64,000 nt of DNA from Dehalogenimonas sp. 4OHTPN (GTDB lineage Bacteria > Chloroflexota > Dehalococcoidia > Dehalococcoidales > Dehalococcoidaceae), in assembly GCF_040448695.1 (NCBI RefSeq), contig NZ_CP159307.1:992001-1056000 (forward strand), written 5' to 3'. The notes under the pieces were generated by a model. It had not been told where the DNA came from. It searched no databases and worked only from the letters and a program-made list of their open reading frames with translations. A program made the translations under genes and the position numbers. Positions 1-64,000 of the stretch are shown in pieces. The number at the start of each line of letters is the position of its first letter. Positions within the stretch are counted from its first letter, which is position 1.

Positions 1-2
1 TC

Positions 3-524
3 CCGCTGAACAGTACCTTTCTTTGGATAGACCTCTCCACCCCGGATTACATTCTGGCGCTTCTCGTGGGCGCGGTGATGCTCTTGCAGCAGAAAATGAC
101 CACGCCTCAGTCTGCAGATCCAAAGGTTGCGGCGCAGGGCAAAATGATGCTCTTCATGATGCCCGCGATGTTTGTTTTCATTTCGATTACTTTCCCGGCC
201 GGCCTGGCGCTGTACTGGCTGACATCGAGTATATTGAGGGTTGTGGTCCAGTTCTTCGCCACCGGTCCCGGCGAGCTGAAGCCCTGGTTTCAGGGTTTAA
301 TGAGCAGGCTGGAGCGGGACCGCGGATACAAAGACCGTGTTTCGAAAAATGAAAAATCACCTGAATCAGCCACGCCAAAAGTGGTGGTTGAGCAGGCTGA
401 GGAGATTGTGAATGAAGGAAATCGAGGTAAGGGGGCGGACGGTGGAAGAGGCGGTAACCCGCGGCCTGGAACGACTAAAAGTCAGCCGGGAAGAGGTGGA
501 GATCGACGTCGTAAACGAAGGTAG
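3..524 (+). CDS. yidC: membrane protein insertase YidC/Oxa1 family, 3' part
   Basis: This is the C-terminal 173 codons of a YidC-type insertase; the frame is open from base 3, so the start lies left of the window. YidC inserts and folds inner-membrane proteins with or without the Sec translocon. Visible are the last membrane segments, including a methionine-rich hydrophobic stretch (MLFMMPAMFVFISITFPAG) and a following helix ending LYWLTSSILRVV, which match the C-terminal half of the Oxa1 core. The tail after about base 370 is hydrophilic and ends in a strongly basic stretch (GRGGDRRRKRR), typical of YidC tails that touch the ribosome. The last 113 bp overlap jag in another frame, so the basic tail is encoded inside the jag start region. 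Confidence 0.9.
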   Translation, partial: PLNSTFLWIDLSTPDYILALLVGAVMLLQQKMTTPQSADPKVAAQGKMMLFMMPAMFVFISITFPAGLALYWLTSSILRVVVQFFATGPGELKPWFQGLMSRLERDRGYKDRVSKNEKSPESATPKVVVEQAEEIVNEGNRGKGADGGRGGNPRPGTTKSQPGRGGDRRRKRR

Positions 525-1101
525 CCACGGACTTTTCGGTATCCGGACTGAAGAGGCCATTGTGGTGGTAAGGACCAGACAACCCGCGGCACCGGTTTCG
601 GCCACCCGTGCCGCCGATGCCGTAGCCGTTACCACGCGGATCATTCAAGATCTGATAGACCACATGGATCTCGATGCCGGCGTTGAGTACTTGCCGGATG
701 CGATGGTCACTGAAGAAACGGGAAATGAATCGGGAATGGTTTTTGATATTCTCGGTGAAGATCTGGGCCTGCTTATAGGCCGCCACGGTCAGACCCTGGC
801 AAATTTCCAGTATCTGGTCAGAATCCTGGTGGCTCAACGTATTGGAGACTATTTACCGATCGTGGTGGACGTTAACGGCTACCGACAAAGGCGTTTTAAG
901 TCCCTTGAAGTGTTAGCTCGGCGGACGGCGGAGCAGGTGCGCCAGCGCCGGATGCCGTACTCGCTGGACCCAATGCCGCCTTTTGAGAGGCGCATTATTC
1001 ACATGGTGCTGGCCGGTGATCCCGAAGTGACCACTCAGAGCGTAGGTTTTGGGGAAGAGCGAAAAGTTGTTGTTGTCCCCCGGGAAGAATCTCTAAAATA
1101 G
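412..1101 (+). CDS. jag: Jag/KhpB-like RNA-binding protein (Jag_N, KH, R3H)
   Basis: The 229-residue protein has the three-part Jag (SpoIIIJ-associated, KhpB/EloR) layout. A Jag_N domain covers about residues 1-50 (MKEIEVRGRTVEEAV, then GSHGLFGI). A KH domain follows with the GXXG loop GRHG near residue 121. An R3H-type segment lies near residues 190-223 (RRIIHMVLAGDPEVTT). The start at 412 is supported by the family N-terminus and by a GAGGAG Shine-Dalgarno at 399-404, seven bases upstream. Jag genes usually follow yidC, as here. Members bind RNA and influence cell envelope growth in Gram-positive relatives; the role here is inferred from the family. The 113 bp overlap with yidC is much longer than a usual coupling overlap. 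Confidence 0.93.
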   Translation: MKEIEVRGRTVEEAVTRGLERLKVSREEVEIDVVNEGSHGLFGIRTEEAIVVVRTRQPAAPVSATRAADAVAVTTRIIQDLIDHMDLDAGVEYLPDAMVTEETGNESGMVFDILGEDLGLLIGRHGQTLANFQYLVRILVAQRIGDYLPIVVDVNGYRQRRFKSLEVLARRTAEQVRQRRMPYSLDPMPPFERRIIHMVLAGDPEVTTQSVGFGEERKVVVVPREESLK

Positions 1102-1127
1102 AAGTTGTTATCCATTTGGCTTGTTTC

Positions 1128-1156
1128 TTGAACGCAGCTTTATCCTGTGATATGCT
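1128..1156 (+). promoter_or_regulatory. promoter of the ileS T-box transcript
   Basis: TTGAAC (1128-1133) and TATGCT (1151-1156) are separated by exactly 17 bp and lie just upstream of the T-box leader. Transcription would begin at about 1163, at the foot of stem I. Assigned by sequence match to a sigma70-type promoter only. Confidence 0.65.
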
Positions 1157-1162
1157 TCCTGT

Positions 1163-1424
1163 CAACAGCGTTGACGGAGAAGAGTAAGCCCGGCGCTTTC
1201 CATCAGCGAGCCTGATACGGTGCGAGCAGGCTGGAAATAGGGCGGAAAATCCCTCCTGAGCTTCCAGGCGAAAGTCCAGGGTGTCTGGGTGATTAGTTTT
1301 GGACGAGTGCCAGCCGTTATCCTGGCAAGGCATGTTTGTGCCAGAAAAGAGCGCCCCGATTCATCGGGGAACAAGGGTGGTACCGCGGTTAATCCCGTCC
1401 CTTATGGGCGGGATTTGGTTTTTA
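1163..1424 (+). ncRNA. T-box leader (Ile) with terminator/antiterminator
   Basis: The ileS leader holds the conserved T-box bulge sequence (AAGGGTGGTACCGCGG, ending 1388) that pairs with the uncharged tRNA 3' end. It is followed by an intrinsic terminator at 1391-1423: AATCCCG pairs with CGGGATT, then a T run. Stem I can be traced. The AGTA-type loop is at 1183-1186, the apical arm pairs AGCCTG with CAGGCT, and on the 3' side of the specifier loop the triplet ATC (1249-1251) lies in GGAAAATCC. ATC is an isoleucine codon, matching the downstream gene. Uncharged tRNA-Ile should favour read-through into ileS. Confidence 0.93.
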
Positions 1425-1436
1425 TAAGGAGGCGCA

Positions 1437-4400
1437 ATGTTTTTACCAGTAAGCAGCCGGGTTAGCTTTCCAGAAATCGAAGAAAAGATCCTGAAGCTTT
1501 GGACGGCTGGAGATATTTTCAAACGCTCGGTTGAAAGCCGGAACGGGCGGAAACGCTTTACCCTGTACGAAGGACCACCCACGGCTAACGGCAGACCCGG
1601 CATTCATCATGTCCTGTCGCGTGTTTTCAAAGACGTAATGCCGCGCTATAAAACCATGAAAGGGTATTATGCACCCCGCATCGGCGGATGGGATACACAT
1701 GGACTGCCGGTGGAACTCGAGGTTGAGAAAGCTCTCGGTTTCAAGAGTAAGACCGACATTGAGAGTTTCGGCATCGCTGAATTCAACAAGAAGTGCCGGG
1801 AAAGCGTCTTCAAGTATGTCGAAGACTGGAAAGGATTGACCGAGCGCGTCGGCTACTGGGTCGATCTGGAGCATGCCTACATAACCATGAACAATGAGTA
1901 TATCGAAACCGGGTGGTGGGTGGTAAAACAGTTGTGGGATAAGGGACTCGTTTATCAAGGGCATAAAGTTACCCCTCACTGTCCCCGCTGCGGTACATCG
2001 TTATCATCGCACGAAGTTGCCCTCGGGTATGAAGAGAACACCGAGGACCCGTCTGTCTACGTGAAATTTATAATCGAACCAGCCGGGATGGCCGGGCCTC
2101 TCGCCGCGTTCGCCGACAAGCCCTTCTCCCTGCTCGCTTGGACAACAACGCCCTGGACGCTGCCGGCTAACACCGCGCTGGCAGTCTGCGGTACCGCGGA
2201 GTACGCCGTCCTCGACATGGGGGATGAATACCTGGTTTTAGCAACGGAAAGACTTGAAGCAAACGGTCTTCATAATGCCCACCAGGCTGGGCGTATATCA
2301 GGCTGCAATCTGGTAGGGTTGCAATATCGACCATTGTTTGATCCATTTGACAATGGGGTGCCTGTCTATCGATTGGCCGCGACAGGCATGACGGCATCAG
2401 AGCCGGGTGAGATATTGTATCCGGTTATCACCACCGATTACGTGTCGATGGAAGACGGTACCGGAATCGTTCATACCGCTCCGGCATATGGCGAAGTGGA
2501 CTATGAGTCAGGGGTCAGGCACGGGCTTTATTTTATTCATCATGTCGATCTACAGGGCAAGATAACCGGCTCTTATCCGGGCGCTGGAAAATTCGTGAAA
2601 GCGGCAGATCCGCTAATAACACGCGCCCTGAAAGACCGCCATCTGATTCAAAAGGATGAAAAGATCCACCATACTTACCCGTTCTGCTGGCGGTGCGCCA
2701 CGCCCCTTCTGTATTTTGCCAAGCAAAGCTGGTATATCCGCACCACAGCGCGCAAGGCAGATTTGATTGAAAACAACGAGAGGATCAACTGGTACCCTGA
2801 GCATATCAAAAGGGGACGCTTTGGCGATTGGCTGCAGAACAACGTCGACTGGGCTTTTTCGAGAGAACGTTACTGGGGCACCCCTGTGCCGGTATGGCGC
2901 TGTGACAAATGCCAGGCTTCTGACTGCATCGGCGGTCTTGACGAACTCAGGTTTAAACCGGGATTCACCGGCTTTCCTGAGCCACTGGACCTGCACCGCC
3001 CGTTTGTTGACGACATAGCTTACGATTGTCAAAAATGCGGCGGCCGGATGCGTCGGGTGACGGATGTCATTGACTGCTGGTTTGACTCCGGCGCCATGCC
3101 GGTGGCGCAGCAGCATTACCCATTTGATCCTGAAAGCCGCTCCATTTTCAAGGACGGCCGATTCCCGGCTGACTTCATCTGCGAGGGCATTGACCAGACC
3201 CGCGGCTGGTTCTACAGCCTGCATGCCCTTTCGACCTTACTTTTTGGCCAGCCAAGTTTTAAGAACGTTATTTCCCTGGGGCTCATCCTTGATGAAAAAG
3301 GGGAGAAAATGAGCAAGACCCGGGGAAACGTCGTCCTCCCGGAGACGGTGATCAATAAACACGGCGCCGATGCGGTACGGTGGTATTTATTGACGGCTTC
3401 GCCGGCCGGAAATACCCGGCGTTTTTCAGAAAAACTGGTCGGCGAAGTTACCCGGTCGTTTATATCCACCTTGTGGAACACATACTCCTTCTTTGTCCTT
3501 TATGCCAACATCGATAACTTCAGCCCGGGGACTCAAAAGTACGGTATCGCCTCTGAATTGGACAGATGGATACTATCTGAACTGAACCAATTAATCACTG
3601 AAGTGACCGCCGACCTGGACGCCTATGACCCGGTTTCCGCCGGCCGCGCCATCGAGGCTTTTGTTGACTACCTGTCAAACTGGTATGTCCGGCGTTCAAG
3701 GCGGCGTTTCTGGAAGAGTGAGAGCGATGCAGACAAGCTGTCGGCTTACAACACCTTATATGAGTGCCTGGTTAAGCTTTCAAAGCTGGTAGCTCCTTTC
3801 ATGCCGTTTCTTGCCGAAGAGATCTACCAGAACCTGATTGCCGGCAACGAGGCCGGAAAGTTTGACAGCGTTCATCTGTGCGATTATCCCGAGGCCGAAA
3901 CGAATAGTATAGATAATGCCTTGTCCGGATCGATGCGCCTGGCAATGAAGGCTTCCAGTGTCGGGCGCGCCGCCAGGGCCCAGGCCGCCATTAAAGTGCG
4001 TCAACCCCTGACCGACGCGGTAATTGTCGGTTTGTCCCAAAATGAGCTTTCAGGACTCGAAAAACTGGCCGACGCGATCACTGAGGAACTTAACGTAAAG
4101 ACCTTAAGATTCGCCAGCGACGCCGGGTTAATCAATACCGACGAGTATTCCACGGTTACCGACGGGCCGGTTACGGTGGGTATCAACAAGCGGCTTACGC
4201 CGGAACTCGTCGACGAGGGGTTAGTCCGGGAAATCACCCACCGCATTCAGGGTTTGCGTAAGACTGCCGGTTTCGATATCGCTGACACTATTTCCACCTT
4301 TTTCGAAACCGATAGCGAAACCGAGCGGGTGATGGAAGCCTGGAGCGGCTACGTCGCCAGAGAAACGCTCTCCCGGGAACTTGTCAAAGGCGTTCCGGAT

Positions 4401-4475
4401 GATCCCGGAATAACTGCTGAAACATTCAAACTTGAAGGCCATGCCATAAAGCTGGGAGTGAGAAAAGTAACTTAA
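1437..4475 (+). CDS. ileS: isoleucine--tRNA ligase
   Basis: This class I aminoacyl-tRNA synthetase of 1012 residues charges tRNA-Ile in the cytoplasm. The HIGH-type signature appears as GRPGIHHVL near residues 53-60, and the KMSKS loop as GEKMSKTRGN near residue 624. Between them lies the large CP1 editing insert, which removes misactivated valine. The anticodon-binding region follows (about 680-830). The AAGGAGG Shine-Dalgarno is at 1427-1432, just before ATG 1437. Length suits the long, eukaryote-like bacterial IleRS subgroup. The gene stands alone behind an Ile T-box and ends in a strong bidirectional terminator, so its level should follow tRNA-Ile charging. Confidence 0.97.
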   Translation: MFLPVSSRVSFPEIEEKILKLWTAGDIFKRSVESRNGRKRFTLYEGPPTANGRPGIHHVLSRVFKDVMPRYKTMKGYYAPRIGGWDTHGLPVELEVEKALGFKSKTDIESFGIAEFNKKCRESVFKYVEDWKGLTERVGYWVDLEHAYITMNNEYIETGWWVVKQLWDKGLVYQGHKVTPHCPRCGTSLSSHEVALGYEENTEDPSVYVKFIIEPAGMAGPLAAFADKPFSLLAWTTTPWTLPANTALAVCGTAEYAVLDMGDEYLVLATERLEANGLHNAHQAGRISGCNLVGLQYRPLFDPFDNGVPVYRLAATGMTASEPGEILYPVITTDYVSMEDGTGIVHTAPAYGEVDYESGVRHGLYFIHHVDLQGKITGSYPGAGKFVKAADPLITRALKDRHLIQKDEKIHHTYPFCWRCATPLLYFAKQSWYIRTTARKADLIENNERINWYPEHIKRGRFGDWLQNNVDWAFSRERYWGTPVPVWRCDKCQASDCIGGLDELRFKPGFTGFPEPLDLHRPFVDDIAYDCQKCGGRMRRVTDVIDCWFDSGAMPVAQQHYPFDPESRSIFKDGRFPADFICEGIDQTRGWFYSLHALSTLLFGQPSFKNVISLGLILDEKGEKMSKTRGNVVLPETVINKHGADAVRWYLLTASPAGNTRRFSEKLVGEVTRSFISTLWNTYSFFVLYANIDNFSPGTQKYGIASELDRWILSELNQLITEVTADLDAYDPVSAGRAIEAFVDYLSNWYVRRSRRRFWKSESDADKLSAYNTLYECLVKLSKLVAPFMPFLAEEIYQNLIAGNEAGKFDSVHLCDYPEAETNSIDNALSGSMRLAMKASSVGRAARAQAAIKVRQPLTDAVIVGLSQNELSGLEKLADAITEELNVKTLRFASDAGLINTDEYSTVTDGPVTVGINKRLTPELVDEGLVREITHRIQGLRKTAGFDIADTISTFFETDSETERVMEAWSGYVARETLSRELVKGVPDDPGITAETFKLEGHAIKLGVRKVT

Positions 4476-4516
4476 AAAGAGAGCGGGAGCCGGTCAAGAC
4501 TCCCGCTCTCTTTTTT
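4474..4516. terminator. bidirectional terminator between ileS and trpB2
   Basis: A perfect GC-centred hairpin (AAAAGAGAGCGGGAG with CTCCCGCTCTCTTTT) is flanked by an A run on the left and a T run on the right. It can therefore end transcription of ileS on the plus strand and trpB2 on the minus strand. It begins at the ileS stop codon and ends 11 bp before the trpB2 stop codon. Confidence 0.9.
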
Positions 4517-4527
4517 AACCGGATTAT

Positions 4528-5892
4528 TTACCCCACCATACAGCGGGGGAGGTCCTTCAAGGCTTCTCTGACCAGAGATTCCGGGTATTCGTAGTCGGTA
4601 AGCTTGCCGGAAAGATAAGCATCGTAGGCGGCCATGTCGAAGTGGCCGTGGCCGGAATGGTTGAACAGGATAACTTTCTTTTCGCCCGTTTCGCGGCATT
4701 TTAACGCTTCATCGATCGCGGCGCGAATAGCGTGGTTGGTCTCCGGCGCGGAGATGAAACCCTCGGTTCGAGCGAATTGAAGGCCGGCCTCGAAGGTGGG
4801 CAGTTGATTGACAGCCTTGGCTTCAATCAGTCCAAGCTTGTAAAGGTGGCTGACGATAGGCGCCATGCCGTGGTAGCGCAAGCCGCCGGCATGAACCGGG
4901 GGCGGCATAAATTTATGACCCAGGGTATACATCTTGGCGATTGGCGCGATACCGGCAACATCGCCGTAGTCAAACTCGTAAAGCCCTTTTGTCAGGCTGG
5001 GGCAGGAAGACGGCTCTACCGCCACGATACGGGTCTTTTTAGCGGCGGTTAGGTTCTGGTGGACGAATGGCAAGGCCATGCCGCCAAAATTGGAGCCGCC
5101 GCCCACGCAGCCGATCACTACATCCGGATACTCTCCGGCGTGCTCCATTTGCTTGATGGCTTCCAGCCCGATTACCGTCTGGTGCATCAAAACGTGATTT
5201 AGCACGCTGCCCAGGGAATAATGGGTATCTGGCTTGGGCGCGGCATCTTCGACCGCCTCGGAAATGGCCAGCCCGAGGCTGCCCGGGTTGTTGGGGTCCG
5301 CCTCCAGGGCGGCGCGGCCCGAATTGGTATCCATGCTGGGGCTGGGTACGCATTTAGCCCCCCAGGTCTCCATCATCATGCGCCGGTAGGGTTTTTGCTG
5401 GTAGCTGACCTTGACCATATAGACTTTAAGATCCAGGCCAAACTGGCTGCAGGCAAAGGCTAATGAAGACCCCCATTGGCCGGCGCCAGTCTCGGTGGTC
5501 AGGCACTTGATGCCCTCTTTTTTATTGTAAAAAGCCTGGGGCACCGCGGTATTCGGCTTATGAGAGCCAGCCGGTGATGAACCTTCATATTTATAGAAGA
5601 TCTTAGCCGGAGTTTGCAGCGCTTTTTCCAGGCGGCGAGCCCTGAACAGGTTAGTCGGCCGCCATGAGCGGTAGATATCAATGACCTCTCCGGGCACGTC
5701 GATATAACGCTCCCTGGAGACTTCCTGCATAATCAATTCCATAGGGAATAGGGGCGCCAGGTCAGGCGGGGTCAACGGCTGTTTGGTGCCCGGGTGGAGC
5801 ACAGGCGGCAGCGGTACCGGAAGGTCAGCCTGGATATTGTACCAAGCGGTAGGCATCTCTTTTTCAGCGAGTAGATATTTGACCCGATCCAT
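4528..5892 (-). CDS. trpB: TrpB2-type tryptophan synthase beta chain
   Basis: This 454-residue PLP enzyme converts indole and serine to tryptophan. The N-terminal extension (about 70 residues before the region common to all TrpB) and the length fit the TrpB2 subgroup rather than the roughly 400-residue TrpB1. The PLP lysine sits in [11 protein letters not shown] (K112), followed by the catalytic [12 protein letters not shown] glycine-rich phosphate loop ([11 protein letters not shown]) binds PLP. The start is fixed by AAAGGAG about 13 bases upstream. No trpA or other trp genes are adjacent, so it may act on free indole as a salvage enzyme. A T-box with a TGG specifier controls it, which supports a role in tryptophan supply. 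Confidence 0.93.
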
Positions 5893-5980
5893 GGTTATAA
5901 ACTCCTTTCAAATATATCCCGGGGATTACTGAGATTTGCGCTTTCCTTCAAAACATGGCGGCACCTCGTTAATGAAAATA

Positions 5981-6255
5981 AAAAACCCTCTGCCTTATTC
6001 AAGGGGCAGAGGGCTCTGCGGTGCCACCCTTATTAATCTCAGTCACCAGGACATAAGACTATCTCGTTGGGGGGTACGTCCCGGAACTTGGGATGATACC
6101 CTGGGATGATAACGCTTCCCTGGCGGCCGCTCCTACTCGTCACTAAACTTTAGGGCGGCAGCTCCCGGACCCATTCGATCCCCGCTCAGACACCGGTTTT
6201 CAGCTTCCCCGGCTCTCTGTGGTCTGGCAGGGGGATTTACTATTCCCGTTCACAG
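5981..6255 (-). ncRNA. T-box leader (Trp) upstream of trpB2
   Basis: Read on the minus strand, the leader contains the T-box core AATAAGGGTGGCACCGC (complement of 6018-6034). It is followed by a terminator made of CCCTCTGCC and GGCAGAGGG with a T run (complement of 5981-6013). Stem I shows an ATAGTA loop, then ATCCCC pairing with GGGGAT. Directly after, the specifier region reads CGAATGGG, giving TGG (complement of 6171-6173), the tryptophan codon. An ATG reading in the same loop is possible but does not fit the downstream gene. Uncharged tRNA-Trp should switch on trpB2. Confidence 0.92.
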
Positions 6256-6279
6256 CCATTTGGCTATTCGATTGACCGA

Positions 6280-6308
6280 ACTATATTCCAAATACCCCGT
6301 CTTGTCAA
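6280..6308 (-). promoter_or_regulatory. promoter of the trpB2 T-box transcript
   Basis: On the minus strand a consensus TTGACA (complement of 6303-6308) is followed after 17 bp by TATAGT (complement of 6280-6285). Transcription would start near 6273, just before T-box stem I. Confidence 0.8.
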
Positions 6309-6396
6309 GACGACCGGTATTAATACTTTGGTCTTAAGTTGGCAGGCGGGTGGGTTTTTGATAGACTTCAATGCGAATCCGCCATCGAGGAACTGC

Positions 6397-7905
6397 ATGA
6401 ACTTAGTTGATTTCATCGCTGAGGCCGCCCGGCGCCACGGCCAGCGCACCGCTTTTAAGCTGGGCGACCGGCAGCTTTCATTTGAAAATCTGGACAAATT
6501 ATCCAACGGTTTAGCCAGGAATTTGGTCAATTTGGGGATTAAGCCCGGTGACCGAGTCACCTTACTGCTTGAGAACAGCCCGGATTTTCCCATCTGCTAC
6601 TTCGGCATCGCCAAAGCAGGGGCTATCGCCATCCCGCTGGATACAAAATATAAGATGCTGGAGATTAAGGCAGTCTTCGATCATTGCCGGCCTGCAGCCC
6701 TTATCGCCGAGACAGCCATTTTGAAGTCGCTTGGCGGCGGGTTTGCCCGCTTTGACTGCCTCAAAAATATCATCGTTACAGGCTGTACCGAAGGGCTGGC
6801 CTGCATACCCTACTCCTCGCTCATTGAAAGCTCCGATGATCCTCCGGAAGTCGCTAAGTATTCTGAACTGGCTCACATCGCCTACACCTCCGGCCCGACG
6901 CTGAGGCCGCACGGCGCCGAGATCACGCAGGAGCACCTGATCGAAGCAGCCGCCGGATCGGCAGCCGGATTCGCCCAGACCGAGGCTGACACCGTCATCC
7001 TGTTCGCTCTGCCGCTGCACCATACCATCGGCATCGCCGTGATTATGATGACCTCTCTCTGGGCCGGCAGCCGGGTGGTGATCGTCAACGGCGTATCTAT
7101 GGATGCGGCGTTGTGCGCTATCGAAAAAGAAAGGGCGACCATGTTCCACGGCGTGCCTTTCATCCACGCTATGATGGTCAATCACCTCAAAACCAACGGG
7201 TTAAAGTACAATCTTGCGACGCTGCGGTTTTGCGGCAGCGCCGGCGCGCCGATACCGGTCAACGTCATCACCGATTTCGAAGAGTTGACCGGCAAGAATC
7301 TAGTGCAATACTACGGCCTGACCGAGTCTACCAGCCACGTTACCTGTCAGGAGGTTACCGGCTCCGGGCGGAGCGGCGGTGTCGGCAGGGCGATACCTGG
7401 TTTTTCGATTCGGGTCGTCAGGGATGACGGTAGCGACGCCGGTATCGGCGAACCGGGCGAGGTCATCATCAAAGGCCCGATAATGAGGGCTTACCACCAG
7501 CTGCCGGAATTGACCAGCGGCTACATCCGTTCCGGCTGGCTTTACACCGACGACATCGGTGTCATTGACAGGAACGGTGAGCTTTTTATCAAGGGCATCA
7601 AAAAGCCGATGCTTATCACCAAGGGGCAGAATATCTACTTCTCCGATATTTCTGACCTGCTTGTCACCCATCCCTCAATCACTGAGGCCGCCGTGGTCGG
7701 CATTCCCGATCCTGACGGAATGCGGGGCGAAGTAGTCCTGGCGGTGGTCAAGCTAAAAGACGGTGCCGATATGACCGAGCAGGAAGTCAAGAAGTACTGC
7801 CTGGAAAAACTGGCCAACTATAAATGTCCTAAAAAAGTGCTCTTCGTCGCTGAGATTCCCCGGAAGCCAGATGGTGAGTTGGACACTTTCGGGCTGCTCG
7901 ATTAG
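6397..7905 (+). CDS. AMP-binding (acyl-CoA synthetase-like) protein with degenerate motifs
   Basis: The 502-residue protein has the overall fold of the ANL superfamily of adenylate-forming enzymes. The ATG at 6397 is preferred over upstream in-frame starts because GAGG lies six bases before it and the protein then opens like the family (MNLVDFIAEAARRHGQRTA). Several core motifs are altered. The phosphate loop, normally TSGTTGxPKG, reads TSGPTLRPHG near residue 165. The A8 region has TDD instead of TGD. The C-terminal A10 lysine (normally PxxxxGK) is replaced in RKPDGELD. The A5 motif YYGLTEST is intact. It may be a ligase with impaired adenylation or a protein that binds acyl-adenylates in another role. 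The substrate is unknown. Confidence 0.8.
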   Translation: MNLVDFIAEAARRHGQRTAFKLGDRQLSFENLDKLSNGLARNLVNLGIKPGDRVTLLLENSPDFPICYFGIAKAGAIAIPLDTKYKMLEIKAVFDHCRPAALIAETAILKSLGGGFARFDCLKNIIVTGCTEGLACIPYSSLIESSDDPPEVAKYSELAHIAYTSGPTLRPHGAEITQEHLIEAAAGSAAGFAQTEADTVILFALPLHHTIGIAVIMMTSLWAGSRVVIVNGVSMDAALCAIEKERATMFHGVPFIHAMMVNHLKTNGLKYNLATLRFCGSAGAPIPVNVITDFEELTGKNLVQYYGLTESTSHVTCQEVTGSGRSGGVGRAIPGFSIRVVRDDGSDAGIGEPGEVIIKGPIMRAYHQLPELTSGYIRSGWLYTDDIGVIDRNGELFIKGIKKPMLITKGQNIYFSDISDLLVTHPSITEAAVVGIPDPDGMRGEVVLAVVKLKDGADMTEQEVKKYCLEKLANYKCPKKVLFVAEIPRKPDGELDTFGLLD

Positions 7906-7986
7906 ACTTTAGGATACAAGAAACACACACCAGACAGTCTCCCGAGCAATGGCTGACTTGCATCTTTTGGTCATAGCCTTGTAGGG

Positions 7987-7992
7987 TATAAT
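7987..7992 (+). promoter_or_regulatory. TATAAT -10 element abutting a kinase start
   Basis: A perfect TATAAT lies six bases before GTG 7999 and touches the upstream ATG 7993. Transcription would begin at or beside the GTG, so the mRNA is probably leaderless. No good -35 is evident; the best is TTTTGG 16 bp upstream. Confidence 0.55.
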
Positions 7993-7998
7993 ATGCTG

Positions 7999-8592
7999 GT
8001 GAAAGCCGAGGAGTTACTCGCCCGCGACGTGTTACGGCTGCGGCGGGCTATCTTCAAACAGCCGCCGCAGAAAGTTCAATCGCCAGCCTTCATCATTCTG
8101 GTTGGGTTGCCCGGCTCGGGCAAGAGCTTTTTTGCATGTAAACTTACCGAGCGCATCCCGGCGGTCGTCCTTGAAAGTGATTTCCTGCGCAAGTCGCTGG
8201 TACGGCGGCCGGTTTACTCCAGGTTAGAAAGTTATCGCCTGTTCCGCGCCATTCACGTAGTAGCACGTGAACTGCTTCTTGGAAAACATAATGTTGTTCT
8301 CGATGCCACCAATCTGTCTGAAGAGTCGCGTCAGCCGCTGTTCTCCATCGCCGCGGCTACCGGGGCGGAACCCATCGTCGTTTACCTGAGCACGCCTCGG
8401 GAGACTGCCCAGGCCAGATTGATTGATAGAATGTCACGGCGCGACGGCTACTCCGATGCCGACTGGGAGGTGTACCAGAAGCTTGAAGCCAGTTATGAGC
8501 CGATCAGAGAACCTCATCATGAAGTCAAAAATGCTATGGACATTTCCGCCGTTATTGATAGAATAATAGCGCAAACGAGCGGGAATAGTTAA
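7999..8592 (+). CDS. AAA_33-type P-loop kinase/ATPase
   Basis: This small P-loop protein (about 197 residues) resembles the polynucleotide-kinase/zeta-like group (AAA_33). Walker A is GLPGSGKS near residue 36. A likely Walker B or catalytic strand is VVLDATN, followed by a lid region rich in arginine (RLIDRMSRR). The phosphorylated substrate cannot be read from the sequence. The start is ambiguous. ATG 7993 lies between the -10 element and the expected transcription start, so GTG 7999 is more likely as a leaderless start. The gene is ten bases upstream of pepA and probably cotranscribed with it. Confidence 0.7.
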   Translation: MKAEELLARDVLRLRRAIFKQPPQKVQSPAFIILVGLPGSGKSFFACKLTERIPAVVLESDFLRKSLVRRPVYSRLESYRLFRAIHVVARELLLGKHNVVLDATNLSEESRQPLFSIAAATGAEPIVVYLSTPRETAQARLIDRMSRRDGYSDADWEVYQKLEASYEPIREPHHEVKNAMDISAVIDRIIAQTSGNS

Positions 8593-8601
8593 AGGAGTCT
8601 C

Positions 8602-10110
8602 ATGGAAATCAAACTTACCACCGGAGACATAAACAAAATCAAGGCTGACGCCGTAATTGTCGGCATATTCGAAGATGTCGAAGGCAGCGAACTCGAAAAA
8701 GACCTGGACAAAGCCCTCGCCGGGGCTGTGGCCGAGTTACGGAAGAAGAAAGAGATCAAGGGCAAGAACTCGGAACTCACCATCATCCACTCGCTGGGCA
8801 AGATCAACGCGGCCAAAGTTGCAATCCTCGGTCTAGGCAAGAAAAAAGACTTTGACACCGCCCGGCTGCGGTCGGCGGTCGCTGACGCCTGCCGTGGGTT
8901 GCAGCGCAAGAATAATGTCGATTTAGCTTTGGCGCTGCCAGACCTCAGTCTCAACGTCAGTGGCATCGGCCGGGTGACGGCTGAAGCGGCCTACCTTGGC
9001 AGCTACAGCTACCGCCGGCACCTGACTAAAGAAGCTGAATACGGCGATATCAAGTCCCTCGTTGTCCTTTCAGAGACGAAACTCGACAAAGATGAATTCG
9101 ACAGGGGCGCTCGAAAAGGCGAGATTACCGCCCAGGCAATCAGGCTGGCGCGGGACATGGCTAATGAACCTTCCAATCACATGACGCCGGAGGATATGGC
9201 GGATATCGCCGAGAAAGTCGGCCGGGAATCCGGTGTCAAGGTAGAGGTTCTTGACAGGAAGGACATGGAAAAACTGGGCATGGGCGGTTTGCTTGGGGTT
9301 TCCCAGGCATCGTTCGAGAAGCATTCCCCCAAACTCATCATCATGCGATACAAGGGCGGCGACGGCGAGAGTTGGGATTTAGCCCTGGTAGGCAAAGGGC
9401 TCACCTTTGATACCGGCGGCATCTCCATCAAGCCGGCTGAAAAAATGGAAGATATGAAGTTTGACATGAGCGGCGGAGCGGCTGCCATCGCCGCCATGAG
9501 TGCCATAGGCAAGCTGAAATTGAAGCTCAACGTCATTGCCGCGGTGCCGGCTACGGAGAACATGCCCGGCGGCGGCGCTTATAAACCGGGCGATGTCCTC
9601 AAGATGTTTACCGGCAAGACAGTGGAGGTAATCACCACCGACGCAGAGGGACGTCTCATCCTGGCTGACGCCCTAGGCTATCTCGTTAAAGAAACTAAGC
9701 CTAAGGCTATCATCGACATGGCGACGCTCACGGGCGCCTGCGTCATCGCGCTGGGCGGCATCACCACCGCGGCCATCACTAACAACCAGCCGCTATGCGA
9801 CAAGGTGATCAAAGCTGGCTCGATTGCGGGCGAAAGGATCTGGCAGCTGCCGGCTTACGACGAGTACAAAGAACAGTATAAGAGTGACTACGCGGACATC
9901 AAAAACGTCGGCGGCCGACCGGCTGGCACCATCACCGCCGGCTTGTTCCTCGGGGAATTTGTCGGTGAAACGCCCTGGGTGCATCTGGACATTGCCGGCA
10001 CGGCTTATGGCGAGAAGGAGAAAGGACATCTGACCAAGGGCGGCAGCGGGGTGCCGGTGGCGACGCTTGTCCGCCTGACGGAGATGCTGGCAGGAGAGCA
10101 GGAGTCCTAG
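8602..10110 (+). CDS. pepA: leucyl aminopeptidase (M17)
   Basis: This is a 502-residue cytosolic metalloaminopeptidase that removes N-terminal residues from peptides. The M17 catalytic domain is clear: GKGLTFDTGGISIKP contains metal and substrate ligands, and TTDAEGRLILADAL near residue 346 is the family signature (NTDAEGRL, here with T in the first position). The smaller N-terminal domain covers about residues 1-170. AAAGGAG at 8591-8597 gives a good Shine-Dalgarno for ATG 8602. It lies directly behind the P-loop kinase. Confidence 0.95.
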   Translation: MEIKLTTGDINKIKADAVIVGIFEDVEGSELEKDLDKALAGAVAELRKKKEIKGKNSELTIIHSLGKINAAKVAILGLGKKKDFDTARLRSAVADACRGLQRKNNVDLALALPDLSLNVSGIGRVTAEAAYLGSYSYRRHLTKEAEYGDIKSLVVLSETKLDKDEFDRGARKGEITAQAIRLARDMANEPSNHMTPEDMADIAEKVGRESGVKVEVLDRKDMEKLGMGGLLGVSQASFEKHSPKLIIMRYKGGDGESWDLALVGKGLTFDTGGISIKPAEKMEDMKFDMSGGAAAIAAMSAIGKLKLKLNVIAAVPATENMPGGGAYKPGDVLKMFTGKTVEVITTDAEGRLILADALGYLVKETKPKAIIDMATLTGACVIALGGITTAAITNNQPLCDKVIKAGSIAGERIWQLPAYDEYKEQYKSDYADIKNVGGRPAGTITAGLFLGEFVGETPWVHLDIAGTAYGEKEKGHLTKGGSGVPVATLVRLTEMLAGEQES

Positions 10111-10129
10111 TCCTAAAGTCCGATTCGCC

Positions 10130-10157
10130 TTGACACGGTTTTAATCGTTATGATAAT
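10130..10157 (+). promoter_or_regulatory. promoter upstream of fadD leader
   Basis: TTGACA (10130-10135) is followed after 16 bp by GATAAT (10152-10157), or after 18 bp by TAATCT. It lies just after pepA and would give a leader of about 130 nt before the acyl-CoA synthetase gene. Confidence 0.6.
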
Positions 10158-10164
10158 CTAACCC

Positions 10165-10301
10165 ATCATGTTCCAAGGCAGGTTCGGCTATACCTTCTCC
10201 TTTACCCAGCGCACCAGGGTGCGCTTGGGTAGGTCGAATACGAACTAAAACTTAGAAGGCGAAAATTAAGACCACCTCCCAAGCGGGGGTGGTTCTTGTT
10301 T
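10165..10301 (+). promoter_or_regulatory. structured leader ending in a terminator hairpin
   Basis: Two hairpins lie between the promoter and fadD. The first pairs ACCCAGCGCAC (10204-10214) with GTGCGCTTGGGT (10219-10230). The second is terminator-like: ACCACCTCCC (10271-10280) pairs with GGGGGTGGT, followed by a T-rich run to 10301. The terminator overlaps the first in-frame GTG of fadD. It may simply end pepA transcripts. Because a promoter lies between pepA and the hairpin, attenuation or a riboswitch is also possible. It matches no riboswitch class I can recall. Confidence 0.5.
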
Positions 10302-12211
10302 ATGGGGGTTTTCCGTATTTGGAGCCGCAGACCATACCGGGCCTCATAAAGCGCAACGCGGAACAATGGCCGGGCAAGGCGGCCATGTGCTACAAGAACC
10401 TTGGCGTGTGGCATCGTTATACCTGGTCGGACTACTTCAACAAGGTCAAGCATTTTTCGTTAGGATTAATTAAGTTAGGTCTTAAGCCTGGCGACATTGT
10501 TGCCATCATCGGCGATAACGAGCCTGAGTGGTTCTGGGGAGAGTTCGCGGTCCAGGCCGCCGGGGCAATCCCAACCGGCATTTTTGTCGATGCGGTCCCA
10601 GATGAAGTGAAGTTCGTGGTGAACCATTCAGGAGCGCGGTTTGCCCTTGCCAACGACCAGGAGCAGGCTGATAAGTTTTTAGAGATTCGGGACGCCGCGC
10701 CGCAGCTGAAAAAAGTCATCTACTGGGATCCCAAGGGCTTGAAGAACTATGACGATCCGCTGCTCACCGGTTTCCGTGAAGTCGTCGAAATGGGTATGGA
10801 GTTTGAAAAAGAACACCCAGGCCTGTTCGAGGAAAACCTGAAAAAAATAAAGCCCGCCGACACCGCCTTCATCTACTATACCTCCGGCACCACCGGTACT
10901 CAGAAAGCCGCCATACTGACCCACAAAGCGCTAATCGCCACCGCCTCCGGCTTTGTCACCCGCTACCCGCTCGATCAAAAAAGCGACCTGATCTCCAACT
11001 TCCCGGCTGCTTGGGTCGGCGACAGTTTTTTCGCTACTATTCCCCATATCCTCTCCGGCGCCCGTCTAAACTTCCCGGAGGAGCCGGAAACCATCGCCTC
11101 GGATACGCGGGAGATAGGTCCACACTTTGCTATTTATGGACCGCGGCAGTGGGAAGGGATCGTCTCCGATATCCAGGTCAAAATGATGGACGCCCACCCG
11201 TTCAAACGATGGGCTTACAAAGCATTGCTCCCGGTAGGCTACAAAATGGCGGAAGCCAGGTTGTCTGGCGTGGAGCCTTCTGCGTTTTGGAAAGCGCTCG
11301 GGAAAGCGTCTGACGGCGTGATGTTCCGGCCGCTGAAAGATAGATTGGGTCTTTCGCGCGTCCGCTGGGCGGTCACCGGTTCATCGGTGCTGGCGCTTGA
11401 CACTTTTAAGTTGATCCACGCCATCGGCATTGAACTAAGGCAGAACTATGCTTCAACCGAGGCAGGCTTTATCTCCTCCCATGGTCAGGGTGACATCGCC
11501 TTCGAGAGTGTTGGTCGGCCAGCCCTTAATACTGAGGTGCGGCTGACCGGTGAAGGTGAGCTATACGTCCGGTCTGACTGCATGTTCTCCGGTTATTACA
11601 AAGATGAAGGCAAGACAAAAGAAAGTTTCGCCCCGGGCGGCTGGTTCCGCACCGGCGACGCGGTTAATATCAACGAGGCCGGTCACATCATTTTCCTGGA
11701 TCGATTGAAGGACATGGGAGAACTAAGGAGCGGGGTAAAGTTTGCCCCGCAATATATCGAAGGCCGCTTGAGGTTTTCGCCGTATATCAAAGACGCCATG
11801 GTTCTAGGTGACAAAGAGAAGGACTTCGCCGCGGCTATCATCAATATCGATTTCGCTATGGTCTCCAAATGGGCGCAAAATCACCATCTTAACTTCACTA
11901 CCTATGTCGATCTGTCGCAGAGGAAAGAGATCGCGGATCTCGTGAATAAGGACGTGGCCAGAGTTAATAGTTTTCTACCGGAACACTCCCGAGTCAAGAA
12001 GTTCGTGATACTCCATAAGGAATTCGATCCCGATGAAGCGGAATTAACCCGCACCCGGAAACTCAGGCGCGGAGCCATGTACCAGCGCTACGCCGACCTG
12101 ATCGAGGCGATGTACGGCGAGAACAAAGAGGTCAAGGTGGAGGCGCCGGTGACCTACCGTGACGGGCGAAAGGGCGTAGTGACCACTTCGATAAAGGTGA
12201 GGTCGCTCTAA
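10289..12211 (+). CDS. long-chain acyl-CoA synthetase (AMP-forming)
   Basis: This 640-residue ANL-family enzyme activates a carboxylic acid to its CoA thioester through an acyl-adenylate. The phosphate loop is YYTSGTTGTQK near residues 195-205. Later motifs are NYASTEAG and the hinge region WFRTGDAVNINEAGHIIFLDRLKD. The C-terminus carries LTRTRKLRR, as in long-chain synthetases. The start is uncertain: GTG 10289 lies within a terminator hairpin, and TTG 10319, behind GGGGG, is an alternative that loses only ten residues. The stop overlaps the livH start by one base (TAATG), so it is translationally coupled to the transporter operon. Confidence 0.88.
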   Translation: MVLVYGGFPYLEPQTIPGLIKRNAEQWPGKAAMCYKNLGVWHRYTWSDYFNKVKHFSLGLIKLGLKPGDIVAIIGDNEPEWFWGEFAVQAAGAIPTGIFVDAVPDEVKFVVNHSGARFALANDQEQADKFLEIRDAAPQLKKVIYWDPKGLKNYDDPLLTGFREVVEMGMEFEKEHPGLFEENLKKIKPADTAFIYYTSGTTGTQKAAILTHKALIATASGFVTRYPLDQKSDLISNFPAAWVGDSFFATIPHILSGARLNFPEEPETIASDTREIGPHFAIYGPRQWEGIVSDIQVKMMDAHPFKRWAYKALLPVGYKMAEARLSGVEPSAFWKALGKASDGVMFRPLKDRLGLSRVRWAVTGSSVLALDTFKLIHAIGIELRQNYASTEAGFISSHGQGDIAFESVGRPALNTEVRLTGEGELYVRSDCMFSGYYKDEGKTKESFAPGGWFRTGDAVNINEAGHIIFLDRLKDMGELRSGVKFAPQYIEGRLRFSPYIKDAMVLGDKEKDFAAAIINIDFAMVSKWAQNHHLNFTTYVDLSQRKEIADLVNKDVARVNSFLPEHSRVKKFVILHKEFDPDEAELTRTRKLRRGAMYQRYADLIEAMYGENKEVKVEAPVTYRDGRKGVVTTSIKVRSL

Positions 12212-13095
12212 TGGCTGACCTGATGCAGTTTGTCCTCACCGGCATCACGGTGGGCCTGGTGTACTCGCTGATAGCCCTGGGCTTCACCTTCATCTGGAAA
12301 TCCTCGTCTGTGGCCAATCTCGCCCTCGGGCAGATGGTGTTGCTCTTTTCCTGGATCGCCTACGGCACCATGGAGCAGGCCGGACTGCCGTTCTGGGCCG
12401 GACTACCGGTGACCATCGCCGCCGCGGCTGGTTTGGGCTGGGTGCTCGAGCGCGTTGTGCTGCGGCCGTTAATCGGTCAACCCATACTCTCACTCATTAC
12501 CGTTACTCTTGGAATAGCCTTCCTGTTTGAAGGCCTGGTCGCTATGTTCTGGCCTATTTCCACCGCCGCAATGCCGGACTTCATCCCGGATGAGCCGGTA
12601 CAGATACTTGGAGCGGTTGTCTCCCAGGAATACCTCTGGGCGGCCGGCATCGCCCTGGTACTCTTCATCCTGGTTAGCATCTTCTTCCGTTATCACAAAA
12701 TGGGCGTGGCTATGCGGGCTACCGCCGACGACCAGATGGCGGTCTGGGCTTGCGGCATTCCGGTAACCAAAATATTCTCCGTTTCCTGGATGTTCGCCGG
12801 AGCGCTGGCGGCTATCGGCGGCGTGCTGATGAGTTCCATCGGCGGCATTACTCACGGCCTCGTCGAAACCGGGCTTAAATCGTTTTCCGTGGTCATTCTC
12901 GGCGGGCTGGACTCTTTCCTGGGGGCTATTGTCGCTGGCCCCATAATCGGGCTCGCGGAAAACCTCGGCGGCGGCTATTTGACTGAATTGACCTGGTCAG
13001 GTGTTAAAGATGTCATTCCGTTTATCATTATCGTAATCGTATTGTTCATTAAGCCTTATGGTTTGTTCGGTCAGGAACGCATCGAGAGGATATGA
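12211..13095 (+). CDS. livH: LIV-type ABC transporter permease LivH
   Basis: The 294-residue protein is very hydrophobic, with about eight membrane helices, and matches the LivH permease family of branched-chain amino acid type importers. The segment VLRPLIGQPILSLITVTLG and the C-terminal SFSVVILGGLDSFLGAIVAG loop are typical and contact the ATPases. It starts one base inside the stop of the acyl-CoA synthetase gene. It pairs with LivM to form the membrane channel. The transported substrate is unknown; the interleaved ligases suggest a carboxylic acid. Confidence 0.92.
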   Translation: MADLMQFVLTGITVGLVYSLIALGFTFIWKSSSVANLALGQMVLLFSWIAYGTMEQAGLPFWAGLPVTIAAAAGLGWVLERVVLRPLIGQPILSLITVTLGIAFLFEGLVAMFWPISTAAMPDFIPDEPVQILGAVVSQEYLWAAGIALVLFILVSIFFRYHKMGVAMRATADDQMAVWACGIPVTKIFSVSWMFAGALAAIGGVLMSSIGGITHGLVETGLKSFSVVILGGLDSFLGAIVAGPIIGLAENLGGGYLTELTWSGVKDVIPFIIIVIVLFIKPYGLFGQERIERI

Positions 13096-13131
13096 GGTTT
13101 TGTCAATCGTTTTGAAACGGCGGGACGTAAT

Positions 13132-14184
13132 ATGAGCGGCGGGCTGCCCTGCGGGACTCGGAACTTCAGCTATGCCGCCGATATGGCCATTTTCCGGACC
13201 AAGACCCATTGGGCTCTGCTGATTATCGGACTCATTGTGCTGTTTACCGCGCCGTTGTACCTGTCAGTCTATTGGCTGGGCGTGGTCAATCTCATCGGCA
13301 TCACCATCATCGCCGCCACCGGCCTCAACCTCCTCACCGGTTATTGCGGCCAACTCTCGGTGGGCCACGCCGGCTTCATCGCGGTGGGCGCCTTCACCTC
13401 AGCGGTACTGACCTCCCGCCTGGAATTGCCTTTTCTGGTCGCCTTGCCTGCCGCGGGGCTGCTGGCAGGCGGCATCGGTATTATATTCGGCGTCGCATCC
13501 CTGAGGGTCAAGGGTTTTTATCTGGCGATATCAACCATCGCCGCCCAGATCATCATCATTTGGGTGATAAATCACCTAAGTATCACCGGCGGTTTCCTGG
13601 GTATGAGCGTGCCGCGAGCCGAAATCTTCGGGATCACTTTCCGATCGCCCCAAAGCCTTTTTTTTCTGATCATGATTGCTGCGGTTATAGTAATCTTTTT
13701 CGCCAAGAACCTGGCGCGAACGCGCATTGGCCGGGCCTTCGTGGCGGTGCGGGACAATGATCTGGCCGCTGAAGTCATGGGTATCAACCTTTTCCGCTAT
13801 AAACTTGTCGCCTTTTTCATCGGCTGCTTTTTAGCCGGTATCGCCGGCTCGCTGACTGCTCACTGGATTGGATTTGTGTCCACTGAGCATTTCTCGATCA
13901 CCGACTCCATTTTGTATGTAGGCATGATCATTATCGGCGGGGCCGGTACAACACTCGGCCCGATACTGGGTGCCGTTGCCATCCGCTTGTTGCAGCAGGG
14001 CGTGACCTATATTTCTACACCTTTAGCTGGTATCGACTGGTTGCCGCCCGGCTTCACTGCAGGTTTGGCACCTTTTACCTTCGGCCTGGTTATCGTGCTT
14101 TTCCTGGTACTTGAACCGCGGGGATTGGCCCATCGCTGGAATCTCTTCAAAGCCTCCTACCGGCTATGGCCTTTTTCATACTGA
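13132..14184 (+). CDS. livM: LIV-type ABC transporter permease LivM
   Basis: This second permease subunit of the LIV family has 350 residues and about nine membrane segments. It shows the conserved GYCGQLSVGHAGFIAVGAF segment near residues 70-90 and the coupling loop YVGMIIIGGAGTTLGPILGA near the C-terminus. Start choice is open: ATG 13132 gives a short hydrophilic leader, while ATG 13186 (MAIFRTKTHW) would begin just before the first helix. The gene sits between livH and the binding-protein gene livK. Confidence 0.9.
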   Translation: MSGGLPCGTRNFSYAADMAIFRTKTHWALLIIGLIVLFTAPLYLSVYWLGVVNLIGITIIAATGLNLLTGYCGQLSVGHAGFIAVGAFTSAVLTSRLELPFLVALPAAGLLAGGIGIIFGVASLRVKGFYLAISTIAAQIIIIWVINHLSITGGFLGMSVPRAEIFGITFRSPQSLFFLIMIAAVIVIFFAKNLARTRIGRAFVAVRDNDLAAEVMGINLFRYKLVAFFIGCFLAGIAGSLTAHWIGFVSTEHFSITDSILYVGMIIIGGAGTTLGPILGAVAIRLLQQGVTYISTPLAGIDWLPPGFTAGLAPFTFGLVIVLFLVLEPRGLAHRWNLFKASYRLWPFSY

Positions 14185-14253
14185 CGGTAGGGGAGGATAG
14201 GTATATGTGAGGCGCAAAAAGAGGTATTCGGGGAAAATTTACGGAGGGATGAG

Positions 14254-15534
14254 ATGAAAGGAAACAGTTTAGCTCGTAAACTCTCGGTCATTTTATTGAC
14301 GATTATTGTAGCCGGTCTGCCGGTACTGGCGGCCGGTTGCGGCGATGACAACGGCGGCGGTCAAACAACCGCTCCTACCAGTACTGTCAAACAGCCGCTG
14401 AAGATCGGCATCATGTACCCTCAAACGGGCGTTGCGGCGGCCAAAGGCCAGCCCATGGCTGCCGGCGTTCTGGATGCCATCAAGTATATCAACGAGGAAA
14501 AGGGCGGGGTTCTCGGGCACCAGATTGAAGTCATCTCCCGCGATAACGGTTATGACGCGGCTAAAGCAACCACCATAATCAACGAATTCATTTCCAGCAA
14601 AGCCCTGATGTTTACCACCCAGGCTTCGGCAATGATGTCAGTGGTGATGGGTATCGCCAATGAAGCGAGTCTGCCAGGTTTCACTGTTTTCTCCGCCCCG
14701 TCGATCACTCAACCGGCCAAACACATTTACGCCCAGATGCCTGACTACGGGGACGGCTGGGCGATCTTTGCGGACTACTATATAAAGAACGTTTGGAAGG
14801 GCACCGGAAAGCCTAAAATGGCGCTGATGCTCCTCAATAATTCTACCGGGTATGGCGCTAAAGACGCCGCCGACAAACTGGCGGCCACCATGGGTATTGA
14901 AATTGTTGCCATCGAGGAGCATACCTCGACAACGGCCAACGAAATCGAAGCCCTCACCCGCATCGCCGCCAAGAACCCGGATGTGATCTTTATCTCCAGC
15001 ACGCCGCAGCCCACTTCCATAATCGTCAAAGGTATCCGCGACATTCAAGCGACCGGAAAATTTGCCGGATTAACCATCGGCTGCGGTCACGCTTCCTACA
15101 CCAGCCAACTGGTTGACCTGGCCGGCGCCGCTAAAGTCGAGGGCGTCTACGGCGTCTTCCCCACCGTGAGCTGGGGCGAGAACGTTGCCGGAATGGCCAA
15201 GATGACAGAGTACGTCAACAAATATCACCCGGACTTCAAAAACAACATGGACTATATCACCGCCTGGGCCGAGGGGCTTTTAATCGCCAAAATCCTGGAA
15301 ACTGCCATTCAGAATACCCCCGGCGGGGCGGCCAACCTGACCCCTGCCAATGTGGAGAAGTACGGTTTCCAGATGTTAAACTACGACGTTGAGGGGTTGC
15401 ACGGCCCGGTAAAGTATACTGCCGGCGACAACCGCCTCTCCAAAGGCATGCGTGTTTTCCAGGTCAAGAGCGGCGTCATCACCGCTGTTTCCAACTGGAT
15501 CAATGCCGCCTACATCGACTACGGGTTAAAATAG
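14254..15534 (+). CDS. livK: periplasmic-binding lipoprotein LivK (Peripla_BP_6)
   Basis: This is a substrate-binding protein of 426 residues. The N-terminus is a lipoprotein signal with a hydrophobic core and the lipobox LAAGC (Cys about residue 29), followed by a flexible linker rich in Gly, Thr and Pro. The mature part, from about residue 48 (LKIGIMYPQTG), is a type I periplasmic-binding fold as in LivJ/LivK. It would be anchored to the outside of the membrane and deliver the ligand to LivH/LivM. GGAGGG lies about ten bases before ATG 14254. A strong hairpin follows directly after the stop codon. Confidence 0.93.
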   Translation: MKGNSLARKLSVILLTIIVAGLPVLAAGCGDDNGGGQTTAPTSTVKQPLKIGIMYPQTGVAAAKGQPMAAGVLDAIKYINEEKGGVLGHQIEVISRDNGYDAAKATTIINEFISSKALMFTTQASAMMSVVMGIANEASLPGFTVFSAPSITQPAKHIYAQMPDYGDGWAIFADYYIKNVWKGTGKPKMALMLLNNSTGYGAKDAADKLAATMGIEIVAIEEHTSTTANEIEALTRIAAKNPDVIFISSTPQPTSIIVKGIRDIQATGKFAGLTIGCGHASYTSQLVDLAGAAKVEGVYGVFPTVSWGENVAGMAKMTEYVNKYHPDFKNNMDYITAWAEGLLIAKILETAIQNTPGGAANLTPANVEKYGFQMLNYDVEGLHGPVKYTAGDNRLSKGMRVFQVKSGVITAVSNWINAAYIDYGLK

Positions 15535-15542
15535 ATTTACAT

Positions 15543-15572
15543 CGGCGGTGGGGGCACAAGCCCCCACCGCCG
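15543..15572 (+). promoter_or_regulatory. 13-bp perfect hairpin after livK
   Basis: CGGCGGTGGGGGC (15543-15555) and GCCCCCACCGCCG (15560-15572) form a perfect 13-bp stem with an ACAA loop, eight bases after the livK stop and 10 bases before livF. No T run follows, so it is not a standard terminator. Such hairpins often protect the 3' end of binding-protein mRNA. Confidence 0.75.
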
Positions 15573-15582
15573 AAAGGCAACA

Positions 15583-16374
15583 ATGCTCAAGCTCAACAAC
15601 ATCGAGGTCGCTTACCTCAACGTCATCCGTGTGCTGCACGGCGTGTCGCTGTCGGTACCGGATGGCCAAATCGTAACCCTCTTGGGGGCTAACGGCGCCG
15701 GCAAGACGACGACCCTGAAGGCTATCTCCGGCCTGCTGCACGTGGAAGAGGGCGAAGTCACCGACGGCAACATAGAATGGAACGGTGAGCGCATTGACAA
15801 GAAAAACGCCGAATATATCGGGCGGCTGGGCATCGTCCAGGCGCTGGAAGGCCGCCGCGTTTTTGAGCATCTTACCGCCGAGGAGAATTTGCTGGTGGGT
15901 GCCTTCCACCGCAAGGACCGCAAAGAAATTAAGAACGATCTAGATATGGTCTACAATTACTTCTCGCGTCTCCGCAATCTGCGCAACAACACCGCCGGCT
16001 ACCTCTCCGGCGGTGAGCAGCAGATGGTGGTCATCGGGCGGGCGATGATGGCGCGCCCCAAACTTATGATGCTGGACGAACCTTCTTTGGGCCTGGCGCC
16101 TTTGATGGTGGACGAGATATATTCCATCATCCGCCGGTTCAATGAAGAACAGCAGACGTCGGTGCTCCTCGTCGAGCAGAACGTCCGCATAGCCCTATCC
16201 ATCGCCCATTACGGATACGTCATGGAAAACGGGCGGGTAGTGCTGGACGGCACTGCGGACTTTCTTAAAAACAACGAGGATGTTAAGGAGTTCTATATGG
16301 GCCTGTCGGCGGTGGGCAAGCGTAAGAGCTACCGCGACGTCAAACACTATAAGCGGCGCAAACGCTGGCTGTAA
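15583..16374 (+). CDS. livF: LIV-type ABC transporter ATPase LivF
   Basis: This ATP-binding subunit has 263 residues. Walker A is GANGAGKTT near residues 36-44. The ABC signature is LSGGEQQMV near residue 143, Walker B is LMMLDEPSLGLAP, and the switch His follows in LLVEQN. The length and the EGRRVFEHLTAEENLLVG segment match LivF. The basic C-terminal extension (about residues 240-263) is longer than usual. It would power import together with LivG. Confidence 0.93.
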   Translation: MLKLNNIEVAYLNVIRVLHGVSLSVPDGQIVTLLGANGAGKTTTLKAISGLLHVEEGEVTDGNIEWNGERIDKKNAEYIGRLGIVQALEGRRVFEHLTAEENLLVGAFHRKDRKEIKNDLDMVYNYFSRLRNLRNNTAGYLSGGEQQMVVIGRAMMARPKLMMLDEPSLGLAPLMVDEIYSIIRRFNEEQQTSVLLVEQNVRIALSIAHYGYVMENGRVVLDGTADFLKNNEDVKEFYMGLSAVGKRKSYRDVKHYKRRKRWL

Positions 16375-16389
16375 ATTAGAAAAACAAGA

Positions 16390-17673
16390 ATGACAGCAAT
16401 AAATAAAGACCTGCATTACGATGAATTGGAATCAATGGCCGCGTCTGAAAGACAGGCGTATCTCGATGCCCGGCTGGTGAAGGCCGTGGCTCGCGCCTAC
16501 CGGGGCGCCCCCGGAGTTCGGGAGATGCTGAACCAGGCAGGGGTTAGGCCGTCGCAAATTAAAACCGCGTCCGACCTGGAAAAACTGCCGATAACCCGCA
16601 AGACCGATCTCATCGAAAAACAAAAACAAAATCGGCCGTACGGCGGCTATTACATCGGTCAGCTCGATGAGATCGAGCGCGTCTTTATCTCACCGGGGCC
16701 TGTTTACGAACCCCTTCATTCCTCGCGTATAAAGTGGTTCGCCAGGAGCTTTTGGGCGGCTGGCTTTTGCCGTGGTGACGTGGCTATCAATACCTTCACC
16801 TACCACCTGTCACCCGCGGGCACCCTTTTCGGCGAGGCCTTGCGGCACTGCGGCGCCACCGTAGTCGTCGCCGGCGCCGGCAATACAGAAATCCACTTGA
16901 GGACAATGAAAGACCTCGGCGTGACCGGATTCGTCGGTACCCCCAGCTACTTGATGAGCTTAATCAATAAAATCGAAGAAACCGGCGGAAATTTCAAGAA
17001 GGACTTCAAGGTCAACAAAGCCTGGTTTACCGGCGAGATGCTGTCCCCTTCGGTGCGCCGCATTCTGGAACAAGACTATTGCGTGGATACTCGCCAGGCT
17101 TACGCGGTGACCGAACCCGGAGGGGCGCTGGCATACGAATGCTCTCAGAAATCAGGGCTGCACTTAATGGACGACTATTTGATCGAGATAGTTGATCCAG
17201 CCACCGGTAAACAAATGCTTCCGGGTGATGTGGGTGAAGTGGTAGTGACACCTTTACATAATCCGCACTGGGGCCTCCTGCGTTTTGGTACGGGAGATCT
17301 GTCGCGACTGCTCATGGATCAATGCGCCTGCGGGCGTACGGCGCCCAAACTTGCCGGTTTGCTGGGACGCACCGGCGAGGCGGTCAAGGTGCGAGGCATG
17401 TTCGTCGTGCCCAAACAGGCTGAAGCTGCTTTATCGCGTATAGGCCAGGACGGCAAATTCCAGATTATTGTCAGACGGGAAGGCAATCGTGACGTGCTGA
17501 CTCTCAAACTGGAAGTAAAACCCAGCGCTGGTCACTCCGGCGAACCGCGTCAGGGCATTGAAGAGGCTTTCCAAAACGCATGCGTAGTGAAACTGGATCA
17601 TTTGGAATTGGCCTCACCCGGGTCCATTCCAGCGGATGCTAAAACCGTCGTTGATGAACGGAAGTGGGATTAG
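16390..17673 (+). CDS. PaaK-like phenylacetate-CoA ligase family protein
   Basis: The 427-residue protein is related to phenylacetate-CoA ligase (PaaK), the short ANL branch that activates aromatic acids. The middle carries VTEPGGALAYEC and the C-terminal part FGTGDLSRLL and GRTGEAVKVRGMFV, as in PaaK. The usual phosphate loop SSGTTGxP is replaced by ISPGPVYEPLHSS near residue 97, so nucleotide binding may differ. It lies inside the liv operon between livF and livG, and its stop is one base before livG. This placement suggests that it activates or senses the imported compound. The substrate is not known. Confidence 0.82.
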   Translation: MTAINKDLHYDELESMAASERQAYLDARLVKAVARAYRGAPGVREMLNQAGVRPSQIKTASDLEKLPITRKTDLIEKQKQNRPYGGYYIGQLDEIERVFISPGPVYEPLHSSRIKWFARSFWAAGFCRGDVAINTFTYHLSPAGTLFGEALRHCGATVVVAGAGNTEIHLRTMKDLGVTGFVGTPSYLMSLINKIEETGGNFKKDFKVNKAWFTGEMLSPSVRRILEQDYCVDTRQAYAVTEPGGALAYECSQKSGLHLMDDYLIEIVDPATGKQMLPGDVGEVVVTPLHNPHWGLLRFGTGDLSRLLMDQCACGRTAPKLAGLLGRTGEAVKVRGMFVVPKQAEAALSRIGQDGKFQIIVRREGNRDVLTLKLEVKPSAGHSGEPRQGIEEAFQNACVVKLDHLELASPGSIPADAKTVVDERKWD

Positions 17674-17674
17674 A

Positions 17675-18538
17675 ATGACCGGACCTGCCGAAAAGACTGC
17701 ACCGGAAACTGGCAATTTAATAGAGAAACCGGTCAAAGTCAGCCTGAAAAACCTGACGCTGTCTTTCGGCGGCATTACCGCTTTGAAGGATGTGTCGGTA
17801 GATATTCGGGACAACGAGATACTGGCCATTATCGGACCCAACGGCGCTGGCAAGACCTGTCTCCTGAACTGTCTCAACGGCTTTTACAAGCCCCAAAAAG
17901 GGCAGATACTTTTCGAAGGCAAGAACATCACCCGCATCCGGCCGGACAAGGCGGCGCAGATGGGGTTGGCCCGTACTTTTCAGAACATCGAACTGTTCTC
18001 CGGTCTGACCACGCTGGAAAACGCCATGGCAGCCCGCCACGTCTTCATGAAACAGAATTTGCTGACCGGAGGGGTATACTTCGGTCCGGCTCACGCTGAA
18101 GAGATCCGCCACCGGCGCATTGTCGAAGATATCATTGATTTCCTGGAGATCGAGGCTGTCCGCCATCATGTGGTAGCCACGCTGCCGTACGGAATGAGGA
18201 AGCGCATCGAACTCGCCCGCGCCCTGGCTCTGGAACCAAAGGTGTTGCTACTGGATGAACCCATGGCCGGCATGAATACCGAAGAAAAAGAGGACATCGC
18301 CCGCTTTATTGTCGACATCTTCGAGGGGCAGGGCGAGACTTATCCCGATACCCCGGTCCTCCGCGACGGCGTGCGCGCTATCGTCCTTATCGAGCACGAC
18401 ATGGGCGTGGTCATGGATTTGGCTGATCGCATCGTGGTGCTGGATTTTGGGCGTAAGATCGCTGAGGGGACGCCTGAAGAAATCCGGAACAATCCGCAGG
18501 TGATCTCGGCTTATCTGGGAGAGAGCGCTAAAAGATAG
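17675..18538 (+). CDS. livG: LIV-type ABC transporter ATPase LivG
   Basis: This is the second ATPase of the importer. ATG 17675 gives 287 residues and has GGAAGTGGG upstream; an upstream in-frame ATG at 17636 lies inside the paaK-like gene. Walker A is GPNGAGKT. The signature is LPYGMRKRIELARAL, the LivG form of LSGGQ. Walker B is VLLLDEPMAGM, and the His switch is VLIEHDMGVV. A short insert (EGQGETYPDTPVLRDG) precedes the last strand. It is the last gene of the liv cluster and a small inverted repeat follows at 18544-18566. Confidence 0.93.
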   Translation: MTGPAEKTAPETGNLIEKPVKVSLKNLTLSFGGITALKDVSVDIRDNEILAIIGPNGAGKTCLLNCLNGFYKPQKGQILFEGKNITRIRPDKAAQMGLARTFQNIELFSGLTTLENAMAARHVFMKQNLLTGGVYFGPAHAEEIRHRRIVEDIIDFLEIEAVRHHVVATLPYGMRKRIELARALALEPKVLLLDEPMAGMNTEEKEDIARFIVDIFEGQGETYPDTPVLRDGVRAIVLIEHDMGVVMDLADRIVVLDFGRKIAEGTPEEIRNNPQVISAYLGESAKR

Positions 18539-18543
18539 GCTAT

Positions 18544-18566
18544 TGCCAGGACCTACGGTCCAGGCA
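18544..18566. terminator. possible weak terminator hairpin
   Basis: TGCCAGGACC and GGTCCAGGCA form an inverted repeat with one mismatch and a TAC loop, between livG and the end of the minus-strand small gene. There is no T run, so function as a terminator is uncertain. Confidence 0.35.
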
Positions 18567-18813
18567 GCTCTTCAGCCATAATTCTATCGCGGTAATCGGT
18601 CACCTGCCGGCAGAGCGGGCCGCCGCATTCGGGCATAATGCCTGTTTTCCTGGTTCTTTTTTTGGCCCCAGCTTGTGTCCCGGCGTCGGCGCTGAATCTG
18701 GGGTAGCTGGCACAGCGGGCTGAGCCGTCCGGGTAGACCATTATGGTGATCTCTTCTCCCACGGCGTCGCATTTAACAGTGGTGGCAGTTACCTGCCAGT
18801 CTGGCTGGGGCAT
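18553..18813 (-). CDS. small cysteine-containing protein of unknown function
   Basis: An 86-residue protein with no family I recognise. The first half is strand-like (KCDAVGEEITIMVYPDGSARC). The centre is lysine- and arginine-rich, and a PECGGPLC motif lies near the C-terminus. Four cysteines in two pairs could bind a metal ion. The start is taken as ATG 18813 because a perfect TATAAT sits seven bases upstream; ATG 18822 overlaps that -10 element and is unlikely to be used. Coding status is supported by the promoter position and by conserved-looking cysteines, not by homology. Confidence 0.55.
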   Translation of the reverse strand: MPQPDWQVTATTVKCDAVGEEITIMVYPDGSARCASYPRFSADAGTQAGAKKRTRKTGIMPECGGPLCRQVTDYRDRIMAEELPGP

Positions 18814-18820
18814 GGCTCGC

Positions 18821-18826
18821 ATTATA
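18821..18826 (-). promoter_or_regulatory. extended -10 (TGATATAAT) at a leaderless start
   Basis: On the minus strand TATAAT with an upstream TG lies seven bases before ATG 18813. This fits transcription starting on or next to the start codon. Confidence 0.6.
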
Positions 18827-18918
18827 TCACACCGACGTTTGCCGTTGGAATGTTCTTGAGAGCTAACGTTTACTGGGCAGAAGCGTTATAGATAATGAAA
18901 ACACTTTCATAACTGGCT

Positions 18919-19164
18919 ATGGAAAAGGCTGTGAAACGTACCGGATCAAACTTTCAACAAGCAGTCACTGCGCCGATGGCGGACTTTGAAAATAGCGTGT
19001 CAACCCTGATCGGCGGGCTGCTGGCGTTTGGTCTGGCGGTCGGCGGTTACACTTTGGGATATGTCTCCCCGACAGTACAATGGATCTGCACTGGTATGCT
19101 TGGATTGCTGGGCTCGATTCTTCTAGGCTCGGGGTTGCGGGGGATTCTTAAGAGCAGGCGCTAG
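18919..19164 (+). CDS. small two-helix membrane protein
   Basis: This 81-residue protein has two predicted membrane helices, about residues 29-48 and 53-74, with a polar N-terminus and a basic C-terminal end (LKSRR). No family is recognised. There is no clear Shine-Dalgarno before ATG 18919. The gene overlaps the stop of the convergent thioesterase gene by four bases. Support is moderate: the hydrophobic pattern is regular and no other gene occupies the stretch. Confidence 0.5.
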   Translation: MEKAVKRTGSNFQQAVTAPMADFENSVSTLIGGLLAFGLAVGGYTLGYVSPTVQWICTGMLGLLGSILLGSGLRGILKSRR

Positions 19165-19580
19165 ATTGGCTCCTTGCCTTCAACCAGCGGAATGCCGGTA
19201 CCCGTCGCTCGGGCTATGACCTTTCCATATGAGGTGGCAACCCGGATTTCAGCCATCACAGCGCGCTTGCCGGCTTTGATTACTTGGCACTCTGCCTCAA
19301 GTTCGTCGCCTGGTTCACACGGATTCAGGAAGTGGGTATTGAACTGAGCAGCGACGGTTGGATGTTTGACGGAATTAACCGCGTAGCCGAAAGCGGAATC
19401 AGCCAGCGTCATGATGATTCCGCCGTGTATGGTGCCGACAAAATTACAGAATTCGGGCTTGACTCGCAGCCGCACCCGGGCGAATCCCTCGGAAATTTCA
19501 ACTAGCTCGATTCCCAGCAGCCGCCAGGCCGGTTCCGCTGCGGCCGCCTGACGCATCAGCTGGATGTTTTCTTGACTCAC
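19161..19580 (-). CDS. PaaI-type hotdog thioesterase
   Basis: This is a 139-residue hotdog-fold acyl-CoA thioesterase of the PaaI/YbgC-like group, which hydrolyses CoA thioesters, often of aromatic acids. The family helix TIHGGIIMTLADSAFGYAV is clear near residues 50-68, and FNTHFLNPCEPGDEL follows. The gene starts inside the cobQ stop (four-base ATGA overlap), so it is coupled to cobQ. It is near the liv/PaaK-like cluster but on the other strand. Confidence 0.85.
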   Translation of the reverse strand: MSQENIQLMRQAAAAEPAWRLLGIELVEISEGFARVRLRVKPEFCNFVGTIHGGIIMTLADSAFGYAVNSVKHPTVAAQFNTHFLNPCEPGDELEAECQVIKAGKRAVMAEIRVATSYGKVIARATGTGIPLVEGKEPI

Positions 19581-21112
19581 GAACCAGCGCCTTGTTCCAG
19601 AATCCGGTAAACAGCCCTAATATCCAGCGAATTCCGAACCAGGTCGGCCAGAGCGTCATAGTGTTTCTCTTTATCTAGCGGCGCGTCGTAGGTACGCTCT
19701 GGAATTCCTTTGCGCCGCCGCAGATTGTTGAGCAATCCCCGGCGGAAACCATGACTCTGAAAAATGCCGTGAATATAGCTGCCGATAACCGTGCCGCTTT
19801 CATTGATACTCCCGTCTGCATAGTCGGCCGGACCTTTTTGGGTCTGAGTGATTTGAAACGGCCGGTGACAGCTCTCGGTGCGGCCCATATGGATTTCATA
19901 CCCGTATATTGCCTCTCCCTTGAGGCCGGCCAGCAATCCGCGATCCTCGGTGATGACACCTTTGACCTGGGTGGTCGCCTTTTCGCGGGCAAAAGTTGTC
20001 TCCGCTTCCATCAGCCCCAGGCCTTCAACCGTGTCCCGGTCGGATTCAACGTGGTCCGGGTCATGAATCAGGCGCCCTAGCATTTGATAGCCGCCGCAAG
20101 CTCCGAAGACCGGCGTACCAGCCCTGGCTTTCCGGACAACAGCGCCGGCGACACCGGATTGAGTAATCGCCAGTAGATCGGGCACCGTGGTTTTTGAACC
20201 CGGGATAATTATCAGATCGGGATCGCCTAACTCCTCCGGACGGCTTATATAACGCAAGTTGGCGCCGTCTTCTTCGAGCGGATCGAAGTCGTCGTAATTG
20301 GATATCCGGGGGCTGCGGATGACCGCGATTTCCAGGTCGGCGTTGGATTGGCGGTTGCGCCGCTCATCGAGATATACAGAGTCCTCCTGTGCCAGCAAAA
20401 TGTCACGGTAGTAAGGCACCACCCCCAGGACCGGTAAGCCTGTACGCTTCTCAAGGAAATCATTGGCGTCTTTAATCAGGCTGACATCGCCGCGGAATTT
20501 GTTGATGATGAAGCCCTTGACCAGTTTGCGTTCATCTTCATCGAGGAGTTCCAGCGTTCCGACAAGGAAGGCATAGACGCCGCCGCGGTCGATGTCGCCG
20601 CACAGCAGCACCGGAGCCTCGGCCAGCTTGGCGATGCGCATGTTGGCAATCTCACGAGGTTTGAGGTTGATTTCCGCCGGTGAGCCGGCTCCTTCGATAA
20701 CCACGATATCGTATTTTTGTCTCAGGTAATTCAGGGATTCTTCTACTTTTTCCAGCAGGAAAGAAGTGTGCTGGTAATAATCCTTGGCTGAGGTAGTTTG
20801 ATAGACCTTGCCGTGAAGCACGATCTGTGACCTTGAGTTAGCCTCAGGTTTAAGGAGCACCGGATTCATATGTATGCTGGGGGCGATGCCGGAAGCCTCG
20901 GCCTGCATCGCCTGAGCGCGGCCGATCTCGCCTCCTTCCGGGGTCACAAAAGCGTTCAGCGCCATATTTTGCGATTTGAAGGGAGCCACGCGGTAGCCGT
21001 CCTGTTTGAAGATCCGGCACAGCGCGGCGACCAGGACGCTTTTACCGACATTGGACGAGGTACCCTGTACCATGATGACTTTGGCGCGGTTGATCGATGC
21101 GTTCGTTTCCAT
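19577..21112 (-). CDS. cobQ: cobyric acid synthase CobQ
   Basis: The 511-residue enzyme amidates cobyrinic acid a,c-diamide at four side chains in corrinoid synthesis or salvage. The N-terminal P-loop-like segment (MVQGTSSNVGKS) and the DRGGVYAFLVGTLELL region belong to the synthetase domain. The C-terminal class I glutaminase domain has the nucleophile in VFGACGGYQML and a His in YIHGIFQSHGF. Corrinoids are essential for reductive dehalogenases in Dehalococcoidia, which fits the inferred host. ATG 21112 has no Shine-Dalgarno and lies seven bases after a perfect TATAAT. Confidence 0.95.
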   Translation of the reverse strand: METNASINRAKVIMVQGTSSNVGKSVLVAALCRIFKQDGYRVAPFKSQNMALNAFVTPEGGEIGRAQAMQAEASGIAPSIHMNPVLLKPEANSRSQIVLHGKVYQTTSAKDYYQHTSFLLEKVEESLNYLRQKYDIVVIEGAGSPAEINLKPREIANMRIAKLAEAPVLLCGDIDRGGVYAFLVGTLELLDEDERKLVKGFIINKFRGDVSLIKDANDFLEKRTGLPVLGVVPYYRDILLAQEDSVYLDERRNRQSNADLEIAVIRSPRISNYDDFDPLEEDGANLRYISRPEELGDPDLIIIPGSKTTVPDLLAITQSGVAGAVVRKARAGTPVFGACGGYQMLGRLIHDPDHVESDRDTVEGLGLMEAETTFAREKATTQVKGVITEDRGLLAGLKGEAIYGYEIHMGRTESCHRPFQITQTQKGPADYADGSINESGTVIGSYIHGIFQSHGFRRGLLNNLRRRKGIPERTYDAPLDKEKHYDALADLVRNSLDIRAVYRILEQGAGS

Positions 21113-21119
21113 GTCAGGT

Positions 21120-21125
21120 ATTATA
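21120..21125 (-). promoter_or_regulatory. extended -10 (TGTTATAAT) at cobQ
   Basis: On the minus strand TATAAT, preceded by TG one base upstream, lies seven bases before ATG 21112. It predicts a leaderless cobQ transcript. Confidence 0.65.
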
Positions 21126-21174
21126 ACAACTGGATTGTTTCTGGGCTATCTGAAACGCCCGTCTTCGGGTTTGC

Positions 21175-21203
21175 TTTACAAAGCGGCACCCCGAAGTTAA
21201 AAT
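21175..21203 (+). promoter_or_regulatory. promoter of tRNA-Gly
   Basis: TTTACA (21175-21180) and TAAAAT (21198-21203) are 17 bp apart, with the tRNA starting 12 bases downstream of the -10. Confidence 0.7.
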
Positions 21204-21215
21204 ATCTTCGTTCAT

Positions 21216-21288
21216 GCGGGTGTAACTCAGTTGGTAGAGTGCCTGCCTTCCAAGTAGGTTGTCGCGGGTTCGAGTCCCGTCACCCGCT
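21216..21288 (+). tRNA. tRNA-Gly (TCC)
   Basis: A 73-nt cloverleaf. The acceptor GCGGGTG pairs with CACCCGC. The D loop is in ACTCAGTTGGTAGAGT, the anticodon loop is CTTCCAA with anticodon TCC, and the T arm is CGGGTTCGAGTCCCG. The discriminator is T, as usual for glycine. The 3' CCA is not encoded (TCA follows). Confidence 0.96.
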
Positions 21289-21408
21289 CAGTACATTGTA
21301 TTGTGACCAGTGAATATTGCCGCTAAAGGCTGGCGTTTTCCGTTTACCCAGTTCCCCATTTTTTCAGGGGCGTTCGTGGCGTGTGTATTAAGTACAGGCG
21401 TGGCTTGA

Positions 21409-23307
21409 TTGGATAATTACGCTCTTTTCCTTCTTGACGAGACTGGCTTTATAGAGTGCAACCAGAAAGCCGAAGAACTCTTCGGGGCAGTCCGGGAAGA
21501 GCTTATCGGCCGCACCCCCAGCGATTATTCGCCTCAAAGGCAGCCTGACGGACGACTGTCTCGGGACAAAGCCCAGGAGAAAATACGCGCCGCTATGGAC
21601 GGCGCTCCCCAATTGTTTGAGTGGAAGCATCTCAAAGCCGATGGCGCGTGCATTGACACCGAGATCAGTCTGAATCGCATCGGGGACGGCGACCGGCGGA
21701 TAGTCATGGCGATTGTCCGGGATATCAGCGATTTGAAAAGAGCCGAAGAGTCACGTCTTGAATCGGAGCAGATGTTCCGTTCCATCGTTGAGAACTCCCA
21801 TTCCGGCATTTTTACAGTTGATGAAGCATTTACCATCACCTACGCCAATGATATGGTCAGCTTATTGCTCGGACTTCCTAATGACCGGATAGTCGGACGT
21901 GATTTCCGGGAGTTTCTCGATGAAGAGAGCGCAAATCTCGTGGTTGACAACTACCTGCGCCGCCAGCGGGGTGAAAGCTTGCCTGCAAGATATGAATTCA
22001 ATATCGTCACCGCATCCGGTGACAGACGCCGGGTCGAAATCAGTTCGAACATGATCCGCGATACCGCCGGCCGCCTGAAGACCGTGGGTCAGGTCCTGGA
22101 TGTGACCGACCGTCACCGCGCTGAGGATGCTCTCAAGCGGGCGCAGGAAGACCTGGAATCAAGAGTAATCATACGTACCCGCGAGCTCCAGCACGCTAAT
22201 GCCCGTCTGGAAGCCGAGATTTCCAGGCGAGAGCAAATTGAACAGGCTCTGCGGCGGAAAGAACTTAAATACCGGCACCTGGTGGATAGCGGGAATGCTA
22301 TTATCCTGGAACTGGATACCGCGGGCCGGATAATTTTCTTCAACCATTTCGCCGAACGCTTTTTTGGATACACTGAATCCGAAGTCATCGGCAAGAGCGT
22401 TGTCGGCACGATCGTACCGGCTAAGGATTCAGCTGACGCCGATCTTGAAGCCATGATCCGTGACATCATCCATCGGCCTGAAGACTACCGTCTCAATGAA
22501 AACGAAAATATGAAGAAAAATGGCGACCGGGTTTGGGTGGTATGGACCAATCAGCCTGTTTATGATGAAGCCGGGAATCTAAAGGAAATACTTTGCCTGG
22601 GCATCGACAGGACAGAACAAAAAAAGATTGAAGATACCCTGGCAGTTCAAACGCGGCTGCAAGCCGCCATGGAGGAACGGGCCAGATTGGCACGCGACTT
22701 GCATGATGCCGTAAGCCAGACCCTTTTTTCGACCAGTATCATCGCCGAGGTGTTGCCCCGAATCTGGGACAGAAACCCGGATGAAGGTTTTCGCCGGCTT
22801 GAAGAGGTACGGCAGCTGACCCGAGGCGCCCTGGCTGAGATGAGGACGCTGCTCTTCGAGCTTCGCCCGGCGGCTTTAGCCGAAGCAGAATTGCCCCAAC
22901 TCCTGACCCAACTCGGCGAATCGGTGACCGGCAGGGCGAGATTGCCGGTCAATGTCTCTGTAACGGGCGGCTGCGAGCTGCCGCCCGAGGTGAAAATCGC
23001 CCTCTACCGCATCGCCCAGGAAGCCCTCAATAACGTCGTCAAACATTCGGGCGCGACGCTGGCTGAAGTCACGTTGTGCTGCCAGGGCAGCGGCATCGCC
23101 CTGTCCGTAACTGATAACGGGAACGGTTTTGACGCCGCAGCCGAACCCCAGGGCCGTTTAGGCTTAAGCATCATGAAAGAACGCGCCGCGAATGTAAACG
23201 CCGGGATTACCATTGATAGTTCTCCCGGGAAAGGCACCGAGGTTACGGTGACCTGGCCGATGAACACCCTGGATAACCCGTCCGGTGACCCTCACAAAAA
23301 CAACTAA
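21409..23307 (+). CDS. PAS-domain sensor histidine kinase (HisKA_3 type)
   Basis: This soluble sensor kinase of up to 632 residues has three PAS domains (about 1-115, 118-235 and 285-405). A coiled coil links PAS2 and PAS3 (about 225-285). A NarL-partner type dimerisation box (RARLARDLHDAVSQTLFS) and an HATPase_c domain (ALNNVVKHSGATLAEV, then DNGNGFD and GLSIMKERA) follow. No membrane segments are seen. The N-terminus looks short: an in-frame TGA lies directly before TTG 21409, no ATG or Shine-Dalgarno is nearby, and PAS1 begins already at its first strand. Either TTG is used or the 5' end is degraded. The expected response-regulator partner downstream is atypical. Confidence 0.85.
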   Translation: MDNYALFLLDETGFIECNQKAEELFGAVREELIGRTPSDYSPQRQPDGRLSRDKAQEKIRAAMDGAPQLFEWKHLKADGACIDTEISLNRIGDGDRRIVMAIVRDISDLKRAEESRLESEQMFRSIVENSHSGIFTVDEAFTITYANDMVSLLLGLPNDRIVGRDFREFLDEESANLVVDNYLRRQRGESLPARYEFNIVTASGDRRRVEISSNMIRDTAGRLKTVGQVLDVTDRHRAEDALKRAQEDLESRVIIRTRELQHANARLEAEISRREQIEQALRRKELKYRHLVDSGNAIILELDTAGRIIFFNHFAERFFGYTESEVIGKSVVGTIVPAKDSADADLEAMIRDIIHRPEDYRLNENENMKKNGDRVWVVWTNQPVYDEAGNLKEILCLGIDRTEQKKIEDTLAVQTRLQAAMEERARLARDLHDAVSQTLFSTSIIAEVLPRIWDRNPDEGFRRLEEVRQLTRGALAEMRTLLFELRPAALAEAELPQLLTQLGESVTGRARLPVNVSVTGGCELPPEVKIALYRIAQEALNNVVKHSGATLAEVTLCCQGSGIALSVTDNGNGFDAAAEPQGRLGLSIMKERAANVNAGITIDSSPGKGTEVTVTWPMNTLDNPSGDPHKNN

Positions 23308-23412
23308 AACTATCCTTTTGGCTAGGGTAAATCCCTCCATTCGCCCGATGCCGCCATGCCGGCTTTGGGGTATCATAATGGTAAGGCCTACTGTTACCTG
23401 AAAGGCAGCTGC

Positions 23413-23772
23413 ATGCATTTTGTGATCGCTGACCGACAGCATAGCACCAGGTCCGCGTTGAAGCTGTTTCTGGGACAATACCCGGGGCTGGAATTTACCG
23501 GCGAATCCGGAGACATTGAAGGGACTATCAAACTCTCCGCGCAGCCGGGTGTCGGTTTGGTTCTGGTCGAATGGGAAATACTTGGACCCAACCAGAAGGA
23601 AAGCATCGCCAAAATTAAAGTTCCCCGGAATCCGGCGGTGTTGGTTCTTGGCTGTTGCCTGCAGCGCAGCCTGCCGCTTGAAGCCGGCGCCGATTTCTAT
23701 ATTTCCAAGACGGATAAGCCGGACCGGCTGGCCTCAGTAATCCACCAGATTCAATCACAAGCCAGGCAATAG
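23413..23772 (+). CDS. receiver-like protein lacking phospho-acceptor Asp
   Basis: The 119-residue protein resembles a NarL-type receiver domain but has no DNA-binding domain. ATG 23413 (MHFVIADRQHSTRSALKLF) matches the usual start of the fold, and AAAGG lies about eight bases upstream. The acidic pair is reduced to AD-R, and the phospho-acceptor position reads VLVEWEIL, with Glu in place of Asp. The conserved Lys is present in YISKTDKP. It could be a constitutive or protein-binding pseudo-receiver for the kinase just upstream. That pairing is inferred from position only. Confidence 0.7.
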   Translation: MHFVIADRQHSTRSALKLFLGQYPGLEFTGESGDIEGTIKLSAQPGVGLVLVEWEILGPNQKESIAKIKVPRNPAVLVLGCCLQRSLPLEAGADFYISKTDKPDRLASVIHQIQSQARQ

Positions 23773-23858
23773 GTTTAATCCGGTCCGGTTACGCCATGTG
23801 CGCTGCGCTTGCATATTTATTGAGCGTCGCGTACTATCCGCCATAGGATACTGACGGC

Positions 23859-24863
23859 ATGATGACCAAGCGTGATCGTATCAAAGCTTCAATCGAGGGC
23901 AAGGCGGTAGACCGCAGCCCGGTAGGCTTCTGGAGGCATTGGCCGGGTGATGACCAGTCCCCCGGTTCCCTCGCAGGTGTCGCTCTGGCGTTTCAACGCC
24001 GCTACGACCTGGATTTCATAAAACTCCCGGTGTCATCTGTTTATTGCGTAGAGGACTACGGCATCACCCATGCCTACAAAGGCAGCATCATGGGCGACCG
24101 TGAATACCTGTCGCGTGTCATCGTTAATGCCGGTGACTGGCTGAAGCTGGAGCCTCTGGACATTAACCGCGGCACTTATGGATGGCATCTTGAAGCGTTG
24201 AAGTCTTTGATCCGTGATAATGATGAAAACACTCCGGTTATCGTGACCATGTTTCATCCCCTGGCCATGGCTGCCTACCTATCGGGCGATGATACACTGA
24301 TCGCCCACCTGCGGCAGCACCCCTCGGCGGTTCAGTCTGCTTTAAACGCGCTCGCGGAAACCTCAGCCCGTTTCGCCCGGGCTTGTATCGAATTGGGCGC
24401 CGACGGGATTTTCTTTTCGGCGCGGTTTGCCAGTCACGAATTGTTGAACGCCGCAGAATACCGGCGTTTCGGGCGCCCTGCCGATCTAAAAGTATTGGCT
24501 GCCGCTTCAAAGGGCTGGTTTAACGTTCTGCACCTGCACGGTCCGCATCCGATGGTGCAGGAATTATCAGACTATCCGGTTCAGGCGCTGAACTGGCATG
24601 ACCACACTTCAGATATCAATGTAAAGCGTGCCGCCGGTTGTTTCGCCGGCGCTCTGATGGGCGGCATTGAGCAGGCCTTGCTGGCGCAGGGAACGCCGGA
24701 TCAGGTAGCCGCCCAGGGCCGCGAAGCCATCGCCGCCATGAATGGACGCCGGCTGATTTTGACCCCGGGATGCACTTATTCGCTGGCCGTACCGGAAGCC
24801 AACCTGATGTCGGTGCGCAGAGCGGTTGAACAGCGGCCGGAATCATTAGCCGGATCAGCATAA
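23859..24863 (+). CDS. uroporphyrinogen decarboxylase (URO-D) family protein
   Basis: The 334-residue protein belongs to the URO-D fold family, which includes HemE and the corrinoid-dependent methyltransferases MtaA and CmuA. Visible features are the N-terminal MTKRDRIKASIEGKAVDRSPVGFW, a HLHG motif near residue 226, and the C-terminal ILTPGCTYSL with its Cys. The HxH-like and Cys residues are reminiscent of the zinc site in methyltransferase members, but the assignment is open. ATG 23859 or 23862 may be the start. The gene stands alone and overlaps the end of rsmG by nine bases. Confidence 0.8.
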   Translation: MMTKRDRIKASIEGKAVDRSPVGFWRHWPGDDQSPGSLAGVALAFQRRYDLDFIKLPVSSVYCVEDYGITHAYKGSIMGDREYLSRVIVNAGDWLKLEPLDINRGTYGWHLEALKSLIRDNDENTPVIVTMFHPLAMAAYLSGDDTLIAHLRQHPSAVQSALNALAETSARFARACIELGADGIFFSARFASHELLNAAEYRRFGRPADLKVLAAASKGWFNVLHLHGPHPMVQELSDYPVQALNWHDHTSDINVKRAAGCFAGALMGGIEQALLAQGTPDQVAAQGREAIAAMNGRRLILTPGCTYSLAVPEANLMSVRRAVEQRPESLAGSA

Positions 24864-25571
24864 AGGCTTCTTCGCAGGCAAACCGCTGCGGCGGGGATAT
24901 TCAGGAGGCGTGGGCGATGATTTTCCCACAACAACCAGTTTACGTTCTCCGCCCAGAATTTGTGCATCGATTTCGACAATCTGGCACGAATCACCCCCTA
25001 ATATACGAAGAGCCGGGCCGGCGGCATCAATTTCCGCGGTGATAACCCCCTTCTTCCAGGCTAAAAAGCGGCCGTTCAGGGCGCAAAACGGCAGGCATAA
25101 CTCGTAGAGTACATTCAAAGGAGCCAGCGCTCTGGCGACTACCAGGTTATAGCGCTCGCGATGTTCGGTCTGACAGGCGGCGTCCTCAGCCCGGGCGTTT
25201 ATTATCGCGACGTTCTCGAGTTGAAGCTGCGCGGCGGTCTCCGTCAGGAAAACAGCTTTCTTCCCGGTCGCCTCGAGCAGTGTTAGTTCAATTTCCGGGA
25301 AGGCAATCTTCAGCGGAATGCCCGGGAAACCTGCCCCGGTGCCGACATCGATGACCCGCCGACCTTTAAGGCTGATGCCTGCCGCCGCAATCGAAAGGGA
25401 ATCTAAAAAATGAATTGATTGGACGGCTTCATATTCGATCACGCTGGTGAGGTTGATCCGGCTGTTCCATTCCGTCAGCAGTTGAAAATATCTTTCGAAT
25501 TGCTCCAATTGGCCTTCTGTCAGTTCGATGCCAAACCTGGAAGCGCCCTGTTTGAGAATGGACAGATTCAT
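24855..25571 (-). CDS. rsmG: 16S rRNA (guanine-527-N7)-methyltransferase RsmG
   Basis: This 238-residue SAM-dependent methyltransferase modifies G527 of 16S rRNA. The SAM-binding motif is VIDVGTGAGFPGIPLKIAFP near residues 94-113. ELTLLEATGKK and NLVVARALAPLNVL follow, as in RsmG. ATG 25571 lacks a Shine-Dalgarno and sits six bases after TATAAT. The promoter regions of rsmG and thiC overlap back to back. Confidence 0.94.
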   Translation of the reverse strand: MNLSILKQGASRFGIELTEGQLEQFERYFQLLTEWNSRINLTSVIEYEAVQSIHFLDSLSIAAAGISLKGRRVIDVGTGAGFPGIPLKIAFPEIELTLLEATGKKAVFLTETAAQLQLENVAIINARAEDAACQTEHRERYNLVVARALAPLNVLYELCLPFCALNGRFLAWKKGVITAEIDAAGPALRILGGDSCQIVEIDAQILGGERKLVVVGKSSPTPPEYPRRSGLPAKKPLC

Positions 25572-25577
25572 CGGCGG

Positions 25578-25583
25578 ATTATA
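25578..25583 (-). promoter_or_regulatory. extended -10 (TGCTATAAT) at rsmG
   Basis: On the minus strand TATAAT with the TG extension lies six bases before ATG 25571, predicting a leaderless rsmG transcript. Confidence 0.65.
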
Positions 25584-25589
25584 GCATTT

Positions 25590-25619
25590 TTGGCCACTTT
25601 GAAGCCGTTGTGTTATGCT
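25590..25619 (+). promoter_or_regulatory. candidate promoter of the thiC operon
   Basis: TTGGCC (25590-25595) and TATGCT (25614-25619) are 18 bp apart. Transcription would start near 25626, at the base of riboswitch stem P1. It overlaps the divergent rsmG promoter region. Confidence 0.5.
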
Positions 25620-25627
25620 AATGACAC

Positions 25628-25720
25628 CAGACCGCTAGGGGTGCGCAAAGCTGAGAGTCCTTCAGCTGAAGGACAACCCTGGCACCTGAACTCGATAATC
25701 CGAGCGTAGGGAAGGCGGTA
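25628..25720 (+). ncRNA. TPP riboswitch (THI element) of thiC
   Basis: The conserved thi-box parts appear in order: GCTAGGGGTGC, CTGAGA, ACCCT, ACCTGAACTCGATAAT and GCGTAGGGAA. The closing stem P1 pairs ACCGC (25631-25635) with GCGGT (25715-25719). The 3' strand of P1 and the GGGAAGG box lie directly before ATG 25723, so ligand binding could hide the ribosome-binding site without a separate expression platform. Confidence 0.95.
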
Positions 25721-25722
25721 TA

Positions 25723-27027
25723 ATGATGACAACTCAATTGCTGCGCGCCAGGGACGGCGTTATCACCCCTCAAATGGCGGCAGTCGCCGCCGCGGAAAAT
25801 GTCACCGCTGAGGAAATCAGGGAAAGTATCGCTTCCGGTGTTGTGGTCATCCCGGCTAACAACGGGCATGCCAACCTCCAGCCGCGGGGGATCGGCCGGG
25901 GCCTAAGAACGAAAGTCAATGCCAACATCGGCACTTCCCCTGATTGCGCCGACGTTCAAATAGAGCTGGACAAGCTGGCAGCGGTGCTTCAGGCCGGCGC
26001 TGACGCTGTTATGGATCTTTCGACCGGTGGCGATTTGACCGCCATCCGTCGTGCCATCCTTAAACGCTGCCCGGTTCCGCTCGGCACTGTGCCGATTTAT
26101 GAAGCCGGAGTCCGAGCTCGGGCGGCGCACGGTTCAATCATCGAGTTGACCTCTGAGGGTCTGTTCGATGTGATCCGCAGCCATGCCGCGGAAGGCGTGG
26201 ACTTTATTACCGTACACTGCGGCGTCACTTCAGGGGTGATTCAGAGGTTAAAATCCCAGGGAAGAGTGACCGATATCGTTTCGCGGGGCGGCGCTTTGAT
26301 GGCCGGTTGGATGGTCTATCATAACCGAGAAAACCCGTTGTATGAACAATTCGATCGTTTGCTTGAAATCGCCCTGGAGCATGACATCACCATTTCCCTG
26401 GGCGACGGGCTGAGGCCGGGCTGCCTGGCCGACGCCACTGACCGCGCCCAGATTGAAGAACTGCTTGTCCTCGGTGAACTGGTTGATCGCGCCAGGCAGG
26501 CAGGCGTCCAGGTCATGGTTGAAGGTCCCGGTCACGTCCCGCTAAACCGTATTCAGGCTAATGTGGAGCTGCAGAAGTCAGTATGCCGCGGCGCCCCGTT
26601 TTACGTCCTCGGGCCGCTGGTGACCGACATCGCGCCGGGATACGATCACATTACCTCAGCCATTGGCGGCGCCCTGGCTGCCATGTACGGCGCCGATTTT
26701 TTATGCTATGTCACTCCGGCTGAACACCTTTCGCTGCCGGAACCGGAAGACGTGCGCCAGGGGGTGATCGCCTCTCGTATCGCCGCCCATGCCGCCGACA
26801 TCGCGCGGGGCCTCCCCGGCGCCGCAGATTGGGATCTTAAGATGGCCCGGGCGCGCAAGAACCTCGATTGGGAATCACAGGCAAATCTCTCGATTGATCC
26901 TGGGTTATCGCGCCGGCGGCACGCGGCTCGACAAACCTCCGGAGCCGCCTGCACTATGTGCGGTGAATTTTGCGCCATGGAAATGGCGGAAAAATACCTC
27001 GGCATTCAGACCGCCCGATGCGAATAG
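25723..27027 (+). CDS. thiC: phosphomethylpyrimidine synthase ThiC
   Basis: This radical-SAM enzyme of 434 residues turns aminoimidazole ribotide into HMP-phosphate for thiamine. The C-terminal iron-sulfur motif [10 protein letters not shown] (CX2CX4C) is intact. The (beta/alpha)8 core shows [11 protein letters not shown] and [20 protein letters not shown]. It lacks the long N-terminal domain of Gram-negative ThiC. Expression is under the TPP riboswitch just upstream. It is followed after 20 bp by a site-2 protease gene, and no other thi genes are in the window. Confidence 0.96.
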
Positions 27028-27047
27028 GCCGAGCTTAAGGCAAATAT

Positions 27048-28145
27048 TTGGATTCAGCTTTCAAATTTGGCAGATTCCTAGATATCGATTTTCGTATCCA
27101 TTTCAGCTGGTTTCTCATCTTCATACTGATGGCTGTCTTCCTGGCCCGGGATGTATTTCCAGGCGCCGTTCGCGGCGAGAGCACGCTTTCTTACTGGCTT
27201 ATGGGAACCGGCACCGCTTTCCTTTTTTTCGTGTCGGTTCTGGGTCATGAGTTAGGACACACTCTGGCCGCCAGGTCAGCCGGAATTCCGATCGGCGGCA
27301 TAACCCTGTTTTTGTTTGGTGGAGCGGCACAGATGAATCGAGAGCCGGCCTCAGCGAGTGCCGAACTGAAAATGGCTCTGTCCGGTCCCGGGGTCAGTCT
27401 GCTAATGGCAGTATTATTCTGGGCGGCTTATCAAATATTCCTTGGTTCCCTGAATACCATTGCCGCTATGTCCTTATGGCTTTCACAGATAAATTTAATC
27501 GTCGCTGGGTTCAACCTCCTGCCCGGATTTCCCCTTGACGGCGGACGGGTGCTTCGCGCCTTATGGTGGCGCTTAACCGGCGACAACCTTCGGGCAACCA
27601 GGGTAGCTGTAGCCTGTGGGCGCATCACCGGTCTGGCGATAGTCGCCGCCGGTATCTTCGTCCTCGTCCAAAACCAGGACTGGCTGGCTGGGGTCTGGCT
27701 TATCCTGATAGGTGTCTATCTTGAATACTCCGCACGTCTCAGCCTGCGGCAGTATTATCTCCAGCAATGGATGAAGGGGCGGAAAGTCTCGGAAGTCATG
27801 GAAACCCGCTGCCGGGAAATCCCGCCGGAGACTAAGGTGAGTGAATTACTTATTAATCCTGGTGCTGAACGCTGCCTGTTGGTCAACCTCGGTGACCGGC
27901 AGGGAGTAGTGTTCACGCCAACCCTTTCAGCTCATTCAGGCACAGCCGGCTTGGACCGCATCGCCCTGCCGGTCGACGGCGCCCTTCAGATCTCACCCGG
28001 TGATGACCTCCTGGTGCTGGCCCAGCAGATGAATGAGACCGGGCGTGATTATGCGGTGGTTAAACAGGACGGCCGGACGGTCGGCTTCGTCTTTCTGGAC
28101 GCACTGATCGACCTGGTAAACAGCCCAAGAGGCGGAAACACCTGA
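27048..28145 (+). CDS. site-2 protease family metalloprotease (S2P/M50)
   Basis: This 365-residue membrane protease has the zinc motif HELGH near residue 68 and the second motif NLLPGFPLDGGRVLRALWW near residues 160-178. Hydrophobic helices surround both. The C-terminal part from about 250 (KVSEVMETRCREIPPETKV) is CBS-like but degenerate. S2P enzymes cut regulatory proteins inside the membrane. TTG 27048 is the only plausible start; AAGG lies seven bases upstream. The gene closely resembles the one at 29082, and the two flank a GreA-like gene. Confidence 0.9.
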   Translation: MDSAFKFGRFLDIDFRIHFSWFLIFILMAVFLARDVFPGAVRGESTLSYWLMGTGTAFLFFVSVLGHELGHTLAARSAGIPIGGITLFLFGGAAQMNREPASASAELKMALSGPGVSLLMAVLFWAAYQIFLGSLNTIAAMSLWLSQINLIVAGFNLLPGFPLDGGRVLRALWWRLTGDNLRATRVAVACGRITGLAIVAAGIFVLVQNQDWLAGVWLILIGVYLEYSARLSLRQYYLQQWMKGRKVSEVMETRCREIPPETKVSELLINPGAERCLLVNLGDRQGVVFTPTLSAHSGTAGLDRIALPVDGALQISPGDDLLVLAQQMNETGRDYAVVKQDGRTVGFVFLDALIDLVNSPRGGNT

Positions 28146-28183
28146 GCAACACTCTTTGCCTCATTCACATTGGCAGTATATAC

Positions 28184-28217
28184 TTGGATTTGGCCATTGA
28201 GCAAAGCATACTTTGCT
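28184..28217 (+). promoter_or_regulatory. promoter with palindromic operator-like site
   Basis: TTGGAT (28184-28189) and CATACT (28207-28212) are 17 bp apart. A perfect inverted repeat AGCAAAG-CATA-CTTTGCT (28200-28217) is centred on the -10 element, as expected for a repressor site. It lies before the GreA-like gene. Confidence 0.5.
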
Positions 28218-28248
28218 TTCTGAAATAACCAGCGCTCGAGAGGAAAGA

Positions 28249-29055
28249 ATGACAGAAACCCAAAATGATCGTCCGGCTGATCTGACAGACGCCGCGGTAG
28301 CCTACCTCGGCTCCTTGTCTTCCGGAAAACGTGAAGCCGTAACGCCGGCGGTGATGAACTTTGTCAGATGGTACGGGGCTCACCAGAGTATTGATAAAAT
28401 TGCCCCGCCGAAACTTGGCGAATACGCGGAAAGCCAGCCCTCCGGTGAAGATGGCGCCGCCAAGATTAAGGCTGTACGAGAAATGCTGGCTTTTGCTGCC
28501 CGTCAAAATTGGATTTCATCGGAAATGTCCGGTCACCTGAAAGTGAGGAAAGTTGTTGCCAGAGTCAGGTCGTCCAACTCGCGCCCGGCTGTTGAGAAAC
28601 TGGTTCTGACAACTGACAAACAGGCAGAGATGACGGCGGAGTTGGCCGGGTTAAAAGAGCGCCGGGTACATGTCATTGATGATATTAAACGCGCGGCGGC
28701 GGACAAGGATCTGAAAGAGAATGCGCCCTACCATGCCGCCCGGGAAGAGAAAGCCCGCCTGGACGGCAAGATCAAAGAATTGGAGACTCTCCTCAAGCAT
28801 GCCGTGGTAGGCGAGCAGGAGTGTGCTGCTGGAACTATGGCTGACCTTGGCCGTAAGGTCACTCTGAAGGAAACAGTGTCTGGTATTCAAAGAACCTATT
28901 TACTGGTGACCCCTCGTGAAGTAAATCCCAAGACCGGCCGGATCTCTCCGGTATCGCCCATCGGCAAAGCTGTTATGGGGCGCTCAGCGGGTGAAATCGT
29001 CGAGGTTGTCGCACCGGCCTGTACAGTGAAATATCTGATAGAGTGCATTGAATAA
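28249..29055 (+). CDS. GreA-family protein with integrase-like N-terminal domain
   Basis: ATG 28249, with GAGAGGAAAG upstream, gives 268 residues. The C-terminal half (about 120-268) is GreA/GreB-like. It has a coiled coil with DKDLKENAPYHAAREEK, keeping the acidic residues (D and E of DLKEN) that GreA inserts into RNA polymerase to trigger transcript cleavage, and a C-terminal FKBP-like part with SPIGKAVMGRSAGEIVEV. The first about 100 residues are unlike GreA. They resemble the core-binding (SAM-like) N-terminal domain of tyrosine recombinases in pattern (FVRWYGAHQSIDKIAP, then KAVREMLAFAARQNWI). It lies between two site-2 proteases. The combined function is unknown. Confidence 0.78.
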   Translation: MTETQNDRPADLTDAAVAYLGSLSSGKREAVTPAVMNFVRWYGAHQSIDKIAPPKLGEYAESQPSGEDGAAKIKAVREMLAFAARQNWISSEMSGHLKVRKVVARVRSSNSRPAVEKLVLTTDKQAEMTAELAGLKERRVHVIDDIKRAAADKDLKENAPYHAAREEKARLDGKIKELETLLKHAVVGEQECAAGTMADLGRKVTLKETVSGIQRTYLLVTPREVNPKTGRISPVSPIGKAVMGRSAGEIVEVVAPACTVKYLIECIE

Positions 29056-29081
29056 AGCAAACAGTCTCGATCGGAGGCGGC

Positions 29082-30194
29082 ATGAGGTCATCATTCAAGA
29101 TCGGGCGCATTCTGGGTATAGAGATTGGTATACATGTTTCGTGGCTCCTGATATTCGCCTTTTTGACCTGGTCGCTTGCCGCCAGCTACTTCCCTTCCAT
29201 TCTCCCCGAAGAAAGCTCCGCGACTTACTGGCTGCTCGGGGCTGCCTCCAGCCTCTCGCTATTTGCCTCGGTCCTGGCTCACGAGCTGGGTCACTCGGTA
29301 GTCGCTCGGCGTAACGGCATACCGGTAAAAGATATCACGCTGTTTATTTTCGGCGGCGCGTCCAATATCGGTAAGGAAGCCGATACTCCCGGCGCCGAGT
29401 TCCGCATGGCGGTGACGGGGCCTCTGATCAGTTTCGCTTTGGCGGCCATATTCTACGTTGTCTATTCCGCCGGCGGGCCAGTCGAGACCGCCTTGAGCGC
29501 TGTCACCCTCTATTTGGCCCAGATAAATATGATTTTAGGCATTTTCAATTTACTTCCCGGATTTCCTCTTGACGGCGGCCGGGTATTCCGGTCGCTAGTC
29601 TGGAAGATAACCGGCAACGTCAATAAGGCGACTCGAATTGCGGCCACAACCGGTCAGGTAATCGCTTATTTGTTTATCTTCGGCGGCATCGCGTTAGCCT
29701 TCAATGTCGGGATCAGCGGTTTGTGGCTGGCTTTAATCGGCTGGTTCTTAGCCTCGGCAGCCTCGGCAAGCTATCAACAGTCTTTGCTCTCGGAGGTCCT
29801 TAAAGGGATTAAAGTGAGTCAGATCGCCAGGCTGGATTTACACACCATCTCTCCGACATTGACGGTTGAGTCAGCTTTGAATGAGATGCTGGAGAAGCGC
29901 CAGCGCGCCTTTCCGGTGGTTGAAGGCAGCCGCATGATCGGGCTTCTTAGTATGACGGATATTAAACGCTCACCAAGGCACACCTGGTCGTCGGAGACTG
30001 TCAGTAGTATCCTTACCCCGATGAATGAGGTAAAATCCGTTTCCCCTGATGACGACCTGGCGGCGGCTCTCGAGCTTATGCAAGGCGGAGGATTCAACCA
30101 GTTACCGGTTCTGGAGGGCGGCGCGCTGCGCGGGATGCTTTCCCGCGCTGACCTGCTGAGCTATATTCAGATCAAGCAGGAACTCGGCCGTTAG
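29082..30194 (+). CDS. site-2 protease family metalloprotease with CBS pair
   Basis: The 370-residue intramembrane protease is paralogous to the gene at 27048. The zinc site is HELGH near residue 68, and NLLPGFPLDGGRVFRS lies near residue 160. The C-terminal region holds two CBS domains (about 245-305 and 308-365), with better preserved sequences than in the first copy (GLLSMTDIKRSPRHTW and RGMLSRADLLSY). CBS pairs often bind adenine nucleotides and could regulate proteolysis. GGAGGCGG lies just before ATG 29082. The start is 27 bp behind the GreA-like gene, so the two are probably cotranscribed. Confidence 0.92.
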   Translation: MRSSFKIGRILGIEIGIHVSWLLIFAFLTWSLAASYFPSILPEESSATYWLLGAASSLSLFASVLAHELGHSVVARRNGIPVKDITLFIFGGASNIGKEADTPGAEFRMAVTGPLISFALAAIFYVVYSAGGPVETALSAVTLYLAQINMILGIFNLLPGFPLDGGRVFRSLVWKITGNVNKATRIAATTGQVIAYLFIFGGIALAFNVGISGLWLALIGWFLASAASASYQQSLLSEVLKGIKVSQIARLDLHTISPTLTVESALNEMLEKRQRAFPVVEGSRMIGLLSMTDIKRSPRHTWSSETVSSILTPMNEVKSVSPDDDLAAALELMQGGGFNQLPVLEGGALRGMLSRADLLSYIQIKQELGR

Positions 30195-30199
30195 GGAAA

Positions 30200-30228
30200 T
30201 TGACACCTCGATGCTTCTGTAATAACCT
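30200..30228 (+). promoter_or_regulatory. promoter upstream of the DUF4870-like gene
   Basis: TTGACA (30200-30205) and TAACCT (30223-30228) are 17 bp apart, about 30 bp before the GTG start at 30259. Confidence 0.6.
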
Positions 30229-30258
30229 TATCGGCATATTGGATCAAGGAGGATTCCT

Positions 30259-30594
30259 GTGGAAAAGACCTCTACCGGTCTTCAAGAGAACGTCGCCGGT
30301 TTGCTGTGTTATCTTGGGACTTGGATAACGGGCATAATTTTCCTGATTATCGAGCCCAAAAACAGATTTGTGAGATTTCACGCTTTTCAATCTATAGTCG
30401 TTTTCGGATTTATTCAAATCCTTGGGTTGATACTGAGTGGACCGTTTGCGCTGTTTAATTTACTTTTTGCCTGGCTTATATGGGTTGCCGGAATAATTCT
30501 CTGGATCGTGCTCATGGGAAAAGCTTATCAGGGGCAGCGCTACAAACTGCCGGTGGCCGGGGATATCGCCGAGAGCCTGCTCGGCAAAGGTTAG
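30259..30594 (+). CDS. DUF4870/Tic20-like membrane protein
   Basis: This 111-residue integral membrane protein has three to four hydrophobic segments. The pattern GLLCYLGTWITGIIFLIIEP near residues 14-33, followed by RFHAFQSIVVF, matches DUF4870 (Tic20-like) proteins, whose function is not established. The start is GTG 30259, fixed by AAGGAGG about eight bases upstream. It has its own promoter and ends before a minus-strand operon. Confidence 0.75.
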   Translation: MEKTSTGLQENVAGLLCYLGTWITGIIFLIIEPKNRFVRFHAFQSIVVFGFIQILGLILSGPFALFNLLFAWLIWVAGIILWIVLMGKAYQGQRYKLPVAGDIAESLLGKG

Positions 30595-30672
30595 GCTTAA
30601 ACCAGATAGCCTCGACACCCGTTTCGGCCGACTGCCTGCCGGTTTGGAGAAGTTCCTCGGACAGAACGAGAG

Positions 30673-31236
30673 TTATTTCCCCACGTAGATGATGTGGTCC
30701 TTGTTCACCGCCACGAAATCGGCGTGTTTTATCCCGCCTTGCAGCGCTGGGTTGAAAATCACGTCAGTCACCGGGATAAACTGGTCGCTCCGGTTGAGAG
30801 CGTCCTGAAGTTCTTCCCACATTTCACTGTGCATATTGCCGGTCAGGGTTGTCTGGGCGAGACTGATGGCCGCCTGGACAGGTTTCTTCCGCCGGATCGG
30901 GTAAGCGGCGCTCGGCGCCGCCGCGGGCTCGCTGTTACCTTCGCCAACGAACAAGATGTTACTCTTGCGGATGAACGCGATATCCATGCGCCGGGGTTCA
31001 CCCTCAGAAGTCACCACATCAGCTTCGACCAGGGTCAAGAAATCTGAACTGGACTGCAGCTTGCCGCTGAATCCGCCTTTGTTCAAGGCGTCCAGAAGCC
31101 GCTGCTGCTGCTGGCACAAGGTGTAGCCGGAAAATAATCCGTTGGTTGTTTGGATAAAGATCTTAAGCTTGCGGAAACGACCGGAATCCAACCCTGAAAC
31201 CGGTATTCCTGACGACTGTTTTTGTTCTTCCATCAT
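30673..31236 (-). CDS. uncharacterised protein with an internal duplication
   Basis: The 187-residue protein consists of two related halves. Each runs from a strand-rich segment through LDALNK or QDALNR to a final strand ending NILFVGE or HIIYVGK. The second half (ISLAQTTLTGNMHS, then ADFVAVNKDHIIYVGK) resembles the small DUF6812-type module; this is my recollection of the family and not certain. A Pro/Ala linker (about residues 105-120) separates the halves. It is the last gene of the run beginning with the histidine kinase at 33288, so it may belong to that regulon. Confidence 0.65.
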   Translation of the reverse strand: MMEEQKQSSGIPVSGLDSGRFRKLKIFIQTTNGLFSGYTLCQQQQRLLDALNKGGFSGKLQSSSDFLTLVEADVVTSEGEPRRMDIAFIRKSNILFVGEGNSEPAAAPSAAYPIRRKKPVQAAISLAQTTLTGNMHSEMWEELQDALNRSDQFIPVTDVIFNPALQGGIKHADFVAVNKDHIIYVGK

Positions 31237-31249
31237 CTCTCTCGAATAG

Positions 31250-31492
31250 TTAGCTGATACCTCTGGTCACGCCTATCGCCACAGCGGATATTATCGCGAC
31301 CAAGCCGCTGATAACCAGTCCTGCGATCCCGGCGGCATACCGGCGCCGCCTGACCGCCGCTGTCAGGCCGAAATACACCCCGCAAAAGGCCAGAATGAGA
31401 GCCAGCCAGAGATAATAAGTTCCTCCGGTCAGAAAACCCGCCAGCAGCCCGATAAAGCTGGTAATCCCTGTTGCCAGACTGGCTATTCCCAT
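31250..31492 (-). CDS. small membrane protein (DUF4190-like)
   Basis: This 80-residue protein has about three hydrophobic helices separated by a short basic loop (AAVRRRRYAAG). The glycine-rich, alternating pattern is like DUF4190-type small membrane proteins. The family assignment is weak. It sits 13 bp upstream of the duplicated-domain gene and 63 bp downstream of the response regulator. Confidence 0.6.
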   Translation of the reverse strand: MGIASLATGITSFIGLLAGFLTGGTYYLWLALILAFCGVYFGLTAAVRRRRYAAGIAGLVISGLVAIISAVAIGVTRGIS

Positions 31493-31555
31493 CAGACTTT
31501 CCCTGATGACGAATTCCGCCGCCCGGTGCCCCGGCGCCTTCTCATCGATGATTCC

Positions 31556-32242
31556 TTACTCCTGTGGCGTCGCCAGCATGTAGCCGACACCGTGTTTGTT
31601 CAGAATAATCTTGGGATTGTCTACATCGGCCTCTATTTTCTGCCGGAGCTGCCGGATGTAGACGCGCAGCGCCGCCACGCAGTCTGGATAAAAATCGTTC
31701 CACAGCGCCTCGGCCAGGGCGGCGTAGGTCACCACCGCGCCCGGGTGTTGTATCAGCTTGCTCATGATAATTTCTTCGGTCCTGGTCAGCGGGATCTCCC
31801 GATTATGGTAATGGAGGATTCCGGTCGATGGAGACAGCCGCAAATCGCCCGCGGCCAGGTTTGAGTCCGGCGCCGGCGTGGCCGATCTCCTCAGCAGCGC
31901 CTTGATTCTGGACAAAAGTTCCATCTGCCGGAACGGCTTTACCAGGTAGTCGTCGGCGCCGGCTTCAAGAGCCTTTACGATGTCAAATTCGTCCTTTCGG
32001 GCCGTCAGTATAATGATGGGGTAGTTGGCAAACAGCCTGATGCCTTTGAGGACCTCGAAACCTGAAATATCGGGCAGCCCCAAATCCAGGATGACTAAAT
32101 CCGGTTTTAAGTCTCTGGCCTGAGACACCGCCTGGGCGCCTGAGTCCGTTGACAAAAACTCCACATCCGGCCAGCGCATGCGGAACGCCCAGGCGACTGA
32201 GTCGACAATCTGAGCGTCATCCTCAACCATGAGTACTTTCAT
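31556..32242 (-). CDS. OmpR-family response regulator
   Basis: The regulator has 228 residues. ATG 32242 (MKVLMVEDDAQIV) is the natural start; an upstream extension would lie inside the kinase gene. The receiver domain (1-120) keeps the acidic pair ED-D, the phospho-acceptor Asp in DLVILDLGLPD, and the Lys in DYLVKPF. The C-terminal winged helix (about 130-225) ends RVYIRQLRQKIE and HGVGYML, typical of OmpR/PhoB. Its start overlaps the kinase stop by four bases (ATGA), so the pair is translationally coupled. Targets are unknown. Confidence 0.94.
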   Translation of the reverse strand: MKVLMVEDDAQIVDSVAWAFRMRWPDVEFLSTDSGAQAVSQARDLKPDLVILDLGLPDISGFEVLKGIRLFANYPIIILTARKDEFDIVKALEAGADDYLVKPFRQMELLSRIKALLRRSATPAPDSNLAAGDLRLSPSTGILHYHNREIPLTRTEEIIMSKLIQHPGAVVTYAALAEALWNDFYPDCVAALRVYIRQLRQKIEADVDNPKIILNKHGVGYMLATPQE

Positions 32243-33288
32243 ACATTTCCTCTGTCTGCGGCCGTCGGCAGCGCCAGGCCAAAGGTCGCCCCGTGTCCCG
32301 GTTCGCTCTCGACCCAAACACGGCCGCCGTGAAGTTCAATGATCATTTTTGACAGCGCCAGCCCCAGACCCAAACCGGAGAGTTTTTCGCCACCGCTCTG
32401 GGGCACCCGGTAATAGGGTTCAAATAGTCTTTTCTGCGCTTCGCCGCTGATGCCCGGTCCGGAATCTTTGACCTCAACCCGCAGCTCGCCCTGAACGGCG
32501 TATGCCTTGAGAGTGATCTCGCCGCCCTTAGGCGTATATTTTACTGCGTTCGTGAGGTAATTATAAAGCACCTGGCGCAGCCGGTCCTCATCGAGCCTCA
32601 CTTTGGGTAAGTCGGCTGGCACGTCAACGATCAAAGTTTGGTGTTTGCGGGCAGCCGCCGCTTTGAGGTTGTCGGCCATGCCGATTAAAAGCGGCCTGGC
32701 GTCGCCCGGCGACGGCGCCACGGTGAGCATGCCCACCTCGCCCTTGGCCACATCCAGGAGTTCATCGGTGCGCCGGTCAAGGTTCTGGGCGGCGCGATGG
32801 ATATTTTTGGCCAATTCCTGGCGCGGATCTCCCGCCAGATCATCAACGAACAATTCCGCCGAAGCCAGCATCGCGGTGAGAGGTGTTTTGAGCTCGTGCA
32901 CCAGGGCGCGGTTGAAATCGGCGCGGCGGTGGATTTCTCGGTCGAGTTCTTCGTTCAACAGTTTAAGTTCAGCGGTACGAAGCGCCACCTCGGTCTCAAG
33001 CAGGGCTTTCTGGCGCGCCACCGCCCGAAGCCGCAGGTAGTAAACACCGTAGGCGATCAGTACGCCGATAGCGGCGGCTATAAAATTGACCCACCAGTTG
33101 GCCGGCAGCGGCGGCAGTTCGATGCCGGGGTCGTCTGAAGGCTGCGGCGAAACCGCTTCGGCAGCGGCGGACATTAAGCCGGTTGTGGCCGATAATGGCG
33201 AAGCCAGCCCTGCTGAAAATAACAGCAGGCAGCCTGAGACGATTAAGATCAGGGAGCATAAGCGGAGGAGCCTGCTGCGGGTCGGCAT
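32239..33288 (-). CDS. membrane sensor histidine kinase
   Basis: The kinase has 349 residues from ATG 33288. The N-terminus has a signal-like helix (LCSLILIVSGCLLLFSAGL), a short Pro-rich extracytoplasmic segment of about 45 residues, and a second membrane helix (FIAAAIGVLIAYGVYYLRL). A coiled coil leads into HisKA with the phosphorylated His in RALVHELKTPLTAM. HATPase_c follows with LYNYLTNAVKYTPKG, DSGPGIS and GLGLGLAL. No separate sensing domain is present, so the short loop or the membrane part senses the signal. It is coupled to the OmpR-type regulator. Confidence 0.92.
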   Translation of the reverse strand: MPTRSRLLRLCSLILIVSGCLLLFSAGLASPLSATTGLMSAAAEAVSPQPSDDPGIELPPLPANWWVNFIAAAIGVLIAYGVYYLRLRAVARQKALLETEVALRTAELKLLNEELDREIHRRADFNRALVHELKTPLTAMLASAELFVDDLAGDPRQELAKNIHRAAQNLDRRTDELLDVAKGEVGMLTVAPSPGDARPLLIGMADNLKAAAARKHQTLIVDVPADLPKVRLDEDRLRQVLYNYLTNAVKYTPKGGEITLKAYAVQGELRVEVKDSGPGISGEAQKRLFEPYYRVPQSGGEKLSGLGLGLALSKMIIELHGGRVWVESEPGHGATFGLALPTAADRGNV

Positions 33289-33323
33289 AAGACATTTTAG
33301 TATATTGAAGTTACAACGGCAAT

Positions 33324-33352
33324 AAAAAACGGCTCCGGGAAAACCGGAGCCG
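33324..33352 (-). terminator. intrinsic terminator of gap
   Basis: On the minus strand CGGCTCCGG and CCGGAGCCG form a nine-base-pair stem followed by TTTTTT, 20 bp after the gap stop codon. It separates gap from the downstream kinase operon. Confidence 0.92.
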
Positions 33353-33371
33353 CTCCTGTGAAGGCTTGAAT

Positions 33372-34388
33372 TTATCCCAGGCCGATACTGCCCATGAAGG
33401 CGGCCAGGTCGCCGAGCCGGGTGGAGTAGCCCCACTCGTTATCGTACCAGCCCAGTACCTTGACCATATTGCCGGCCATGACCATGGTGGACGGCGCGTC
33501 GATGATGCAGGATGCCGGGTCTCCCTTGAAGTCGGAGCTGACCAGTTCTTCCTTACAGAAGGTCAGGACGCCTTTGAGCCCGCCGCCGGCGGCTTCTTCC
33601 AGCGCCGCGTTGACCTCCTCGGCGGTGACGTTCCGCTTCACAATCGCTGTCAGGTCGGCTATGGAAACGCTGCCCACCGGGACCCGCAGCGAGATGCCGT
33701 GGATCAACCCCTTTAATTCCGGGATAACCTGGGCGACCGCCTTGGCGGCGCCGGTGGTGGTAGGGATAATGTTCAGCGCCGCGGCGCGGGCGCGGCGCAG
33801 GTCCTTGTGGTAGATGTCCAGCAGACTCTGATCGTTGGTGTAAGCGTGAACCGTGTTGATCAGCGCTTTCTCGATGCCGAACTTGTCGTTAATGACCTTG
33901 ACCATCGGGGTGACGCAGTTGGTGGTGCAGGAGGCGTTGGAGATGACCGCGTGCTCGGCCGGGTTGTAGGCTTCCTCGTTAACGCCCATGACCACGGTCA
34001 GGTCGGCGTTGGCCGAGGTGGTGGAGATGATGACTTTTTTGGCGCCGCCTTCCAGGTGCAGCGCCGCCTTGGCCCGGTCCGAGAATCGGCCGGTAGACTC
34101 GATGACGATATCGACGCCGTAGTCGCTCCAGGGGATCCTGTTGGGTTCCTTTTCGGAGAACGCCCGCACCGTTTTGCCGTCAACGATGATGATTCCTTCT
34201 CCCGCCTCAACAGTGCCGGGATAGGCGCCGTAGCTGGTATCATGTTTCAGCAGGTGGGCGTTGGTGGCGGTGTCGGCCAGGTCGTTGATGGCTACCACCT
34301 CGAGTTCATTGGCATGATATTTCTTGATGGCGCGGAAAGTCAGCCGGCCGATGCGCCCGAAGCCGTTGATGCCGATGCGGGTTACCAT
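33372..34388 (-). CDS. gap: glyceraldehyde-3-phosphate dehydrogenase, type I
   Basis: The 338-residue enzyme of glycolysis and gluconeogenesis oxidises glyceraldehyde-3-phosphate with NAD or NADP. The Rossmann motif is INGFGRIGRLTFRA at the N-terminus. The catalytic Cys lies in SNASCTTNCVTP near residue 155, and the C-terminal WYDNEWGYSTRL is invariant. AGGAGG lies about nine bases before ATG 34388. The gene follows the HgdB-like gene by 49 bp and ends in a strong terminator. Confidence 0.97.
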   Translation of the reverse strand: MVTRIGINGFGRIGRLTFRAIKKYHANELEVVAINDLADTATNAHLLKHDTSYGAYPGTVEAGEGIIIVDGKTVRAFSEKEPNRIPWSDYGVDIVIESTGRFSDRAKAALHLEGGAKKVIISTTSANADLTVVMGVNEEAYNPAEHAVISNASCTTNCVTPMVKVINDKFGIEKALINTVHAYTNDQSLLDIYHKDLRRARAAALNIIPTTTGAAKAVAQVIPELKGLIHGISLRVPVGSVSIADLTAIVKRNVTAEEVNAALEEAAGGGLKGVLTFCKEELVSSDFKGDPASCIIDAPSTMVMAGNMVKVLGWYDNEWGYSTRLGDLAAFMGSIGLG

Positions 34389-34437
34389 GAGAGGTCCTCC
34401 TTGTTATTCACTTTTCAGTACCGGGTGGGAACCTGAA

Positions 34438-35439
34438 TCAGAAATTATCCGGGCTTTTTAATCTGAGCATATCCAAAAACGCTTCAAGCCTTGTCTTAAG
34501 ATGCTGGGAAAGACCGAAATCGGCGTTGCCCTCGACGGTTAAAATCGGGATATCCAGTTTCAACCGCAGTATTATATCACCGATGGCGCGGTGGCAAAAC
34601 GATTGCACGTAATGAATAATCCCATCCAGCCGCCGATCCTTTACCGCCTGGCGGATGTCGGCGACCCGGTGTTCGGTGGCGTACGGGTAGGCGTAGCGGC
34701 AGTATTGCTCGGTCAGGCTTTTTACCTGGTACGGCATGGAAAACTGCCGCTGGATTTCGTTGAAAACCACCCGGCCGCCGCATTTCTCCAGATACGGGTA
34801 CAACTCGGCGGCGTAGACCGGCGGCACTCCTGCGAAACCCAGGCGGACCTGGCCTGAAGAAAAGGCCGGGCGGTTACGGGCCTGCTCTACGGCCTTTCCC
34901 AGATCACTGAAATAGCGCTCAGTATCCTGATTGAAATCTGATGCTGAAACCAGCCAGTAATGGTTCTCTTTCCCGGAGACTGTATTCTCCTGCCAGGTCA
35001 GCCGGTCGATTTCTGAGGTTAGCGCCCTCACCGGCAGCAAGCCGATTCTGGCAGCCTCGGCTTCAGCGGCTGTTGTTCCCAGTTCCGCGGCCAACTCCCT
35101 GATAGCCCGTGACACCCGGCCGGTTTCCGGCGTCGCCGGGTAGGCGAATGGAATAGTTTTAATGCCCTGGTGCCGAAGCACCTCCATCAGCATCAGCGTA
35201 TTGGAGCAGTCGCCGCCGGTGACGCAGATGACCTCTTCGATGCCATAGTGGATCGCCGCGCCGTAAATACCCTTGATCCAGGCACAGGTATTAAGCGGAA
35301 ATCCGGCCTTCTCGGCCACGGCGATGAGTGACGGCGGGTCGGCATCGCTGACAAAGAGGTTGTTGAGGTCAGCGGGGACGGCTCCAGCCGCCAGGATGAC
35401 CTCGACAGGTACGGTGGTGGTGATGCCGATGCGTTTCAC
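34438..35439 (-). CDS. 2-hydroxyacyl-CoA dehydratase (HgdB/BcrC-like) family protein
   Basis: The 333-residue protein is of the PF06050 family (subunits of 2-hydroxyglutaryl-CoA dehydratase and benzoyl-CoA reductase), which carry a [4Fe-4S] cluster. Cysteines lie in FPLNTCAWIKG, GGDCSNTLM and YVQSFCHRAIGD, consistent with a cluster, and TVEGNADFGLSQHLKTRLEAF ends the fold. No partner subunit or activator is nearby, so a full dehydratase is unlikely from this locus alone. The start is taken as GTG 35439 (MKRIGITTTVPVE), eight bases after TATAAT. Confidence 0.8.
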   Translation of the reverse strand: MKRIGITTTVPVEVILAAGAVPADLNNLFVSDADPPSLIAVAEKAGFPLNTCAWIKGIYGAAIHYGIEEVICVTGGDCSNTLMLMEVLRHQGIKTIPFAYPATPETGRVSRAIRELAAELGTTAAEAEAARIGLLPVRALTSEIDRLTWQENTVSGKENHYWLVSASDFNQDTERYFSDLGKAVEQARNRPAFSSGQVRLGFAGVPPVYAAELYPYLEKCGGRVVFNEIQRQFSMPYQVKSLTEQYCRYAYPYATEHRVADIRQAVKDRRLDGIIHYVQSFCHRAIGDIILRLKLDIPILTVEGNADFGLSQHLKTRLEAFLDMLRLKSPDNF

Positions 35440-35447
35440 AGCGGGCA

Positions 35448-35453
35448 ATTATA
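35448..35453 (-). promoter_or_regulatory. TATAAT -10 element at the HgdB-like gene
   Basis: On the minus strand a perfect TATAAT lies eight bases before GTG 35439. It suggests a leaderless or nearly leaderless transcript. Confidence 0.55.
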
Positions 35454-35610
35454 CCTAATTCCACTGGTCGTGTCTTTCCGGCCAGACCATGTTTTCGATC
35501 CCTGAGACCCATCCTATTGATATTTAGCCGCTGCACCGTTGTATAATCTCTTTGTCGAGCCAAAGCCTGTTCGCCGGCAAGAGTCGGAAAAATTTCCGAG
35601 AGGTAAGAGA

Positions 35611-36126
35611 ATGGAGTTCTCCGAGGTTATTTCCAGCCGTTACAGCGTCAGGTCTTACCGCCCAGATACTGTGCCCGATGACCAGCTGCAAAAAGTACTT
35701 GAAGCCGCCCGCCTGGCACCGACCGCCGCCAACCGCCAGCCATTTAAAGTTCTGATTATCCATACTGAAGGCCGGGAAGCAGAACTCCAGGGCATTTACC
35801 CCAGCGAATGGTTTACCCAGGCGCCGATTCTCTTATGCGTCTGCGCTCTGCCCGACCGGGGTTGGGAACGCCACGACGGTAAGAATTATGCCGAGGTCGA
35901 TGCTGCCATCGTCATGGACCACATTATCCTGGCGGCCACCAGTCTCGGTCTGGGCACCTGTTGGGTGGCGGCCTTTGACGTACCCACAGCCAGAAAAGTC
36001 CTGCGTATACCTGATGAATGGCAGCCCATCGTCTTCACGCCGCTGGGGTATGCCCACAGCCAGCTGCGTCCCAAGTCCCGCCGCCCCCTGTCCGAGCTGG
36101 TCGTCTATGACCGCCCGCCGCGGTAA
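35611..36126 (+). CDS. nitroreductase family protein
   Basis: This 171-residue FMN-dependent oxidoreductase starts at ATG 35611 (MEFSEVISSRYSVRSYRPD), with GAGAGGTAAGAG upstream. The N-terminal Arg-Ser-Tyr-Arg motif and ARLAPTAANRQPF bind FMN phosphate. AAIVMDHIILAATSLGLGTCWV is the family helix. The length suits the small single-domain group. The substrate cannot be told from sequence. It stands alone between divergent genes. Confidence 0.9.
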   Translation: MEFSEVISSRYSVRSYRPDTVPDDQLQKVLEAARLAPTAANRQPFKVLIIHTEGREAELQGIYPSEWFTQAPILLCVCALPDRGWERHDGKNYAEVDAAIVMDHIILAATSLGLGTCWVAAFDVPTARKVLRIPDEWQPIVFTPLGYAHSQLRPKSRRPLSELVVYDRPPR

Positions 36127-36194
36127 TCGGTCCTTCAGAGTGAGGATACTTTTTTTCTCGCGGCTGACGCATTTGATAGCGGGAAGCGATTTCG

Positions 36195-36635
36195 ATGAAG
36201 AAAAATGCCGTTATTCCTGCCGCCGGGCTATTGCTTATAAACTTACTTGTCTCGGCTTCGGCGTGCACTGACCGCTATCCCCCCGGCGCTGAAGTGCCCC
36301 TGGAGCGCACACTCTGGGTGCTTGAGGAATTCGGCGATCCGGGAAAAATAAACTCGCCGATTAGCGGGACCAGGATTACCATCAGGTTCGATCCCGATGG
36401 TAATCGAGTCGGGGGATCGGGTGGCTGTAACACTTACGGCGGCGGTTATGTACTCTCAGGACAACACGGTTTGGATGTGAAGGAAATTATCCAGACGGAG
36501 ATCGCATGCGGCGGCGGCATCAACGCTCAGGAAGCCGCCTATTTCAACATTCTGCTCGCGGTGACCTCGTTCGACCTGGAACACCGGCGATTGACACTCT
36601 CGGGTCCCCAGGGGATACTGGTCTTTGAGCCCTGA
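36195..36635 (+). CDS. META-domain lipoprotein
   Basis: This 146-residue secreted protein has a hydrophobic signal (PAAGLLLINLLVSASAC) whose Cys at about 24 is a likely lipidation site. The META domain (about 40-146, HslJ-like) shows RTLWVLEEFGDPG and GGSGGCNTYGGGY with the family Cys, and ends LTLSGPQGILVFEP. Function is not established; some members are linked to heat or novobiocin stress. It lies 69 bp after the nitroreductase gene and is convergent with eno. Confidence 0.82.
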   Translation: MKKNAVIPAAGLLLINLLVSASACTDRYPPGAEVPLERTLWVLEEFGDPGKINSPISGTRITIRFDPDGNRVGGSGGCNTYGGGYVLSGQHGLDVKEIIQTEIACGGGINAQEAAYFNILLAVTSFDLEHRRLTLSGPQGILVFEP

Positions 36636-36641
36636 TCCGGG

Positions 36642-38500
<1,859 letters not shown>

Positions 38501-38508
38501 GCCGGCGG

Positions 38509-38514
38509 ATTATA
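38509..38514 (-). promoter_or_regulatory. extended -10 (TGTTATAAT) at the LOG-family gene
   Basis: On the minus strand TATAAT with the TG extension lies eight bases before ATG 38500. Confidence 0.6.
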
Positions 38515-38832
38515 ACACCCGCTCCCCACTTTGAAAAAGGGAGACTTGGGAGATTATTGCCAGTGAATGTCCATGTCTTCACCCTGCCGGTTTTTCCCGC
38601 TGCGATGTGCGGCGAAACCATCCTGTGTTCAGGAGTGACCGATGCTCCTGCTGCTGTTAGCTCAGCCTCGATCCAATATCCGCGCGCATTATTTTGATAC
38701 GGCCTTTTAAACGGAATTGGTGGGAATGTGGGACAATCCCACTTTCCCACCGAAAACCGGCCTCTCCATGGACTGCTTGCTTCATCCCGATTATGGACTT
38801 AAAAATATTCGGTAAAAAACGACAGGAGTCGC
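38515..38832. other. intergenic stretch without a supported gene
   Basis: Between the LOG-family promoter and the promoter at 38833 I see no supported gene. A minus-strand ORF (38490-38750) overlaps the promoter and has no family features. The main structure is the perfect hairpin at 38719-38751. Confidence 0.6.
38719..38751. repeat. 33-bp perfect inverted repeat
   Basis: GGTGGGAATGTGGGA and TCCCACTTTCCCACC form a stem around CAA with a single T-T mismatch. No T run follows on either strand, so it is not a typical terminator. It may be a protein-binding site or the remnant of a mobile repeat. Confidence 0.6.
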
Positions 38833-38863
38833 TTGACAATCATAAGAACGTAGGTGCTATAAT
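38833..38863 (+). promoter_or_regulatory. strong extended -10 promoter upstream of ligA
   Basis: TTGACA (38833-38838) is followed after 19 bp by TATAAT (38858-38863), which has a TG extension at 38855-38856. The start would be near 38870, 267 bp before ligA. Confidence 0.65.
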
Positions 38864-38869
38864 ACCGTC

Positions 38870-41790
<2,921 letters not shown>

Positions 41791-41831
41791 ACTACTGGTT
41801 TTCCATCGCCCCCAAAGAAAAGAGGATTATT

Positions 41832-43133
41832 ATGGCCGATATTCGTCCTTTCCAAGCCATCCGCTATAACACCGCCACCGAAGACATGGCGGCGGTCATC
41901 TGCCCGCCGTATGACGTCATTAGCCCGAAACAGGAACTTGAACTGCTCGCCAGCAGCCCACACAACTACATTCGCATCGAGTTTTCCAAGACCTTGGCAA
42001 ACGACGATGACAACTGCAACCGCTATACCCGGACGCGCGCCTGTCTACTCGAATGGCTGCGCACCGATGTCATGATGCAGGACGGCAAGCCGGCCTATTA
42101 CCTGCACGAGCATAGTTTCACCCATGACGGCATGACCTCCGTCCGCCGCGGCCTATTCGCCAGGGTCCGCCTCGAAGAGTGGGACAAGATGATCGTCCGG
42201 CCGCACGAGCAGACGCTGGCCGGACCGAAGCGCGACCGCATAAAGCTAATCGCTACTCTTGAGGCAAACACCAGTCCGGTCTTCGGCCTGTACCAGGACC
42301 CGGGGCGTTACATCGGCTCGTTGCTGGACCAGGTTGCCGGTTGGCCGGCGACGGTGGAGTTCAGCAGCGAGTCCGGAGAGTCCCACCGCTTGTGGGTGAT
42401 CGAAGACGCCGAGGCTGTCGCCGCCCTGGAGCGTGGCTTCGCCGAAATGCCCGTCTACATCGCCGACGGGCACCATCGCTATGAGAGCGCGCTGGCCTAC
42501 CGCAATGAGCGTTATGCCCAGGATCCCAACATCCCCCGCGATGCGGCGCTCAACTTCATCATGATGTCGCTGACCGACATGGCCGATCCCGGCCTTCTCA
42601 TCCTGCCGACTCATCGCCTGATCAAAGGGTTGCCCAAGCACCAATTGTTCATTCTGCCTGAACGACTCGAGGAGTTTTTTACTGTCGAGCGTTTTTCGCT
42701 TTCAGGAGACGCCTGGCGGCAGATCAAAACGCTGATGACCGAGGACAGCTCAAGGTTTTTCATCTATGGGTTGAACGGCGGGGAGTTGTTGAGCCTGACG
42801 GTAAAGGACAAAGCGAAGGTCGAGGATTTGATGCCTTCCGGCCATACCGCCACCTACCGCGGCATGGACGTCAGCGTCGTCGACCACGTGGTGTTGGAAG
42901 ATATCCTAGGTATGAACGCCATGGACGAGGAGCGCATTGCCTATGACCATGACCGTGACTCCGCGATATCTCGAGTTAAATCCGGTGAGTTCCAGTTCGC
43001 CTTTATCCTGAAGCCGGTGCGCCCGGAGACGATCCAAGCAATCTCGGACGCCCGCGACCGCATGCCCCGCAAGAGCACCTACTTCTATCCCAAGATACCG
43101 TCCGGCATCGTCATGTACCGTCTCCGCGATTGA
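41832..43133 (+). CDS. DUF1015 family protein
   Basis: The 433-residue cytosolic protein belongs to DUF1015 (sometimes called HTH-like serine kinase family). The N-terminus MADIRPFQAIRYN and CPPYDVIS are diagnostic, and YIADGHHRYESALAYRNE lies near residue 213. Some relatives are SerK-type kinases that phosphorylate serine with ADP; a role here in serine metabolism is inference, with serA close by on the other strand. AGAGGA lies before ATG 41832. Confidence 0.88.
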   Translation: MADIRPFQAIRYNTATEDMAAVICPPYDVISPKQELELLASSPHNYIRIEFSKTLANDDDNCNRYTRTRACLLEWLRTDVMMQDGKPAYYLHEHSFTHDGMTSVRRGLFARVRLEEWDKMIVRPHEQTLAGPKRDRIKLIATLEANTSPVFGLYQDPGRYIGSLLDQVAGWPATVEFSSESGESHRLWVIEDAEAVAALERGFAEMPVYIADGHHRYESALAYRNERYAQDPNIPRDAALNFIMMSLTDMADPGLLILPTHRLIKGLPKHQLFILPERLEEFFTVERFSLSGDAWRQIKTLMTEDSSRFFIYGLNGGELLSLTVKDKAKVEDLMPSGHTATYRGMDVSVVDHVVLEDILGMNAMDEERIAYDHDRDSAISRVKSGEFQFAFILKPVRPETIQAISDARDRMPRKSTYFYPKIPSGIVMYRLRD

Positions 43134-43242
43134 TATCGGGGACGCGAAAAGTCAGCCTGTAGGCTTAGTACCGGGGGATAAGGGCAGCAGGTTGGGTGGA
43201 GTCCTTCGACTGGAGGATGAAACCCCCCAATTACCCGGTGTG

Positions 43243-43842
43243 TTAATGCCTGGCCAGGTATTCCACCGCCATTTTGATAAAATAGCGGTGGAAGCGGTCG
43301 TCCATCGATAATTCCGGGTGGAAACTGGTGGCCAGCAGGTTATCCTGCCGCACCGCCACAATGGTGCCGTTGCCCAGCCGGGTCAACACCTCGGCCGGCG
43401 GCAGGGCGCTCTCGATGATGGGGGCGCGGATGAAGACGGCCGGAAAGGGCTCGCCATCCAATCCATCCACCGTCAACTTGACCTCGAAGCTGTCCACCTG
43501 CCGCCCGAAGGCGTTGCGCCTGACTGACATGCGCATCAAGCCCAAGCCCACTGGCATATTTGATCCGGCATTGGTCACTTCATCGGCCAGGAGTATCGCC
43601 CCGGCGCAAGTGCCCCAAATGGGGAGCCCTTTCTTAGCGTGGTGCTTGATGGCCTCATTCAGCCGATAGATATCGGCCAGCTTGAGCATGGTAGTGCTCT
43701 CACCGCCGGGGATAATGAGGCCGGCCAGTCCTTCAATTTGCTCCGCCCGGCGGACTTCGACTGCCTCGGCGCCGATTCTCCTCAGCATGGCGACATGCTC
43801 GGCGAAGGCTCCCTGCATGGCTAGGACGCCGATCTTCATCAT
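43243..43842 (-). CDS. pdxT: pyridoxal 5'-phosphate synthase glutaminase subunit PdxT
   Basis: This 199-residue class I glutaminase releases ammonia for PLP synthesis by PdxS. GVLAMQGAFAEH and PGGESTTMLKL open the protein. The nucleophile Cys is in GTCAGAILLADEV near residue 79, and the His/Glu pair is in TSFHPELS near residue 172. The start overlaps the GNAT stop by one base. The partner gene pdxS, often adjacent, is not in this window. Confidence 0.95.
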   Translation of the reverse strand: MMKIGVLAMQGAFAEHVAMLRRIGAEAVEVRRAEQIEGLAGLIIPGGESTTMLKLADIYRLNEAIKHHAKKGLPIWGTCAGAILLADEVTNAGSNMPVGLGLMRMSVRRNAFGRQVDSFEVKLTVDGLDGEPFPAVFIRAPIIESALPPAEVLTRLGNGTIVAVRQDNLLATSFHPELSMDDRFHRYFIKMAVEYLARH

Positions 43843-44339
43843 TATTCCAGCTCCATGCCCAGCACCACCGAGGTCTCTATCTGCCGCGGCGAGATGCGCC
43901 AGTACCTGGCCAGCAACTCATCCTTGTCCGGCAATAGATTGAAGCCATACTTCCGGTAAAAGTCGACTGCCCAATAAGCCGCCGCCCAAGTGCCCACCAG
44001 CAGGCTGCGGGTTTTCGTTAATGCCTTCAGGTGTTCCATGAATCTCGACCCGATGCCTTTTCGCTGATAACCCGGCAGGACATAGGCGTGCCTGATCAGG
44101 GTAACGTCGGCTACCGGTTGGAAGCCGGCTACGCCGACAATTTCTCTGTTCTCGACAAAGCCGTAGAAGATCATCGACGCCATTTCACGCACCAGTTCGT
44201 CACCGGACATGTAAGGCTCATGGTAGCAGTCGCGCGGGACGATGCCTTCGTAGCGTTTGGCTGCGGCATTGATGATATCCAGGATCACCGGGGTCTCGGT
44301 CCCGGCCAGCGCTATTATCGGCGATGAACTGTCCCCCAT
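43842..44339 (-). CDS. GNAT family N-acetyltransferase
   Basis: The 165-residue acetyltransferase has the acetyl-CoA motif VLPGYQRKGIGSRFMEHL near residues 90-107. YWAVDFYRKYGFNLLP follows, as usual for GNAT proteins. The acceptor is unknown. It is placed between serA and pdxT in one minus-strand run, with 12 bp to serA and a one-base overlap with pdxT. Confidence 0.88.
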   Translation of the reverse strand: MGDSSSPIIALAGTETPVILDIINAAAKRYEGIVPRDCYHEPYMSGDELVREMASMIFYGFVENREIVGVAGFQPVADVTLIRHAYVLPGYQRKGIGSRFMEHLKALTKTRSLLVGTWAAAYWAVDFYRKYGFNLLPDKDELLARYWRISPRQIETSVVLGMELE

Positions 44340-44350
44340 CGGAAATCAGC

Positions 44351-45934
44351 CTATAGCTTTACCAGTTTGGCCGTCTGCACGCCTTCCAGCGCCCGGACCT
44401 GTTTCAGCCCGGACTCCGGCAGAGCCTCGTCCAGGGCCAGGATCATCAGCGCCTGGCCTCGCGGCTTGAGCCGAGACAGGTGCATATAGCTGACGTTAAC
44501 GTCCGATTGCCCGGTAATGCTGCCGACAGCGCCGATGAGACCCGGGCGATCGCGATGGTCGGCAAATAGGAAGTAGCCGCCAGTAGGCACGATGTCGATC
44601 CAGTACTGGTCAATACGCACGATATGGGTCTCGCCGCGCATTATGGTACCGGCCACTGTCGTGTTGCCTTCGCTGGTCACCGCTTCAACGGTGATCAAAC
44701 TGGCATAGTTGTCGCAGGCAGCCTCTTTCTGTTCGGTGATGCTCATACCGCGCCTGGCTGCCACAATATCGGCATTGACCATGTTAACCCGCTCTTCAGA
44801 GATCTGCTCCAGGATGCCGCCCAGCACAAGAGCCTTAAGCGCCCGGGTGTCGTAGCTGGCGATCTCTCCGGAGTATTTGATGTTGATAGCTGTCATCTGG
44901 CCTTCTGCAAGTTGTGAAAGGAGACGACCTACAGTATTGGCAACCTTGATAAAGGGGTTGATCACCGGAAGGCTTTCGATGGCGATGAAAGGAGCGTTTA
45001 CCGCGTAGCGGGCAGGTGCGCCGCTGAAGACATCGATGACCTGGTCGACGACGTCAGAAGTCGCCAGGTCCTGGGCTTCGGCGGTAGAAGCCCCCAGGTG
45101 CGGCGTGACCACGATATTCTCTACCGCGAAGCAGACGTTGTCGGTGCACGGTTCCTTGATGAAGACGTCAATGGCTGCCCCGGCCAATTTCCTATCGTTG
45201 ACCGCCGCTACAAGTGCCTCTTCGTCAATGAGTCCACCACGGGCGGCGTTAATGATGCGGGCGGAGGGTTTCATCATCGCCAGTTCTTTAGCGCCGACCA
45301 TGTTCTTTGTCTGGGCGGTCAGCGGAACATGGAGGGTGATGAAATCGGCTTCCTTGTAGATGCGCTCCAGTGTCGCCAACTCGATTTGCATGTTCTTGGC
45401 GCGCTCAGCCGAGACGAAGGGGTCGAAACCGATGACCTTCATCTCGAAAGCGCGGGCTCGCTTGGCTACCTCGGAACCAATGTTGCCCAGACCGATGACG
45501 CCCAGCATCTTGCCCCTGAGCTCGGTGCCCAGGAATCTGTTGCGCTCCCAGGCGCCGCCTTTAAGGCAGGCGTTGGCCCTGGGAATATGACGGGCCAAGG
45601 CTAACATCAAAGCCATAGTGTGTTCGGCGGCTGAGATGGTGTTGCCAGTAGGGGCATTAACGACAATGATGCCGGCTTCGGTAGCCGCTTTCATGTCGAT
45701 GTTGTCGACGCCGACGCCAGCCCGGCCAATGACCTGCAGGTTCTTGCCTGCCTTGATGATATCGGCGGTCACCTGGGTCTGCGAACGCACCAGCAGGGCA
45801 TCATAGTCGCCGATGGCGGTAATGAGTTCCTCCGGCTTGAGGCCGGTCTTGACGTCGACCTCGGCCACCGCCTTGAGCCGTTCGATGCCGGCGGGCGACA
45901 GCGCGTCGGCGACCAGGACTTTCTTCATTGACAC
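44351..45934 (-). CDS. serA: D-3-phosphoglycerate dehydrogenase
   Basis: The long form (about 527 residues) catalyses the first step of serine synthesis. The nucleotide-binding segment is GVIGLGNIGSEVAKRARAF. The catalytic Arg and His lie in INAARGGLIDEEALV and TPHLGASTAEAQDLA. An intervening domain and a C-terminal ACT domain (about 455-527, GYFLFADHRDRPGLIGAVG) follow, the latter the usual site of serine feedback. GTG 45934 has AAAGGAG eight bases upstream; ATG 45928 is also possible. It is coupled to the aminotransferase gene. Confidence 0.96.
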   Translation of the reverse strand: MSMKKVLVADALSPAGIERLKAVAEVDVKTGLKPEELITAIGDYDALLVRSQTQVTADIIKAGKNLQVIGRAGVGVDNIDMKAATEAGIIVVNAPTGNTISAAEHTMALMLALARHIPRANACLKGGAWERNRFLGTELRGKMLGVIGLGNIGSEVAKRARAFEMKVIGFDPFVSAERAKNMQIELATLERIYKEADFITLHVPLTAQTKNMVGAKELAMMKPSARIINAARGGLIDEEALVAAVNDRKLAGAAIDVFIKEPCTDNVCFAVENIVVTPHLGASTAEAQDLATSDVVDQVIDVFSGAPARYAVNAPFIAIESLPVINPFIKVANTVGRLLSQLAEGQMTAINIKYSGEIASYDTRALKALVLGGILEQISEERVNMVNADIVAARRGMSITEQKEAACDNYASLITVEAVTSEGNTTVAGTIMRGETHIVRIDQYWIDIVPTGGYFLFADHRDRPGLIGAVGSITGQSDVNVSYMHLSRLKPRGQALMILALDEALPESGLKQVRALEGVQTAKLVKL

Positions 45935-45947
45935 GGGAAATTCTCCT

Positions 45948-47039
45948 TTATCCAACGAACCCGGCCTTGGGCAAGGCGACCTTCAGGGCGTCGAAAACCG
46001 CCTGGATATCTTTCTCGTTCACCAAACCCAGGTGGCCTACGCGAAAAATCTTGCCTTCCAGCGGCCCCTGACCGCCGGCCAGTACGATGTTGAACTCGTC
46101 TTTCATGATCTTGTTGAGCTTCTTGGCGTCGAGACCGCGGTCGGCGACCACCGAGGTGACGGTGTTGGAGGCGTGCTTTTCGTCGGCCAAAAGGGTCAGT
46201 CCCAACGATTTGATCCCTTCTCGGGTGAACCTGCCGATGCGCTGGTGTCGGGCAAAAATGCTGTCGATGCCTTCCTTGAGCATCATGTCCAGGGCTACCT
46301 GGAAGGCAAAGACGACGGACACATTGGGCGTCCATGGCGTCTGGCCTTTTTCCAAACCGGCCTTGGCCTTGCCCAGGTCCCAGTAGAAGCGCGGCATCTT
46401 GGCCTGGGTGTATGCCTGCCAGCCGGCCTCGGAGACGGCGACCATGGCCATTCCCGGCGGCACCATCCAACCTTTCTGCGAGCCGGAGATGGCCACATCG
46501 ATGCCCCACTCGTCGATTGGGACGTTGACCGAGCCCAGCGAGGAGATGCAGTCAACCAGGAGAAGTTTGCCGGCGCCCTTGACCACTTTGGAAATGGCCG
46601 CCAGGTCGTTGGTGACGCCGGTCGAGGTCTCGTTGTGAGTGACCAGGACGGCCTTGACCTGCGGGTTCTCGTCCAACGCCTTCTTTATCAAAGCCGGATC
46701 GGCGGCTTTGCCGTGCTCGAAATTCAGCGGAATGACCGTGGCGCCGAACGTCTGGGCAATCTTGGTAAAACGCTCACCGAAGACGCCGATGGCCACTCCC
46801 AGCACCGTGTCACCGGGGGAGAGCATGTTGACCACCGCTGCCTCCAGCCCGGCGGTGCCGGAACCGGTAAGCAACATCAGGTCGTTCTCTGTCTGAAAAA
46901 CCTGCTTCATCTTGCCCGTAACGTCCTTGATGATCTCGGCGAACTCGCTGCCGCGATGGTTGATCATTTGACGGCCCATGGCGACTAGGACCTCGGGAGG
47001 GCAGGGGGTGGGACCGGGAATGCGTAAATTCTGCACCAT
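45948..47039 (-). CDS. class V aminotransferase (alanine-glyoxylate/serine-pyruvate type)
   Basis: This PLP aminotransferase has 363 residues. It opens with LRIPGPTPCPPEVLVAMGRQ. The PLP Lys is in ISGSQKGWMVPPG near residue 188, and LVDCISSLGSV holds the Asp that binds the PLP ring nitrogen. Next to serA, it likely supplies the amino transfer of serine or glycine synthesis in place of a standard SerC. The exact donor and acceptor are open. It lies between tyrS and serA in one minus-strand operon. Confidence 0.92.
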   Translation of the reverse strand: MVQNLRIPGPTPCPPEVLVAMGRQMINHRGSEFAEIIKDVTGKMKQVFQTENDLMLLTGSGTAGLEAAVVNMLSPGDTVLGVAIGVFGERFTKIAQTFGATVIPLNFEHGKAADPALIKKALDENPQVKAVLVTHNETSTGVTNDLAAISKVVKGAGKLLLVDCISSLGSVNVPIDEWGIDVAISGSQKGWMVPPGMAMVAVSEAGWQAYTQAKMPRFYWDLGKAKAGLEKGQTPWTPNVSVVFAFQVALDMMLKEGIDSIFARHQRIGRFTREGIKSLGLTLLADEKHASNTVTSVVADRGLDAKKLNKIMKDEFNIVLAGGQGPLEGKIFRVGHLGLVNEKDIQAVFDALKVALPKAGFVG

Positions 47040-47064
47040 ATTTCTCCTTTAATATTGAACGCAA

Positions 47065-48288
47065 TTATGAGGCGCCGAGGATGTCGGTATCGACGACGCG
47101 GGCAAACTTGCGCTTGCCGGCTTTGATGACGCAGCCGCTCTTTAGGAGGGCTTTTTCCCCGGTCAACTTCTGGCCTTCCACGGACACGCCGCCCTGTTCG
47201 ATAAGTCGTTTGGCTTCACTTTTGCTGCCCGCCAGCCCGGCGACTACCATAAGGCAGGGGAGATCGATTTCGTAGCAGTCCCCGGCTCTCATCGATCCGA
47301 AAGATACGTGGCACTCTGGTACCTCGGCCGGCAACTCCCGGCGCTGGTGGACCCGCTCGAAGGCCAGTTCCGCCCCATCGGCGTCGGACGCGGAGTAGAG
47401 CTGGCCGATGATCTCCCGTGCCAGACGCTTCTTTAGCAACATCGGGTTGGTTCGGCCGGAGAGCATGTCACGCTCGAAATGTCTAAGTTCCTCATCGGTG
47501 ACATCGGTCAGAAGGTCGAAATACTGGATGATGAGGTCGTCGCCGATGGACATGACTTTGCCGAAAATGTCCTCCGGGGCTTCAGCCACGCCAATATAGT
47601 TACCCAGGCTTTTGGACATCTTCTTGGTGCCGTCGGTGCCGGTCAAGATGGGCGTCAGGAAGACTTGCTGCGGCGGCTGACCGATCATCGATTGGAGTTC
47701 CCGGCCGACCAGCAAGTTGAACTTCTGATCGTTGCCGCCGAACTCAACGTCCGAGCGAACCATGACCGAATCGTAGGCTTGAAGCAGCGGATACAAGAAC
47801 TCGGTAATGGTGATCGGCCGGCTGGACTCGAACCGTTTTTTAAAATCCTCGCGCGCCAGCATCTGGGCGATGGTGAAGCGGCTGGTCAGCTTGATGACAT
47901 CGGCCAGGGTGAACGTGCCGAACCATTCGCTCTGCCACCTGACCTCGGTCTTGGATTTGTCGACGATTTTAAAGAACTGCTGCATGTAGGTTTCGGCGTT
48001 GGCCTTGACCTGTTCGGAGGTAAGCATCGGACGGGTAACCGAGGCCCCGGTGGGGTCGCCGATCTGTGCTGTCCAGTCGCCGACGATGAGCACCACCTGG
48101 TGGCCGAGGTCCTGGAACTGGCGCAGCTTGCGCAAGCCAACCATGTGGCCGAGATGGATGTCGGTAGAACTGGGATCGAACCCTTCTTTTAGGCGCAGCT
48201 TCTGGCCGGAAACCAGAAGCTGCCGCAGTTCATCCTCGGAGATGATCTCACTTACTGCACGTTTCAAGATGAAATCGATGTCAGGCAT
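47065..48288 (-). CDS. tyrS: tyrosine--tRNA ligase
   Basis: The 407-residue class I synthetase charges tRNA-Tyr. The HIGH-type motif is STDIHLGHMVGL near residue 45, and the KMSKS motif is KKMSKSLGNYIG near residue 230. The C-terminal S4 domain (about 345-407) includes AKRLIEQGGVSVEG. The start ATG 48288 overlaps the ribF stop by one base (TAATG). The form resembles the TyrZ-like (type 2) group. Confidence 0.96.
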   Translation of the reverse strand: MPDIDFILKRAVSEIISEDELRQLLVSGQKLRLKEGFDPSSTDIHLGHMVGLRKLRQFQDLGHQVVLIVGDWTAQIGDPTGASVTRPMLTSEQVKANAETYMQQFFKIVDKSKTEVRWQSEWFGTFTLADVIKLTSRFTIAQMLAREDFKKRFESSRPITITEFLYPLLQAYDSVMVRSDVEFGGNDQKFNLLVGRELQSMIGQPPQQVFLTPILTGTDGTKKMSKSLGNYIGVAEAPEDIFGKVMSIGDDLIIQYFDLLTDVTDEELRHFERDMLSGRTNPMLLKKRLAREIIGQLYSASDADGAELAFERVHQRRELPAEVPECHVSFGSMRAGDCYEIDLPCLMVVAGLAGSKSEAKRLIEQGGVSVEGQKLTGEKALLKSGCVIKAGKRKFARVVDTDILGAS

Positions 48289-49223
48289 TAGACGCATTCC
48301 GTTTTCTTTAAGACCTGCCGGGCTTTGGCAACGTCTTCTTTGATCTGGTTGAGCAGTTTATCCGGCGAGGCGAATTTTTCTTCCGGACGAATCTGCTCTA
48401 TTATAGCAATTTCCAACCTGTGGCCGTAAAGCTGACCGTTGAAATCCAGCAGGTGGGTTTCCACCGTCCGGTTCCCGACACCAAAGGTGGGCCGGGTTCC
48501 GATGTTGGTGATGGAGGGTATTGCTTGCCCGTTGATAGACGCGATGGTGGCGTAGACGCCGTCTGCAGGTAGCGCTTGGTCTGCGGCGATCTCCAGATTA
48601 GCAGTGGGGAAGCCCAGTTTCGCGCCCCGGCCTTCCCCTCTTGCCACATTTCCTTCCAAACTGAAGCAGCGCCCCAGAAGGTCGTGGACCTTTTTCATGT
48701 TGCTTTCGGCCATGGCTTTACGCACCAGCGTGGAGGACACTTTATGGCCGGCCTTGAGCTGCGGTGGTACCACGATAAGGTTAAAGCCGTACTTTTCGCC
48801 TATCGCTTTTAGGGAGGCTATATCCCCTTCCCTTCCCTTGCCCAGGGCGAAGTCCGGCCCGACCACCAAGCCGGTTAACGACAAGTGTTTCTTTAAAAGC
48901 CGGATGAATTCCAAAGCCGGCAAAGACGCCAGTTCTTCGGTGAAGGCCAGCGTAATAACCAGGTCGATACCAGTGGATTTTAACAACGTAATTCGCCGGT
49001 CGAGAGAGGTTAGGTGTGGTAATTCTTTATGCTTGCCAAGTACCTGACGGGGGTGGCCGGCGAAGGTAACGACGGCTGATAGCGCCCCGATTTTCTTTGC
49101 CTGGCGTATGGTCTCTGCGATCAGTGCTTGATGGCCCAGGTGTACGCCGTCGAAAACGCCGATGGTCAACACTACCGGTCGAGGCGGGTGGACTTTTAAG
49201 AGTTCAGACTCGATCTGCGTCAC
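48288..49223 (-). CDS. ribF: bifunctional riboflavin kinase/FAD synthetase
   Basis: The 311-residue enzyme makes FMN and FAD from riboflavin. The N-terminal adenylyltransferase half has GVFDGVHLGHQALI near residue 23. The C-terminal flavokinase half has GKGREGDI and later GFPTANL and GTRPTFG. The GTG or ATG start lies just after a hairpin leader. It is the first gene of the run down to pdxT. Confidence 0.95.
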   Translation of the reverse strand: MTQIESELLKVHPPRPVVLTIGVFDGVHLGHQALIAETIRQAKKIGALSAVVTFAGHPRQVLGKHKELPHLTSLDRRITLLKSTGIDLVITLAFTEELASLPALEFIRLLKKHLSLTGLVVGPDFALGKGREGDIASLKAIGEKYGFNLIVVPPQLKAGHKVSSTLVRKAMAESNMKKVHDLLGRCFSLEGNVARGEGRGAKLGFPTANLEIAADQALPADGVYATIASINGQAIPSITNIGTRPTFGVGNRTVETHLLDFNGQLYGHRLEIAIIEQIRPEEKFASPDKLLNQIKEDVAKARQVLKKTECV

Positions 49224-49238
49224 GGTCTTGAAATTCGA

Positions 49239-49260
49239 AGAGGGGATCGATGTCCCCTCT
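49239..49260. promoter_or_regulatory. hairpin in the ribF leader
   Basis: AGAGGGGA and TCCCCTCT form an 8-bp stem, about 15 nt before the ribF start in its transcript. There is no T run on the correct side, so it is not a terminator. It does not match an FMN riboswitch. Confidence 0.45.
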
Positions 49261-49284
49261 AAAAAACACGTTCAAGTTGGCGCT

Positions 49285-49313
49285 ATATTAACACCACTTA
49301 GGGAGAGTGTCAA
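49285..49313 (-). promoter_or_regulatory. promoter of the ribF operon
   Basis: On the minus strand TTGACA (complement of 49308-49313) and TAATAT (complement of 49285-49290) are 17 bp apart. Transcription would start near 49278. Confidence 0.75.
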
Positions 49314-49396
49314 TCGAGGTGGCACTGGAAAAATGTATTAAGGTACAATTGAAATCCTAACTTATGAAGCTCGTCCCATCGATTTGAGGATGTCAA

Positions 49397-50374
49397 ATGA
49401 TCTGGATCCAGCTAGCAATTTGTTTTGCGATTTTACTCTACGCCGGTGCCCGTTTAACGAAATACGCCGATACACTCGCAAAAAAAACCAAACTCGGAGG
49501 CTTGTGGATTGGGTTAGTGCTGGTAGCCACAATCACTTCGATTCCTGAGACCATTGCTGCAGCCAGTGCCACCGCTATATTTAATGATGATGATTTGGCT
49601 TTGAGTACCCTCTACGGTGGAAACACATTTAACCTACTAATGATAGGAGTAATGGACCTCTTAAATCAGAAGCTGCCCCTATTAAAGGCTGTGAGCCGGC
49701 GCCAAGTTTTCATATTGTTCAGTGGCATCATTCTACTTTCGGTTTCAGGAATCGCTATTGTCATGGGCTCAACAGCAGCAATACTTCTTGGCACAGTGAG
49801 CTTGACAAGTATATTTTTATTATTATTATATTTTGTACTATTGTATTATCAGCAAAAAACGGCAACAAAAGAAGAAACACAAGATGGATATTTGCCCTTA
49901 GCTTGGCGGAGTTTCATCCTAAAGTTAATACTCGCATCTTCAGCCGTTGTGATTGCCGGGATTTGGTTATCCTATGTTGGGGAACAAATATCCATAATCA
50001 CCGGACTCTCTTCGAGTTTTGTGGGCGCGTTAGTTCTCGGCATCACTACGTCGGCTCCGGAAGTTATCGTTAGCCTTATCGCTCTCAGGATTGGGGCCGT
50101 TGATCTTGCGGTCGCCAACATGGCCGGAAGTATTATGTATCGAGCGTCTATTATTATCGTTCCGGACATATTCGGAGGGGGGGCAATACTAACTTCAGTC
50201 TCGGGAGACAACCTGGTACTGATAGCAGCTGCCGTAATTATGGCACTTGTCGCGATAATCGGTATAAATTACCCGGGCAGAAAACAACTTGGTGGCTTGT
50301 TCAGCTGGTATACGCCGGTGATTATCGGAATATATCTGGTTAGCGCTTTTGTCGTGTTTTCATCAGTAGAATAG
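49397..50374 (+). CDS. sodium/calcium exchanger (NCX)-type membrane protein
   Basis: This 325-residue membrane protein has about ten helices in two repeats. Each repeat holds an alpha motif. The first is ATITSIPETIAAASA near residue 48; the second is GITTSAPEVIVSLIAL near residue 215, followed by NMAGSIMYR. These are the cation-binding parts of the NCX/CaCA family, though divergent. The transported ion is not certain. Codon use and base content are AT-rich, and it is the first gene of the AT-rich block. Its short leader carries TGAGGA as ribosome-binding site. Confidence 0.87.
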   Translation: MIWIQLAICFAILLYAGARLTKYADTLAKKTKLGGLWIGLVLVATITSIPETIAAASATAIFNDDDLALSTLYGGNTFNLLMIGVMDLLNQKLPLLKAVSRRQVFILFSGIILLSVSGIAIVMGSTAAILLGTVSLTSIFLLLLYFVLLYYQQKTATKEETQDGYLPLAWRSFILKLILASSAVVIAGIWLSYVGEQISIITGLSSSFVGALVLGITTSAPEVIVSLIALRIGAVDLAVANMAGSIMYRASIIIVPDIFGGGAILTSVSGDNLVLIAAAVIMALVAIIGINYPGRKQLGGLFSWYTPVIIGIYLVSAFVVFSSVE

Positions 50375-50407
50375 CATTAAAAGGATTGTGATAATCCGGA
50401 ATTGGCC

Positions 50408-51241
50408 CTATTGGGTGAGTTGTTTCTGAATCTCGTCGTCGATTTCCGCTGAAAGATCGTGTCCCTTGATAGGTTGCCCCTCACAGTTTACAACCACCTT
50501 GCGGGCGACTCTAATCCTTCCCTGGCTGAAAGCTTTAATCGTCAAACAGATTAACGGCATTTCCCGGATAAATCCCTGCCTGCGGATTTCCTTAAACAGT
50601 TGATTATTTTCGCCTTCACCTTTTACTATCGTTTCCGACGTCTGGTTGTTTATTTTGTTCCAAAACTCGTCGAAGGAAGGGCCGCGAACCGGATACCGGC
50701 AATAACTGACCACGGGTCCTCTATCGAGTTCAGGCGTAACTAAATGCATCATTACACCGGAGCTTTCAGACCTCGAGTCGATCAATTTCCAGATCACTTC
50801 CTGCCATGTACCAGTAGGCCCGTCAGGAGCTGCTGGATGCAGATTAATCATATCGAAGGTTGAACACAACTCCGGTCCAACTACGAGCATGTAGCCTGCC
50901 ATGACACATATATCAGGTTTATGGAATTGGGACAGGATATTAATTATCTCCCTGTCGTAATCTAACCGCCATTCGGGAAGAGGTTCTACGTTGGTTTTAT
51001 CGGAGATACCTCTGGATTGCCGATATTTTTTATATGAAAAATGAACTACTGGAATCCTGTATTCACGTGCTAGATTAATAAATAAGTCTGTTTCCGGAGA
51101 TTCGCCGGGATCCCTAGACATAAAGATAAATTCAATCCTAGCGTCGATATTCCCCGATATGATCTTTTGTTGAACCGCGGAGAGTAGGTTGCGTGATCCC
51201 GGTCCCTTTGCTGTTGTAAACCATCCGATGGAATATTTCAT
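50408..51241 (-). CDS. formyltransferase-family protein (PurN-like fold)
   Basis: The 277-residue protein starts at ATG 51241. The formyltransferase core is visible: MINLHPAAPDGPTGTWQEVI, which gives the Asn-x-His pair, and LDRGPVVSY with the catalytic Asp. These are the three residues of PurN/Fmt enzymes. The N-terminus and C-terminal extension differ from purine PurN, so the acceptor is unclear. It is the last gene of the dprA-topA-xerC-pepQ-PHP run, one base after the PHP stop codon. Confidence 0.8.
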   Translation of the reverse strand: MKYSIGWFTTAKGPGSRNLLSAVQQKIISGNIDARIEFIFMSRDPGESPETDLFINLAREYRIPVVHFSYKKYRQSRGISDKTNVEPLPEWRLDYDREIINILSQFHKPDICVMAGYMLVVGPELCSTFDMINLHPAAPDGPTGTWQEVIWKLIDSRSESSGVMMHLVTPELDRGPVVSYCRYPVRGPSFDEFWNKINNQTSETIVKGEGENNQLFKEIRRQGFIREMPLICLTIKAFSQGRIRVARKVVVNCEGQPIKGHDLSAEIDDEIQKQLTQ

Positions 51242-51242
51242 T

Positions 51243-51899
51243 TTAGCCTGTGAACTTTCGTTTGATGCGTTGGGCGGTGGAATTAAGATGAACAAGCGGA
51301 CTGTTGCACCGACCATGGATAGTCGCATTTTTCAGGGATGACAAAAACTCATCTCTATTGTTGAATGGCTGCATCAAAACATAAGCTTTGCCGAGCTCCT
51401 CGGGTGAATGGGCATCAGAGCCGGCGCTCTGTGCCAGGCCGTATCTGGCGGCAAAATCACGTGCTTTGTTGACAAATGATGGCAATACAATTCGGGCGTT
51501 CAGCACTTCAAGAATATCAATTTGTCCGGATTCAACCAGTTTATTAGTCATTCTGGGATCGAGCGCAGAACCTCGCAAGGAATCAAAAGGGTGGGGGATA
51601 CAAACCAGTCCGCTTTGGTTTCGTATTGACTTGATCGTTGCCTCAACGGATTGACCAGACGGGATTGTCTCCGTTAAAAAAAGCCCCATAATTTCACCGC
51701 GGTCAGTCAATATCTCTTCGCCAACAATTATGGGTATTGGAGAGAGTTTTTTGAATTCTAGGGCACCTTCCGTGGTCCCGTGGTCAGTGATTGCGATAGC
51801 CCCCAATCCCACTTCATTACAACGGGCGATCAATTCCTCAATTGTGGTCGAGGCATCCATGGAATAGCGAGTGTGAATATGTAAATCGACTTTTATCAT
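51243..51899 (-). CDS. PHP-domain phosphoesterase
   Basis: The 218-residue protein of the PHP superfamily starts MIKVDLHIHTRYS. Metal ligands are visible in DLHIHTRYS, ITDHGTT, the Glu of VGEEIL, CIPHPFDS and GSDAHSPEE. It is likely a metal-dependent phosphoesterase, as in TrpH-like nucleases. ATG 51899 is preferred to an upstream start. It is coupled to the M24 peptidase gene (13 bp apart). Confidence 0.87.
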   Translation of the reverse strand: MIKVDLHIHTRYSMDASTTIEELIARCNEVGLGAIAITDHGTTEGALEFKKLSPIPIIVGEEILTDRGEIMGLFLTETIPSGQSVEATIKSIRNQSGLVCIPHPFDSLRGSALDPRMTNKLVESGQIDILEVLNARIVLPSFVNKARDFAARYGLAQSAGSDAHSPEELGKAYVLMQPFNNRDEFLSSLKNATIHGRCNSPLVHLNSTAQRIKRKFTG

Positions 51900-51912
51900 T
51901 GATAATACCAAC

Positions 51913-52983
51913 CTATTTCGGAAAATGTGTCAATACCTTGACTCTGCCATTTTCCAGAACGACGTCATCTTCAATACGAATGCCGCCCCAGCCGGTTACA
52001 TAAATCCCCGGTTCTACTGTGAAGACCATACCATCAGTTAGGATGCCCGTTGAATTTGGACCGATGGCAGGTTTCTCATGGACTTCCAATCCAATCCCAT
52101 GCCCCAAGCTGTGTCCGAAACATTCACCATAGCCGGCAGATGTGATGCACTCGCGGGCTAACCTATCCGCTGTAGTAGCAGACATCCCGGATTCGATCCC
52201 GCCAATCGCAATTTGCTGCGCTTGGAGGACAATATTATAGAGTTTCATGAAGTGCTGGTCCAGATTCCCAAGCCAAAAAGTCCGCGTAAGATCTCCGCAA
52301 TAACCATTGAGTTTAGCTCCTAGATCTATGACCAACGGCTCGTTTGGTTGGAGGGGGCGGTCAGATGGCGTCGCATGAGGGAGAGCAGACGCAGGTCCGC
52401 CCGCGACGATAACCGGGAAAGCCAACTCACCACCAGCTTCCCGAATGTACTTCTCCAATTCCCAGGCTAGTTTCTTTTCAGAAATTCCTGGGCGCATGTA
52501 TCGCTCTGACACTTGAACTAAAGCCTCGCAGGTAAGACGAGCGGCGCTTTCAATTTGTAGAATTTCATTTTTACTTTTCGCGGCTCTGAAGTCCTCCACC
52601 ATGTCGTTTAAGGGGATGAGTTTTGCTGAGGAAGACGAGCCTTCTAAAGCACCCTTAAACCGATCAAACTCCGCGATGGTTATGAATCCGGCCTCGATTC
52701 CGAGCACATTTACTCCCATGTCGCGAATAAGAGGTGGGAACCATTGACTGACCGGACCTTCAATTTTCCTTACACCAAAAAGATCAGGCACTTCGCTATT
52801 TGCCTGTTCGACGTAACGGAAATCAGTCGCAAGTATCGTATGAACCGGAGTCAGAATGACGTATCCATTCGACCCTGTAAATCCGGTGATATACCTGATA
52901 TTCTCAGGCTTGTTGATTAACAGTCCGTCAATGCCAAATACTTCAAAACGCCCTCGAAATTTTTGGATAAAGTCGGTACTCAA
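51913..52983 (-). CDS. pepQ: M24 family Xaa-Pro peptidase
   Basis: The 356-residue pita-bread metallopeptidase removes N-terminal residues before proline or splits X-Pro dipeptides. The five metal ligands are present: the Asp pair in VIDLGAKLNGYCGDLTRTF, the His in GHSLGHGIGLEVHE, and the Glu residues in FTVEPGIYV and GGIRIEDDV. The N-terminal creatinase-like domain covers about 1-125. It is one base from xerC. Confidence 0.93.
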   Translation of the reverse strand: MSTDFIQKFRGRFEVFGIDGLLINKPENIRYITGFTGSNGYVILTPVHTILATDFRYVEQANSEVPDLFGVRKIEGPVSQWFPPLIRDMGVNVLGIEAGFITIAEFDRFKGALEGSSSSAKLIPLNDMVEDFRAAKSKNEILQIESAARLTCEALVQVSERYMRPGISEKKLAWELEKYIREAGGELAFPVIVAGGPASALPHATPSDRPLQPNEPLVIDLGAKLNGYCGDLTRTFWLGNLDQHFMKLYNIVLQAQQIAIGGIESGMSATTADRLARECITSAGYGECFGHSLGHGIGLEVHEKPAIGPNSTGILTDGMVFTVEPGIYVTGWGGIRIEDDVVLENGRVKVLTHFPK

Positions 52984-52984
52984 G

Positions 52985-53959
52985 TTATTCTCTCTCCGGA
53001 TGCGCGAATGGATGAGCAGATAGGTATATCTTTTTTGCCTGGTGGCGACTAACGTGGGTGTATATTTGTGTTGTTTGAAGCGATGAGTGGCCTAACAATT
53101 CTTGGACAACCCGAAGATCAGCTCCGCCGTCGAGCAAATGGGTTGCGAAGCTGTGACGCAGCAAATGTGGGTGAACCTCCTGGCGGATTTCGGCCTGTTT
53201 AGCATAAGCCAAAATCTTCTCCTGAATAGAACGAACCGACAGTCTTCCGCCCCGATAGTTCAAAAACAGGGCGTTTGGCCGATTTTTTGCCAGAAATGAA
53301 GGCCTTCCACACTTAATATATCGTTTGATTGCGACCACTGCAGGCTGACCGATCAATACAAGGCGCTCTTTTTCGCCCTTGCCGATCACCTTTAATTCAC
53401 GGCTGTAAAGGTCAAGCTGATTGAGGTCAATCGAAGCCAACTCAGACACTCTGAGACCAGCTGCATAAAACAATTCCATAATAGCCCGATCACGCAACCC
53501 TTGCGGGGTCCCTGGATCAGGGGTATCCAGCAGCCGATTTATTTCTTCGGTGGTTAAGAATTCAGGTAATCGCCGGTCCAGTTTCATTGAAAAGGCCGAC
53601 AACCGGTTCCTGCCCCTTCGAGATAAAGGGAATGGACATTCGGTCACAAGCGTTTCACGGAGCATGTAACGGAACAATGAGCGGATGGCGGAAAGTTTGC
53701 GCGCGACCGAACCTTTTACAATACCTTGTGAGAAATTCCATGCCATGAAATCCCTGATCACCTGTTTGGTGACCTGGTTCGGGAATTCGATATTTCTTAA
53801 TCTGAGATACTGGAAAAATCCTTTTGGCTCGCCTTCTTCTAGATTACCATTAAGATCGCCGAGATAATTCCGAATGGTTCGTGGCGAAAGATGCTGTTCG
53901 GATTGGAGATAGTTCACATACCCCTCGAGCCAATTTGGCGGCAATGTTGTGTCCAACAT
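52985..53959 (-). CDS. xerC: XerC/XerD-type tyrosine recombinase
   Basis: The 324-residue recombinase has the N-terminal core-binding domain (LEGYVNYLQSEQHLSPRTIR) and the catalytic R..HxxR..H/W..Y set: Arg in AGLRVSELASID, HLLRHSFATHLLDGG, then LLGHSSLQTTQIYTH with Tyr. Xer proteins resolve chromosome dimers at dif. No dif-like site was recognised in the window. The gene sits with topA and dprA, as in many bacteria, so it is taken as a housekeeping Xer, not a phage integrase. Confidence 0.9.
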   Translation of the reverse strand: MLDTTLPPNWLEGYVNYLQSEQHLSPRTIRNYLGDLNGNLEEGEPKGFFQYLRLRNIEFPNQVTKQVIRDFMAWNFSQGIVKGSVARKLSAIRSLFRYMLRETLVTECPFPLSRRGRNRLSAFSMKLDRRLPEFLTTEEINRLLDTPDPGTPQGLRDRAIMELFYAAGLRVSELASIDLNQLDLYSRELKVIGKGEKERLVLIGQPAVVAIKRYIKCGRPSFLAKNRPNALFLNYRGGRLSVRSIQEKILAYAKQAEIRQEVHPHLLRHSFATHLLDGGADLRVVQELLGHSSLQTTQIYTHVSRHQAKKIYLSAHPFAHPERE

Positions 53960-53976
53960 CGTTACCCGTTCACTAC

Positions 53977-56169
53977 TTACGTACCGGCGCTAGTCTTTTT
54001 TACTACAGTGCGATGCCTTCGGACAGGCGGCTTATGGATTTTGGAAGAACTGGATTTAGGGGAACGCCGTCGCAAAGGTTTATAAGCTTCACAGACTGGA
54101 TTTTGGCATACGTTCACACCTGGTTTTACTTCAACAACCAGACCTCCGCACATTGGACAAGGTTCAAGTAACGGTTTGGTGTTAATTGCAAAGGCATGTT
54201 TCGGGAATGCGCTGCATCCGTAAAACAGTTTTCCCTTCTTAGTGAACCGTCCAATTAACTCCCCATCTTCAGGACATCCGGGACAGGGTACTCCAGTACG
54301 AATTCGGAAAGATTGACGAAAGGAGCAGGAAGGGCACTCCATATATTTTCCGAACCTGCCGATTTTTATTAACAGGGGACCTCTCGAACATTGAGGGCAA
54401 TACTCAGTGGAAACTTCTACTGGAAGAGGCACCCTTTCTAACTGTTCTTCGGCTGCAGTTAAATTATTACTAAAGGGAATAAAGAAATCCCGGACTACTC
54501 CAACCCAGTCAATTCCTTCAGCGGCGACTCTGTCTAATTCGGTTTCCATCTGGGCAGTAAACCTGGTGTCGAACAACTCGGGAAACTGCTGTACCAGCAT
54601 ATCGGAGACGGTCATTCCCAGTTCGGTGGGTTTGAACAAGCCTTTCTCCTTGGTGACATATTCGCGTTCCTGGACAACGCTTAAAATGGGAGCGTAAGTA
54701 GAAGGCCGGCCAATACCATATTGCTCCAGTGTTTTCACTAGTGTTGCTTCACTAAAGCGCGGTTGCGGTTGGGTAAAACGTTGCGCTTTGTGAATCCCCT
54801 TGACGAGCAGTTCTTCATTTTGCACCAGCTCCGGTATCGGCGGCGTTTTGATCTCTTCTGTATCGTCGCGGCTCTCAACATAGAGGCTAATGAACCCTGG
54901 GAATATATTTTCAGTTTGTTGACAACGGAGAATATACGCCCCCTTCGAGCCGGCAATTTTTGCGGTAATATCGACAACGGTATTTTTATATTTGGCTGCG
55001 GTCATTTGGGATGCAACCATTCGCTGCCAGATAAGCTGGTATAATTTGAATTGATTGGTTTCAAGATACTCTTTTATTAATTGAGGTTCGCGCTCGATGC
55101 TCGTTGGCCTTATGGCTTCATGTGCTTCTTGCGCTCCTTTTACGGAACTGGTAAAAGACCGAACGTTTTTAGGCAGATAAGCGATCCCAAATTGTCTCTC
55201 GATATATTTTCTCGCCTCGGAGATCGCCGACCCGGAAACCTGAATCGAATCGGTTCGCATGTAGGTTATGAGACCTACACTGCCCTCGGTTCCTATCGGT
55301 AAGCCTTCATACAATTGCTGGGCAATCGCCATTGTTTGACGTGCCGTGAACCGAAACTTACGATAAGCTTCTTGCTGGAGTGTGCTGGTAATAAAAGGGG
55401 GAGAAGGCTGCTTTATTACCTCCTTGACTCCGACGCTGGATACCGAATATTTGGTAGATCCAAGATCCTTCTCAACCGCCAGTGCTTGTTCTTCGGTTTT
55501 GATGCTTATCCTTCTTTTTTCACCCTGCCCGATGAGCGTAGCTTTGAACTTCTGAGTTGAATTATGTTTAACCAAATCAACTTCTATGGTCCAATACTCC
55601 TCAGGTTTGAAGGAAAGAATTTCGCGTTCTCTATCGACGATTATTCGCAGGGCTACAGATTGGACACGGCCTGCAGATAAACCGCGGCGGATCTTTTTCC
55701 ACAATAGGGGCGAAAGCTTATACCCAACTAATCGATCGAGTATGCGCCGGGCTTGTTGAGCGTTTACCAGATTCATATTAATTTCACGCGGTGAATTAAA
55801 GGCCGCGATTATTGCTTCCGGCGTAATCTCATGAAAAGTCACCCGTTTGCATGACGCCCGGAGCGTACAAATAGATTCTTTCAGGTGCCATGCTATTGCT
55901 TCGCCCTCCCGGTCAGGATCTGTCGCTAAATATACCGCAGAGGCTTTGGAGAGCCCTTCTTTTAATTCTTTCAGAATTGATGATTTGTCTCGCATCACTA
56001 AGTATTGCGGTTTAAAGTCATTTTCAATATCAACGCCGAGCTTGCTTTTCGGCAAGTCACGGATATGTCCCATCGAAGCCTTGACGATATATTTAGGACC
56101 GAGGATACGGGAAAGAGTCCTTGCTTTGGCAGGGGACTCAACAATAACGAAATTCATGGGTGACTTCAT
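53977..56169 (-). CDS. topA: DNA topoisomerase I
   Basis: The 730-residue type IA topoisomerase relaxes negative supercoils. The Toprim domain shows VIVESPAKARTL and ATDPDREGEAIAWHL. The active Tyr lies in VGLITYMRTDS near residue 300. At the C-terminus are three zinc-finger-like modules (CPQCSRG, then CPGCPEDGE, then CPMCGG). A second ATG at 56157 also fits. It lies 12 bases after dprA and 18 bases before xerC. Confidence 0.96.
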   Translation of the reverse strand: MKSPMNFVIVESPAKARTLSRILGPKYIVKASMGHIRDLPKSKLGVDIENDFKPQYLVMRDKSSILKELKEGLSKASAVYLATDPDREGEAIAWHLKESICTLRASCKRVTFHEITPEAIIAAFNSPREINMNLVNAQQARRILDRLVGYKLSPLLWKKIRRGLSAGRVQSVALRIIVDREREILSFKPEEYWTIEVDLVKHNSTQKFKATLIGQGEKRRISIKTEEQALAVEKDLGSTKYSVSSVGVKEVIKQPSPPFITSTLQQEAYRKFRFTARQTMAIAQQLYEGLPIGTEGSVGLITYMRTDSIQVSGSAISEARKYIERQFGIAYLPKNVRSFTSSVKGAQEAHEAIRPTSIEREPQLIKEYLETNQFKLYQLIWQRMVASQMTAAKYKNTVVDITAKIAGSKGAYILRCQQTENIFPGFISLYVESRDDTEEIKTPPIPELVQNEELLVKGIHKAQRFTQPQPRFSEATLVKTLEQYGIGRPSTYAPILSVVQEREYVTKEKGLFKPTELGMTVSDMLVQQFPELFDTRFTAQMETELDRVAAEGIDWVGVVRDFFIPFSNNLTAAEEQLERVPLPVEVSTEYCPQCSRGPLLIKIGRFGKYMECPSCSFRQSFRIRTGVPCPGCPEDGELIGRFTKKGKLFYGCSAFPKHAFAINTKPLLEPCPMCGGLVVEVKPGVNVCQNPVCEAYKPLRRRSPKSSSSKIHKPPVRRHRTVVKKTSAGT

Positions 56170-56180
56170 TTTACTCTCGT

Positions 56181-57287
56181 TTACGACTCCTTAATCACCC
56201 TAGAAAGTGTATAGTTCATACCGCCAAGGTGTTTGACTGTTCCTTTCAATTCCATCATCGATAAAGTTGAGCTTACCGTTGAGGCAGATAGTTTGGATGC
56301 GCGGCAAATTTCGTCAATGTGTATCGGCTCCACACCAAGATATCCGATTAAGATTTTTTCATTTTCAGTCTCAGGGAGTGTTTCTTTGAATTCAAGTTGT
56401 GTAGCAATTGATTCAATATTGAGCTCTGCTAAAATGTCGGATTCGTTTCTGATCAACTTTGCACCTTGTTGAATCAACCGGTTTGTTCCAGAACTCTTGG
56501 CTGAGAAAATGTTTCCCGGAATCGCGAATACCTCTCGGTTTTGGTCTAAAGCGTATTCGGCGGTAATTAAAGCCCCGGATTTTTCGCCAGCTTCAGTTAC
56601 CAGTGTCCCCAACGTCAAGCCTGAGAGGATGCGGTTACGCCGGGGGAAATTTTCAGGTCTTGGTCCCATATCCATCGCGCACTCTGAAATGAGTGCCCCA
56701 TTTTCAATTATTTGCTTAGCGATGGCTGTGTTTTCTGGTGGGTACACTACATTAACCCCGGAGCCGAGTACTCCGATCGTCCGACCGCCCGCTTTTAGGG
56801 CAGAAGAGTGGGAAATCGTATCTATCCCGCGGGCCAAACCTGAAGCGATGGTGATATTATTTCGGCTAAGCGCGGTTACGATCTCCTCGGTCACTTGCTT
56901 CCCATAAGCTGTTGGATTTCGTGTCCCCACCACCGCGATAGAAAACTGGTCCTCAGGAAGAAGATTGCCCTTAATATACAAAACTGGTGGATAATCGTAA
57001 ATCTCCTTGAGGCGGGAAGGATACTTTGGGCTGTCCGCGGTGACGATGGAAACACCGAAACGACCTGCTTTTTCCAGTTCACGCGCTGGTTCAACTTTAG
57101 ATCGCCAATAAACAATTGAGTTAATCGTACCGCAATCAAGGCCGACCTTCGATAATTCCGCTTCGTTGGCCTTCCAGGCGGTCGAAAGATCTCCGAAGTA
57201 TTTCTCCAGCATTGAAAGCCGGACCCGGCCGATACCTGGAATAAGACTGAAACCCAGGTAATAGACAGTGTTACCCTGTTCGTTCAA
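56181..57287 (-). CDS. dprA: DNA processing protein DprA
   Basis: The 368-residue protein binds single-stranded DNA and loads RecA in natural transformation. The Rossmann-like core shows VGTRNPTAYGKQV, IASGLARGIDTISH, and VLGSGVNVVYPPEN with its proline-loop. A C-terminal winged-helix segment (about 310-368) follows. The start is TTG 57287; a promoter reading TTGTCT, 17 bp, TAAAAT ends nine bases upstream. It opens the AT-rich dprA-topA-xerC run. Confidence 0.93.
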   Translation of the reverse strand: MNEQGNTVYYLGFSLIPGIGRVRLSMLEKYFGDLSTAWKANEAELSKVGLDCGTINSIVYWRSKVEPARELEKAGRFGVSIVTADSPKYPSRLKEIYDYPPVLYIKGNLLPEDQFSIAVVGTRNPTAYGKQVTEEIVTALSRNNITIASGLARGIDTISHSSALKAGGRTIGVLGSGVNVVYPPENTAIAKQIIENGALISECAMDMGPRPENFPRRNRILSGLTLGTLVTEAGEKSGALITAEYALDQNREVFAIPGNIFSAKSSGTNRLIQQGAKLIRNESDILAELNIESIATQLEFKETLPETENEKILIGYLGVEPIHIDEICRASKLSASTVSSTLSMMELKGTVKHLGGMNYTLSRVIKES

Positions 57288-57358
57288 AGCGTCGCAATTT
57301 TAACACAGGGCATTGTGAGAGACAATCGTTCAGGAATGACTGGTTGGAACATTAGATT

Positions 57359-57448
<90 letters not shown>

Positions 57449-57480
57449 GCAAAGTGGTTGATTGCCTGAAGAACCCGCCA

Positions 57481-57509
57481 ATGATAAATTAATGCGTCCG
57501 GTTAGTCAA
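57481..57509 (-). promoter_or_regulatory. promoter of tRNA-Ser
   Basis: On the minus strand TTGACT (complement of 57504-57509) and TATCAT (complement of 57481-57486) are 17 bp apart, upstream of tRNA-Ser. Confidence 0.65.
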
Positions 57510-57644
57510 CAATGGAAAACACTTTTGGAGCACTGCTCTGCGTATTACCACTATGAGTATTTGCCAGGTACTAGTACCGCATGTTATATTTAGAAAAATA
57601 TACCCTTCGAGCCGTCCCGGCCTAACTTTCAAAAAGAGACATGG

Positions 57645-57730
57645 CAGGCGGCCAGTCAGGGTGTCGCTGGAAACGGCGGCGCCTCCCGTTTTCGGAAAGG
57701 AGGGGCATGAACGCTTACGCCGTCCTTCGC
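57645..57730 (+). ncRNA. candidate molybdenum-cofactor riboswitch before moaA
   Basis: A folded leader lies before moaA. CCTCC (57682-57686) pairs with GGAGG (57699-57703) around a CCGTTTTCGGAAA-type loop, within an outer stem CGGCG (57674-57678) with CGCCG (57718-57722). The GCCTCCC...GGAAAGGAGGGGCAT core resembles the Moco riboswitch as I remember it. I cannot confirm the class or its exact limits. Confidence 0.5.
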
Positions 57731-57750
57731 TTGAGGGATTGTTTGATCCA

Positions 57751-58740
57751 ATGACCGAAGCTAATTGTGTTGCCGGCACTTTTGATGCCTTCAATCGCCG
57801 CGTAAACTACTTGCGTATTTCGGTCACCGATAGATGCAATTTGCGATGCACCTACTGCGGCAATGGCGACATCACTCACCTTAACCATGACGACATCTTG
57901 CGTTATGAAGAGATAGAGCGAGTAACCAAAGCCGCCGCAGCCCTCGGAGTGCGGCATGTCCGGCTGAGTGGAGGCGAACCGCTGGTGCGGCCGCATTTGT
58001 GGAATTTGATCGAACTTTTGACGCCTATACCGGGTATAGAAGACATTTCACTAACTACCAACGGCACATTGCTCAAGGCGCAGGCCACAAAGTTACGAAG
58101 CGCCGGCTTGAGACGCATCAACGTAAGTCTCGACTCGCTGCGACCTGGCCGTTTTGAACAGATCACCGGCGGCGACAGGCTTGGCGACGTACTTGAAGGA
58201 ATAGAAGAGGCTAATCGCGTTGGGCTTTCGCCGGTGAAGATTAACATGGTGGTCATACCCGGGGTAAATGACGATGAGATCGAAGATTTCGCCTTGATGG
58301 CTAAGGAAGAGGGATGGCACGTTCGTTTCATCGAGCATATGCCTTTCGAGGGGATTAGCCGAACCCCATCAATGACGGTGGCTGAAATCAAAGAAAAGAT
58401 AGAATCGGCGGTGAGCGACCTGTGGCCGTGTTGCCTCTCCGGCGCCGGTCCAGCCAGCTACTTTAGTTTCGGTGAAGGGCAGGGAACAATCGGCTTTATT
58501 CGTCCGGTCAGTCATCGCTTCTGTGGCCAGTGTAACCGGTTGCGGCTGACAGCCGACGGCAAGTTGCGGCCTTGCCTATTGAACGACCTTGAGATCGATA
58601 TCAAATCTGCTTTACGAAGTAACGCCAGTATCTCGGATTTGAAAGATCTGCTTAAACGGGCGATCATTGCCAAACCGGAGCGCCACCATTTGGAAGCGGC
58701 CGGCGTTGGCGGCCGTCAGATGCGTCAGATCGGGGGATAG
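57751..58740 (+). CDS. moaA: GTP 3',8-cyclase MoaA
   Basis: The 329-residue radical-SAM enzyme starts molybdopterin synthesis from GTP. The SAM cluster motif is DRCNLRCTYCGN near residue 26. The C-terminal cluster has FCGQCNRLRL and RPCLL, and the protein ends in the conserved double Gly (QIGG). ATG 57751 (MTEANCVAGTF) is chosen because the family begins shortly before the NRRVNYLRIS strand; the longer reading upstream lies in the leader. Confidence 0.95.
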   Translation: MTEANCVAGTFDAFNRRVNYLRISVTDRCNLRCTYCGNGDITHLNHDDILRYEEIERVTKAAAALGVRHVRLSGGEPLVRPHLWNLIELLTPIPGIEDISLTTNGTLLKAQATKLRSAGLRRINVSLDSLRPGRFEQITGGDRLGDVLEGIEEANRVGLSPVKINMVVIPGVNDDEIEDFALMAKEEGWHVRFIEHMPFEGISRTPSMTVAEIKEKIESAVSDLWPCCLSGAGPASYFSFGEGQGTIGFIRPVSHRFCGQCNRLRLTADGKLRPCLLNDLEIDIKSALRSNASISDLKDLLKRAIIAKPERHHLEAAGVGGRQMRQIGG

Positions 58741-58743
58741 CTC

Positions 58744-59220
58744 ATGGAATTATCTCATGTCGATGAGCGTGGCCGAGCCAGGATGGTAGACGTGACCGAA
58801 AAGAGAATCACCAGCCGCCGCGCTGTAGCTATCGCCCATATCAGCATGAAACCTGAGACACTGGAGCTGATCAAGAAAATGGAGGTCAGAAAGGGCGATG
58901 TACTGGCAGCGGCGCGTATCGCCGGAATAATGGCTGCCAAGAAAACGCCGGAATTGATACCGCTGTGCCATCCATTGACAATCTCGGAAACCGCAATCGA
59001 TTTCGAGTTTTACGGCACCTACCAGTTAATAGTGTCAGCCGAGGTGAAGTGCACCGGGCCTACCGGTGTTGAAATGGAAGCCCTCACCGCCGCCAGCATC
59101 GCCGCTCTGACCGTATACGATATGTGCAAGGCGGTGGACAAGGGCATAACCATAGAACGAATCTACCTCGAAACTAAAGAGGGTGGCAAAAGCGGGACTT
59201 ACAGGAGACTGGATGGCTAA
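58744..59220 (+). CDS. moaC: cyclic pyranopterin monophosphate synthase MoaC
   Basis: The 158-residue enzyme completes the MoaA reaction, forming cPMP. ELSHVDERGRARMVDVTEK opens the protein. The active-site residues lie in KKTPELIPLCHPL and VKCTGPTGVEMEALTAASIA, as in all MoaC. It is three bases behind moaA and overlaps the MOSC gene by eight bases. Confidence 0.96.
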   Translation: MELSHVDERGRARMVDVTEKRITSRRAVAIAHISMKPETLELIKKMEVRKGDVLAAARIAGIMAAKKTPELIPLCHPLTISETAIDFEFYGTYQLIVSAEVKCTGPTGVEMEALTAASIAALTVYDMCKAVDKGITIERIYLETKEGGKSGTYRRLDG

Positions 59221-59653
59221 GATTGTCGCTGTTTGCACTAGCAAAAAAAAAGGCACTAAGAAAAAAGATATTAGCCACGCGTTCCTGGAAGCGGATTACG
59301 GGATTCAAGGCGACGCCCATGCCACCAAAGGCTGGCATCGGCAGATTAGCCTGCTGGACAATTCCAGCATCGACAAGATGCGCGCCAAAGGGCTGGCGCT
59401 TTCACCCGGCGACTTCGCCGAGAACCTGACAACTGAAGGTCTCGAACTGATGACCCTGCCTGTCGGTACGAGGCTAAAGACAGGCAGGGGAGTTGAGCTG
59501 GAGATCACCCAGATCGGAAAGGAATGTCATCACCACTGCCAGATCTACCGCCAGGTGGGGATGTGCGTCATGCCTCTTGAGGGCGTCTTTGCCCGCATTG
59601 TCCGAGGCGGCGAAGTAAAAGCCGGGGATACCATTGAGGTTGTTGGGGCGTAA
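59213..59653 (+). CDS. stand-alone MOSC-domain protein
   Basis: This 146-residue protein consists of one MOSC domain (KIVAVCTSKKKGTKK at the start; SLLDNSSIDKMRAKGLALSPG; then the conserved Cys region GKECHHHCQIYRQVG and MPLEGVFARIVRGG). MOSC proteins bind or transfer sulfur or the metal-pterin; in moa operons such single-domain forms are common. The exact role is inferred from position, behind moaC. Confidence 0.88.
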   Translation: MAKIVAVCTSKKKGTKKKDISHAFLEADYGIQGDAHATKGWHRQISLLDNSSIDKMRAKGLALSPGDFAENLTTEGLELMTLPVGTRLKTGRGVELEITQIGKECHHHCQIYRQVGMCVMPLEGVFARIVRGGEVKAGDTIEVVGA

Positions 59654-59681
59654 CTCATTCCTGTGTCGGCAAGAGTTCAAT

Positions 59682-60893
59682 TCAGCCGTTGAACAAGAAA
59701 ACCCGGACCGTCTCGCCCTTTTCCAGGATGTCGATGTTGGCCGGAATGTCCAAGTAGCCGTCGGCCTCAGCGGTGGCGGTGATTGCGCCGGACTCTTTGA
59801 ACAATGGCAATGCTTGCCCGGCGACAAGTTTAACCGGAAGGAACTGTCGCCGGCCGACACTGCCAGGCACGCTCTGCGCCAGCATAGCTTCCGTGGGTTG
59901 TTTAGCTTCGACTGGTAAACGAGCCATTTTCCTTACCGCCGGGGCCAGTAGAACATGACCGTTAATGAGACACGACGTCGGGTATCCCGGCATACCAAGC
60001 ACCGGCTTGCCGTTGATTACGGCGAACATGGTCGGCTTGCCCGGCTTGACTTGAATGCCGTGGAAAAGCACTTTCCCCAGGTCTTCCAGTATGCTGAACA
60101 TCAAGTCGCGTTCTCCGACTGAAGAGCCGCCGGAAATCACCACCATGTCGTTCTCCAGGGCTTGCTCGATGGCAACCCGCAGTTTCTCCGGCTTGTCCTC
60201 AGCGATAGGCATCTTCACCGGTTCTCCGCCATTTGAACCCACCACCGCAGCCAGGGTGTGCGAATTAATATCGTAGATCTGCCCCGGTTTGAGAGCTTGC
60301 CCGGCGGGGGCGATCTCCTCGCCGGTGGGCATGATAGCGATGCGGGGTTTTATGAATACTGAAGCTTCGGTAAAGCCCTGGGAGGCCAGCACACCGATCT
60401 TACCGGCATCAAACGGATTTCCCTGTTTCAAAATGATCTCACCCTGTTTGACATCTTCTCCAACCTGGCCGATGTTGGCACCGGGATAAACCGCCTTGAA
60501 TATGTTGACCTGTTCATCGATACGTTCGGTCTCTTCTACCATGACCACCGCGTCGGCACCGGCAGGCATGGGCGCCCCGGTAGCAATTTGAACAGCTTCA
60601 CCTTTTTCAGTGGTCACCAAAGGGGCGTCGCCAGCGAAGATTTGGTCTACTACCCGCAGAGACTTTGGGCTACGCCGACCGGCGCCGAAAGTATCCTCGG
60701 CAATAACGGCGTAGCCATCCATGGCAGCACGGGAAAAGGGGGGAATTGACATAATCGCCCGGAGATCTTCGGCCAGAACGCGACCGAAGAGGGTTTTGAA
60801 CGATACAGATTCAGTTTTGTCAACCGGTACCACGGCATTCAACACTATCGCGAGGGCATCATCGAAATCCAATAGTCGTCCGAAAGGCTTCAC
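59682..60893 (-). CDS. moeA: molybdopterin molybdenumtransferase MoeA
   Basis: The 403-residue protein inserts metal into adenylated molybdopterin. The N-terminal part has SIPPFSRAAMDGYAV, the central MoCF domain IMPTGEEIAPAG and ISGGSSVGERDLMF, and later GMPGYPTSCLINGHVL. A C-terminal beta domain ends the protein. The start overlaps the moaB stop by four bases. It is convergent with the moaA operon. Confidence 0.95.
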   Translation of the reverse strand: MKPFGRLLDFDDALAIVLNAVVPVDKTESVSFKTLFGRVLAEDLRAIMSIPPFSRAAMDGYAVIAEDTFGAGRRSPKSLRVVDQIFAGDAPLVTTEKGEAVQIATGAPMPAGADAVVMVEETERIDEQVNIFKAVYPGANIGQVGEDVKQGEIILKQGNPFDAGKIGVLASQGFTEASVFIKPRIAIMPTGEEIAPAGQALKPGQIYDINSHTLAAVVGSNGGEPVKMPIAEDKPEKLRVAIEQALENDMVVISGGSSVGERDLMFSILEDLGKVLFHGIQVKPGKPTMFAVINGKPVLGMPGYPTSCLINGHVLLAPAVRKMARLPVEAKQPTEAMLAQSVPGSVGRRQFLPVKLVAGQALPLFKESGAITATAEADGYLDIPANIDILEKGETVRVFLFNG

Positions 60894-61393
60894 CGCCCGG
60901 CCTCCCTCGCCAGGTGCCCAAGCTCGGGCAGAATGATCTTTTCTGCGGCTAGCTTAACCGCGTTGATAGAGCCGGGGAGGCACAGGATGATTTTGCCAGA
61001 GCTGACACCGCCCAGCGCGCGGCTCATGATAGCCGGTGTACCGATACTTTCCCAAGTCAAAAAACGGAAGAGCTCGCCGAAACCCGGAATTTCTTTGTCA
61101 AGCAAACCGGAAACGGTCTCGACAGTGATGTCGCGGTGGGAAAAGCCTGTCCCGCCGGTGGTTATAATGACCTTCACTAAATCATCGTCGGCGAAACCGG
61201 CGATGACTTTTTTTATTGCCATAGCATCGTTCTTGAGCAGGCAGTAACCGAGGACGGAATGGCCGTTTTCTTTAAGTGCTGATATCAGATAGCGCCCGGA
61301 CTCATCGGTGTCCTCAGTTCGGGAATCAGAAATGGTTAAGACCGCACAGCCGACGGACTTGGGCGCTTTAGCCTTGTGATCAATGTGTCCCAT
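60890..61393 (-). CDS. moaB: MoaB/Mog-family molybdopterin adenylyltransferase-like protein
   Basis: The 167-residue MoaB/Mog domain protein shows CAVLTISDSRTEDTDESGR, TTGGTGFSHRDITVE and KIILCLPGSINAVKLA. Proteins of this type adenylate molybdopterin for MoeA. ATG 61393 is supported by a perfect TATAAT seven bases upstream and no Shine-Dalgarno; the longer reading from 61429 would include the promoter. Confidence 0.92.
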   Translation of the reverse strand: MGHIDHKAKAPKSVGCAVLTISDSRTEDTDESGRYLISALKENGHSVLGYCLLKNDAMAIKKVIAGFADDDLVKVIITTGGTGFSHRDITVETVSGLLDKEIPGFGELFRFLTWESIGTPAIMSRALGGVSSGKIILCLPGSINAVKLAAEKIILPELGHLAREAGR

Positions 61394-61400
61394 AAGCCGC

Positions 61401-61406
61401 ATTATA
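61401..61406 (-). promoter_or_regulatory. TATAAT -10 element at moaB
   Basis: On the minus strand a perfect TATAAT lies seven bases before ATG 61393. It predicts a leaderless moaB-moeA transcript. Confidence 0.65.
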
Positions 61407-61438
61407 AGGCCGACAGGGGCTTTAGACAATCTTGGTCA

Positions 61439-62569
61439 TTATCTAAACCCTGCGGTGGCTTGGTACTGCAGTAACTTTTGGAGTTTTTCAGGATGGCTGC
61501 TTTTCAGGAGGGCTTCCTCTTTTGATATCAGGTTTTTACGGAGTAAATCTGAGAGCGACTGGTCTAGAGTTTGCATACCGTCTTTCCCAGAGAGTTGAAT
61601 GACGTTGGTGATCTCGTGAGTTTTCTGCTCGCGAATTAGGTTTCTAACCGCCGGACTGGCAATCATCACCTCAAAAGCAGGTACTCTTCCTTTGGCGTTG
61701 AGCCTTGGGATCAGAGTCTGGACTAACACAGCTTCAATCACCTGGCTGAATTGCAGCCGAATTTGCTGCTGTTGAGAAGGCGGGAAGATATCGATTACCC
61801 TGTCAACGGTCTGAGCAGCGTCGGTGGTGTGAAGCGTGCCAACAACGAGGTGACCGGTTTCAGCCGCAGCGATGGCCGTTGAAATTGTTTCAAGGTCACG
61901 CATTTCACCGACGATGATTACATCAGGGTCATGGCGGAGGGCGTGTTTCAAAGCGACAGCGAAGGCTTTGGTATCATCTCCGAGATCCCGCTGGGCGATC
62001 AGGCATTTCTTGTTCGAGTGCAGGTATTCAATCGGGTCTTCGATAGTGATTACGTTACGTGAAGCATTCTGATTCAGGTAGTCTACCATCGCAGCCATAG
62101 TTGTTGATTTTCCGGAACCTGTCGGTCCGCAGACCAGAATCATGCCACGGGGTTTTAAAATAAGTTCTTTACAGATTGCAGGTACCCCGAGCCGTTCCAT
62201 AGATAGGATTTGAAACGGTACTTGGCGGAAAGCCATTGAAAGGGTACCCCTCTGACGCATAACGCTGACGCGGAAACGCGCGACCCCCGCTAAGCTGTAG
62301 GCGAAGTCAAGTTCCTTCTCCCGGAGGAAGGTTTCCTTTTGTTCCGGTTTGGCGATTTCATCCAGAACGGCTTCCAAATCAGCTGTCTTGAGGTTAGCGT
62401 ATTGATCCTGAATGACCAGCTCGCCATCTACCCGTATGACCGGGGGGCTTGGTACTCGCAGATGGAGGTCGGAACCGCCAAGCTCAACCAGGAGTCTTAA
62501 CCATTCATCTATTTGCGACACTTCATCTTGCTCCAGCGTGTTAAATATTGGGATTGTCGGATTCGCCAT
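61439..62569 (-). CDS. pilT: PilT-type twitching ATPase
   Basis: The 376-residue secretion-type ATPase would drive type IV pilus retraction. Walker A is CGPTGSGKSTTMA near residue 150. The Asp box, Walker B and His boxes follow: ITIEDPIEYLH, DPDVIIVGEMRDLET and VVGTLHTTDAA. The N-terminal domain (SDLHLRVPSPPVIRVDGEL) is typical. No other pilus genes are in the window. It overlaps the small HTH gene by 29 bp. Confidence 0.93.
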   Translation of the reverse strand: MANPTIPIFNTLEQDEVSQIDEWLRLLVELGGSDLHLRVPSPPVIRVDGELVIQDQYANLKTADLEAVLDEIAKPEQKETFLREKELDFAYSLAGVARFRVSVMRQRGTLSMAFRQVPFQILSMERLGVPAICKELILKPRGMILVCGPTGSGKSTTMAAMVDYLNQNASRNVITIEDPIEYLHSNKKCLIAQRDLGDDTKAFAVALKHALRHDPDVIIVGEMRDLETISTAIAAAETGHLVVGTLHTTDAAQTVDRVIDIFPPSQQQQIRLQFSQVIEAVLVQTLIPRLNAKGRVPAFEVMIASPAVRNLIREQKTHEITNVIQLSGKDGMQTLDQSLSDLLRKNLISKEEALLKSSHPEKLQKLLQYQATAGFR

Positions 62570-62765
62570 CCACGCGGTCGGCTTCAGCCTTCAACATTTC
62601 CACTTCGGCTTCGGTAAATAGCCGCCAACCACGGCGGTCGCGGGCGACGGCACTGCCAAGGAGGTTACTTTTCAGCCAACGAAACAGGGTCGTTCGGCTG
62701 ATGCCTGCCAGATCGCAGACTTCGGCAGTTCGATAGTATTTCACGCCTTTAAGAATAACAGACAT
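62541..62765 (-). CDS. MerR-type helix-turn-helix protein
   Basis: The 74-residue protein is a single MerR/excisionase-type winged HTH (YYRTAEVCDLAGISRTTLFRW, then GWRLFTEAEVEMLKAEADR). It has no effector domain. It probably acts as a small DNA-binding regulator. The stop lies 29 bp inside pilT, so both are expressed from one mRNA. Confidence 0.82.
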   Translation of the reverse strand: MSVILKGVKYYRTAEVCDLAGISRTTLFRWLKSNLLGSAVARDRRGWRLFTEAEVEMLKAEADRVDGESDNPNI

Positions 62766-62885
62766 TGATTTCGGACCTGTATGGCTATATTCGGATATAC
62801 TTTAACGTATCATTCGGTCAGAGTAAATGGGTATTTCGTTCGATGTGGATAACCGAAAGTACCACTGCCACCTGACGAGCGACCG

Positions 62886-63617
62886 TCAGTCCGATATACG
62901 CACGAGCCGCACATCTCCGGCCGCCCCGATTCGGTCGGCTATAACAATGATGACTCCGGATACACCTTCAATCCCCCGAGCTGCTGAGAGCGCCGTGCTA
63001 ATGTCTTCAGGGGATTGGATACGATTGCAGCAAGCAGTGGCTGCGGCATCAGCCAGGCTGGCGGACGCCGATACAATGGTCACCGCGTCTGCTTTACCGA
63101 ATGAAAGAGAATGCCCCAATGTCCCTGATGAAGTACAGATCCCGCAAGGAGTCTCAGTTGGTCTAATGGTTAGCCCTAGCTTGCCGGAGAAGAGCGAGTC
63201 GCCTGCATGAATCCCTACGACCCTTTCACGGGTTGTCTTAATGAATAGGTCGCCACCGTTCTCGATAATGATATCTGACGAATGTTCCAGTAAATCCCGA
63301 CCGACAGCTTCAGCTATAGCCCCAGCCACGGCAGCCATAGGTCCGACACCAGCCTTCAGAGCTGCTTCCGCCATGTCACAGATGATGGGAGGTTCTCCAG
63401 GCTCAACCTCAACGGGAGCCAGTGAGGTTAAGAATTCGGGGTGGCAAGCGATATACTGCTCGATGGTCTGTCGGTGTTTTTGCACCGATCGGTATGCCTT
63501 ACGCTCAAGGTTGCAACGGGCGGCGATGAAAAGGTTGGTCTCCTTAATACAAACGGAAAAGGAGATAAGGTCAGGGCTGGAGTGCTGTCCGCGGTAGAAT
63601 CTGGGTTGGTAACTCAA
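62886..63617 (-). CDS. UPF0280 family protein (COG2122)
   Basis: The 243-residue protein of the UPF0280 family (COG2122, ApbE-related) shows MAEAALKAGVGPMAAVAGAI near residue 83, NGGDLFIK, and a C-terminal SASASLADAAATACCNRI. TTG 63617, with GAGGAA upstream, is the start. In methanogens this family lies with COG1900 (DUF39) and NIL-ferredoxin proteins that form homocysteine; the same link is suggested here by the next gene. Confidence 0.85.
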   Translation of the reverse strand: MSYQPRFYRGQHSSPDLISFSVCIKETNLFIAARCNLERKAYRSVQKHRQTIEQYIACHPEFLTSLAPVEVEPGEPPIICDMAEAALKAGVGPMAAVAGAIAEAVGRDLLEHSSDIIIENGGDLFIKTTRERVVGIHAGDSLFSGKLGLTIRPTETPCGICTSSGTLGHSLSFGKADAVTIVSASASLADAAATACCNRIQSPEDISTALSAARGIEGVSGVIIVIADRIGAAGDVRLVRISD

Positions 63618-63658
63618 CCATTCCTCGGTGTCTCTTCCGGAAAGGGCGCCGGACTAAT

Positions 63659-64000
63659 TTAGAAATGTAACTCCATCGATCGGGACGGGCATGACAAAAT
63701 GCACATGCCGCAGACGACACACTTATCCTCTTCAAACCTGACCTCACGTGTTACAGGGTCAACGGTAAATGAGCTTGAAGGGCAGACAGTAACGCAGGCG
63801 CCGCAGTCGGTACACCTCTCCTCATTACGGGTGACTTCACGACATAGGGTGTCGATAATCAGTCCCGATTGAGTCAGGTATTCTATGCCTTTATCGAAGT
63901 CAGCCCGCTCGCCCTTAAGTTCCAACACCATATGACCTTCTTCAGAAGTGATATTGGCTTTAAGTATATTGAGTTCCAGGTTGAAGTCTTTGATGAGATG
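63659..64000 (-). CDS. NIL-domain/4Fe-4S ferredoxin protein, partial
   Basis: The frame stays open to the right edge (base 64000), so the start lies outside the window. The visible part begins with a NIL domain (about 55 residues: NLELNILKANITSEEGH, then SGLIIDTL) and continues with two 4Fe-4S motifs: CTDCGACVTVCP and CVVCGMCILSCP. Proteins of this kind donate electrons in COG1900-linked homocysteine synthesis in methanogens. It precedes the UPF0280 gene by 41 bp. Confidence 0.88.
   Translation of the reverse strand, partial: HLIKDFNLELNILKANITSEEGHMVLELKGERADFDKGIEYLTQSGLIIDTLCREVTRNEERCTDCGACVTVCPSSSFTVDPVTREVRFEEDKCVVCGMCILSCPSRSMELHF

Follow-up and report, generated by a model that had tools for sequence, protein, structure and literature searches.

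A tyrosine-recombinase core-binding domain fused to GreA in Dehalogenimonas and its relatives

Gre factors are near-universal and are usually seen as two-domain proteins acting via the secondary channel alone. A coiled coil, an acidic D/E tip and an FKBP-like C-terminal domain make up E. coli GreA (1grj), and all three recur, at approximately 30% identity in the model alignment, in the protein described here, which adds an N-terminal domain of some 105 residues and a linker. A GreA with a large N-terminal extension is also found in the protein models PRK06330 ("transcript cleavage factor/unknown domain fusion protein") and PRK14720. The extensions in these models are longer, at 500–700 residues, and both models match the present protein only via its GreA part, save for a PRK06330 match beginning at residue 71; we know of no recombinase descent for either extension. 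A second point of comparison is provided by the core-binding (CB) domain of tyrosine recombinases, which forms one half of a DNA clamp and, taken alone, tends to bind DNA with low affinity. Finally, Gre-family paralogues acting beside a cleaving GreA have been described, namely Gfh1 of Thermus and Rv3788, and the tip of Gfh1 is likewise acidic (PMC4598747).

The gene studied here, denoted CB-GreA, is located in a 64,000-nucleotide window of Dehalogenimonas sp. 4OHTPN (contig NZ_CP159307.1, positions 992,001–1,056,000), and all coordinates refer to that window. It extends on the forward strand from an ATG at 28249 to a stop codon ending at 29055, exactly as placed in the first-pass annotation, and encodes 268 amino acids. 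A ribosome-binding-site-like GAGAGG (28238..28243, forward strand) was read directly from the sequence upstream of the start. The features of the protein, all on the forward strand, are a core-binding (SAM-like) domain at residues 1–105 (28249..28563), supported by the AlphaFold model, fold comparison, profile searches and purifying selection; a flexible basic linker at residues 106–118 (28564..28602); the GreA coiled-coil domain at residues 119–187 (28603..28809; PF03449, E 6e-17); and the GreA C-terminal RNAP-binding domain at residues 199–267 (28843..29049; PF01272, E 9e-17). Throughout the 1.75-Mb genome, which is a single contig, CB-GreA is the sole gene with a GreA_GreB_N domain, and one DksA/TraR-type zinc-finger protein is encoded in the same genome. 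The 38 reductive dehalogenase family matches found there mark the organism as an organohalide-respiring member of the Dehalococcoidia.

The GreA half is readily recognized at the level of single domains, with 62 bits for the GreA_GreB_N coiled coil (Pfam cut-off 24.5) and 61.3 bits for the GreA_GreB C-terminal domain (cut-off 26.9), and the top phmmer match among solved structures is E. coli GreA. The scores against the NCBIfam GreA models fall under their cut-offs (TIGR01462, 119 vs 139; NF001263, 117 vs 145). Judged by its sequence, CB-GreA is a divergent GreA, assigned by the Pfam domains and by its residues and not as an NCBIfam equivalog. The acidic tip D154-L-K-E157-N158 (28708..28722, forward strand) reads DKDLKENAPYHAA, as compared to GDLKENAEYHAA in E. 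coli GreA; D154 and E157 sit within KDLKENAPYHAA, and these two residues, together with N158, are invariant across 53 homologues. With both Pfam domains present and the acidic pair invariant, the proposal of the first-pass annotation that the GreA half is intact holds, and the protein is probably cleavage-competent. The invariant tip argues for cleavage, although the anti-cleavage factor Gfh1 is acidic-tipped too.

The N-terminal domain was not recognized by family searches, as residues 1–119, and the first ~105 residues searched alone, matched no Pfam or NCBIfam family. An AlphaFold model built from an alignment of 31 full-length homologues (mean pLDDT 78.5) reached a pLDDT of 85–90 across most of the N-domain, where the five main helices span residues 12–22, 25–42, 53–62, 67–85 and 91–96. 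Residues 101–118 of the linker region are floppy in the model (pLDDT <50) and the pTM of the full-length protein is 0.36, so that the relative placing of the two halves is not fixed by the model. The best structural match of the N-domain is 3nrw, with Z 13.5 and an rmsd of 2.1 Å over 94 of 104 residues; lambda Int (Z 11.7), XerD (Z 10.2) and the Tn1549 integrase also match residues 6–105 (Foldseek, VIA-align) and, among the matches listed, every one that spans the N-domain alone is an integrase or Xer CB domain.

Because helical folds can give middling Z values by chance, evidence was also sought in the sequence. An hhalign comparison of the N-domain profile with the Xer CB domains of the same Chloroflexota genomes gave a probability of 94.6%, against at most 2.5% for 40 column-shuffled decoys and 0.1% each for the reversed profile and the helical GreA coiled coil. 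When the N-domain profile was run over 400 Chloroflexota genomes, the strong matches were the same fusion, followed by a weak tail with E-values from 3e-8 to 4e-5; of 20 such weak matches fetched, 17 proved to be tyrosine recombinases or recombinase-type CB proteins and three were further GreA fusions. No meaningful match came from an hmmsearch with this profile over the sequences in the PDB. Single fusion sequences compared with Phage_int_SAM_4 gave weak matches in only 4 of 31 cases, all below the cut-off (best E 0.008), and divergent fusion members showed no significant match to Pfam SAM families. The homology is thus visible to structure, to profile–profile comparison and to genome-wide profile matching, whereas single-profile Pfam and NCBIfam searches are blind to it.

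In combination, these results establish that the N-domain of CB-GreA is homologous to the CB domains of tyrosine recombinases, as the earlier annotation had suspected for residues 1–105. It shares with the CB domains of lambda Int, XerD and 3nrw the fold, the helix order, the basic helix-D positions and the profile homology. Conversely, CB-GreA has neither the catalytic domain nor the recombinase residues, its CB part being fused to GreA instead. No recombinase catalytic family (R-H-R-Y residues) was matched in Pfam or NCBIfam, and the identity of CB-GreA as a whole tyrosine recombinase is excluded, the remainder of the protein being GreA. The Asn-Pro pair that follows the last helix and is conserved in recombinases occurs, among the fusions, only in a divergent subfamily (L150, L162, L179). 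Separately, three proteins of ~365–400 residues from Chloroflexota family f132 (L149, L155, L160) combine a recombinase-type CB domain with a middle part that looks degenerate and a helix-turn-helix region of the MerR type, apparently another re-use of the CB domain.

The N-domain is under strong purifying selection: dN/dS over residues 1–104 is 0.035 between the window and genome G083 and 0.06 between G189 and G197, in both close pairs as low as in the GreA part. Across 53 sequences Lys or Arg occupies position 77 in 100%, position 98 in 96%, position 101 in 91%, position 72 in 85%, and positions 28 and 100 in 83% each, and the median net charge of the domain is +4. Two of these positions, 72 and 77 on helix D, carry a basic residue in all 26 aligned Xer proteins as well. 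The basic positions would fit a contact between the CB domain and the DNA backbone. The strongest conservation in the N-domain further includes F38, W41, G43 and Y59.

The occurrence of the fusion was surveyed at two levels. With matches of any coverage counted, a search with full-length CB-GreA was positive in 187 of the 197 class genomes, and most of the matches listed run from residue ~10 to the protein end. For the wider phylum, a profile of 53 fusions was run over the 400 Chloroflexota genomes; matches starting at model position 28 or earlier were taken as fused and those starting from ~86 or later as plain GreA, with a clear score drop between the two, and genomes were counted by hand from the match listing. 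Of the 400 genomes, 96 have a fused GreA: 52 of the 54 sampled from the class, and 44 of the remaining 346 Chloroflexota. The exceptions within the class are G053, which gave no match, and G178, which has a 138-aa remnant; in G416 the profile matched the GreA part alone, yet reading of the DNA showed a fusion. Outside the phylum, 101 genomes from the phylum of a Bacillota MAG yielded no fused GreA, and neither did the viral contigs searched.

When the GreA part was used to build a tree, the fusions came out as one moderately supported group (SH-aLRT 91). The hypothesis of a single origin is not rejected, and on these sequences the fusion has one apparent origin in Chloroflexota. Within this group, the protein of G081 (L210) begins with a short leader rich in Lys in place of the CB domain, and this looks like a secondary, natural domain loss. 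The domain is consequently not strictly required, as the same GreA subtype exists without it; the leader would fit a non-specific nucleic-acid role, in what is a single case.

Genomes outside the family of the window often contain a second, plain Gre besides the fusion, and here the two copies differ at the tip. In each of the 12 class genomes read that carry a plain Gre together with the fusion (L187–L196, L201, L203), the plain copy has lost both tip acids, exemplified by GGTENNAEYEDAK and LASAQNNAEYEEAK. Three plain copies from other classes show Glu replaced by Asp, and one copy, in G385, has a canonical tip. Plain GreAs of fusion-free genomes have, with few exceptions, GDLxEN-type tips. 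The acid-less copies group together in the GreA-part tree (SH-aLRT 98), apart from the fused cluster. As the plain copy lost the tip acids and the fusion kept them, the fusion, and not the plain copy, would be the catalytic Gre of the lineage. The acid-less plain Gre may be an inhibitor of the Gfh1 kind or an antipause factor, with the difference that Gfh1 retains acidic tip residues and the plain Dehalococcoidia copy has lost the two catalytic ones. In the family to which the window belongs, the plain copy seems to have been lost altogether.

On balance we favour a reading of CB-GreA as a housekeeping cleavage factor with a domesticated CB domain on a basic linker, most likely holding DNA, the fusion having arisen once. 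A general role is suggested by the fact that this genome has no other GreA and that the fusion is the usual Gre in its class; the proposed DNA holding by the CB domain is based on the retained recombinase fold and the conserved basic positions. By analogy with E. coli GreA, the coiled coil would enter the secondary channel of RNA polymerase, where the D154/E157 tip, to judge from its conservation, would help to cleave backtracked RNA. The tether would leave the CB domain near the mouth of the secondary channel, in a position to hold the downstream duplex beside the polymerase with no strong sequence preference, and such a hold could keep the factor on elongation complexes or help it to find stalled ones. 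The corresponding evolutionary course is put forward with more reserve, as one that could well be right: the CB domain would have been captured once by a Chloroflexota Gre, giving a DNA-anchored factor that replaced the ordinary GreA, while the plain sister lost its catalytic acids and then vanished in the organohalide-respiring family.

The main rival to a DNA anchor is a CB domain that has lost its DNA binding and would now make protein contacts, either as a module docking on RNA polymerase, the ribosome, NusG or some regulator, or as a regulatory lid over the access of the coiled coil to the channel. Domesticated DNA-binding domains are commonly re-used as protein–protein or regulatory modules, and the conservation of F38, W41, G43 and Y59 could mean an exposed patch as well as a core. 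The conserved basic residues and the net positive charge, found in nearly all members, speak against it, as does the fact that the basic helix-D positions are common to recombinases, and we regard a protein-contact role as rather unlikely. A regulatory use would also be in line with the reported K17 acetylation of the Dehalococcoides GreA (cbdbA743) in stationary phase, a site not placed with certainty (PMC7918482). Counted from the long start, residue 17 proved to be an Asn or a Ser in three Dehalococcoides-like genomes, and counting from an internal Met at ~116 puts a Lys at position 17 of the Dehalococcoides-like GreA. Hence K17 acetylation, which at first looked like a modification of the CB domain, was not used as evidence, the numbering fitting the internal start better than the long one.

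Guidance of the factor to chosen loci, as suggested in the first-pass annotation, would require the CB domain to read a specific DNA sequence. The fold is indeed that of a site-specific DNA-binding domain. Recombinase site recognition, however, normally needs the catalytic domain that CB-GreA lacks, the helix faces that would read bases show no strong conservation, the conserved positions residing in core and general basic residues, and a locus-specific role for a sole GreA that is near-universal in the class would leave general backtracking rescue unserved. Targeting of this kind is accordingly improbable.

The gene has a promoter of its own, TTGCCT-17-TATACT (28156–28184), which agrees with the consensus at 9 of 12 positions in a consensus scan and in which TTGCCT (28156..28161, forward strand) is the -35-like hexamer. 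By eye, a TATACT layout with 17–18 bp spacing is present upstream of the gene in five further members of the genus, G083, G189, G197, G135 and G068. The perfect palindrome noted earlier on this promoter does exist: it is the 10-bp AGTATATACT at 28175..28184, whose last six bases (28179–28184) are the -10 hexamer TATACT. An operator role, on the other hand, was rejected, because the palindrome shares bases with the -10 box and is not kept at its flanks: the nearest relative has GGTATATACT at this position, with different outer bases. Since the palindrome contains the -10 box, no repressor is needed to explain it, and chance alone would give a 64-kb sequence approximately 60 perfect palindromes of 10 bp (64000/4^5). 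An inverted repeat, AGCAAAG-CATA-CTTTGCT, is located at 28200–28217; the window contains 56 comparable repeats.

CB-GreA is flanked by two S2P-like M50 proteases on the forward strand, one upstream (27048..28145) and one downstream (29082..30194), the latter with two CBS domains. Both are Peptidase_M50 proteins with HELGH and are ~37% identical to each other, confirming the flanking paralogous pair recorded in the earlier reading; we treat them as neighbours only. A DUF4870 membrane protein (30259–30594) lies 3' of the block, and the order of ThiC, S2P, GreA, S2P, DUF4870 and further genes is syntenic across the genus. The S2P-GreA-S2P order is present in six of eight genus genomes, an unrelated ORF replacing the upstream S2P in the other two. 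The downstream S2P adjoins GreA in all 11 family genomes examined, including three Dehalococcoides-like genomes in which the upstream S2P is ~2.3 kb off. Among nine further relatives, an S2P is near GreA in one and an S2P pair in none. As the order is limited to one genus and the upstream S2P is missing in two of its members, the pair around GreA is a recent, local arrangement. A genus-level operon joining the two proteases and CB-GreA in one membrane-to-transcription response of the kind envisaged in the first-pass annotation, in favour of which the adjacency recurring in the genus and family speaks, is very improbable, given that the entire ThiC-to-GAPDH block is conserved in the genus as shared synteny, that the pair is absent outside the family and that CB-GreA has its own conserved promoter. 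Elsewhere in the order, the DUF4870 gene directly adjoins CB-GreA at three loci (L134, L138, L139). An FAD-dependent oxidoreductase, putatively geranylgeranyl-reductase-like, is encoded directly upstream of CB-GreA at most order loci and in Dehalococcoides (L131, L134–L139, L002).

The GreA parts and the CB domain are known kinds. A search limited to open-access literature found no description of the CB-GreA fusion, of its class-wide fixation or of the acid-less partner, and within that literature the combination, its fixation and the partner appear new. CB-GreA appears to be a remodelled housekeeping protein and not a peculiarity of one locus. An entire bacterial class, to which the main dechlorinating genera belong, seems to depend on a Gre factor extended by a domain of recombinase descent, and in relatives with two Gre copies a split is seen between a catalytic and an acid-less copy. 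If the proposed role is true, backtracking rescue in this branch relies on a factor in contact with DNA as well as with the active site, and one may ask for what reason these lineages require a cleavage factor with a possible hold on DNA.
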